Shown: positions 1 to 32,660 of the stretch, in pieces
Position numbering within the stretch: position 1 is the stretch's first letter
Layout: each line of letters starts with the position of its first letter
IMG/VR virus record: IMGVR_UViG_3300050821_002430
Coordinates: 1 to 32,660 of that record
DNA from: a virus
Strand: one strand, 5' to 3'
DNA: 32,660 nucleotides
Translations under genes and position numbers: made by a program
The notes under the pieces: model-generated
Database searches by the model: none
Told to the model about the DNA's origin: nothing
Seen by the model: only the letters and a program-made list of their open reading frames with translations

Positions 1-1866
1 CTGAACCGTCTTCTTCGCTCGCCCGGTTTTCTCGACTTCGACATCAAGCCCGGTTTTCGGATCAGTCTCAAGCGCGGTGTAAGTGATCGTCCGCATCGCG
101 ATCTGCGGTTCCCTGTAAGCAAGCTTTCGGCCGGAAGGTAACTTGATCCAAAGGAATTGATTGCTGACTGAGAACTCGCACTTACCTGCAAACTGAGTCT
201 TACCCGTTTCGATCGCATTCACTGCCGCGTCTTCATAGGCGTCCCAAAGATCGACGACGGGACTATTGGCCTGGCGGTAGTTCTTCACCGCTTCAACGGA
301 CATCCGGCTTGTGAGTTTCAACCGGTACATCGTGTAGGCCGTGTCTTTAAATCTCTTCCACGACATGCGAAAGCCGCAACCGAGAACCTGCGCTTTACCG
401 AGCTGACGAGCGTCGAGAGCCCATGACTCTTCGGCGATGACTCCGGCTTCGATCTCTTCGTAGGTCATACCCATATTCATCGCAGCTTGATAAATGTACG
501 GGTCGCCGCCTGATCTTAGAACTTCAAGCCCGGCTTCATTGTCGGCTAGCCACCAAAGGACGGCGACTTCGATCGCTGAAAAGTCGGCAACGCAAAGTTC
601 ATAGCCTTCCGACGGAATGATCATGTTTCGGAGAATTGACGAAAAGAGAATCCCGAGACTATCGCCGTAAAGAAGTTGCAGCATTTCGTAGCTACAGCTC
701 ACGACGTTTTCTACGGCGGCATAGGGCCTGTCTTTGTCGACCTTCAAGATCCCGCGTGGAAAGTTATAGGGATTGATTCCGGTCCCACCGTCTCGACCGG
801 TTGAGGCTGCGTGATATAAAACCAGATCGCGGACGCGCTCGTCTTCGTTGGCACGACTTAAAAATGCGGAGTACTTCTTCGTTGAGGTTTTGGAGAGAGC
901 TTGACGAATCTCAAGCAATCGCTTCATGTTCTCAGAAATGTCGAATCGATTTAAACTATCCTCGACTGTCTTCGCTTTGAGATCGGGAAGCTCAATCCCT
1001 TCTAGGGCTAAGAACTCTAAAATGGATTTTCGGGCACCGGCTTTCGTAACAAGCCCCATGGTGAGGGAATCAAGCTCTTTCAGTTTCTTTCTGGATTCAA
1101 TGGCCATGATGTCGACAATCTTTTTCACGGTCGGATAGTCGACGCGAAGTCCGCGCCAATTGAGTTTCTGATTAAAAAACCAAAGCTCTTGCTCTTGCGG
1201 GATCAGATCGGGGAGAGCGAGATCAAGCTCTTCTTCGGCTCTCACGTCAATTTTGCAATAGGTGTAGAGTGTTTCCCACACTTGTGGATCATCGGCGTAT
1301 TCTAAGAAGACGGGGGGCTCGGGAGCGTCGGCAATCGCCAAACGTTTCGGGCTCAACTTCACACCCGCAGCGCGATCTTCATTCGCTTCTTTCCATTTAT
1401 TCCATTTCGCCGTAGGCTTGCACGTTGCGAGCATGGCCTGGTATCCCCGTTTATCTTTTTGAATCCGCAGACCCAAGGCTTCACCGGCTCCCTCCAAATT
1501 TCTCGGTAAAGCGCAAGCCGCCGCTTTAGCAGCTGTACATCTAAACTGACGTCGAGGAATAACGGGCCAACCGTTCCTCTTCACCAAAATGTTGTGATAG
1601 ATACATCGATCGAAGAAAACATTATGGCCCGCAAATTCGTATCCTTCTTCTATGAGACGCAGCCAAAACTCTTTGAGTTTTTGCGATTGATTTTTCCAAG
1701 GGCGGTTGATGACTTCAAAGGGTAAGAAATAAACCGTCGGACTTTCTCGCAGTTTAAAAGCGAGGCAGGTCGGTTGGGTTGACGGATCAACCGAATATTT
1801 ATACCCGCCTTCGAGTTTTAAATTACTCTTTGAGCGAGTTTCGAAGTCGAATATCAGTCGTTTCAT
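1..1866 (-). CDS. Family A DNA polymerase with 3'-5' exonuclease (partial, runs off left edge)
   Basis: This is the phage replicative polymerase; 622 codons are visible and the C-terminus lies beyond base 1. The start ATG overlaps the stop of the upstream HNH gene (ATGA at 1866-1863). The N-terminus is a DEDDy proofreading domain: FDFETRS gives Exo I (D7, E9), AGHNVFFDR gives Exo II (D86) and YCKID gives Exo III (Y203, D207). The polymerase domain shows motif A as ADFSAIEVAVLWWLA (D428) and motif B as RQLGKAQVLGCGF (R487, K491). Motif C, with its HD pair, would lie outside the window. No 5'-3' exonuclease domain precedes the proofreading domain, which is usual for phage PolA proteins. It is the last visible gene of the leftward replication block. 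The identification rests on motifs in the right order and spacing and is secure. Confidence 0.95.
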   Translation of the reverse strand, partial: MKRLIFDFETRSKSNLKLEGGYKYSVDPSTQPTCLAFKLRESPTVYFLPFEVINRPWKNQSQKLKEFWLRLIEEGYEFAGHNVFFDRCIYHNILVKRNGWPVIPRRQFRCTAAKAAACALPRNLEGAGEALGLRIQKDKRGYQAMLATCKPTAKWNKWKEANEDRAAGVKLSPKRLAIADAPEPPVFLEYADDPQVWETLYTYCKIDVRAEEELDLALPDLIPQEQELWFFNQKLNWRGLRVDYPTVKKIVDIMAIESRKKLKELDSLTMGLVTKAGARKSILEFLALEGIELPDLKAKTVEDSLNRFDISENMKRLLEIRQALSKTSTKKYSAFLSRANEDERVRDLVLYHAASTGRDGGTGINPYNFPRGILKVDKDRPYAAVENVVSCSYEMLQLLYGDSLGILFSSILRNMIIPSEGYELCVADFSAIEVAVLWWLADNEAGLEVLRSGGDPYIYQAAMNMGMTYEEIEAGVIAEESWALDARQLGKAQVLGCGFRMSWKRFKDTAYTMYRLKLTSRMSVEAVKNYRQANSPVVDLWDAYEDAAVNAIETGKTQFAGKCEFSVSNQFLWIKLPSGRKLAYREPQIAMRTITYTALETDPKTGLDVEVEKTGRAKKTVQ

Positions 1867-2270
1867 TTACGTTTGGCCTCAACTTGCTGCTTCCATGTCT
1901 GCCATTCGCAATTGCTGAGACAGTAATTCTTAGACGAATCGAGTCTCCCTATGGTGTGGCCGGGGGGTTTCAGCCCCATATCTTTTACGAAGTTTCTAAA
2001 GTCGCGCCAACGCTTCGCGACTTCAATGCCTTTGCCGCCGTAAAAGCGGTATTTATCGGCATTAGGATTCGTACAGCGATGGATCATCGCTCGCCAAGAG
2101 TTGTACGTAGGGCTTCTCTTATTTCTCGAAGCGAAGCCGTGAAAATATTGCCCAATTGGGACGTTTTCTCTGACGTTACCATATCGGGAAAGACGCGTTG
2201 AGTGGGCCGAGCAGAGTTTACGATTTCCGCGAACCGTCTTACCGCATTGTTTTAGTTCGCATTTCGACAT
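1863..2270 (-). CDS. HNH-type homing-endonuclease-like protein, no AP2 domain
   Basis: This 135-residue protein starts with a probable zinc-binding cluster (C4, C9, C20, H23) followed by the module seen in many phage HNH-like proteins: [15 protein letters not shown], then YGGKGI, KRW, DMGLKP and SNCEWQTWKQQ. It is a paralogue of the gene at 7810-8247 and shares this core almost block by block. Here the usual R-x-D-N-x-G-Y segment reads GRLDSSKNY and CRWAT is CEWQT, so it may be weakened, and it stops right after the core without the AP2 tail. The ATG at 2270 is chosen; an in-frame TTG at 2285 would give a TTGA overlap with the upstream gene and is possible. Neither start has a clear ribosome site. 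Its stop overlaps the polymerase start. The role as a free-standing mobile endonuclease is inferred from family and position. Confidence 0.8.
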   Translation of the reverse strand: MSKCELKQCGKTVRGNRKLCSAHSTRLSRYGNVRENVPIGQYFHGFASRNKRSPTYNSWRAMIHRCTNPNADKYRFYGGKGIEVAKRWRDFRNFVKDMGLKPPGHTIGRLDSSKNYCLSNCEWQTWKQQVEAKRK

Positions 2271-2281
2271 ACTAGTAAGTG

Positions 2282-2713
2282 TCAATGAGTCGTTTCGTTT
2301 GAATCAGCGGGTAACACTTCGATTGGTTTACCGTCAAGTCCAATGATCTTCTTCGTAGGCCGCTGAGCAATGACCGGTTGTTTCTCTCTGAACGCCGCTT
2401 TCATCTGAGCCGCTTTCTCTTCTTCAGTCAGAACCGGATTATACTTTTCTTCATGCTTCTTCAAAACAATCCGACCCTGCTCTTCACCTAAGAACTCAAC
2501 AATGTCGTCGAAGAGGCAAAAGCCGATCGAGCCCATGATCTGAAATAAAACCTGCGGAGTCGGATCATGGATCTCATTGGGAATTGCGCCTAAGAACACG
2601 CCGAAGCCGTGACCTTGGAACTCAATAAACTTCGCATCAGGATCGGAGCTTTCTTTAGCGCGTTTGAAGAAGACGGCGTCTCCTGTTTTTAAATTAGGTT
2701 TTTGCTTGCTCAT
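2282..2713 (-). CDS. Unknown phage protein, 143 aa
   Basis: I do not recognise this protein. It starts with a lysine-rich segment, continues with a compact Gly/Phe-rich region (GHGFGVFLGAIPNEIHD) that looks like a small beta domain, then a hydrophobic stretch around 'FQIMGSIGFCLFDDIVEFLG', and ends with a charged, probably helical and then flexible tail. There is no signal peptide or membrane segment. The start ATG overlaps the stop of the MazG-like gene (ATGA at 2713-2710). It belongs to the leftward replication block. It is upstream of the HNH gene, so before that insertion it would have been directly adjacent to the DNA polymerase gene. Confidence 0.75.
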   Translation of the reverse strand: MSKQKPNLKTGDAVFFKRAKESSDPDAKFIEFQGHGFGVFLGAIPNEIHDPTPQVLFQIMGSIGFCLFDDIVEFLGEEQGRIVLKKHEEKYNPVLTEEEKAAQMKAAFREKQPVIAQRPTKKIIGLDGKPIEVLPADSNETTH

Positions 2714-3015
2714 ACTGTCTTCCTTTCGATCGCCTGCTCAAGACGATCTAGTTTAAATTCCATTCGATTGTCGACTTCGATCTCACCATAATGGTGGCGC
2801 ATTTGATTGACCGTGATGAGGACATCGGCGATCTCGTCAACGATTGCCTCGAAAGTTCCGCCAGGGCTACCGTTGAGCGCTTTACAGAGGACGACAGAAA
2901 GCTCCGACAGCTCCTCTACAGTCTTGATTTTCTGCGGAGTATCTCCCCATTTCTGGCGAGCTTTCACGGTCAGATCGTCGAGTCGTGCGAGCGAGATCAT
3001 GTATTGAGTTTTCAC
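2710..3015 (-). CDS. MazG-like nucleotide pyrophosphohydrolase
   Basis: This 101-residue all-alpha protein carries the MazG/dUTPase-like metal-binding signature: EELSEL in the first helix of the core (about residues 34-39), and DEIADVL about residues 61-67. It is followed by a helix ending in MEFKLDRLEQA. Members hydrolyse (d)NTPs to monophosphate and pyrophosphate, so in a phage replication block it may trim the nucleotide pool or act on alarmones; the substrate cannot be told. The start is GTG, overlapping the preceding stop as GTGA; an in-frame ATG lies five codons further in at 3000 but has no ribosome site. Confidence 0.82.
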   Translation of the reverse strand: MKTQYMISLARLDDLTVKARQKWGDTPQKIKTVEELSELSVVLCKALNGSPGGTFEAIVDEIADVLITVNQMRHHYGEIEVDNRMEFKLDRLEQAIERKTV

Positions 3016-3497
3016 AGTACCATCCGAGTCGTATTACATCTTGAGCAGGTTTCAACATCATCAGAGAAACGGCTCCATTTATGAGGGCAACCGTCTCCGC
3101 AAACAGAACAGAATTTTACTCTACTGATCGGATCATTGTTACTGAGATACTCCCATTTATGCCCGTGAAGCTGGCACTTTTCTTGAGGAGTTAAATCCAA
3201 GACGTCGCCGCCGTTTGAATTCAAAAGCGGAAGTTGCGCATCGTCGCGCGGGTTCATATCGTTTGGCCTAGACGGTTCGCGACCGTCTTTGATTGCTTTT
3301 AAAAGCTCAACCTCACGACGTATATACCAAAGTGATTTCTCAAGATCTTCGATCTCTTTGGTGGGGTCTTTCTTGCCTGCGCGTGAAATATACTTGACGG
3401 CGTTACCACGAGCGAAGTTCAACTTCTGATCTTCGATGAACTCGATCACTTCGATCTTGCCGGAATTATAATGCTTCGGATGGTTGATGTCGCTCAT
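3012..3497 (-). CDS. DUF3310 protein with duplicated C-terminal Cys/His repeat
   Basis: Residues 1 to about 70 match the DUF3310 family, common in phage replication regions: it begins NHPKHYNSGKIEVIEFIED and continues with ARGNAVKYISRAGKK and a helix LEKSLWYIRREVEL. The family is sometimes labelled nucleotide-kinase-like but no activity is established. After a linker the C-terminus holds two copies of a short H-K-W...C-x2-C unit: GHKWEYLS with CSVC, and PHKWSRFS with CSRC. This suggests one or two small zinc sites added to the core. The ATG overlaps the previous stop (ATGA at 3497-3494). One copy of the GTATATAC palindrome lies inside, at 3320-3327. Confidence 0.85.
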   Translation of the reverse strand: MSDINHPKHYNSGKIEVIEFIEDQKLNFARGNAVKYISRAGKKDPTKEIEDLEKSLWYIRREVELLKAIKDGREPSRPNDMNPRDDAQLPLLNSNGGDVLDLTPQEKCQLHGHKWEYLSNNDPISRVKFCSVCGDGCPHKWSRFSDDVETCSRCNTTRMVL

Positions 3498-3676
3498 GCC
3501 CGCACCGCGTTCTGAAAGATAATCTTCCGACGAGGTTTGCGTTCAGTAACTTCGATCTTAAGAGCGGCGGCAAATCCTGCGCGAATCACGCACGCCTTGC
3601 TACAAAAATCTTTACTTCCGATACAGCGGAAGGGCGACTCAGTCGGACTTCCGCAATGACTACATTTCATTTTCAT
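3494..3676 (-). CDS. Small Cys-rich (zinc-ribbon-like) protein
   Basis: This 60-residue protein has two cysteine pairs, CSHC (residues 5-8) and CSKAC (about residues 25-29), with a further Cys at about 18. This is the pattern of a small treble-clef or zinc ribbon. A basic tail (RKPRRK) could contact nucleic acid. Function is unknown. The ATG overlaps the upstream stop (ATGA at 3676-3673). A second ATG two codons in is equally possible. Confidence 0.7.
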   Translation of the reverse strand: MKMKCSHCGSPTESPFRCIGSKDFCSKACVIRAGFAAALKIEVTERKPRRKIIFQNAVRA

Positions 3677-3909
3677 AGATAACTTCCTACTGGCGGCGGT
3701 CCCGTGAACGCCTGGTCAAATGTTTTTGCTCTCTTGTTTAACAAATCGTCGTGAGCTTTCTTCCACTTCTCACACTCCGCTTCGGCCTTCTCAGCGCGAA
3801 GATCAGCCACGCATTTGGCCTTAAACCAATCGTCGCGACCGGCTTCGACCTTTTTGATTTCTAACTGTAAAAGCTTAATCTGCTCATGCAGTCTATCGAT
3901 CTCTTCCAT
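3673..3909 (-). CDS. Small coiled-coil protein, 78 aa
   Basis: The ATG at 3909 is chosen because a strong ribosome site (GGGGGAAG) lies 4 nt upstream; a longer frame reaching to a GTG at 3984 would overlap the membrane micropeptide gene and lacks this support. The product is almost all charged helix from residue 2 to about 65 (EEIDRLHEQIKLLQLEIKKV, later AEKAEAECEKWKKAHDDLLN), with heptad spacing of Leu/Ile typical of a coiled coil. A short Pro/Gly tail follows. Function is unknown. It overlaps the next gene by ATGA. Confidence 0.75.
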   Translation of the reverse strand: MEEIDRLHEQIKLLQLEIKKVEAGRDDWFKAKCVADLRAEKAEAECEKWKKAHDDLLNKRAKTFDQAFTGPPPVGSYL

Positions 3910-3976
3910 CACACTTCCCCCAAAATAGAACGGCGACCCGAGCAGGTTTGCATGGCTTCTCAGGCCGCCGATCACG

Positions 3977-4069
3977 CTATCCACACACTGAGACGTGGAG
4001 TAGAACTCTAAAGATCACTGCCGCCGTAAGCATTCCGGCTCCGAATAAAAATCCATTAACGTATTGCAT
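3977..4069 (-). CDS. Membrane micropeptide, 30 aa
   Basis: This very short frame has an excellent ribosome site, AGGAGA six nt before the ATG at 4069, and ends with TAG at 3977. The peptide (starting MQYVNGFLFGAG) is a single hydrophobic helix, residues 4-28, with one Arg inside (VIFRVLL), so it probably sits in the inner membrane. It follows the structured element at 4091-4165 and precedes the coiled-coil gene, whose reading starts 67 nt later. No function can be assigned. Support comes from the ribosome site and the clean fit between neighbours. Confidence 0.55.
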   Translation of the reverse strand: MQYVNGFLFGAGMLTAAVIFRVLLHVSVCG

Positions 4070-4089
4070 TTGATTCTCCTATTGGTGAA

Positions 4090-4166
4090 GAAGCGGCAGG
4101 CGTCAGCTTTGTATTCGCGATCTCGTGCCTAGAATTGGCCTTACCGTCGTAAGTCCCTGCCGCTTT
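4090..4166 (-). ncRNA. Candidate structured RNA element (multibranch fold)
   Basis: The 144-nt gap between the SSB-like gene and the micropeptide holds a perfect 10-bp inverted repeat, AAGCGGCAGG (4091-4100) and CCTGCCGCTT (4156-4165), closing a 55-nt interior. Read on the minus strand, the interior contains a perfect hairpin CTTAC-GACG-GTAAG and a second small one GCC-AATTCTA-GGC, so the whole can fold as a branched structure. It would be transcribed in the leftward block just before the ribosome site of the micropeptide. It is not a recognisable tRNA: there is no TTCRA loop, the 7-nt loop lacks U33, and no CCA follows. It might be a leader, an mRNA processing or stability element, or a decayed tRNA. 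Confidence 0.45.
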
Positions 4167-4213
4167 CGGTTATTCCCAGCTATGACGAACCGGGCACCGA
4201 ACTTTCTAGCCGC

Positions 4214-4849
4214 TCACATGAATGTCTCTTCGTCCTCGTTAGCGTCGTCGCCACCGGAAACGGGATTGAAGACCTGTTCAACCGGTTTCTTCCCACCAAA
4301 GGACTTGCCGTCTCTGAGTTTCTGGACGTGATCCAAGATGAAACCGACGCCCTGTTTTCCCATGTACTCCCACACGTAGGCATAGATATAAGCCCGCGCG
4401 TAACAGCCTGGATAGAAGTCAGTCGGATCAGTGATCGGAGTCATATCAGGTCCGACGACTGTCGGTCTCTGTTCTTCAGACGTCGAAGCCTTAATGACCC
4501 AATGGCCTTTGTAGCCTTCTTTGTCTTTATGTTTTGGATCATCGCCGTCGGTGACGGGACTCTCAAGAGTTGAATTGCCATCGTCATCAACTGGCCAATT
4601 CTCTTTAGCGCCGAACATCGCAATCTTGGCATTCTTCATGACTTCAACCAACGAGCGTTCTACGCCGTCGACTGTCGATCCGACGATCTTCTTATCTTTC
4701 GGAAAGAGCATTGTGATTGAGAATTTGGGTTTATCTGTCGGCTTCACCGCTTGCGCTTTGAAGACGTGAGGATAGGAGACGCGGAACTCGGGCGTGATCA
4801 TACGCGAGAGATCTTTGTCAACTTTGTTTGTTTTCTTAGCAACTGCCAT
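4214..4849 (-). CDS. DUF2815 (Enc34-type) single-stranded DNA-binding protein
   Basis: The 211-residue product matches the DUF2815/Enc34 ssDNA-binding family: the N-terminal segment FRVSYPHVFKAQAV and then KPKFSITMLFPKDKK is the family hallmark, followed by an OB-like core with GHWVIKAST, DFYPGCYARAYIYAYVW and GVGFILDHVQKLRDG. The C-terminus is acidic (DDANEDEETFM), as in other SSBs where the tail recruits partner proteins. It probably coats ssDNA during phage replication and works with the adjacent DUF2800 nuclease and PolA. The ATG has a good ribosome site (AAAGGA) and is preceded by a 48-nt gap that contains a GGTATATACC palindrome, so this gene seems to have its own promoter inside the block. 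Confidence 0.88.
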   Translation of the reverse strand: MAVAKKTNKVDKDLSRMITPEFRVSYPHVFKAQAVKPTDKPKFSITMLFPKDKKIVGSTVDGVERSLVEVMKNAKIAMFGAKENWPVDDDGNSTLESPVTDGDDPKHKDKEGYKGHWVIKASTSEEQRPTVVGPDMTPITDPTDFYPGCYARAYIYAYVWEYMGKQGVGFILDHVQKLRDGKSFGGKKPVEQVFNPVSGGDDANEDEETFM

Positions 4850-4872
4850 TTTCGGATTTCCTTTCGTGTTTT

Positions 4873-4884
4873 CGGTATATACCG
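4873..4884 (-). promoter_or_regulatory. GGTATATACC operator-like palindrome upstream of the SSB gene
   Basis: The perfect 12-bp palindrome CGGTATATACCG fills part of the only sizeable gap in this stretch of the leftward block, 24 nt upstream of the SSB start. On the minus strand it is followed directly by GAAAACACGA and the ribosome site. The TATATA inside could also serve as a -10 element, but no convincing -35 box was found. It is one of five intergenic copies. Confidence 0.6.
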
Positions 4885-4897
4885 ATTACTTACATCA

Positions 4898-5716
4898 TTA
4901 ATAAAAATCTTCAATCTCTTTTTGAATAGGGATTGAAAATACTGCTTTCGCTTTCTCTAACTTGCCTTCAGTCTTTAGAGGACAGATGGATTTCGCCGGA
5001 CACCAATGACAGTGACTTCCTTCAACATATTTTTTAGGAAATCGCTTTACTCGATCAACTGCCTTTTGGAACTGATAAACCCATGCTTGCAGCTCACCAA
5101 TTGAAATGTCCCAATAGAGAGGGCCCTCGTAGCCCTTGATTCTCGGTTGAACGATCCAAAGCCTCACACGCTTAAAGTTCCAATCAAACCGATGAGCAAG
5201 TCCGATCCCGTAGAAAATCATTTGAAGATTCTCCTTTGGTGAAACCGCAACTCCCGCACCATATTTATAATCGAAAACGTGAAGCGTTCCGAAGTGATCG
5301 ACTACCGCACCATCAAAAGTCCCAAACATTTCGGGATCAATGAAGTCGAGGTATATACGAGTTTCGACCATGATTTCAGAATGAGGCGTCTGTCGGTGAA
5401 GCCCTATAATGAAATCACGAGCCGCTATCCCGTGTCTCAACATCTCTGTCGGATAAGACGTTACTGTCGGCAGTCTTCGGATTTCCGCGATCATGAGTTG
5501 CTCTAATACCTCGTGGGCTTCCGTTCCCTCTTTCGCCCAAACGGAACTCTTGCTCGGAATGCCTTCCGAGAGATTCACCGAGCCCGGACAGCTAAACCAG
5601 CGTTCCGCTCCCGATGCCGAGTACTTCGAATGCGCCCGCTCACCGTGAGCCTTCGGTCCTGCGACCTTGACCGGCTTCACGGCAGTGCGAACGTATTGAG
5701 CGAAGTCGTTACTCAT
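4898..5716 (-). CDS. DUF2800 protein, PD-(D/E)XK (RecB/Cas4-like) nuclease
   Basis: This 272-residue protein has the DUF2800 layout. HSKYSASGAERWFSCPGS opens the domain, and WAKEGTEAHEVLE (about residues 60-72) is the helical motif with the conserved Glu/His. The nuclease core reads GTFDGAVVDHFG then HVFDYKYG, giving the two acidic residues and the Lys of PD-(D/E)XK, with the glutamine-bearing QM helix following. The cysteines CHWCPAKSICP near the C-terminus may bind an Fe-S cluster or zinc as in AddB/Cas4. It probably processes DNA ends in phage recombination and replication next to the SSB. The ATG at 5716 is chosen by homology; it overlaps the preceding gene by 8 nt. It contains a GTATATAC site at 5351-5358. 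Confidence 0.85.
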   Translation of the reverse strand: MSNDFAQYVRTAVKPVKVAGPKAHGERAHSKYSASGAERWFSCPGSVNLSEGIPSKSSVWAKEGTEAHEVLEQLMIAEIRRLPTVTSYPTEMLRHGIAARDFIIGLHRQTPHSEIMVETRIYLDFIDPEMFGTFDGAVVDHFGTLHVFDYKYGAGVAVSPKENLQMIFYGIGLAHRFDWNFKRVRLWIVQPRIKGYEGPLYWDISIGELQAWVYQFQKAVDRVKRFPKKYVEGSHCHWCPAKSICPLKTEGKLEKAKAVFSIPIQKEIEDFY

Positions 5717-5897
5717 CGTCGCGATCTTTATCAAACCACACAGCTTTGCCGTCGCCGTGAGCGAATTCGTTAGTAGGGACTTCTTCCCAACCTTCACGAG
5801 TTTTCTGCCAAATTCGCCCGTCATCTGTGAGCGCAGCTAAGGAATTATTTCCCGTCGTTCCGTTCACTGAGACTGCGATTTGAATGATCTTCTTCAT
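5709..5897 (-). CDS. Unknown small protein, 62 aa
   Basis: The ATG at 5897 overlaps the upstream stop (ATGA). The product begins MKKIIQIAVSVNG and contains ALTDDGRIWQKTREGWEEVP, a beta-hairpin-like segment with two Trp, seen in many small phage proteins of unknown role. The acidic end (DKDRDDE) overlaps the DUF2800 start. A longer frame reaching further upstream is rejected because it would run through the preceding gene. Confidence 0.7.
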   Translation of the reverse strand: MKKIIQIAVSVNGTTGNNSLAALTDDGRIWQKTREGWEEVPTNEFAHGDGKAVWFDKDRDDE

Positions 5898-6160
5898 GCG
5901 TCTCGGGCTTCCTGAGTGGGCTTCGTTTGCGGTGCCGCAAATTGAGGCCAAGACCAATGACCAGGCTTTAGCGTTTCCGAAAACGGTGTAGGATTAAAGT
6001 ATATACCGTTAGGATTAAAGACGGTGAGCTGGCATTCCTGAGTCTCTTCGTTCAAGACTTTCGTCACGATCGCAGGACTAGGCTCCGGTAAATGCTCTCC
6101 GCCGGGCGTTCCATATTTGGTATAGACGACGATCCGGCCAATGCTTGCTTTCGGTAGCAT
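5894..6160 (-). CDS. Unknown protein, 88 aa
   Basis: I do not recognise this protein. It starts MLPKASIGRIVVYTKYG and looks like a small beta-rich (SH3-like) domain: short strands separated by Gly/Pro turns, ending in GHWSWPQFAAP. No membrane segment is present. It is in the leftward block, with its ATG sharing one base with the preceding stop (TGATG) and its stop overlapping the next gene by ATGA. A GTATATAC copy (5999-6006) encodes Ile-Tyr here. Confidence 0.7.
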   Translation of the reverse strand: MLPKASIGRIVVYTKYGTPGGEHLPEPSPAIVTKVLNEETQECQLTVFNPNGIYFNPTPFSETLKPGHWSWPQFAAPQTKPTQEARDA

Positions 6161-6627
6161 CAGACTTCCATCGCTTTCAAGACGTCAGCGTACTTAGAAG
6201 GATCGATCTCGGTGATCGAAGCGGTCTTGAATTTCTTAAGCAGAAGGGCCTTCGTTGCCTTGATTCCGTTCTCAGCCGCGTGAGCTTTGCAAGCATCATT
6301 CACTTGATCGGCTGTGATCTTCTTTGCCTTCTTAGCAGCCGGTGCCGGAGCTTCGTCTTCTTCGTCCTCGTCATCACCAAAGTTAACAGCGGCTTTCTTT
6401 TTCGCGGCTACCTTCTTTGGCGCGATCTCCTCTTCGTCTTCTTCGGTATCGTCAGAAGCCGGAGCTGTATCGAGATCTTCCTCTTCTTCGTCGACAGCCG
6501 CTTGAGCGCCCTTTCCGCTCGTGATCAATTGTTTCAGAATGGTGACCTGCACTTCGAGAGCGTGGATCGAGGATTTCAATCCGTTCGCGTGAGCGCCAAT
6601 GAGATCTTTCTGTAAGTTCGTTTGCAT
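6160..6627 (-). CDS. Acidic/Lys-rich linker protein with C-terminal helical domain
   Basis: Residues 1-40 form a helix (LKSSIHALEVQVTILKQLI), residues about 45-105 are a low-complexity stretch alternating acidic runs (DEEEEDLD, TEEDEEE, DDEDEEDE) with Lys/Ala-rich runs, and residues 103-155 form a compact helical domain (ITADQVNDACKAHAAENG, later KKFKTASITEIDPSKYADV). Similar C-terminal domains occur in phage proteins encoded near ssDNA-binding genes, but the function is not known to me. The acidic linker suggests a DNA-mimicking or scaffold role, which is speculative. The ATG at 6627 has a suitable purine-rich site. Confidence 0.75.
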   Translation of the reverse strand: MQTNLQKDLIGAHANGLKSSIHALEVQVTILKQLITSGKGAQAAVDEEEEDLDTAPASDDTEEDEEEIAPKKVAAKKKAAVNFGDDEDEEDEAPAPAAKKAKKITADQVNDACKAHAAENGIKATKALLLKKFKTASITEIDPSKYADVLKAMEV

Positions 6628-6642
6628 GACTTCTTCCTTTTG

Positions 6643-6858
6643 TTATTGCCTTTCGGCGGTTGATCCGAGCTTGCTGTCTCGGAAATCTTTTTCCATTTCT
6701 TTAAACGCTTCTTCGAAAAGTTTTTCGTAACTCGTCCGACGTTTGAACGTGCAGCGAGTACAGGTCGTCTCGACTAAGTATTTAGCTCCGGGTTCTCTGA
6801 CCACTTCGCAAAGTGGATCGTGCCCGAAAATAAAACATTTCCAATGATAGCGCCTCAC
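6643..6858 (-). CDS. Small Cys-containing protein, 71 aa
   Basis: The start is GTG, overlapping the stop of the preceding gene as GTGA. Cysteines C8 and C17 and the pair CTRC (about residues 33-36) with nearby His could form a zinc site. A charged helix follows (YEKLFEEAFKEMEKDF). Function is unknown; the protein looks like the small zinc-finger proteins common in phage early regions. Confidence 0.6.
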   Translation of the reverse strand: MRRYHWKCFIFGHDPLCEVVREPGAKYLVETTCTRCTFKRRTSYEKLFEEAFKEMEKDFRDSKLGSTAERQ

Positions 6859-7247
6859 TTTAATTTAAACTCCCCGAGAACTTCCAACGCGACGATAGGG
6901 CCCATGATCGATTGATCGAAGTGACCGAACTTATTGAACGTGAGAAAATTGTTTCCATCCCAGTGCGCATCATGTTCAAGACCCGCGTAGAACCTGAGAG
7001 CCTCTTTAAATTTCTTATTCTCTTCGGTGTAGCCTTCGATTTGAAGAGCGATCGAAGAGAGTGGAGTCGTCAATATCTTTAGCTTCGATCTCGCTTCGTC
7101 AAGGCTTTCGATGAGAATGGAAACGACATCAATCGGTGCCCACTTCCTATCGAGTTCTTTCTCTTCTTCAGTGATGGGTTGAGTGCCTAACTTTCGAATA
7201 CATGCATAGAGCTTCTTGACTTCTTCAAATTCTTGATCGCTGATCAT
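6855..7247 (-). CDS. Unknown protein, 130 aa
   Basis: The N-terminal two thirds are charged helix, probably partly coiled coil (EEVKKLYACIRKL, DEARSKLKILTT, YTEENKKFKEAL). The C-terminus has a short conserved-looking module, RFYAGLEHDAHWDG followed by GHFDQSIMGPIVALEVL. That ending resembles C-termini of several small phage early proteins, but I cannot name a family. The ATG overlaps the metallophosphoesterase stop (ATGA). Confidence 0.7.
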   Translation of the reverse strand: MISDQEFEEVKKLYACIRKLGTQPITEEEKELDRKWAPIDVVSILIESLDEARSKLKILTTPLSSIALQIEGYTEENKKFKEALRFYAGLEHDAHWDGNNFLTFNKFGHFDQSIMGPIVALEVLGEFKLK

Positions 7248-7813
7248 TCGCTACCTCTTATAATTTCTCTGATCTGTAAGATCGAAATCGGCGCGTATCC
7301 CCACTGATCGACACCGACGTTGATCATCTTGTCTTTCACTTTCCAAGTCGTATGAACGTGCCCGTGAAGAAGCCAACCGCCGTAGTCGACGGGCCTAAAA
7401 GATTTGTATCTCTCTTCAGTGTCGTGATGATCGCCCGTGTAAGGCAGATGGTGAAGCGTAACGACTTCAAAAGGAGAATCAGTCATTATGATCTGGTCTT
7501 CGACATAGATGGATTGGAAGCCCGAATCCAGATAAAGCTTCAACTTATCATGCCAGTTTTTATGAACCGGATGGCAACGATCGTGATTGCCTGGAATTAA
7601 ATTGTGACGGCCGTTCATGTCTTTGAGCCTAGCAAGCTCTCTCGGGTGCATACTGAAATCTCCCAAGTGATAGACCTCATCAGTCGGTTCGACCAATAAG
7701 TTGTGACGCCTAACAAGTTGATCGTTCATGTCTTCAACCGATTCGAATGGGCGGTTGCAGTACTTGATGATGTTCGCGTGCCCGAAGTGTTGATCAGATG
7801 TAAACCAAATCAT
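7244..7813 (-). CDS. Calcineurin-like metallophosphoesterase
   Basis: All five signature blocks of the two-metal phosphoesterase fold are present in order in this 189-residue protein: [13 protein letters not shown] (D-x-H), YHLGDFS (G-D), IPGNHD (G-N-H-D), a later His region VTLHHLPY and LHGHVHTTW (G-H-x-H). The length matches the compact MPE subfamily common in phages. The substrate is unknown; relatives act on phosphodiesters, 2',3'-cyclic phosphates or DNA ends. It is coupled by ATGA at both ends to its neighbours. Confidence 0.9.
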
Positions 7814-8247
7814 AGTGACCTCCGATAAGCGACGGCGTCCTTCTTAGAAATAAATCTTTTTGACGTTTGACGGTAGTTAATCTGAATAGTCGCTCGCCAC
7901 ATTTTTCTGGATTTGTCGAAAGAAACGCCCTTAACACCGGATCTATTTGTTTTCGGAATCTTCATGCTACGACGGTTTCGCGCCTGCTCCTCATAAGTCG
8001 CCCATCGACAATTTGATTTTGAGTACCCTTTATTATTGTCTTTTCTTTCAAGTGACGTCCCGAACGGCCTCAACCCCATGTCTTCTAAAAAATCTATAAA
8101 GCAATTCCATCGTTTACAGATCTTAATTCCTCGACCCCCATACCGATCGTAACCAGTCGCCGATGGATTCAAACACCTCGATCGCATTGCTCGCCAAGAA
8201 TTATAAGTCGAGCACGATTGCCTTTTAGATCGATAACCGTGTTTCAT
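7810..8247 (-). CDS. HNH-type homing-endonuclease-like protein with AP2 DNA-binding domain
   Basis: The start at 8247 gives an ATGA overlap with the helicase stop and excludes an in-frame extension that would run back inside the helicase gene. The 145-residue protein has the catalytic-type core [46 protein letters not shown] and [12 protein letters not shown]-terminal AP2-like domain follows: [20 protein letters not shown] then [10 protein letters not shown]. The core is better preserved than in the paralogue at 1863-2270. Such genes are usually free-standing mobile endonucleases; here it lies between the helicase and the phosphoesterase without disrupting either. Confidence 0.85.
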
Positions 8248-9827
8248 CCTATGATCCGTTTCACGCGCTTGTGTTTGGTGAAGTTCGACCGCAAAACCAC
8301 TTCGTCGATTGAATTGGGGCAACAAATATATTCGCAACGTACAAAAGCCTTCTCGCTCCCGCGTCTGCTCGCTCTCTTCTCGCATTGCTTATTCTGCTCG
8401 TCAGTCCATGAGAACTCGCCAAAGATCACACGGTCGGCGTTTTGGAGGTTATGTCCTCTTTCCATTGCGGTAATATTTCCAATGATGAGTTTGCGCTTGC
8501 CTGATTGGAACTCAGCGAAGTAGCGCTCTCGTTCACGAGCGTGTGTCCCACCAATAACAAGGCCGGGGTTGAAGTCGACGAGATCAAGAGTCAACTGCTC
8601 GGCAACTTCTCGATGCCAGACAAAGAGTAAGATCGATTCGTTCTTTTGGTTCAAGCGCTCCCAGACATACCGGCCGATAAAAGGAACTTTGAGAAGGCCC
8701 AACTGTTTTCTGAGACGAGAGAACTCGCCTTGATCTCCGGCTTCGTTGCCGGGACTCTCGACCTTGAAGTCGCTTCCGATATTTTTCGCTTCCCATGACT
8801 TCATCTCGGCCGTTCTCACGTCCTGATTCATGAAGAGGATCGATCGTCTGCGTTCGGGATGCTCAAGCTTATCTTCCGTCACGACATGCATGAAGGACTT
8901 TGTAATTTTCTGATGCAACTCTTCTTCATGACTGGAATGTAAAAACGTATACTGACCGCGCTCAGTGATCTGCGGCCCGCAGTAGCGGTATCCGAAATCG
9001 TCCATACTCATGCAGTCAATCGCCTGCGGATCAAGAGCAAAGGTCGGTGCCCAAAGTTCGATCGGGCGGTTAAGTACCGGGCTTCCATCTAATAACACGA
9101 CGTGGGCCGCGTCTTGAAATAATCCGCTATAAGCGGTGTCTTTTGATCTGCCGCCGTAGAAGGCAAGTGACCTTTCCGCAAAGGGATCTTTGAAACGGCT
9201 CGCCTCATCGATTGCAATCATCTTCTTTCGCATGTGCGATAGTCTGGTATATACCCAAGGCTTCGTTAACATCGAGTCAGGCACGAGAATATAATCAGCC
9301 CCCCATCCCATGTGATCTTGTAGAGCCGAACCCGGAATCAGGCCGATACTGGGCCAAATACCGAAACGCTCACATACTGAATAGATCTCGCGTGCCCAAT
9401 TGACCGTGAGACTGGGCGGAACGATAATGACCGTCTGGCCTCGGGCCTCCGTCAGAATGCTCGTTACGATCAATTCCATTGTCTTACCGGCTCCGGGCGC
9501 GTGAGCCAAGTAACTGCGCTTGCGAGTGAGCGCCCATTGCACGCCCGACCATTGGTGGGGATCTAAAAAATTAAGGTGGCCTCCTTCATAGGCAAGCCGC
9601 GCCCGGCGAGGGAGGTCATAGAATTCTTGGAATGCTCTAGTGAAAATTTTCAAGGCTCCCGAATCACTATGACGTCTGAACGCGGACGCGGCTTGCAGTG
9701 AGGTCGTCGTGTAGACGTCGTCACTTCCTTTTTCCCAGTACGCGGACTGGTTTAAAACTTTGCGGTGAGAGGCTTGGGCTTCGGATAATATGAAGCGGCC
9801 TTTTTTAAATGAAAGAGTCGGTCCCAT
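8244..9827 (-). CDS. SNF2-type DNA helicase/ATPase
   Basis: The 527-residue product carries the superfamily 2 motifs: APGAGKTME (Walker A, about residues 110-118), TVIIVPPSL (Ia), IDEASRFK (II, DEAS, about 206-213), LLDGSPVLN (III), ESILLFVWH (IV), [17 protein letters not shown] (V) and [10 protein letters not shown] (VI, about 481-490). The compact phage form without accessory domains occurs widely beside DUF2800, DUF2815 and PolA genes, which fits here. It is the first gene of the leftward block. The ATG at 9827 is chosen because the 29 extra codons up to a TTG at 9914 would cross the regulatory gap and a GTATATAC palindrome; TAGG six nt before the ATG is a modest ribosome site. Confidence 0.92.
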
Positions 9828-9987
9828 GCAATACCTATCTCGTGTTTCCCGTATATACCGTGTTGACGCGTTTCGCTTAGCAACCTGTAATTTATTTTCT
9901 TTTGCGTATTGCAATGATTAGTCTCCTCGCTTACGTTTGTCAAACCGAAATCGAAAAATTATTTTCATTCGTTGTGGGGAGAATATC
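9828..9987. promoter_or_regulatory. Divergent regulatory gap between leftward and rightward blocks
   Basis: This 160-bp gap separates the helicase from the HTH gene. From left to right it holds the helicase leader, one GTATATAC palindrome (9851-9858), a rightward sigma70-like promoter (9863-9891) and an AT-rich stretch leading to the HTH ribosome site GGGGAG. Its position is that of a phage transcription switch. Confidence 0.65.
9863..9891 (+). promoter_or_regulatory. Sigma70-like promoter for the HTH/VapE operon
   Basis: TTGACG at 9863-9868 (five of six to consensus), a 17-bp spacer, then TGTAAT at 9886-9891 (five of six). The palindrome GTATATACC ends at 9859, exactly 3 nt before the -35 box. 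Transcription would begin near 9898, about 90 nt before the HTH start. Confidence 0.7.
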
Positions 9988-10215
9988 TTGAAGCCGAAAA
10001 AGAGCCGCGCCTTCGTTGACTGGGTCAACCGAGAGGGTATTGAATCTATTACTCAACTTCTAAAAGTCAGCCCGAGAACTGTGAATTATTGGTTGTCTGG
10101 TTTTTGCCATCCGAGGGTGGGCCAGATAAAACAGATTAGAAAAATTTCCGGCTTGACATATGTCGAGATCATCGACCGGGTCTACCTCACCAGAAAGAGG
10201 GGAAGTCAACAATGA
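9988..10215 (+). CDS. Small HTH (Cro/CI-like) DNA-binding protein, candidate regulator
   Basis: The start TTG at 9988 is chosen because GGGGAG lies 6 nt upstream; an upstream TTG at 9939 region lacks a ribosome site and would add a poor N-terminus. The 75-residue protein has a helix-turn-helix at about residues 20-40: SITQLLKVSPRTVNYWLSG, with the typical small-hydrophobic-Pro-x-x-V-x-x-W pattern, followed by HPRVGQIKQIRKISG as the next helices. This is the arrangement of Cro/CI or YdaS-like regulators. As the first gene of the rightward block, directly behind a promoter flanked by GTATATACC, it is the best local candidate to bind that palindrome. Its stop overlaps the replication gene (ATGA). 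Confidence 0.75.
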   Translation: MKPKKSRAFVDWVNREGIESITQLLKVSPRTVNYWLSGFCHPRVGQIKQIRKISGLTYVEIIDRVYLTRKRGSQQ

Positions 10216-12611
10216 GATACTCCGAAATTTTCAAAGAGGCGAAACGCTTACATGACATGGGGCTTGCGATTCATTGGTTGCATGCAAGATCAAAACGCCC
10301 GATTGAATCCGGCTGGACGACTGGGCCGAGAAAGGAATGGAACTACTTAAGTGAAACTTACACAAATGATCTCAACGTCGGAGTACGAACGGGAACGCCT
10401 TCAAAACTCAAGGGCGGATTTCTTGCGATTATTGATGTTGATATCAAAAGTAAAGAACGAAAACATCTATTGGAGGTTGAAGCCGATCTTCTCCGACTCC
10501 TTGGAGACGTTTCGATTTACCCCTGCGTGGCCTCCGGTCGTGGGAATGGGTCAAGGCACTACTATTGTGTTTCCCGACTCCCCTTCAAGACGTTCAACCC
10601 TGCGGCGTCAGATGAAAAGATTCGCGTTAAGATGCCTTCGAAAAAGCCTTCTAAGGAAGAGATCAAAGCGCTAACGTCTCGCGAGATCGACGAAGGTTGG
10701 CGACTCTCGAAGGCATGGGAGATCTCGTTTTATTCGGATGGAAGACAGGTCGTTCTTCCGCCTTCGGTACATCCTGATTCGGGCGAGCTTTACCAGTGGA
10801 AGAAACATCTCTCGAAAGTTTCAGCGCTTCCGGTATTGCCGGAGGAATTGTATCTGACGGCAGAAGGCGACGACACCGACTATAACCACGCCTCCCTCAA
10901 TGAGCGCGTTGGCGTGAAGGGAGAACTGGCCGGAGCGCCAACCCGCGAAGCGGGTCAAGCGACGGAGCGAAGCGAAGTCGCGGCGCTCGATTTCCGGGTT
11001 GAGCCGGTTGAATTGAGTTGGCTTCCAATTTCTGACGACGTGCGCGATGCGATCGTCGACGGCAAAGGAGTTGAGGATAGGTCGGGTTACCTCTTAAAAG
11101 CCTCTAGCGCCCTGATTTCAGCGGGCCTAAGCCAGAATGAGGTTCTGACCGTATTGACTGATCCTGAGACGTTCCTAGGGGCTTGTGGCTACGAGCACGC
11201 CAAGACGAAGAACCGGGCTCGGGCCGCTGAATGGATCTATCGTTACACGGTAAAGAAGGTCTCGGCCGAAAGATCGGCCGTTGGAATCTTCTGTCACGCT
11301 CGGGATGTGAAGAAACTCCCAAAGCTAAGTCAAGAGGAAATTGACGAGCAGACGGAGGAACTTTTGGCGGGCTGGGACTGGCGAAAAGAAATCATCCGAG
11401 TCGGTAACGGCATCCCTCAAAAACTAGTTCAGAACGTCGTCACCATTATCTCGAATGCTGTCGGTGAAGATGTGATCAGGCGGGATGAGTTCGCTTACCG
11501 TGATGCGTATTCTTACGACACTCCATGGGGAGGGAAGAAAGGCGATCACGTTTCCGACGACGATGTTCAGACCATTAAATACTGGCTGGGATCGGAGTGG
11601 GGTTTTGAGCCCGCTGATAATGTGATCTCAGGAGCGCTCGTCGTGATGGCCAAACAAAACGCCTACGATCCAGTGAGAAACGTTCTCGACGCTTTGCCCG
11701 AGTGGGACCGCGTTCCTAGGCTCGATACGTGGCTGGCTTCGAACTTCGAAGCGAAGGGCGATCCCGAATATCTGGCTCAAGTGTTTCGCAAATGGATGGT
11801 TGCCATGGTCATGCGTGTATACCAACCGGGAGCGAAATTCGATTGGATGCCGATCTTTGAAGGAGCGCAAGGGATTGGGAAATCTTCGTTCGGACGTTTA
11901 CTCGTCGGCGATAAGTACTTTCTCGATTGGCTCCCTAACCTGAATGACAAAGACTCCGCACTCTCTCTACAGGGAATGTGGGGGGTTGAGATGGGGGAAC
12001 TCTCGCAGTTTAGGCGCAATGAACTTGAGAACATCAAGGCGTTCATTACTAGAACGGTCGATAAACTTCGACCTCCTTACGGCCGTCGCTTGATCGAATC
12101 TCCTCGCCGCTGCGTCTTCTTCGGCACCACCAATAGGCAAACTTACTTGACTGATGAAACGGGAAATCGCCGTTTCAAACCGGTCGTCGTAGGTAGTCTC
12201 GACTTCGAAGCATTGGCCCGAGATCGCATTCAATTGTTTGCGGAAGCGCGTGCTCTTTGGATCGAAAAAATCGAGACAGAACGGTCGATGGAACTGACCG
12301 GAAAAGCCAAGATTTTTGAGAAGCAAATACATACCGAAAAAATGGTCGAAGACGACTCGAATGCGATGTCAGAAATGATGGAAAAATTCTTGGAAAATGT
12401 GGTCGCCGGAAGGGTCAATTTTGACCTCGAAAAATTTAGGGTGTCGGAGCTGTTTGAGGGGGTGGGCCCCCTCCAAAAATGGAAACCCGAGAACAGAAAC
12501 CTCCAATTTGCTGCAAAAATGCTGATCCGGTTGGGGGGTCAAAATCGGAAGATTAGGGGTTCAAAGTACTGGAATATGCCATTTTCAGAAGAAAACGCTG
12601 ATTTTTTATAG
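10212..12611 (+). CDS. Primase-polymerase / VapE-type (VirE) replication helicase
   Basis: This 799-residue protein fuses two replication domains. Residues about 10-220 look like a bifunctional primase-polymerase (AEP) domain: HWLHARSKRPIESGW, then GGFLAIIDVDIKS with the paired acidic residues, SGRGNGSRHYYC, and FYSDGRQVVLPPSVHPDSG with the conserved His. A linker (about 235-270) follows, then a region with DPVRNVLDALPEWDRVPRL and the VirE/VapE P-loop ATPase: EGAQGIGKSSFGR (Walker A, G551-S558), GVEMGELSQFRR (Walker B region) and RRCVFFGTTNR plus TGNRRFKPV (sensor/Arg finger). It likely opens and primes the origin. The linker DNA encodes a striking three-way-junction repeat. The last 40 codons are unusually G/C-tract-rich. 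Confidence 0.93.
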   Translation: MRYSEIFKEAKRLHDMGLAIHWLHARSKRPIESGWTTGPRKEWNYLSETYTNDLNVGVRTGTPSKLKGGFLAIIDVDIKSKERKHLLEVEADLLRLLGDVSIYPCVASGRGNGSRHYYCVSRLPFKTFNPAASDEKIRVKMPSKKPSKEEIKALTSREIDEGWRLSKAWEISFYSDGRQVVLPPSVHPDSGELYQWKKHLSKVSALPVLPEELYLTAEGDDTDYNHASLNERVGVKGELAGAPTREAGQATERSEVAALDFRVEPVELSWLPISDDVRDAIVDGKGVEDRSGYLLKASSALISAGLSQNEVLTVLTDPETFLGACGYEHAKTKNRARAAEWIYRYTVKKVSAERSAVGIFCHARDVKKLPKLSQEEIDEQTEELLAGWDWRKEIIRVGNGIPQKLVQNVVTIISNAVGEDVIRRDEFAYRDAYSYDTPWGGKKGDHVSDDDVQTIKYWLGSEWGFEPADNVISGALVVMAKQNAYDPVRNVLDALPEWDRVPRLDTWLASNFEAKGDPEYLAQVFRKWMVAMVMRVYQPGAKFDWMPIFEGAQGIGKSSFGRLLVGDKYFLDWLPNLNDKDSALSLQGMWGVEMGELSQFRRNELENIKAFITRTVDKLRPPYGRRLIESPRRCVFFGTTNRQTYLTDETGNRRFKPVVVGSLDFEALARDRIQLFAEARALWIEKIETERSMELTGKAKIFEKQIHTEKMVEDDSNAMSEMMEKFLENVVAGRVNFDLEKFRVSELFEGVGPLQKWKPENRNLQFAAKMLIRLGGQNRKIRGSKYWNMPFSEENADFL
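10933..10988 (+). repeat. Intragenic three-way-junction palindromic element
   Basis: Nested inverted repeats lie inside the replication gene: an outer stem GAGCGCC (10933-10939) with GGCGCTC (10982-10988), enclosing hairpin ACCCGC-GAA-GCGGGT (10941-10955) and hairpin GCGAC (10959-10963) with GTCGC (10977-10981). Only A10940 and three bases (10956-10958) are unpaired at the junction. It encodes the flexible linker (residues 241-259) between primase and helicase domains, so protein constraint there is weak. It may be a replication origin element or an inserted repeat. Confidence 0.6.
12456..12473 (+). repeat. Perfect GC hairpin inside the 3' part of the replication gene
   Basis: GAGGGGG (12456-12462), loop TGGG, CCCCCTC (12467-12473) form a perfect 7-bp stem within the coding sequence (FEGVGPLQ). 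It is followed by an A-tract, not a T-tract, so it is not a standard intrinsic terminator on either strand. It begins a G/C-tract-rich zone that extends to about 12800. Confidence 0.5.
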
Positions 12612-12824
12612 CCCCCCACCCACCCTATGTTTATACGAGGAATCAACAACTTAGGTCAAAAGGGTAGTGGGGTGTGGGGTATAACGTATAAAGTTCAGAA
12701 AATGGATTATTATTCTACAGCAACGACAACACGCACATATGCCCGCGTGGGCACGCGTAAAGAGTGGCGAAACCCGGCACACCCCACCCACCCCCTATTT
12801 TGGGTCTGAAAATGAGAGGAAATT
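12612..12824. other. G/C-tract intergenic region with direct repeats and a G-quadruplex motif
   Basis: This 213-bp gap follows the replication gene. It carries two near-identical C-tract repeats: CCCCCCACCCACCCTAT at 12612-12627 and CCCCACCCACCCCCTAT at about 12782-12797. A G-tract segment GGGTAGTGGGGTGTGGGG (12662-12679) has the opposite skew, and an interrupted palindrome CGCGTG-GG-CACGCG lies at 12744-12757. On the minus strand 12773-12795 reads as four G-runs (5, 3, 4 and 3) with loops of 1, 1 and 6 nt, a canonical G-quadruplex pattern. A 60-codon frame through it is Thr/Gly/Trp-rich and lacks support. No terminator or clear promoter was seen. It could hold an origin or a transcription-control element. 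Confidence 0.5.
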
Positions 12825-13070
12825 ATGGTCAAAAAGTTTAACGAAAATGCGGCTCCGACTTTTAAAGAATATCTAACGATTGGTGTGACTCGCAAAGCGT
12901 TCCGCGACCCGCCCGAAATGGACTTCGCAAAAGACGTTTTGAGAGATCCAAAATTTAAAGATTTTAGGGAGTGGGAAAAGTTGGAAACTTATCTCATTTT
13001 TTATCAAGCCTGCGACGAGGCGATTTACGTCGCGAAGAAACTTTTTAAGAAATGGAAGGCATCACAATGA
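12825..13070 (+). CDS. YozE-like SAM-fold small protein
   Basis: This 81-residue protein has a strong ribosome site (GAGAGGAAATT then ATG). Its pattern resembles the YozE SAM-like fold: TFKEYL..., a charged loop, MDFAKDVLRDPKFKDF, a spacer, then LETYLIFYQACDEAIYVAKK and a final Trp helix. YozE-like proteins are small helical bundles with possible nucleic-acid-binding function, and occur in phages. The function here is unknown. It overlaps the resolvase gene by ATGA, suggesting a joint role. Confidence 0.6.
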   Translation: MVKKFNENAAPTFKEYLTIGVTRKAFRDPPEMDFAKDVLRDPKFKDFREWEKLETYLIFYQACDEAIYVAKKLFKKWKASQ

Positions 13071-13594
13071 AAGTCATCGCAATCGATCCAGGGATCTCAG
13101 GAGCGTTCGTTCTCACCGATGGTAAGACAATCGAGACATGGCCCATGCCGGTCATCGTGACTGGCAAAGATAAAGCGATCTTCTTCTCGGGCGTATTCGA
13201 ATTACTTTCTACGGTTCAGAAGAAACACGGGTCGCTTCACGTATTCCTAGAGCGTGCTGTCCCGATGGCTCAAGGTTCAAAGTCGGCATTCAACTATGGG
13301 CGTGGCTTTGAAGCGCTCGTCATCGCGATCGAACTTCTGAAACTTCCCATGACTTTAATCGAGCCTTCGAAATGGACGAAAGAAATGCATGAAGGGATTT
13401 CGGCAGATCTGAAACCCAAAGTCAGATCGCTCATCGCCGTTAAACGCTTGTACCCCCATTTGGTGAAGTCGTTGCCTAAGAAACCGAAAGGCGGTCTTCA
13501 CGATGGGCCCATCGATGCTTTACTGATCGCAGGATATGCGCTTCGTAAAAACGCTCCCAAATCGAAAGTGGAAGACATCCCGAGTTTCTTATAA
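13067..13594 (+). CDS. RuvC-like Holliday junction resolvase
   Basis: The 175-residue product begins MKVIAIDPGISGAFVL, with the first RuvC catalytic Asp at D7. FLERAVPM gives E62, GLHDGPIDALLIAGYA gives D146 and D150, and the middle block SAFNYGRGFEAL, followed by PMTLIEPSKW, is typical of phage RuvC-like resolvases. All four acidic residues of the RNase H-type active site are present. It probably cleaves branched DNA formed by recombination or replication before packaging. The ATG at 13067 is chosen for the ATGA overlap with the preceding stop; upstream codons would overlap further without reason. Confidence 0.88.
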   Translation: MKVIAIDPGISGAFVLTDGKTIETWPMPVIVTGKDKAIFFSGVFELLSTVQKKHGSLHVFLERAVPMAQGSKSAFNYGRGFEALVIAIELLKLPMTLIEPSKWTKEMHEGISADLKPKVRSLIAVKRLYPHLVKSLPKKPKGGLHDGPIDALLIAGYALRKNAPKSKVEDIPSFL

Positions 13595-13596
13595 CT

Positions 13597-13653
13597 GGTA
13601 TATACCGGAAATCTTGTAGGCTATCGGTATATACCAATTGGCGGGTATATACC
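13597..13653. promoter_or_regulatory. Triple GGTATATACC operator cluster
   Basis: Three exact copies of the 10-bp palindrome GGTATATACC lie at 13597-13606, 13626-13635 and 13644-13653, with centre spacings of 29 and 18 bp. They fill the gap directly upstream of the lipoprotein promoter, and the last copy ends 3 nt before its -35 box. This is the densest cluster of the motif and looks like a multi-site operator or activator region. Confidence 0.75.
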
Positions 13654-13656
13654 GGC

Positions 13657-13685
13657 TTGCAATTCATATCGAAGTGCGTTATTCT
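13657..13685 (+). promoter_or_regulatory. Sigma70-like promoter of the lipoprotein gene
   Basis: TTGCAA at 13657-13662, a 17-bp spacer, then TATTCT at 13680-13685. The expected start is near 13692, giving a leader of about 29 nt that contains GAAAACACGAGGA. The -35 box lies exactly 3 nt after a GGTATATACC site, the same geometry as at 9863. Confidence 0.65.
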
Positions 13686-13720
13686 ATAAGTGTAAAGACC
13701 GAAAACACGAGGATCACGAT

Positions 13721-14362
13721 ATGAATATCTTAAACGCTTTAAACACTCTCGCTTTAGTCATCTGCGTAAGCGGTTGCGGCCAGGCTCCAAGTGCGACAGA
13801 ATCAGCGGACATCGCTTCGGCAAATCCAAATCAAGCGATTCCTATCTCTCAACCGGTCTCTGATCCTACATCAAGCCCGACTCCAAGTGCATCCCCTAGT
13901 CCGACATCAAGCCCAATCGCTGTGACGGTATATACTAAGAGTACGACCGTCGCTCCGGTCAACGGCTTCCCTGGCGATTTCGTGACCTTGACTGGAAGTT
14001 GCGTAGTGTATTCAGGTAACACTTATTGCTGGGATAACGGCGTGCAATCCATCACAACAACCGTGAGTCACCTCACCACGACCAGTTATTATTTTTTCTG
14101 GACGATCGGACAGATGTCAGTAAACGGCTCACTCAACATTTGTTGGGGAGCTTGCCCTTACGACATCATGAGCGTTCCAACTTTGATCGACACCACACTT
14201 ACTAATAATATTCAAAGCTCTTTCGCTGTCGACCACGAAGCGCAAAGTACACCGTCTGCGGTGATATCGAGCGGGACTCAAACACATGTGAGCTGCACTG
14301 AGAATAACGGCTTGCTCGATTGCGGTACTTTCACGATCGATACAACCCAAGGAGGTTTATAA
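13721..14362 (+). CDS. Phage-encoded lipoprotein (candidate moron)
   Basis: The 213-residue product opens with a short signal peptide and a lipobox, LVICVSGCG, with the acylated Cys at residue 19. A Pro/Ser/Thr-rich spacer (about residues 45-65, PTSSPTPSASPSPTSSP) follows, then a beta-rich domain with several Cys (SCVVYSGNTYCWDN, CWGACPYD, VSCTENNGLLDCG) that could form disulphides in the periplasm or on the outer membrane. I recognise no family. It has its own promoter and three operator-like palindromes, and another GTATATAC lies within the gene at 13928. Surface lipoproteins expressed by phages and prophages often block superinfection; that role is inferred only from this general precedent and from the isolated regulation. 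RBS: GAGGAT before ATG. Confidence 0.75.
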   Translation: MNILNALNTLALVICVSGCGQAPSATESADIASANPNQAIPISQPVSDPTSSPTPSASPSPTSSPIAVTVYTKSTTVAPVNGFPGDFVTLTGSCVVYSGNTYCWDNGVQSITTTVSHLTTTSYYFFWTIGQMSVNGSLNICWGACPYDIMSVPTLIDTTLTNNIQSSFAVDHEAQSTPSAVISSGTQTHVSCTENNGLLDCGTFTIDTTQGGL

Positions 14363-14577
14363 TGGGAACGCCTACGACTTTAGAAGAAGCGATACGAAAT
14401 GGGATCGAAGCTTTTTGTACTCGGGAAGAAAGAAGCATCCCCTGCGAAACGATAGTCAAGATGCACGTTAGAGATTTTCTCGCTCAAAAATTTGCGGCTC
14501 CTCTTCTTCAACATGATGTTGCTAGTCGGATACTCGGAAATCTTTGGGAACGGATCACGGGAGAGAAGTTAAAATGA
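14362..14577 (+). CDS. Unknown small protein, 71 aa
   Basis: A near-perfect ribosome site (GGAGG) precedes the ATG at 14362, which shares one base with the lipoprotein stop (TAATG). The product begins MGTPTTLEEAIRNGIEAF and is largely helical and charged, with two Cys (about residues 19 and 28) and no membrane segment. Function is unknown. The overlap puts it in one transcript with the lipoprotein gene. Confidence 0.7.
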   Translation: MGTPTTLEEAIRNGIEAFCTREERSIPCETIVKMHVRDFLAQKFAAPLLQHDVASRILGNLWERITGEKLK

Positions 14578-14741
14578 AACCGAAGAAGTATACACTGGAA
14601 AAGAAACTGATCGCTCAAGTTCGGTTTTATGAAACGCTTTACAAGATCCGAGACGACAAAGGCGAAACGATCTTTACCGGCTCCGAAGAGACAGCAAAGA
14701 AAATCCTGAGACTCTTAAAGTCGGAAGGGAAGCGCAAATGA
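14574..14741 (+). CDS. Unknown basic small protein, 55 aa
   Basis: The ATG at 14574 gives an ATGA overlap with the preceding stop. The product (MKPKKYTLEKKLIAQVRFYE...) is very Lys-rich, with a predicted strand pair (VRFYETLYKIRDD, GETIFTG) and a final helix EETAKKILRLLKSEG. Such small basic proteins often bind nucleic acid, but I cannot name a family. Confidence 0.6.
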   Translation: MKPKKYTLEKKLIAQVRFYETLYKIRDDKGETIFTGSEETAKKILRLLKSEGKRK

Positions 14742-14914
14742 AATGCTGCTCAAACTGTTTCGTAGTTAAACCATTGTCAGAATTCTATCGTAAATTGGAT
14801 AAGCATCAGTCGAGATGCAAGGCGTGTAATCCAGAGGTCACTAGGGCGTATCGGTATAGACTTTTAGAAAAGAAATTCGGATGTAGAATCAAGCGGAAGG
14901 AGAAAGCATCGTGA
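14738..14914 (+). CDS. Small zinc-finger protein, 58 aa
   Basis: This short frame starts with an ATGA overlap at 14738 and ends in TGA at 14914. It has the layout of a widespread small phage zinc-binding family: two Cys pairs (C4/C7 and C27/C30) framing KPLSEFYRK, as in C-x2-C...KPL-x-x-F...CKAC, then a basic helix (TRAYRYRLLEKKFG). It may bind DNA or RNA. The family pattern is clear; the role is not known. Confidence 0.65.
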   Translation: MKCCSNCFVVKPLSEFYRKLDKHQSRCKACNPEVTRAYRYRLLEKKFGCRIKRKEKAS

Positions 14915-14991
14915 CGAAAGAAGAAATGAGATTCTTGTGGATAGCTCTAGCAATCATCACCGCATGGAATATCGGATACCAACTTTTATGA
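14911..14991 (+). CDS. Membrane micropeptide, 26 aa
   Basis: The GTG at 14911 overlaps the preceding stop (GTGA) and has a strong ribosome site (GGAAGGAG, 7-8 nt upstream). The peptide MTKEEMRFLWIALAIITAWN then IGYQLL is one hydrophobic helix after a charged N-terminus. Its TGA overlaps the next ATG. Both overlaps make it likely to be translated; the role is unknown. Confidence 0.55.
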   Translation: MTKEEMRFLWIALAIITAWNIGYQLL

Positions 14992-15284
14992 AGAACTACA
15001 TCACCCGTGAAGAAATCATCTTGACCTCGCCTGAGTTTGGTTCTAGTACATACCTGGCGGATATGAAGAAAAAAGCGAAAGCCGAAAAGTCGGTAAAGAA
15101 ATCGAAGCCTAAAAAAGAAAAGCTCCAAGTGATCAATCTCAAAATCACTTCGGCCGATCGCAAGGCAATCCTCGCAATGGCCAAACGCTACGCGAAAGGC
15201 AATCTGTCTGCATGGTTACGTGCGGCCGGACTTGAGTATATACCGTCAAAGAAACACCCGGTCCCGCTCAAGATTAAAAAATAG
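14988..15284 (+). CDS. Ribbon-helix-helix-like DNA-binding protein, 98 aa
   Basis: The ATG at 14988 overlaps the micropeptide stop (ATGA). After a Lys-rich linker (about residues 25-45), residues 47-82 show a strand-helix-helix pattern: LQVINLKITSADRKAI, LAMAKRYAKG, NLSAWLRAAGLEYIPS. This fits ribbon-helix-helix proteins such as MobC- or Arc-like regulators. It lies just upstream of the late genes and could regulate them, or be a second candidate reader of the GTATATAC palindrome. A copy of that site overlaps its 3' end (15236-15243). Confidence 0.6.
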   Translation: MKNYITREEIILTSPEFGSSTYLADMKKKAKAEKSVKKSKPKKEKLQVINLKITSADRKAILAMAKRYAKGNLSAWLRAAGLEYIPSKKHPVPLKIKK

Positions 15285-15292
15285 AATTGATT

Positions 15293-15332
15293 TTGCAACG
15301 CAGTCGTGCAAGCTTCGTTCTCTATGAAGCTT
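15293..15332 (+). promoter_or_regulatory. Two overlapping hairpins at the ParB-like start codon
   Basis: TTGCA (15293-15297) pairs with TGCAA (15307-15311). AAGCTTC (15310-15316) pairs with GAAGCTT (15326-15332). The two stems share bases 15310-15311, so they are partly exclusive. The start codon (15324-15326) is at the edge of the second stem and no ribosome site is visible. This could control translation of the first late gene. Confidence 0.4.
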
Positions 15333-16022
15333 AAAAATTTGGCCCACAACCAAAAGAATCCTCGAACGGTCACCGACGCAAAACTGGCTCAGCTTAAGAA
15401 GGCCCTCTTAAAATTCGGCGACCTTTCGGGGATCGTCTTTAATCGGAAGTCGGGCAAACTCGTTGGTGGCCATCAACGCAGCAAGATCCTCGACGGTGAT
15501 CAAGAGATCACGATCACTAAAAAATATGTTAAACCAACGAAGTCGGGTACTGTTACCGAAGGGTATATACTGCTCAAGGGCGAACGCTTCCGCTATCGTG
15601 AAGTGGAATGGGACGACACGACTGAGAAGGCCGCAGCGATTGCCGCGAATAAGAACGCGGGCGAGTGGGACATCCCTCAACTCAATGCAACGCTTCAAGA
15701 ACTGAGTCACTTCGATTTAGATTTCGACGTCGGCCTCACGATGTTCGATTCCAAAGAGCTTGCTGATCTTCCGGCACCGATCGAAGTCGCCGCTCACACT
15801 CGCAAACAGAAAGAACCGAAAGAGCCTAAGCCCCCCAAATGTAAAGCGGGCGAAAGTTATCGGATGGGGTCTTCCACTCTTCGGTGTGGACCAGACGACC
15901 TTGAGTTCTGCGATCAAGTTCTTGACGGCTGGGAAAAGTATTCCGGTGAGCCCGCTGAGCTGTTACCATTGCCTCTTATGAGAAAGCCAGTTAAACAAGC
16001 TGAGAAACAGGCTCGTGTCTAA
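15324..16022 (+). CDS. ParB-like N-terminal domain protein; methyltransferase part missing
   Basis: Residues 1 to about 110 form a ParB/sulfiredoxin-like domain as found in phage ParB-methylase fusions: NQKNPRTVTDAKLAQLKKAL, FGDLSGIVFN and LVGGHQRSKIL. The later segment AANKNAGEWDIPQLNATL is also typical. The usual lead-in to a DNA methylase (SYRMGSSTLRCGPDD) is present but jumps straight to what looks like that domain's C-terminus (FCDQVLDGWEKYSGEPAEL); the DPPY catalytic core is absent. The protein may still cleave or bind DNA near the terminase. The ATG at 15324 is preferred over a GTG at 15306; neither has a ribosome site. Confidence 0.75.
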   Translation: MKLKNLAHNQKNPRTVTDAKLAQLKKALLKFGDLSGIVFNRKSGKLVGGHQRSKILDGDQEITITKKYVKPTKSGTVTEGYILLKGERFRYREVEWDDTTEKAAAIAANKNAGEWDIPQLNATLQELSHFDLDFDVGLTMFDSKELADLPAPIEVAAHTRKQKEPKEPKPPKCKAGESYRMGSSTLRCGPDDLEFCDQVLDGWEKYSGEPAELLPLPLMRKPVKQAEKQARV

Positions 16023-16428
16023 ACTCACGCCTGCAATGAAAGCGAAACAGTTCAAGAAAGGTCAGACGGGAAACCCGAATGGCCGACCTCCCCTCAATCC
16101 TGCGATGAAAGCGCTTCGTAAGCTCACGATCGAAGCGTACCGAGAAGTCATCGAATTGGTGATGATGGGCAATCTTTCTGAGCTTCAGAAGATCGTGAAA
16201 GATCCGAACTCGACAGCGCTTCAAGTCGGTATCGCTCGCGCTTTCTATAATGCGATTCAGAAAGGCGACTACGCAATCATCGAACGGATCGCTGAGCGTA
16301 TCGTTGGCAAGATCCCTGATGAGATCAACATCAAGTCTGAAAATAATACGAAGCTTGCCGCTACAGTTTCTATGTTCGATAAGGATAAGCTTCGCGAGGC
16401 GATGTTGAAAATTGAAGCCGACGTTTGA
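16015..16428 (+). CDS. DUF5681-like protein, probable small terminase subunit
   Basis: The N-terminus FKKGQTGNPNGRPPLNPAM is the DUF5681 signature often found upstream of large terminase genes. The remaining helical region (KLTIEAYREVIELVMMGN, ALQVGIARAFYNAIQKG) resembles small-terminase oligomerisation helices, and the end is Lys/Glu-rich. Role as the DNA-recognition subunit of packaging is inferred from position (next but one to the large subunit). The start is GTG at 16015, overlapping the ParB-like stop by 8 nt. Confidence 0.7.
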   Translation: MSKLTPAMKAKQFKKGQTGNPNGRPPLNPAMKALRKLTIEAYREVIELVMMGNLSELQKIVKDPNSTALQVGIARAFYNAIQKGDYAIIERIAERIVGKIPDEINIKSENNTKLAATVSMFDKDKLREAMLKIEADV

Positions 16429-16627
16429 TCCTGAGCAGTCTCTCAATGACCAGATCGCGGAATGCGAATTTATGATCGCCTATCACGAGGTCGACTTACA
16501 GATCGTCGGTAACGCAAAAGATTTAAGTCCGGTCGGTGAAGAGTTGGCGAGAGACTTCATTCGGCGTAAGCTTGAGCAGATAAGGTGTTACCGAGAATGT
16601 TTGAAGCTTCTAACCAAACAGAAATAG
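16412..16627 (+). CDS. Unknown helical protein, 71 aa
   Basis: The frame starts with TTG at 16412, overlapping the preceding gene by 17 nt, and ends 31 nt inside the terminase gene. It is mostly charged helix ([39 protein letters not shown]). An internal ATG at 16472 is an alternative start. Function is unknown; it may be an accessory packaging protein. Confidence 0.55.
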
Positions 16628-18189
16628 AGATCGCGGATGATATATACCAGAAAGCCATCGCGAAATTAAAATGCGAGGAGGATCATCTTTTCTTCTCACG
16701 TTACTTCTTCAAGGCCCGTCAAGGCATCAAGTTCAAAGTCAATTGGCATCACCGATTGATCTGCGACACGATCGAGGACGTGATCGCGGGAAGGAAGCAG
16801 AACGTCGTCATCACCGTTTCGCCCGGCTCTTCGAAAACGGAATTGGTCGTGATCAATCTGATCGCGAGAGGACTTGCAATAAATCCTCGTGCCCGCTTCT
16901 TACATCTCTCAGGCTCAGACGCGCTTGCCTCGCTCAACTCCGCGACTGCACGCGAGATCATCACTTCGGATCAGTATCAAGAACTCTGGCCGCTCAAGAT
17001 CGCCGACGATGCGAAAGCAAAGAAGCGTTGGAACGTTGAAGTCGATGGCCAACCGGCTGGCGGTGTATACGCTACTTCACTTGGTGGTCAGGTCACGGGG
17101 TTTCGTGCGGGTCACATGGCCGAAGGATTCCAAGGCGCGATCGTGATCGATGATCCGATGAAACCGGAAGATGCCTTCAGTAAGTCAAAGATTGACGCAG
17201 CTAACCGGAAACTCATCTCGACGGTGAAGTCTCGTAAAGCGAATCCGTCGACGCCGATTATCCTCGTGATGCAGCGGCTTGCCGAGAACGATCCGGCCGG
17301 TTTCATCTTGAATGGCAACCTCGACGGCAAGTGGTCTCACATTAACATCCCAGCGGTCATTGACGCCGCTTACGTCAAGGGCTTGCCACCTAAGTACCAA
17401 CCCTTTATCGAAACTGCGCCTGCGGTCAATGGACGCTTTTCCTATTGGCCCTACAAAGAGCCCCTCACACAACTCCTCACCATGGAGAAGGGCGAGGGCC
17501 AGGATCAGAATGGTGGGCGCATTTCCCGGTACGTGTTTAACTCGCAGTATCAACAAAAGCCTACGACGCCGGGCGGCAACATTATCAAAGGCCAATCGTT
17601 CGGCCGCTATCAGATCCTTCCGACGAAGTTCAAGCAACGAAAGATCTTCGCGGATACGGCTCAGAAGACCAAAGAGCGAAACGACTTCTCGGTTTTCGAA
17701 GAGTGGGGATTGGCCGAGAACGGTCATCTGTATTTACTGGACATGATTCGAGGAAAATGGGAAGCGCCGGAGCTTCAACGTCGGGCTATCGCTTTCTGGC
17801 AGAAAGCAAAAGCTCGTGATGTCAATCAATTCGCTCAGCTTCGTAAGATGCAGGTTGAAGACAAATCATCAGGCACCGGCCTGATCCAGACGATCAAGCT
17901 TCCACCGTACAACATTCCGATTGAACCGATTGAACGCAACAAAGATAAACTCACGCGGGTCATGGACGTTCTCACTTACATCGATTGCGGGCAAGTGCAT
18001 TTACCGGAGTCGGCTCCATTCACGAGCGATTTCATTGCCGAGTGTGAATCGTTTACGGCCGATGACTCGCACGATTTCGATGACCAGATCGATCCCATGG
18101 TTGACGCAATCAACGACATGCTGCAAGCTGGGAACAAATTGAAACAGTGGGCGGCCCTAGGTAAGAAAGAAGAAGGAGCGAAGACTTGA
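16597..18189 (+). CDS. Terminase large subunit
   Basis: The 530-residue packaging motor has an ATPase domain with VSPGSSKTE (Walker A variant, about residues 75-82) and [13 protein letters not shown] (Walker B with catalytic Glu, about 181-193). It has a C-terminal RNase H-like nuclease: [17 protein letters not shown] (first Asp, D354), [12 protein letters not shown] (E422/D423) and [13 protein letters not shown] (D504). It cuts and pumps phage DNA through the portal. The ATG at 16597 is preferred; a GTG four codons upstream is possible. It is followed by the portal gene through a TTGA overlap. Confidence 0.95.
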
Positions 18190-19775
18190 GTAAAAAGAAA
18201 CGAAGTAAAGTTCAAGATGTGAAACCAAAAGCTTCCACTCCCGCCGCTAAAATCAAAGTGAGCCCGATGCAGCTTTTCAGCGTCGAACAGAAGGCCGCGA
18301 AGAATTCTCTCGAACGCGCCGCAACCGTCGACGGCTATGACAACTTCCTTTCCCGCATCGGCCTTCGAAACGACAACACACTTTCTGCCGGTACATACAC
18401 GTTTGATCTCGTTACTCGTAACCGCATTAAGCTTGAAGCCGCTTACCGAGGTTCATGGGTTGTCGGTGTCGCGGTCGACGCGATTGCCGAAGACATGACC
18501 CGAGCAGGGATCGACATCTCAACCAACGATGCCGATGACGACATCGAAGAGATCGACAATGCAATCTCTCGTCTTCAGATCTGGCAATCCCTTTGCTCAC
18601 TTGCGAAATGGGGCCGCTTGTACGGCGGCGCAATTGGTGTGATCCAAATTGCAGGCCAAGACATGAAGACGCCGCTTGATCTTGAAACGGTTGCGAAAGA
18701 TCAATTCAAAGGGATTGTCGTCTTCGATCGTTGGCAGTTGAATCCAATCTTAAACGACGTGATCGATTCAGGCCCGGAGATGGGTCTACCTAAATTTTAT
18801 CAGATCGTCAGCTCACCAACTCAGGTTGAGCCAAATCAAAAAGCAAACTCCGATTCAGTCGTGACCGTTCACTTCTCGCGTGTGATTCGTTACACCGGAA
18901 TTGATCTGCCTTTCTTTCAAGCGATCACCGAAATGATGTGGGGAGAATCCGTTCTTGAGCGTCCATGGGATCGACTGATCTCATTCGATAACTCTACTCT
19001 ATCAAGTGCAAGCTTGATCGATCGCGCGAACCTTCGCACGGTAGGGATCGACGGGCTCCGGGAAATCATCGGCGCAGGTGGCGAGGCTCAGAAAGGTTTG
19101 GAAGCTCATTTCGAAATGATGAGGCTCATGCAAGTGAACGAAGGGCTGACGTTACTCGACAAGCTCGATGAGTTCCAATCGACGGCCTACTCTTTCGCGG
19201 GTCTGTCAGACATGATGCTTCAGTTCGGCCAGCAACTTGCGGGCGCGTTCGGAATTCCATTGGTGCGATTCTTTGGGCAATCGCCCGCAGGCTTGAGCGC
19301 AACCGGCGAGAACGATATGCGGCTTTACTACGACAATATTCTCGCTCAGCAAAAAGCGAAGTTCCAAAACCCTTGGGAAGTTCTTCTCAAAGTTCTTTGG
19401 CGCTCAACCTTCGGAGCGTCGGCACCAAAGGATTTAAAATTTAACTTCACGCCTCTATGGCAAATGTCGGCAACCGACAAAGCAACTAACGCGAAGACCA
19501 CTACAGAGACAATCATTGGCGCTTACGAGGCTGGATTAACCAGTCGCCGCGCTTCTCTGGAAGAACTTCGGGCCTCGTCAGGAGACACGGGAATATTCTC
19601 GAATATTACTGACGAGGAAATTAACGAAGCGGATCTCGAACAGGATGAGCCGCCTCTCCCTGACGGAGATCCGAACGCTCCCGATCCGATGACTGAACCT
19701 TCGGATAAACCCGTGAAGAGTTTGGGCGGAGATGCGAAACCTACATTCTTGAATCGCTTACGAGGTAACGCATGA
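18186..19775 (+). CDS. Portal protein (DUF1073 family)
   Basis: This 529-residue protein has the DUF1073 portal layout: [14 protein letters not shown] near the N-terminus, [55 protein letters not shown], and [20 protein letters not shown] near the crown helix region. The C-terminal tail is Asp/Glu/Pro-rich and probably disordered. It forms the dodecameric ring for DNA entry. The start is TTG, overlapping the terminase stop (TTGA) with a good ribosome site (GAAGGAG). Confidence 0.92.
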
Positions 19776-20212
19776 TCACGACGATTCAGAATTTCTTGCT
19801 CAAGTTCGGATTATCTAATCCTCCATTTGCGAGTTTGAACTCAGGCGTGCCGACAGTGACTCAAATTCAAGAGATCCTTAATTTCGGAAACGTGAATTTC
19901 GTTCAAATGAAAGAAGGAACGTATACACCAAACAACGACTACGAATGGCTTTGGGAATCGATTCCGGCCAACGAGTCGCCGACGTTTATCTTTCTGCAAA
20001 CTCCAACGAGTGTGAACATTTCGATCACGACGACCGACGGCCAACTCTTGGTGAGATCGGCACCTGCGAATAAATTGTTTATGCTATGTCTTCCATCAAA
20101 CGTGATCGTCAGTAATATCTACCTCGAAGGTCGTCCTGGTCAAAGCTCATTTCCGATGGCTCAAGGCGTACCGGCTGAATATTTCTGTTTGATGGCACAG
20201 GCGACATTCTAA
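19772..20212 (+). CDS. Unknown structural-region protein, 146 aa
   Basis: This protein lies between portal and head morphogenesis genes and begins with an ATGA overlap. It is beta-rich with many Asn/Thr/Ser (TPTSVNISITTTDGQ, NVIVSNIYLEGRPGQ), suggesting a small beta-sandwich. No signal peptide is visible. Similar small proteins in this position are often virion decoration or host-interacting proteins; I cannot assign one. Confidence 0.7.
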   Translation: MITTIQNFLLKFGLSNPPFASLNSGVPTVTQIQEILNFGNVNFVQMKEGTYTPNNDYEWLWESIPANESPTFIFLQTPTSVNISITTTDGQLLVRSAPANKLFMLCLPSNVIVSNIYLEGRPGQSSFPMAQGVPAEYFCLMAQATF

Positions 20213-20509
20213 ATGAAAGTAGAGCTAAGCAATACAGAACTTCGTTGGGAATGCCCGGCTTCAATTTGCGGAGATCATTCAATTCCGGTTCGACGAACTG
20301 GAGTAGAAGCAAAACGGAATTGGGAGTTTAACGGCGACGTGAATAATCCGACGATCAAACCTAGTATAAAAGCAACATGGGCTTACGTTGACGATAAACC
20401 CACTAAGACATGTCACTTCTTCATTACGAATGGTCGTATTGAATTTTGCGGTGATTGTACTCACGAGCTTGCGGGCAAGACGGTCGAGATGAAAGAATGC
20501 GAAGTTTAA
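20213..20509 (+). CDS. DUF6527 family protein
   Basis: The start ATG directly follows the preceding TAA. The 98-residue product has the DUF6527 pattern: WECPASICGDH, then NWEFNGDVNNPTIKPSIKA, CHFFITNGRIEFCGD and HELAGKTVEM. Such proteins occur in many phage head regions, where they are often mis-annotated, and their Cys/His residues suggest a metal site. Homologues are also reported in bacterial ubiquitin-like conjugation operons, which I recall from family knowledge and cannot check here. The function in phages is unknown. Confidence 0.75.
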   Translation: MKVELSNTELRWECPASICGDHSIPVRRTGVEAKRNWEFNGDVNNPTIKPSIKATWAYVDDKPTKTCHFFITNGRIEFCGDCTHELAGKTVEMKECEV

Positions 20510-21288
20510 CTCTCGATGCAAAGAAGACGATCAAAGGAAAGTTCAAGCCGTCGTCGACCGCTGAACGTGATTTCTATCGTCAATTGAAGAAAGTCGCTCA
20601 AGCTTCGGGACACATCGTCGATCAACATGTTGACGGTGTAGAAATTTCCGACCCCGTCAAACTTCAATCGGAATTGAAGCGATACTCTGAAAAACTTACA
20701 CCATGGGCTCAAAAACAAGCGGCCAAGATGTTACAGCAAGTTCAGAAATCGAATAAACGGGCCTATACCAATAAGTCGAAAGCCATTGGTGCGGCTCTAC
20801 AGCTCAACGTTGCTGAGAAGCCTGTCGGCGAAATCGCATTGAAACTCTTGAACGAACAGGTCGCCTTAATTAAATCGATCCCGATTGAGGCAGGTCTTCG
20901 CGCTCAGAAGATCGCGCTTGAGGCTTTCTATCAAGGCACTCGGGCCGAAGCGAATGCGGACACTATTGCCGAGCTTCAAAAACAGCTAGGGCTCACAACT
21001 GAAGTTGCCACCTCTCGCGCTCTTTTGATCGCCCGAACTGAAACAGCTCGCGCAAATGCTGCGATTAATCAAAGCCGCGCGGTTGCCGTCGGAAGCAATC
21101 AATATCGCTGGCATAACTCAGGCGACGGCGCAGTCCGAGAGTCTCACCGAATTTACAAAGGGAAGAAAATGCAGGGGCAAATCTTCAGTTGGGATCAGCC
21201 TCCAACTTTGTCAGACGGCATGACCGGACACCCTGGATCGTTCCCAAATTGCCGATGTTTTGCCGAACCGGTCTTTGACGACGAATAG
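20497..21288 (+). CDS. SPP1 gp7-like phage head morphogenesis protein
   Basis: The 263-residue product shows the C-terminal gp7/Mu gpF-like domain: LIARTETARANAAINQSRAV, then YRWHNSGDGAVRESHR, and GHPGSFPNCRCFAEPVF with conserved Cys. The N-terminus is helical and binds the portal in relatives. It is a minor capsid protein needed for proper head assembly or DNA ejection. The ATG at 20497 overlaps the preceding gene by 13 nt, with a GAAAG purine site. Confidence 0.88.
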   Translation: MRSLTLDAKKTIKGKFKPSSTAERDFYRQLKKVAQASGHIVDQHVDGVEISDPVKLQSELKRYSEKLTPWAQKQAAKMLQQVQKSNKRAYTNKSKAIGAALQLNVAEKPVGEIALKLLNEQVALIKSIPIEAGLRAQKIALEAFYQGTRAEANADTIAELQKQLGLTTEVATSRALLIARTETARANAAINQSRAVAVGSNQYRWHNSGDGAVRESHRIYKGKKMQGQIFSWDQPPTLSDGMTGHPGSFPNCRCFAEPVFDDE

Positions 21289-21381
21289 AAAGTTCTTGAC
21301 CAAAACACGAATTGCACTGAGTCTCTAAAGTAATTACTCATACGACCGACAAGATTCGAAACTTTGCAAGGGAGAAAATTA

Positions 21382-22122
21382 ATGCGCTCAATCGGTTCAC
21401 TACTCATCCTCGTTACACTTCTCATCTCACAACTCGCACTCGCAGCTCCCTCGCAGCTCATACTTCAAAATCAATATGGTGAAGTCTCGGTAAATACTCT
21501 GACAGGTGCCGCTCTTCCACTTGCAGGCTCCGCAAATGTTGTGATCCTCACTGGATCAGGCGCACCGACAGACGGGACGACTGGACTGAACATCGCCGCA
21601 AAAGGTTCTCTCTACATCGCGCAATCGAGCGGAACTCTTTATCAGAACACGGGAACGAAAGCCTCACCGGCCTGGTCAGTAGCAAGCGCAAGCGCATTGA
21701 CTGCGGTACTCAGTGGATTCGTTGCCGGATCAGGAACGGTCGCCTCAACCGACACGATTCTTCAAGCCATTCAAAAACTCGCAGGCGTCACCAACTATAC
21801 GCCGACACTCATCAGTGAAACGGTTGCCGCAGCCGGAGCGATCAGTACGACAAAAGGGATTTCTCTCGTTAACAACGCAAGCGGCAGTACTTACGCGGTT
21901 ACTCTTGCAGCTCCTTCAAGCCAAGACGGTCAAATCAAAATCATCAAGCTCGGCACCGCAACTCACACTGTGACTCTTGCGATGACAAACATTCAGACAT
22001 CAGGCGTATACACCGCTTCCGGTACAACGACCCTGACTTTCACAAGTACCGGAGACGATGCGGTCTTTATCGCAGTCGGATCGAAATGGGTTTATCTCGG
22101 CGGATCAGCAGTAGCTTCTTAA
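21382..22122 (+). CDS. Structural-looking protein with N-terminal signal peptide
   Basis: The ATG at 21382 has a good ribosome site (AAGGGAG) and is the first residue of a clear Sec signal peptide: MRSIGSLLILVTLLISQLAL then AAP at a likely cleavage site near residues 21-23. The mature part is Ala/Thr/Gly/Ser-rich and beta-rich. Its last 100 residues (ISLVNNASGSTYAVTLAAPS, GQIKIIKLGTATHTVTL, GDDAVFIAVGSKWVYLGG) look like repeats seen in head- or tail-fibre domains. A signal peptide is unusual for a head-region gene. It may be a periplasmic or surface-exposed phage protein. The 93-nt gap before it has a TTGACC box but no clear -10. Confidence 0.7.
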   Translation: MRSIGSLLILVTLLISQLALAAPSQLILQNQYGEVSVNTLTGAALPLAGSANVVILTGSGAPTDGTTGLNIAAKGSLYIAQSSGTLYQNTGTKASPAWSVASASALTAVLSGFVAGSGTVASTDTILQAIQKLAGVTNYTPTLISETVAAAGAISTTKGISLVNNASGSTYAVTLAAPSSQDGQIKIIKLGTATHTVTLAMTNIQTSGVYTASGTTTLTFTSTGDDAVFIAVGSKWVYLGGSAVAS

Positions 22123-22132
22123 GTTCGATTCG

Positions 22133-23440
22133 ATGAAATACTACGTCAAGTCATCACTCTCCGATAATATTCACTCGACCCCGGAAGGGTTCTTGCTATG
22201 CATCGGAGTCCCTATCGCCCGAACCGGTGAAATGGTTTACGGCGAGGGAGAGATTCCTCTTGATTCCGACGAAGACGGAAAAGTTCTAGTCAATCGCGAA
22301 GAGAAAGAAGTCTTCTCACCAAAGACGATGGCTTCTTTCGAAGGCAAAGCAATCACGATCACACACCCTACTGAGTTCGTCGACCCAAACAACTGGGCCC
22401 GACTTGCCAAGGGGATCATGCAAAACATCCGACGCGGCACTGACAAAAACAAAGACGATCTCTTGGCGGATCTTCTGATCACTGATAGCGTTGCGATCAA
22501 TCTCGTCAAAAACGGTTTAAGAGAAGTCTCGTGCGGTTACGAGGCGGACTATACGCAAGTCGAAGACGGCAAAGGTATTCAAACGAATATTATCGGCAAT
22601 CATTTAGCGTTGGTTGACGAAGGGCGAGCTGGGCCGAGATACGCAATTAACGACCATAAAGGAGCAAGTACAATGTCTGGAAAAGTAATCGAGATTCTGA
22701 AAAAGAAGTTTGGTGTGAAAGTCATCGACGAAGCAATGGCCGAAGCGGACAAAGATGACAAGAAAGATACGAAGGACGTTTCCGGTTACTCCATGGACGA
22801 TGTGACTAAAATGTTCGACGCGCTCAATGCAAAAATGGACGCGATGATGAAGGGCGGAGCAAAGGACGCGAAAGACGCTTCTACTCAGCCAGTCGTCGCA
22901 ACGGGCGAGCCTGCCAAGGTCGAAGCGAAAGACGAAGATCCGATGACAGCTCTTTCGGATCGTTTGAAAGCTCTTGAGGCTTCTGTCGCAAAGCTTTTGG
23001 AAAACAAAGCTACCGGCGACGAATCCGATCTGATCACCGACGAAGATGGTGAAGACGACGAAGAAACTGAAGACGATGATTTCGAAGAGTCGACCGCAAC
23101 CGGTGACACCGCATCTCGCATCGAGATCTTGGCACCTGGTCTGAAAAATAAAACGAAGGATGCGAAAGCCGCAGCACTCAAGGTTGCCTATGCAACTGCC
23201 GATGGGAAGAAAGTGATCGAATCCCTGACCGGCGGAAAAGCACCAACCTACGATTCAGCCGAGAAGGTCGATACCCTTTTCATCTGTGCCTCTGAATTGC
23301 TGAAGGTTCAGCGGAGTTCAGAGTTTTCTAAAACCAAAACTCGCGATTCAAATTTCGACGACGGCGCAAGCAACGACGGCGAACCGATGTCGGCCGAAAA
23401 GTTGAACGAGATCAACGCTAAACACTACGCAAAGAAATAA
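22133..23440 (+). CDS. DUF2213 prohead protease fused to scaffold
   Basis: Residues 1 to about 172 are a DUF2213 domain, related to prohead serine proteases: ITHPTEF (H78), REVSCGYEADY (S133) and NHLALVDEGRAGPRYAI (H157) are candidate catalytic residues. The rest (about residues 181-435) is a charged, Asp/Lys/Ala-rich scaffold-like part with DDVTKMFDALNAKMDAMM and an acidic run (TDEDGEDDEETEDDDFEE). The C-terminal NDGEPMSAEKLNEINAKHY probably binds the capsid protein. It would mature the capsid by cleavage. An internal start gives a separate scaffold (see nested entry). Confidence 0.85.
   Translation: MKYYVKSSLSDNIHSTPEGFLLCIGVPIARTGEMVYGEGEIPLDSDEDGKVLVNREEKEVFSPKTMASFEGKAITITHPTEFVDPNNWARLAKGIMQNIRRGTDKNKDDLLADLLITDSVAINLVKNGLREVSCGYEADYTQVEDGKGIQTNIIGNHLALVDEGRAGPRYAINDHKGASTMSGKVIEILKKKFGVKVIDEAMAEADKDDKKDTKDVSGYSMDDVTKMFDALNAKMDAMMKGGAKDAKDASTQPVVATGEPAKVEAKDEDPMTALSDRLKALEASVAKLLENKATGDESDLITDEDGEDDEETEDDDFEESTATGDTASRIEILAPGLKNKTKDAKAAALKVAYATADGKKVIESLTGGKAPTYDSAEKVDTLFICASELLKVQRSSEFSKTKTRDSNFDDGASNDGEPMSAEKLNEINAKHYAKK
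22673..23440 (+). CDS. Nested in-frame scaffold protein
   Basis: Inside the DUF2213 gene, codon 181 is ATG preceded by AAGGAG with an 8-nt spacer (22659-22672), a full ribosome site in the middle of a gene. Translation from it yields a 255-residue protein starting MSGKVIEILKKKFGVK and containing only the scaffold part. This matches the lambda C/Nu3 and related protease-scaffold arrangement. The evidence is the ribosome site and the precise domain boundary. Confidence 0.6.
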   Translation: MSGKVIEILKKKFGVKVIDEAMAEADKDDKKDTKDVSGYSMDDVTKMFDALNAKMDAMMKGGAKDAKDASTQPVVATGEPAKVEAKDEDPMTALSDRLKALEASVAKLLENKATGDESDLITDEDGEDDEETEDDDFEESTATGDTASRIEILAPGLKNKTKDAKAAALKVAYATADGKKVIESLTGGKAPTYDSAEKVDTLFICASELLKVQRSSEFSKTKTRDSNFDDGASNDGEPMSAEKLNEINAKHYAKK

Positions 23441-23451
23441 GGAGAATCAAA

Positions 23452-23961
23452 ATGGTATCATATCTTTTTCAAGCACCGACCGGAATTCCAGGCGACATCA
23501 CCCGTACCGACGAAACAAACGTAGAGCCAGCGATGTTGATCGCGGCTTCAACGGTTTTCGCCGGAGCTTTCGGTATCCCGATGAAATACGTAGTAGGCGG
23601 GATTCAGCAATTTAACGGAGGCTCCGAAACGAAAGCGGCATTCGCAGGCGTTCTAGTTCGCGAAGTCCCAGCAATCGGCGGAACCGGAAGCGATACATCT
23701 TTCGCAGCCGTTCCACTCCCGACTCAGGTTCAAGGTTTAGCAGTTCGCGGTTACATCACCGTGAAGTGCTACGCAGGAACTCCGGCTCGTGGCGGAACCG
23801 TTTATGTTCAGATCGTCGCAAACGGTCCTATCCCTGTCGGAGCATTCCGAGCTGATAGTACCGATGGCGGAAATGCAATTGCTCTCGACGCGGTTCAAGC
23901 GGAATGGGCAACGGATGGTGTGGACGCGGACCTAAACGCTGAACTCAGAATCGCTCGTTAA
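23452..23961 (+). CDS. Capsid cement (decoration) protein, gp24-like
   Basis: The 169-residue product sits just before the major capsid gene, with a strong ribosome site (AAGGAG). It has the layout of structural cement proteins in phages with DUF2184 capsids: FQAPTGIPGDITR at the N-terminus, GIPMKYVVGGIQQFNGG, AAFAGVLVREVP, VQGLAVRGYITVK and GGTVYVQI, and a C-terminal ADLNAELRI. It probably trims or stabilises the mature capsid. Confidence 0.8.
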   Translation: MVSYLFQAPTGIPGDITRTDETNVEPAMLIAASTVFAGAFGIPMKYVVGGIQQFNGGSETKAAFAGVLVREVPAIGGTGSDTSFAAVPLPTQVQGLAVRGYITVKCYAGTPARGGTVYVQIVANGPIPVGAFRADSTDGGNAIALDAVQAEWATDGVDADLNAELRIAR

Positions 23962-23985
23962 TTTCTAAAAGGAGAAGAGAGTAAA

Positions 23986-24951
23986 ATGAAATTCAATAAG
24001 AGAGCTTTTAAAACCAGGGATTCGGCGTTGGCTTACTACGTAAATCAACTCGAAAATTTAGACAAACGCCTTTACTTGCCGCTCACAAGCGTCAGTTGGG
24101 GCCGTGATATTAAGCTGAGAAGCGGTATCACCATGAGCGATGAATCGACGAGCTTCATTCAGTCCGCATTCGCGGCTGCGGGAACTCTCGATAGCGTTGG
24201 CAACATGCCATGGATCTCGGCCGAAACAACGGCGATTCCAGGTGTGTCGATCAACGGTCAAAAAGTCGTGTTGCCACTTCGCTTGCTTGCTCGTGAAGTG
24301 TCTTACACCTCTGTCGAGCTTGAGCGTTCTGCACGTACCGGTCAATCGATCGATACTCAGAAGATCGGCGCTTTGAACACCTTGTATCAAATGAACACCG
24401 ATCAAATGTGTTACATCGGCTCGACCGATGTCGGCGCAACCGGTCTTCTCAACAACGCAAGCGTTGTTGTGGATACTCTCCCGAACGGCGTGAGCGGATC
24501 TCCTCTTTGGGCGCAAAAAACCCCTGACGAAATCGTTCAAGACATCAACAACGAAATCGTTGCAGCCTGGACAGCTTCGGCATTCGCAGTTTGCCCAAGC
24601 AAAGTTCTTCTCCCACCGAAACAGTTCGGTTTGATCGCTTCTCAGAAAGTTTCGTCTGCCGGAAACATTTCTGTCTTGAAGTACATCAAGCAAAACTGCA
24701 TCACGACGGAAATCAACGGCACCGAAATCGACATTCAGCCAGTGAAATGGTTGACTGGCGCAGGCGCGATGGGCGTCGATCGTATGGTGGTATACACCAA
24801 CGAAGAAGAGTACGTCCGCTTCCCGATGGTTCCGATTCGTCGCGAAACCGCATACTATCAAGGCATTCGTTTTACCGCGCCTTATATCTATGCCTTCGGT
24901 CAGATGGAATTCGTGTACTCGGAAACTGTCCGCTACGCAGACGGGCTGTAA
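23986..24951 (+). CDS. Major capsid protein (DUF2184)
   Basis: This 321-residue HK97-fold capsid protein has the DUF2184 features: LYLPLTSVSWGRDIKLR, VVLPLRLLAREVSYTSVELE, MNTDQMCYIGSTDVGATGLL, TASAFAVCPSKVLLPPKQF, and a C-terminal segment FPMVPIRRETAYYQGIRFTA then PYIYAFGQMEFVY. It has a strong ribosome site (AAAAGGAGAAGAG). Position after protease/scaffold and cement genes agrees. Confidence 0.95.
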   Translation: MKFNKRAFKTRDSALAYYVNQLENLDKRLYLPLTSVSWGRDIKLRSGITMSDESTSFIQSAFAAAGTLDSVGNMPWISAETTAIPGVSINGQKVVLPLRLLAREVSYTSVELERSARTGQSIDTQKIGALNTLYQMNTDQMCYIGSTDVGATGLLNNASVVVDTLPNGVSGSPLWAQKTPDEIVQDINNEIVAAWTASAFAVCPSKVLLPPKQFGLIASQKVSSAGNISVLKYIKQNCITTEINGTEIDIQPVKWLTGAGAMGVDRMVVYTNEEEYVRFPMVPIRRETAYYQGIRFTAPYIYAFGQMEFVYSETVRYADGL

Positions 24952-24954
24952 GAC

Positions 24955-25407
24955 ATGCGTTTACAATTCGTTCAAGCAGTGCATCTGAAGCAAGCGCCGG
25001 GACATCCTGCCAAAGACTACAAAGTCGGCGTGCATGAAGTTCCAACTCCGGTTCTTAAAGCCAACCATGCAACGATTGAGAAATACATCAAAGCGGGTTG
25101 GATCATCGAAGGGGAAGCGATTAAAACAGTCGTCTCTCTGGAATCTCCGAAGGAGCGTCAGCTTCGTTTAGCTGAACGCCTCGGGATCGACGTCTCTAAA
25201 GAAAAAGCTGCAATCGCAGCGGCTTCTAAAAAAGACGAAGCTCCTCCGGTTGAAGAAGACGATGATTCCTCTCAAGAGGCTTCTGAACCTTCCGAATTTG
25301 AAGAAGAGTCCGAAGACGGTGAGTCTGAAGAATCTTCTGAAAATGAAGAAGCTCCTTCTGATGACGAAGTGGAAACACCAAAGAAGTCTAAGAAAAAGAG
25401 AAAGTAG
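24955..25407 (+). CDS. Post-capsid protein with acidic C-terminal tail
   Basis: Residues 1 to about 60 form a small folded domain (VQAVHLKQAPGHPAKDYK, TIEKYIKAGWIIEGE), like short proteins found directly after capsid genes in related phages. A middle helix (SPKERQLRLAERLGID) follows. Residues about 95-140 are a run of Ser/Asp/Glu, and the last residues are basic (KKSKKKRK). Function is unknown. Confidence 0.72.
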   Translation: MRLQFVQAVHLKQAPGHPAKDYKVGVHEVPTPVLKANHATIEKYIKAGWIIEGEAIKTVVSLESPKERQLRLAERLGIDVSKEKAAIAAASKKDEAPPVEEDDDSSQEASEPSEFEEESEDGESEESSENEEAPSDDEVETPKKSKKKRK

Positions 25408-25413
25408 GCCAAA

Positions 25414-25797
25414 ATGGATATCGGTGCCTTTCGAACAGCATTCCCTGAGTTCGCAGACACCGTTAAATATCCTACGGCTATGATCACGTTTTGGGCGGGC
25501 CTTGCAGAAATGCAGGTCCGCCAATGCGTTTGGGGTAACGCCTGGACTCAAGGCGTGAATCTCTACGTCGCTCACGAAATCACTCTCGCTGCTCAAAACG
25601 CTCAGTCCGCTGCATCCGGCGGAGTTCCGGGAACCTCGAGCGGAGTTGCCAATTCAAAAACAGTTGGTTCCGTCTCTGTCGGCTACGATTCAACGGTTAC
25701 GTCTGAAAAAGACGCAGGCTATTGGAATCTCACCAATTACGGGAAGCAATTCATCAGGCTTGCCCGCATGTTTGGAGCGAGGCCGATTCAGCTATGA
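25414..25797 (+). CDS. Head-tail connector (DUF4054)
   Basis: The 127-residue product starts with FRTAFPEFADTVKYPTAMIT and contains WAGLAEMQV, NLYVAHEITLAAQNA, a Gly/Ser loop and EKDAGYWNLTNYGKQFIRLA then RMFGARP, all typical of DUF4054 connector proteins. These form the first ring below the portal. It overlaps the next gene by ATGA. Confidence 0.87.
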   Translation: MDIGAFRTAFPEFADTVKYPTAMITFWAGLAEMQVRQCVWGNAWTQGVNLYVAHEITLAAQNAQSAASGGVPGTSSGVANSKTVGSVSVGYDSTVTSEKDAGYWNLTNYGKQFIRLARMFGARPIQL

Positions 25798-26288
25798 GCA
25801 AGCCTTCTCTCAAAGTCACCACAGACTTCACCGACCAGTTTAATGCGGTCATCAAAAAGTTTAAGAACGATTTAGTCTTAGTCGGAATTCCGGCGGAAGA
25901 TAATTCTCGTGAAGAAGATCAGCCGATTGGAAATGCGGCGCTACTCGCGATCAACAACTTCGGCAGTGAAGCAAACGGAATCCCCCCGCGTCCCGTGATG
26001 AATATCGGAATTAAAAATGCTCAAGACCAGATCGTCGAGCAATATAAGAAAGCGACGATCGAGGCTCTTACGAAAGGAACCGCTGTCCTTTCTCCGATCT
26101 ATAACCGCGTCGGCATCATCGCTTCAAACTCAATCAAGAAAGCGATCAATGCTCAGATCGGTTTTCCTGGCCCAGCCGAATCAACGCTTGCGACTCGCGA
26201 AGCGGAAGGATTCAAAGGAACGAAATCCCTGATCGTCACCGGTCAGATGAGAAATGCAATTACTTACGTCGTGAAAGGAGAAGAGTAA
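25794..26288 (+). CDS. Neck/virion morphogenesis protein (Mu gpG or HK97 gp10-like)
   Basis: The ATG at 25794 overlaps the connector stop. The 164-residue product has the pattern of tail-completion proteins: VLVGIPAEDN, NAALLAINNFGSEANGIPPR followed by PVM, then a helical region and SLIVTGQMRNAITYVV at the C-terminus. These proteins cap the tail or the neck. The family assignment is by pattern. Confidence 0.75.
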   Translation: MSKPSLKVTTDFTDQFNAVIKKFKNDLVLVGIPAEDNSREEDQPIGNAALLAINNFGSEANGIPPRPVMNIGIKNAQDQIVEQYKKATIEALTKGTAVLSPIYNRVGIIASNSIKKAINAQIGFPGPAESTLATREAEGFKGTKSLIVTGQMRNAITYVVKGEE

Positions 26289-26290
26289 CC

Positions 26291-26656
26291 TTGGCCCAAA
26301 TCAATGTCTCTGATCTCCTTTGCGATCCCGACTTCGTCGACCCCATTTGTTTGGTGACGAGGACGTCGACTAAGAATTTATTAGGCGAGAACGTCATCAC
26401 CGATTGCTCAGTCAATACGGTGGGATCAGTTCAACCCGCATCTTATAAAACAGTTCAGAAGCTTCCCGAAGCAATGCGGGTTGCTGACGTTTCGAGTTTC
26501 TGGCTCAAAGGAACGATCATCGCATCGGCTCCGGGTAAGTACGCAAGCGTGATCGTATTTCGAGGCAAGCGCTATCAGGTTCAGACCGTGGCCGATTGGT
26601 CGAACTTTGGTGAAGGCTACACCGAAGGCACTTGCGTCGCGGAGGTGCCGTCATGA
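26291..26656 (+). CDS. Head-tail joining / neck protein, 121 aa
   Basis: The start is TTG at 26291, preceded by a good ribosome site (AAAGGAGAAGAG). The beta-rich product (VSDLLCDPDFVDPICLVTRT, GSVQPASYKTVQKLP, KYASVIVFRGKRYQVQTVAD) resembles small neck or stopper proteins with DUF4054 neighbours. Exact family unknown. It overlaps the next gene by ATGA. Confidence 0.68.
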   Translation: MAQINVSDLLCDPDFVDPICLVTRTSTKNLLGENVITDCSVNTVGSVQPASYKTVQKLPEAMRVADVSSFWLKGTIIASAPGKYASVIVFRGKRYQVQTVADWSNFGEGYTEGTCVAEVPS

Positions 26657-27240
26657 ATACGAGCGCATCCGGCGGTTACATTTTACCAACCGGGAAACCG
26701 GCCCTACCCGGTAATCTGAATCTCACTCAATTTATTCAAACCGTTCTTGTAGGAATTTCAGGACTCGCCGGAACCTTAGTCGTACCGATGTGGCAACCGG
26801 AACCTCCGAAACAACCCGACATTCTCACCAACTGGATTGGTTTTGGGATCACGAATTCAGTTCCCGATTCGAACTCTTTTGTAGGTACGCAGCCTGACGG
26901 ATCGACGATCGCTCAACGTCATGAGGCGCTTTCGATCAGTCTTAAGATCTTCGGGCCCGACGCTCTCGATATCTATACGCTCATTCGCGATGGCTTTCAG
27001 ATCCAAGATAATTTGATCGCGCTCAGATCTGCGAACATGGGTTTCGTCGCAGTCGATCAAGCGATCCACGCTCCTGACTTCGTTAATGGACGTTGGATCA
27101 ATAAATATGAATCCGTTGTTGACTTAAGACGAGAAATTCAACGTAACTATCCAATCCTTCCTATTCTTTCGGCAACCGGTCAGATTCACACTGTGATCGG
27201 GAATGAGCCGTATTTATTGGAATGGGCAACTGCAACTTAG
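26653..27240 (+). CDS. Phage neck terminator-like protein
   Basis: The ATG at 26653 gives an ATGA overlap with the preceding stop. The 195-residue product contains LTQFIQTVLVGISGLAG, a middle with ALSISLKIFGPDALDIYTLI, RDGFQIQDNLIAL, MGFVAVDQAIHAPDFVNGRW and VDLRREIQRNY. This fits the neck terminator family of myoviruses with DUF3383 sheaths. It probably joins the tail terminator to the connector. Confidence 0.75.
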   Translation: MNTSASGGYILPTGKPALPGNLNLTQFIQTVLVGISGLAGTLVVPMWQPEPPKQPDILTNWIGFGITNSVPDSNSFVGTQPDGSTIAQRHEALSISLKIFGPDALDIYTLIRDGFQIQDNLIALRSANMGFVAVDQAIHAPDFVNGRWINKYESVVDLRREIQRNYPILPILSATGQIHTVIGNEPYLLEWATAT

Positions 27241-27252
27241 GAGATCGAAGCG

Positions 27253-27609
27253 ATGGCAAATTATAATGGCTGGCAAGGAAATTTTTTACCGAGTGTTGCG
27301 GCGACGATCGCGAACGGCAATCAAGAAAGTACTGTCATTCACTGCTTAGGTCTCTCTTTGGTGGGGATCGCGCTTCCGGCCGCGTTTACCGGAACTGCGT
27401 TGACCTTCGAAGCTTGTGATACCGTCGACGGAACTTTCCTACCCGTTTACGATACGTTGAGTGGAACGGCTCTTTCTTACACCGTTGCTCAAGGTCATTT
27501 TGTTGCGATCGATCCGGCTCCGTTTCAAGGTGTCGCATTTCTTAAAATCAAATCGGGGTCTGCCGAAGCCGCTGACCGTGCTCTAATCGTTTCATTGAAA
27601 GGAATCTAA
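27253..27609 (+). CDS. Beta-rich virion protein, 118 aa
   Basis: The product begins MANYNGWQGNFLPSVAATIA with a strong ribosome site (TAGGAG, 9 nt before ATG). It is beta-rich (SLVGIALPAAFTGTALTFEA, DTVDGTFLPVYD, GVAFLKIKSGSAE) and resembles small decoration or fibre proteins with an Ig-like fold. It directly precedes the sheath gene. Family unknown. Confidence 0.68.
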   Translation: MANYNGWQGNFLPSVAATIANGNQESTVIHCLGLSLVGIALPAAFTGTALTFEACDTVDGTFLPVYDTLSGTALSYTVAQGHFVAIDPAPFQGVAFLKIKSGSAEAADRALIVSLKGI

Positions 27610-27612
27610 TAT

Positions 27613-29082
27613 ATGAGCTTATCAGTTTCAGGAATTGTCAGAGTCACAGTCAATCTCAGTCCTCTTGCGGCAGCGGTCCGTTCATTCGGAATCTTGATGA
27701 TCGCAGGCGATTCGAACGTCATTAACGGGACCGAAAGATTTCGGACCTATTTGAACATCGACGGAGTCGCAGCCGATTTCGGTACGAGCGCACCGGAGTA
27801 TTTCGCAGCCGCCCTTTACTTCGGCCAGACTCCTCAACCGAGCACGCTGATGATCGGACGTTGGATCAGAACAGCAACCGCAGGTTTTCTCGAATGCGGA
27901 ATCTTGACTCCGACTCAGCAAGCGATTGGTAACTTCAACACCATCAACAATGGTGGGATCGACTTTACCATCGACGGCGTGGCGAGAAATTTGACGGGTC
28001 TCGATTTCACAAGTCAAACGAATCTGAACGGTGTCGCGACAGTGATCGCAACGGCGCTCTCGACTCACGGGACTTGTACTTGGAATGGATCGAATTTCGT
28101 CGTGACGAGTTCGACAACCGGCGCGAGTTCAGCGGTTGCTTTTGCTACGGCCGGAGCGGGAACCGATATCTCGACATTGATCAAAGCAACGGCTGCGACA
28201 GCTCAAGCAACCATTCCAGGTTACATTGCTGAAACGCCAGTAGCCTGCGCAGCGGTTCTAGCAAACATGTCGACTGCCTGGTATGGACTAATGTTTCAGG
28301 CTTCTGTTCAACCGACGGATCAACAAAATCTCGATGTCTCGACTTTCATCGAAGCTCTCGACATCACCCGTATATACGGGGTCACGATCACGAACACCAA
28401 CGTGTTGTCGGATCAAGTGACGAACGATCTCGCAAGCATGATGATGGACGCGGGCTATAATCAGTCATTCTGTCAGTACAGTCAGAACGCCTACGCGATT
28501 GCGTCTTTTTTCGGAAGAGCGTTCAGCGTCGATTTCTCAGCTCAGAACTCGACGATTACTCTCATGTTCAAACAAGAACCGGGAGTCTCGGGCGAGGATC
28601 TGACTCAGAATCAAGCGGCGACGTTGCAGGCAAAGCGCTGTAACGTCTTCGTTGACTACGTCAACGACACCGTCATCATTCAGTATGGTGTGATGAGCGG
28701 GTCGGCGTACTTTGACGAAATTCACGGGCTCGATTGGTTCCAAAATGCGATTCAGACCGCGTGCTATAACGTTCTCTACACGAGTACGACCAAAGTTCCG
28801 CAGACAGATGCAGGCGTGAATCAGCTCACCAATGCGATCTCGGGCGTCTGTGATCAAGCCGTCAATAACGGATTGGTTGCACCGGGAACTTGGAATGCAG
28901 CCGGTTTCGGTAGCCTTGCTCAAGGTCAGTACTTGAAGGCGGGTTATTATATTTACGCTCAACCGATCGCGCTTCAATCGCAATCGGATCGCGAAGCTCG
29001 CAAGGCTCCTCCGATCCAAGTTGCGGTCAAATTGGCCGGAGCAATTCAAAGTGTGGACGTCATCGTCGACGTGAACCGTTAA
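27613..29082 (+). CDS. Contractile tail sheath protein (DUF3383)
   Basis: The 489-residue product is a DUF3383 protein: SGIVRVTVNLSPLAAAVRSF and GILMIAGDSNVI at the N-terminus, TLMIGRWIRTATAG, TFIEALDITRIYGVTITNT, then GRAFSVDFSAQNSTITLMFK, LTQNQAATLQAKRCNVFVDY, and a C-terminal domain with GQYLKAGYYIYAQPIALQSQ. This family forms the sheath of many small myoviruses. It defines the phage as contractile-tailed. It contains the GTATATAC site at 28370. Confidence 0.93.
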   Translation: MSLSVSGIVRVTVNLSPLAAAVRSFGILMIAGDSNVINGTERFRTYLNIDGVAADFGTSAPEYFAAALYFGQTPQPSTLMIGRWIRTATAGFLECGILTPTQQAIGNFNTINNGGIDFTIDGVARNLTGLDFTSQTNLNGVATVIATALSTHGTCTWNGSNFVVTSSTTGASSAVAFATAGAGTDISTLIKATAATAQATIPGYIAETPVACAAVLANMSTAWYGLMFQASVQPTDQQNLDVSTFIEALDITRIYGVTITNTNVLSDQVTNDLASMMMDAGYNQSFCQYSQNAYAIASFFGRAFSVDFSAQNSTITLMFKQEPGVSGEDLTQNQAATLQAKRCNVFVDYVNDTVIIQYGVMSGSAYFDEIHGLDWFQNAIQTACYNVLYTSTTKVPQTDAGVNQLTNAISGVCDQAVNNGLVAPGTWNAAGFGSLAQGQYLKAGYYIYAQPIALQSQSDREARKAPPIQVAVKLAGAIQSVDVIVDVNR

Positions 29083-29098
29083 TTAAAGGAGCTTCTCA

Positions 29099-29539
29099 AT
29101 GGTATACTCATTTTTAAATGTGAATTGCTCGATTGCCGGACCCGGCGGCCTTTTGAATCTGGCCGCAGGCGCAGCGGTTGCCGAAGAAGGCATCACGATC
29201 GAGCCGACCGAAGACAAAAATCAAATGACCATTGGTGCGGACGGAAAAGGTCAGCACTCGCTCATCGCGAGTGATGCCTGTACGCTCACCATTCGGTTGT
29301 TGAAAACATCTCCGCAGAATGCGGCCCTCATGATCATGTACGACACTCAAAGTGCGAGTTCCGCTCTTTGGGGTCAAAACGTTTTCACGATCACTGACTC
29401 CGGTCGAAATGATCTGACCGTGATTCAAGCGGCCGCTTTCAAAAAGAAGCCAACCATCACTTACGCCAAAGAAGGCGGAATGATGGAATGGACCTTCGAC
29501 GGAATCCAGGCCAATAGCGTTTTAGGTAGTGGTCAGTAA
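29099..29539 (+). CDS. Tail tube protein (DUF3277)
   Basis: The 146-residue product shows the DUF3277 tube layout: VNCSIAGPGGLLNLAAGAAV, EEGITIEPTEDKNQMTIGAD, GKGQHSLIASDACTLTIRLL, and a C-terminal AAFKKKPTITYAKEGGMMEW. It stacks as hexameric rings inside the sheath. Order sheath then tube is standard. The RBS is AAAGGAG. Confidence 0.93.
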   Translation: MVYSFLNVNCSIAGPGGLLNLAAGAAVAEEGITIEPTEDKNQMTIGADGKGQHSLIASDACTLTIRLLKTSPQNAALMIMYDTQSASSALWGQNVFTITDSGRNDLTVIQAAAFKKKPTITYAKEGGMMEWTFDGIQANSVLGSGQ

Positions 29540-29554
29540 TAGAAAGGGCAGTTC

Positions 29555-29986
29555 ATGAGTGAAAACGAATTTGAAATCGGAGGACAGAAGTTCAAGCTTT
29601 CCAAGATCAGCGCATTAAAACAGTTTCACATTGTGAGACGAGTTGCGCCGATCTTAGCGGATCTTTTACCGGCAATGAAGTCCGTTAAAAGTGTTTCGGA
29701 AACTGACAATCTGACTGAAGATCAAAAGCTCGATAAGTTCGCAGAGATTGCGGCACCACTCATGAACGGCCTCTCTAAACTGTCCGACTCGGACGCCGAC
29801 ATCGTTCTTTACGGTCTACTTGCCGCAGTTGAGATGCAGCAACCCACTAAAAACTGGGCATACATCTCAAGCGGCTCAATGCTCATGATTCAGAACTTGG
29901 AGCTTCCGGTTCTTCTTCAGTGCGCAGGTCGTGCGTTCATGTTTAATCTTTCCGGTTTTTTCGCCGGACTCCCGCACAAATCGTAG
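29555..29986 (+). CDS. Tail assembly chaperone, short (G-like) product
   Basis: This 143-residue, largely helical protein follows the tube gene (FKLSKISALKQFHIVRRVAP, ILADLLPAMKSV, SDADIVLYGLLAAVE, ILPV-like hydrophobic end). It is the first part of the usual two-product chaperone pair that coats the tape measure. A slippery heptamer near its end leads to a longer frameshifted product. The RBS is GAAAGG upstream of the ATG at 29555. Confidence 0.85.
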   Translation: MSENEFEIGGQKFKLSKISALKQFHIVRRVAPILADLLPAMKSVKSVSETDNLTEDQKLDKFAEIAAPLMNGLSKLSDSDADIVLYGLLAAVEMQQPTKNWAYISSGSMLMIQNLELPVLLQCAGRAFMFNLSGFFAGLPHKS

Positions 29987-30198
29987 GGAGTTCGGGAGGC
30001 GAAACGCGGAGAGAAGTTACCTACATATCGATGCCCGATGGCCTCGATTGGCTTTTAAGACCGGTGGGTTTAGGTTGGTGCAGGTATGAGAGTCTGAAGG
30101 ATGGTACTCTCGATTTGGAAGACGTCGCGAATATGAATGACGCGATTGATGTGAAGATCGAAAACGAGAATCGGCAAAGAAGGGCAAACGAACCATGA
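29555..30198 (+). CDS. Tail assembly chaperone, long product by -1 frameshift (G-T)
   Basis: At 29956-29962 the sequence T-TTT-TTC fits the X-XXY-YYZ slippery heptamer in the chaperone's frame, eight codons before its stop. In the -1 frame the reading stays open for 78 codons to TGA at 30196, which overlaps the tape measure ATG (ATGA at 30195-30198). The extension (MPDGLDWLLRPVGLGWCRYE, SLKDGTLDLEDVANMNDAID) resembles the T-like extension of chaperones in this myovirus group. The joined product would be about 214 residues. The 5' half of the -1 frame has no own start or ribosome site, so frameshifting is the best explanation. Confidence 0.8.
29956..29962 (+). promoter_or_regulatory. Slippery site for -1 frameshift
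   Basis: The heptamer T-TTT-TTC (codons Phe-Phe, 29957-29962, preceded by the T of the Gly codon) allows both tRNAs to re-pair one base back. It lies just before the chaperone stop, as in lambda G-T (GGGAAAG) and similar systems. Confidence 0.72.
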
Positions 30199-31424
30199 GC
30201 GGTGAAGTAATAAAATCCTTTTTGGTGGGACTCGGCTTCGGTGTGGACGACGGCGAGCTTGCCAAGTTCAACAAAGCCATCGCTTCCGCATCTCTTAAAG
30301 TTGCTGCTCTTTATGGAACGATTCAGGCGGCCTCAGCCGGGATCGTCGCGGGGATCTCAGACATCTCCGAAGGCTTCGAAAAAATGGGGTATGAGTACCA
30401 CATCATTGCGCCCGCGATCAACAAGGCTTTAGTCTTACGGCGGGAACTTCTCAAAGCGTATTCGTCGGCAGGGATCAACATCACGAAAGTGATTCAAGCG
30501 TCCGTCAAACTCAACATGAGCCTGGCCAAAACAAAGTTCGCTTTTGAAGCGATCTATAAGTCGGTCGGCTCAAGATTTTTTGGTCTCCTCACCAAACAAT
30601 CAGATCAGCTCCGACAAAAGATTTACCAGAACATGCCGAAGATTCAGCACGCGCTTGAATCGTTCGTTAAAGGAATTTTCAAAGCATTCGAAGCTACCAC
30701 TATCTTAGGGCTTCGCTTGTGGTCTATCCTAGAAAGAGTCTTCGACTTTTTCGTAAAGTTGGATAAGGCCACGAATGGCTGGTCGACGATAATTTTGGGC
30801 GTCGTCGCAGCATGGAAGCTGCTCAATTTAGAATTCATCGCAACCCCGCTGGGATTGATCATCACGGGACTGGTCGCAATCCTCGCACTCTTTGACGACT
30901 TCAAAACTTTCCAAGAGGGCGGAAAATCTCTCTTCAATTGGGGTCCGGCGATTCCAGTTATTGAAGCGGTTGAAAGAGCGATCTCGTCTCTCTACGATTC
31001 ATTGAGTAGTCTTGTCGCGATTCTTTTCGATCTGGCTTTAGGATTCAAACAACTCTTCACCGGAGATTTCTCAGGCGCTCTCGATTCTCTGAAACGAGTC
31101 GGTGCCGACATTCTCGCGATCTTCACGAATCTTTGGGAAGCCATCAAAGGAATCGGAAACGCTGCGAGTGGGATCGGCGGAATCTTAGGAGATAAGTTTG
31201 GAAGCCTCTTCGGTGGCGGGAATGCAGCCGCAAATCTCGTCGGCCCGGTTCAACCGCAACCTATGGTGGGGAACTCCGCTTACACGAATCAACACGTACA
31301 GCAACAAACTCAGATCAATGTCACGGGTTCAGCCGATGCAAACGCAGTCGGAAAAGCCGTCGCAGGCGAACAGAACCGTGTGAATTTCGATATGACAAGA
31401 AACATGAGAGGCGCAACTCGATGA
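30195..31424 (+). CDS. Tail tape measure protein (short)
   Basis: This 409-residue product starts VIKSFLVGLGFGVDDGELAK, a hallmark of tape measure N-termini in small myoviruses. It then has long helices and a hydrophobic central segment (ATPLGLIITGLVAILALFDD, ILFDLALGFKQLF), and a flexible C-terminus. The length is short and, using the usual ratio of about 1.5 angstroms per residue, predicts a tail near 60 nm. It lies directly after the chaperone pair as expected. Its stop overlaps the next gene (ATGA). Confidence 0.88.
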   Translation: MSGEVIKSFLVGLGFGVDDGELAKFNKAIASASLKVAALYGTIQAASAGIVAGISDISEGFEKMGYEYHIIAPAINKALVLRRELLKAYSSAGINITKVIQASVKLNMSLAKTKFAFEAIYKSVGSRFFGLLTKQSDQLRQKIYQNMPKIQHALESFVKGIFKAFEATTILGLRLWSILERVFDFFVKLDKATNGWSTIILGVVAAWKLLNLEFIATPLGLIITGLVAILALFDDFKTFQEGGKSLFNWGPAIPVIEAVERAISSLYDSLSSLVAILFDLALGFKQLFTGDFSGALDSLKRVGADILAIFTNLWEAIKGIGNAASGIGGILGDKFGSLFGGGNAAANLVGPVQPQPMVGNSAYTNQHVQQQTQINVTGSADANAVGKAVAGEQNRVNFDMTRNMRGATR

Positions 31425-31936
31425 GCTTTCTCTCGGAACCGATCACGATTCAATCTCTCTTCGGCAAGAACCGCATGATCGGCCCGATCACGGTTCAAGT
31501 CGTGACGACGGAGAACACCAATGACACGCTCACCGTTACCCGTCAGCCGGTTCAGCAAGGCGCTTCAATTGCGGATCACGCCTACAAAGAGCCGACGGCT
31601 TTTTCGACGGCGATTTTATTCAAAGATAATCTCACTACGTCTCTTTCGAAGATCTATCAAAATTTACTTGATCTTCAGAATAGCCGGGTCCCCTTCGATA
31701 TCATTACTCCTAAGCGTATATACCACAACATGTTGATGACGGTTCTTGCGCAGACGACAGATAAAACGACAGAGAACTGCCTTTCGATCAATGCTTCTTT
31801 CCAAGAGGTCATCATCGTGAAAGTCACGACGGTTCAAGTGAACAGATCGAACTTAAAAAATCCCGGCTCTAACGGCGCAACTCAAAATGCAGGCCGAAAG
31901 CAATCGGCCCTCTCAACTCTCTTTGGTGGCCAATGA
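31421..31936 (+). CDS. Dit-like distal tail/baseplate protein
   Basis: The 171-residue product begins FLSEPITIQSLFGKNRMIG, then IGPITVQVVTTENTNDTLTV and SIADHAYKEPTAFSTAI, the pattern of Dit-like N-terminal domains found after short tape measures. It has CLSINASFQEVIIVKV near the C-terminus and a Gly/Ser tail. It probably forms the ring where the tail meets the baseplate. It contains a GTATATAC site at 31716. Confidence 0.82.
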   Translation: MSFLSEPITIQSLFGKNRMIGPITVQVVTTENTNDTLTVTRQPVQQGASIADHAYKEPTAFSTAILFKDNLTTSLSKIYQNLLDLQNSRVPFDIITPKRIYHNMLMTVLAQTTDKTTENCLSINASFQEVIIVKVTTVQVNRSNLKNPGSNGATQNAGRKQSALSTLFGGQ

Positions 31937-32298
31937 TTAATTATCTTGCCGATGCCGCCGCAGTTTCAGGAGTGAGCGTATATACCATTCCTCTTCAAAA
32001 CGTCCCGCAGTCATTCATTATTTCACTGGCCGGAAGTGACTATACGCTCACCGTGAGATGGAACGATGCCGACGAGGCAGGATGGTTACTCGACATCGCA
32101 GACTCGAACGCCAATCCTCTTGCTGTCGGTATCCCTCTCATCGTCGGCGCAGATCTTCTCGACGGACTTGAATATCTAGGGATCGAAGGTCAGTTCTTTT
32201 GTTACACCAATGGTGCGCAATTCGCGGTGCCGACTCTCGATAACTTAGGCACTGAATCGAACCTCTACTTTACGACGAGCAAACCGAATGGCAGTTGA
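31933..32298 (+). CDS. Baseplate plug protein (Pam3 gp18-like)
   Basis: The 121-residue product matches the small baseplate plug family: IPLQNVPQSFIISLAGSDYT then LTVRWNDADEAGWLLDIADS, GIPLIVGADLLDGLEYLGIE and FFCYTNG. In Pam3-like myoviruses this protein plugs the tube tip. It overlaps both neighbours (ATGA at its start; 11 nt with the hub gene). A GTATATAC site (31978-31985) encodes Val-Tyr-Thr here. Confidence 0.82.
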   Translation: MINYLADAAAVSGVSVYTIPLQNVPQSFIISLAGSDYTLTVRWNDADEAGWLLDIADSNANPLAVGIPLIVGADLLDGLEYLGIEGQFFCYTNGAQFAVPTLDNLGTESNLYFTTSKPNGS

Positions 32299-32660
32299 TA
32301 CGACGACCGCCGCAGCTCAAGCTTCGACAGTAGACGGCGCTCAGTTCATTCGTCAGCTCTCGCTCGTGGTCGTCGGCAACAACGGGACCGGGCTCGATCT
32401 TTCTCAGCTCAAAATCAAGTTCTCAGTGAAGCATTCCGAATCCATGACGCCAAACGTCGCGGACATCCGAGTGTACAACGTTCAAGCCGATACCGCGATT
32501 GCGATTCGAAAAGAGTTCACCCGCGTTATTCTGCAAGCCGGGTATCCCGGAAACCTCGGAGTGATATTTCAAGGCAATATAAAACAGGTCATCATCGGCC
32601 GCGAAAGCGCGACGGATACCTTCATTGACCTGATCTGCGGAGACGGAGACCGCGCCTATA
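32288..32660 (+). CDS. Baseplate hub protein (partial, runs off right edge)
   Basis: The ATG at 32288 starts a frame that stays open to the last base (124 codons). It reads AVDTTTAAAQASTVDGAQFI, then LSLVVVGNNGTGLDLSQLKI, VADIRVYNVQADTAIAIRKE, FTRVILQAGYPGNLGVIFQG, NIKQVIIGRESATDTFIDLI and CGDGDRAY, the classic N-terminal layout of small-myovirus hub proteins. It probably forms the trimeric hub that holds the spike. Confidence 0.85.
   Translation, partial: MAVDTTTAAAQASTVDGAQFIRQLSLVVVGNNGTGLDLSQLKIKFSVKHSESMTPNVADIRVYNVQADTAIAIRKEFTRVILQAGYPGNLGVIFQGNIKQVIIGRESATDTFIDLICGDGDRAY

Follow-up and report, generated by a model that had tools for sequence, protein, structure and literature searches.

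The perfect 8-bp palindrome GTATATAC is very probably the operator of a phage-encoded regulator. It occurs 15 times in the window, by which we mean the whole stretch of 32,660 bases that was analysed, a tailed-phage contig that makes up an entire virus record, against 0.04 copies expected from dinucleotide shuffles, and no other palindrome of the window is as strongly over-represented. Judged from sequence comparison, a small ribbon-helix-helix (RHH) protein encoded in the late operon is probably its reader, and we lean slightly towards a scheme in which this protein is an autoregulating repressor that blocks the -35 region, with additional sites resembling stoperators.

The leftward genes of the window include those for DNA polymerase, ssDNA-binding protein (SSB), exonuclease, phosphoesterase and helicase. 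Rightward run the genes for an HTH protein, a primase-helicase and a Holliday-junction resolvase, followed by a long late operon in which a lipoprotein-like gene precedes the genes for the RHH protein, the ParB-like protein, terminase, portal, head proteins, tail sheath and tape measure, in this order. Three genes recur in what follows:

13721 to 14362, + strand: lipoprotein-like gene, first of the late operon
14988 to 15284, + strand: RHH protein gene, the best candidate for the operator reader; start uncertain, perhaps 15063
9988 to 10215, + strand: Cro/CII-like HTH protein gene, rival candidate reader; TTG start

Some further features of the window deserve mention. The ParB-like protein (15324-16022, + strand) has 232 amino acids, and its counterparts in L010 and L013 are ParB-methyltransferase fusions of 458-465 amino acids, relative to which the methyltransferase part of the window protein seems to have been lost. 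Two related genes at 1863-2285 and 7810-8385 (both - strand, the second overlapping the 3' end of the helicase gene) share the motif YNSWRAM...RC.NP...Y..YGG.GI and look like members of a mobile endonuclease-type family. The word CACCAA/TTGGTG occurs 45 times in the whole window against 10.5 expected, and similar words are enriched in most relatives; it is perhaps a host recombination or packaging signal.

Five of the GTATATAC copies are intergenic (no strand is assigned to the operators):

4875 to 4882: operator placed 25 bp upstream of the gene for the ssDNA-binding protein (- strand)
9851 to 9858: operator in the divergent region between helicase (- strand) and HTH/primase (+ strand)
13598 to 13605: operator 1 of the late-promoter cluster; a syntenic triple cluster is present in G002
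13627 to 13634: operator 2 of the late-promoter cluster
13645 to 13652: third operator of the late-promoter cluster, separated by 4 bp from the -35 box; layout shared by L338/L339, L343 and G002

The other ten lie in coding sequence:

3320 to 3327: operator within a gene
5351 to 5358: operator within the exonuclease gene
5999 to 6006: operator within a gene
9247 to 9254: operator within the helicase gene; GTCTATAC near the matching place in G002
13928 to 13935: operator within the lipoprotein-like gene
15236 to 15243: operator towards the 3' end within the RHH gene; the RHH genes of G001 and G002 likewise contain a site
15563 to 15570: operator within the ParB-like gene
28370 to 28377: operator within the tail sheath gene
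31716 to 31723: operator within a late gene
31978 to 31985: operator within a late gene

Under synonymous shuffling, which keeps the proteins and the codon usage, 0.4 coding copies are expected instead of ten. A protein motif as their origin was rejected in view of this excess and of the occurrence of the copies in several different reading frames. Positions inside genes are common to relatives in only 2 of 31 mapped pairs. Since the reading frames vary and the places are mostly unshared, selection appears to act on the DNA. In three phages the RHH gene itself contains a site of the operator class, at 15236 in the window, 14099 in L342 and 8901 in L348.

The layout that the original prediction had described for two promoters, GTATATACC followed by three bases, a TTG-type -35 box, 17 bp and a -10 box, is identical at both and exact at 9851 and 13645. 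Written from the 8-bp palindrome, the first reads GTATATAC, cgtg, TTGACG, 17 bp, TGTAAT, and the second GTATATAC, cggc, TTGCAA, 17 bp, TATTCT, with the following boxes:

9863 to 9868, + strand: putative -35 TTGACG of the HTH-primase operon, from the sequence; not conserved in relatives
9886 to 9891, + strand: putative -10 TGTAAT of the HTH-primase operon, from the sequence
13657 to 13662, + strand: -35 TTGCAA of the late promoter, from the sequence and relatives
13680 to 13685, + strand: late-promoter -10 TATTCT; the window, L338 and L343 have TTATTCTAT in common

With promoters defined as TTG-N17-(-10) with at least four of six matches per box, thresholds that were chosen post hoc, promoter starts occupy 6.6e-4 of intergenic positions. 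When promoters were sought next to all 15 sites, in both orientations and at gaps of 0-12, a gap of 4 was found at 9851 and 13645 only, plus a gap of 10 once, at 5351. The motif by itself does not imply the promoter geometry, which the other 13 of the 15 sites lack. Given 13645, about 0.003 second independent intergenic sites with the same gap are expected, as calculated by hand from the rate of 6.6e-4, and it is unlikely that the gap is shared by chance. A generic promoter scan reported neither of the two promoters at its cut-off; thus, both rest on their geometry, to which conservation in relatives is added for 13645 only. The 9851 promoter is not conserved: G002 and G014 have a site in that region without an adjacent TTG box, and G001 has a TTG box with no clear -10. 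The view that the two promoters drive unrelated genes is misleading, as the one at 13645 heads the whole late operon, from the lipoprotein-like protein to the tail, and the one at 9851 lies between two early operons, its site being located 23 bp upstream of the leftward helicase gene. The leaders of the SSB gene and of the first late gene also share CGAAAACACGA (4864-4874, - strand; 13700-13710, + strand), a motif whose matches across the whole window are no more numerous than expected by chance.

Relatives of the window were retrieved by terminase, RHH and primase, and in these phages intergenic sites recur between the replication and the late genes. Site 13645 belongs to the triple cluster that heads the late operon, and clusters are kept at this place in related phages of 36-58% GC. 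G002 (58% GC) has three sites directly after the resolvase gene, matching the window, and G018 has four just before it; pairs occur at the late promoter of L338/L339, L013 and L324, and single sites at that of L343, L344 and L014. The divergent helicase/HTH region also carries a site in G001 (L342, 9649) and G002 (L333, 4148) and, in the form GTCTTTAC, in G014 (L354, 3805). GTATATAC is missing altogether from the sister phages G013 and G014, which carry GTCTTTAC at the late promoter instead, in three and two copies, respectively; genome-wide, GTCTTTAC is found 14 times in G013 and 12 times in G014, against about 1.3 expected. G002 additionally has 10 copies of GTCTATAC.

The late promoters of the relatives, which were called by eye and consensus and are ambiguous in L324, L344, G001 and G018, fall into two arrangements. 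In L338 the site is followed by 3 bp, TTGATT, 17 bp and TATTCT, in L343 by 3 bp, TTGCTT, 17 bp and TATTCT, and in G002 by 2 bp, TTCCAA, 17 bp and TATCCT. The operator begins at or within 1 bp of the -35 end and partly fills the spacer in G013 (TTGAAG), L335 (TTGCGG, with the variant operator GTGTATAC), L013 (TTGACG) and, with less clarity, L324. A regulator acting at the -35 region on a fixed face had been suggested from the two promoters of the window. Its first part is supported, in that a site for a sequence-specific regulator is kept at orthologous late promoters, touching or nearly touching the -35 box. The fixed face holds only in part, with gaps of 4, 3, 3 and 2 bp in four lineages and an operator at or just after the -35 end in three or four others.

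Several other repeats and searches can be set apart from this system. GGTCTTAC occurs 15 times in genes of G020 (L360 and L361) against 1.3 in synonymous shuffles, and is perhaps another dispersed motif. L072 contains 15 copies of a TGATATCA unit in 11.8 kb, many at regular short spacing, and was rejected as an instance of the same system because it is an array of regularly spaced units. L392 was rejected as a further GTCTTTAC phage because all its sites are in genes. A scan of viral and genome collections for close site pairs gave broad and diverse matches that are mostly chance-like, and a scan for a site followed by TTG-N20-TATTCTAT at gaps of 0-30 yielded, outside the family, AT-rich contigs in which neither RHH nor terminase has a relative.

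The RHH gene is the sole gene of the window for which each of the 14 RHH/operator records compared has a homologue. Some of these records were retrieved through the RHH gene itself, and the set fetched by terminase gives a cleaner test. Among 80 loci found by terminase only, intergenic GTATATAC is present in 5 of the 10 with RHH and in none of the 70 without it (p = 1e-5, a value inflated by relatedness). Co-occurrence discriminates mainly through distant phages, because close relatives share many genes. In the more distant L330, L325, L326 and L405, of which the last has the primase in common with the window, the region at the head of the RHH operon contains a site that fits GT[AC]T[AT]TAC, a motif class picked after inspection of the data. 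L330 has no match to any window gene other than RHH in its whole record, and here GTATATAC stands 9 bp before the RHH start codon, within 60 bp in which 0.003 copies are expected. L392 has the RHH gene and no operator at the promoter. In the window and its relatives, operators head the operon that contains the RHH gene, so that the protein would find a short operator at its own promoter.

The candidate protein is about 73-98 amino acids long. Its AlphaFold monomer model (pLDDT 88) has RHH topology, with residues 12-19 extended and helices at 21-35 and 39-49. The top three Foldseek matches of this model are RHH chains, all of them weak; the best solved structures are ArtA-DNA and NikR, both RHH proteins, at a Foldseek E value of at least 1.0 and Z scores of 5.5 and 4.1. 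A NikA-like Pfam domain is recognized in 11 of 21 family members (best 8.7e-6). A sequence search of the PDB with the RHH profile gave one chance match only, and no detectable sequence relation to solved RHH chains. A search of 398 genomes of the phylum of one alphaproteobacterial MAG gave a single weak match to the RHH family, and hence no clue to the host. The strand positions that are expected to face DNA can be assigned by analogy with Arc. A corresponding analogy is offered by AmrZ (PMC3325190). At the positions of V14, N16 and K18, the residues are L, N and K in all three GTCTTTAC phages (G013, G014 and L325; n = 3) and never in GTATATAC phages, which is suggestive of strand residues L, N and K tracking the GTCTTTAC operator.

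In the scheme that we slightly favour, the RHH protein produced from the late operon would bind GTATATAC. On the operators that abut the late -35 box, the bound protein would keep sigma off and thereby repress its own operon, and at the sites 23-25 bp upstream of the genes for helicase and SSB it would lower early leftward expression as late proteins accumulate. The coding copies may serve as roadblocks or titration sites. Repression appears likely to be the mode of action, rather than activation; most RHH regulators are repressors (PMC3325190).

Activation of the late promoter by the RHH protein or another regulator, which from about -42 would contact sigma or alpha and offset weak -35 boxes, is somewhat unlikely. 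It would fit the site centres at about -41.5 to -43.5 and the weak boxes TTGCAA, TTGATT, TTGCTT and TTCCAA of the window, L338, L343 and G002, and the RHH proteins AmrZ and H. pylori NikR both activate and repress (PMC3325190). However, the layout of class II activator promoters, in which the activator site adjoins or overlaps the -35 box at one constant position, is seen in the four lineages with gaps of 2-4 and not in L013, L335, G013 and L324, where the operator lies in the spacer (less clearly so in L324) and ordinary activation is unlikely. Blocking of the -35 region covers both geometries, whereas class II activation covers only the form with the operator upstream. A different view is that the dispersed copies represent the main function, as a signal that serves the whole genome as stoperator or in packaging, partition or condensation, and that the promoter copies are incidental. 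Coding copies indeed exceed synonymous shuffles in G001, G002, G013 and G014 as in the window, a situation reminiscent of mycobacteriophage L5, in which more than 20 repressor sites are dispersed (PMC9283540). This view is nevertheless unlikely: G018 and G020 have no coding copies, yet a promoter cluster or pair is kept, and promoter positions are conserved whereas those in genes mostly are not.

As to the identity of the reader, the Cro/CII-like HTH protein encoded beside the 9851 site is a quite improbable candidate. Its gene adjoins a site in the window, G001, G002 and G014, a position typical of phage regulators that control their own expression. On the other hand, its recognition helix (ERSTVRKWR[DE]G) hardly differs between G014, which has GTCTTTAC, and L338, which has GTATATAC, while the RHH strands do differ; L340 and L341 share primase, helicase and HTH with the window and lack both RHH and operator; and L330 has operator and RHH with no HTH detected. 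It is highly doubtful that the palindrome is a site for a host regulator or a methyltransferase, with no phage DNA-binding regulator involved. The ParB-methyltransferase fusion of some relatives would be in agreement with such a role, but the spelling of the operator differs between sister phages at a place that is kept, and no relative of the ParB-like protein was found in the operator-bearing G018, L324 and G013, nor in G016, for which reason the ParB-like protein was also rejected as reader.

Reading by the RHH protein invites comparison with known systems, although a literature search found no phage operator GTATATAC. SvtR of the archaeal virus SIRV1 is likewise a small viral RHH protein; it acts as a repressor of its own gene, and its strongest binding is at a late structural gene. 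It differs in belonging to an archaeal virus, in a longer and imperfect inverted-repeat site and in having four sites in total, with no dispersed intragenic sites reported there (PMC5569661). AmrZ, ArtA, NikR and other RHH regulators read short half-sites by a beta-ribbon, with autoregulation and mostly repression (PMC3325190). The cluster A mycobacteriophages (L5, TipsytheTRex) also have many near-identical short sites, at promoters and scattered genome-wide, but their stoperators are 13-bp, asymmetric and oriented with transcription, serve immunity, and are read by a monomer with two DNA-binding domains, an HTH and a second one (PMC9283540). The window shares with them the many dispersed copies and not the asymmetric, oriented 13-bp site, having instead an 8-bp palindrome, many sites in genes and the small RHH candidate. 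Because a palindrome cannot carry orientation, which is a defining feature there, we do not file the present system as a stoperator system. The operator of the YefM antitoxin consists of short palindromes that form pairs at 12 bp over a promoter, like the pairs in L338 and G014, but belongs to a toxin-antitoxin locus and a protein of another fold, and no partner toxin is seen here (PMC4803016).

Tentatively, then, this uncultured phage family may exert its early-to-late switch by an RHH protein acting on 8-bp operators that are spread genome-wide, also inside genes, and whose spelling (GTATATAC, GTCTTTAC) diverged together with the protein between sister phages; this would be a palindromic RHH counterpart of the stoperator systems. 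If true, phages that are known only from metagenomes would gain a candidate regulator together with a binding site and a regulon, and a natural series of operator/protein pairs would become available for studying how RHH proteins change specificity. It would also raise the question of what selects for regulator sites within phage genes.
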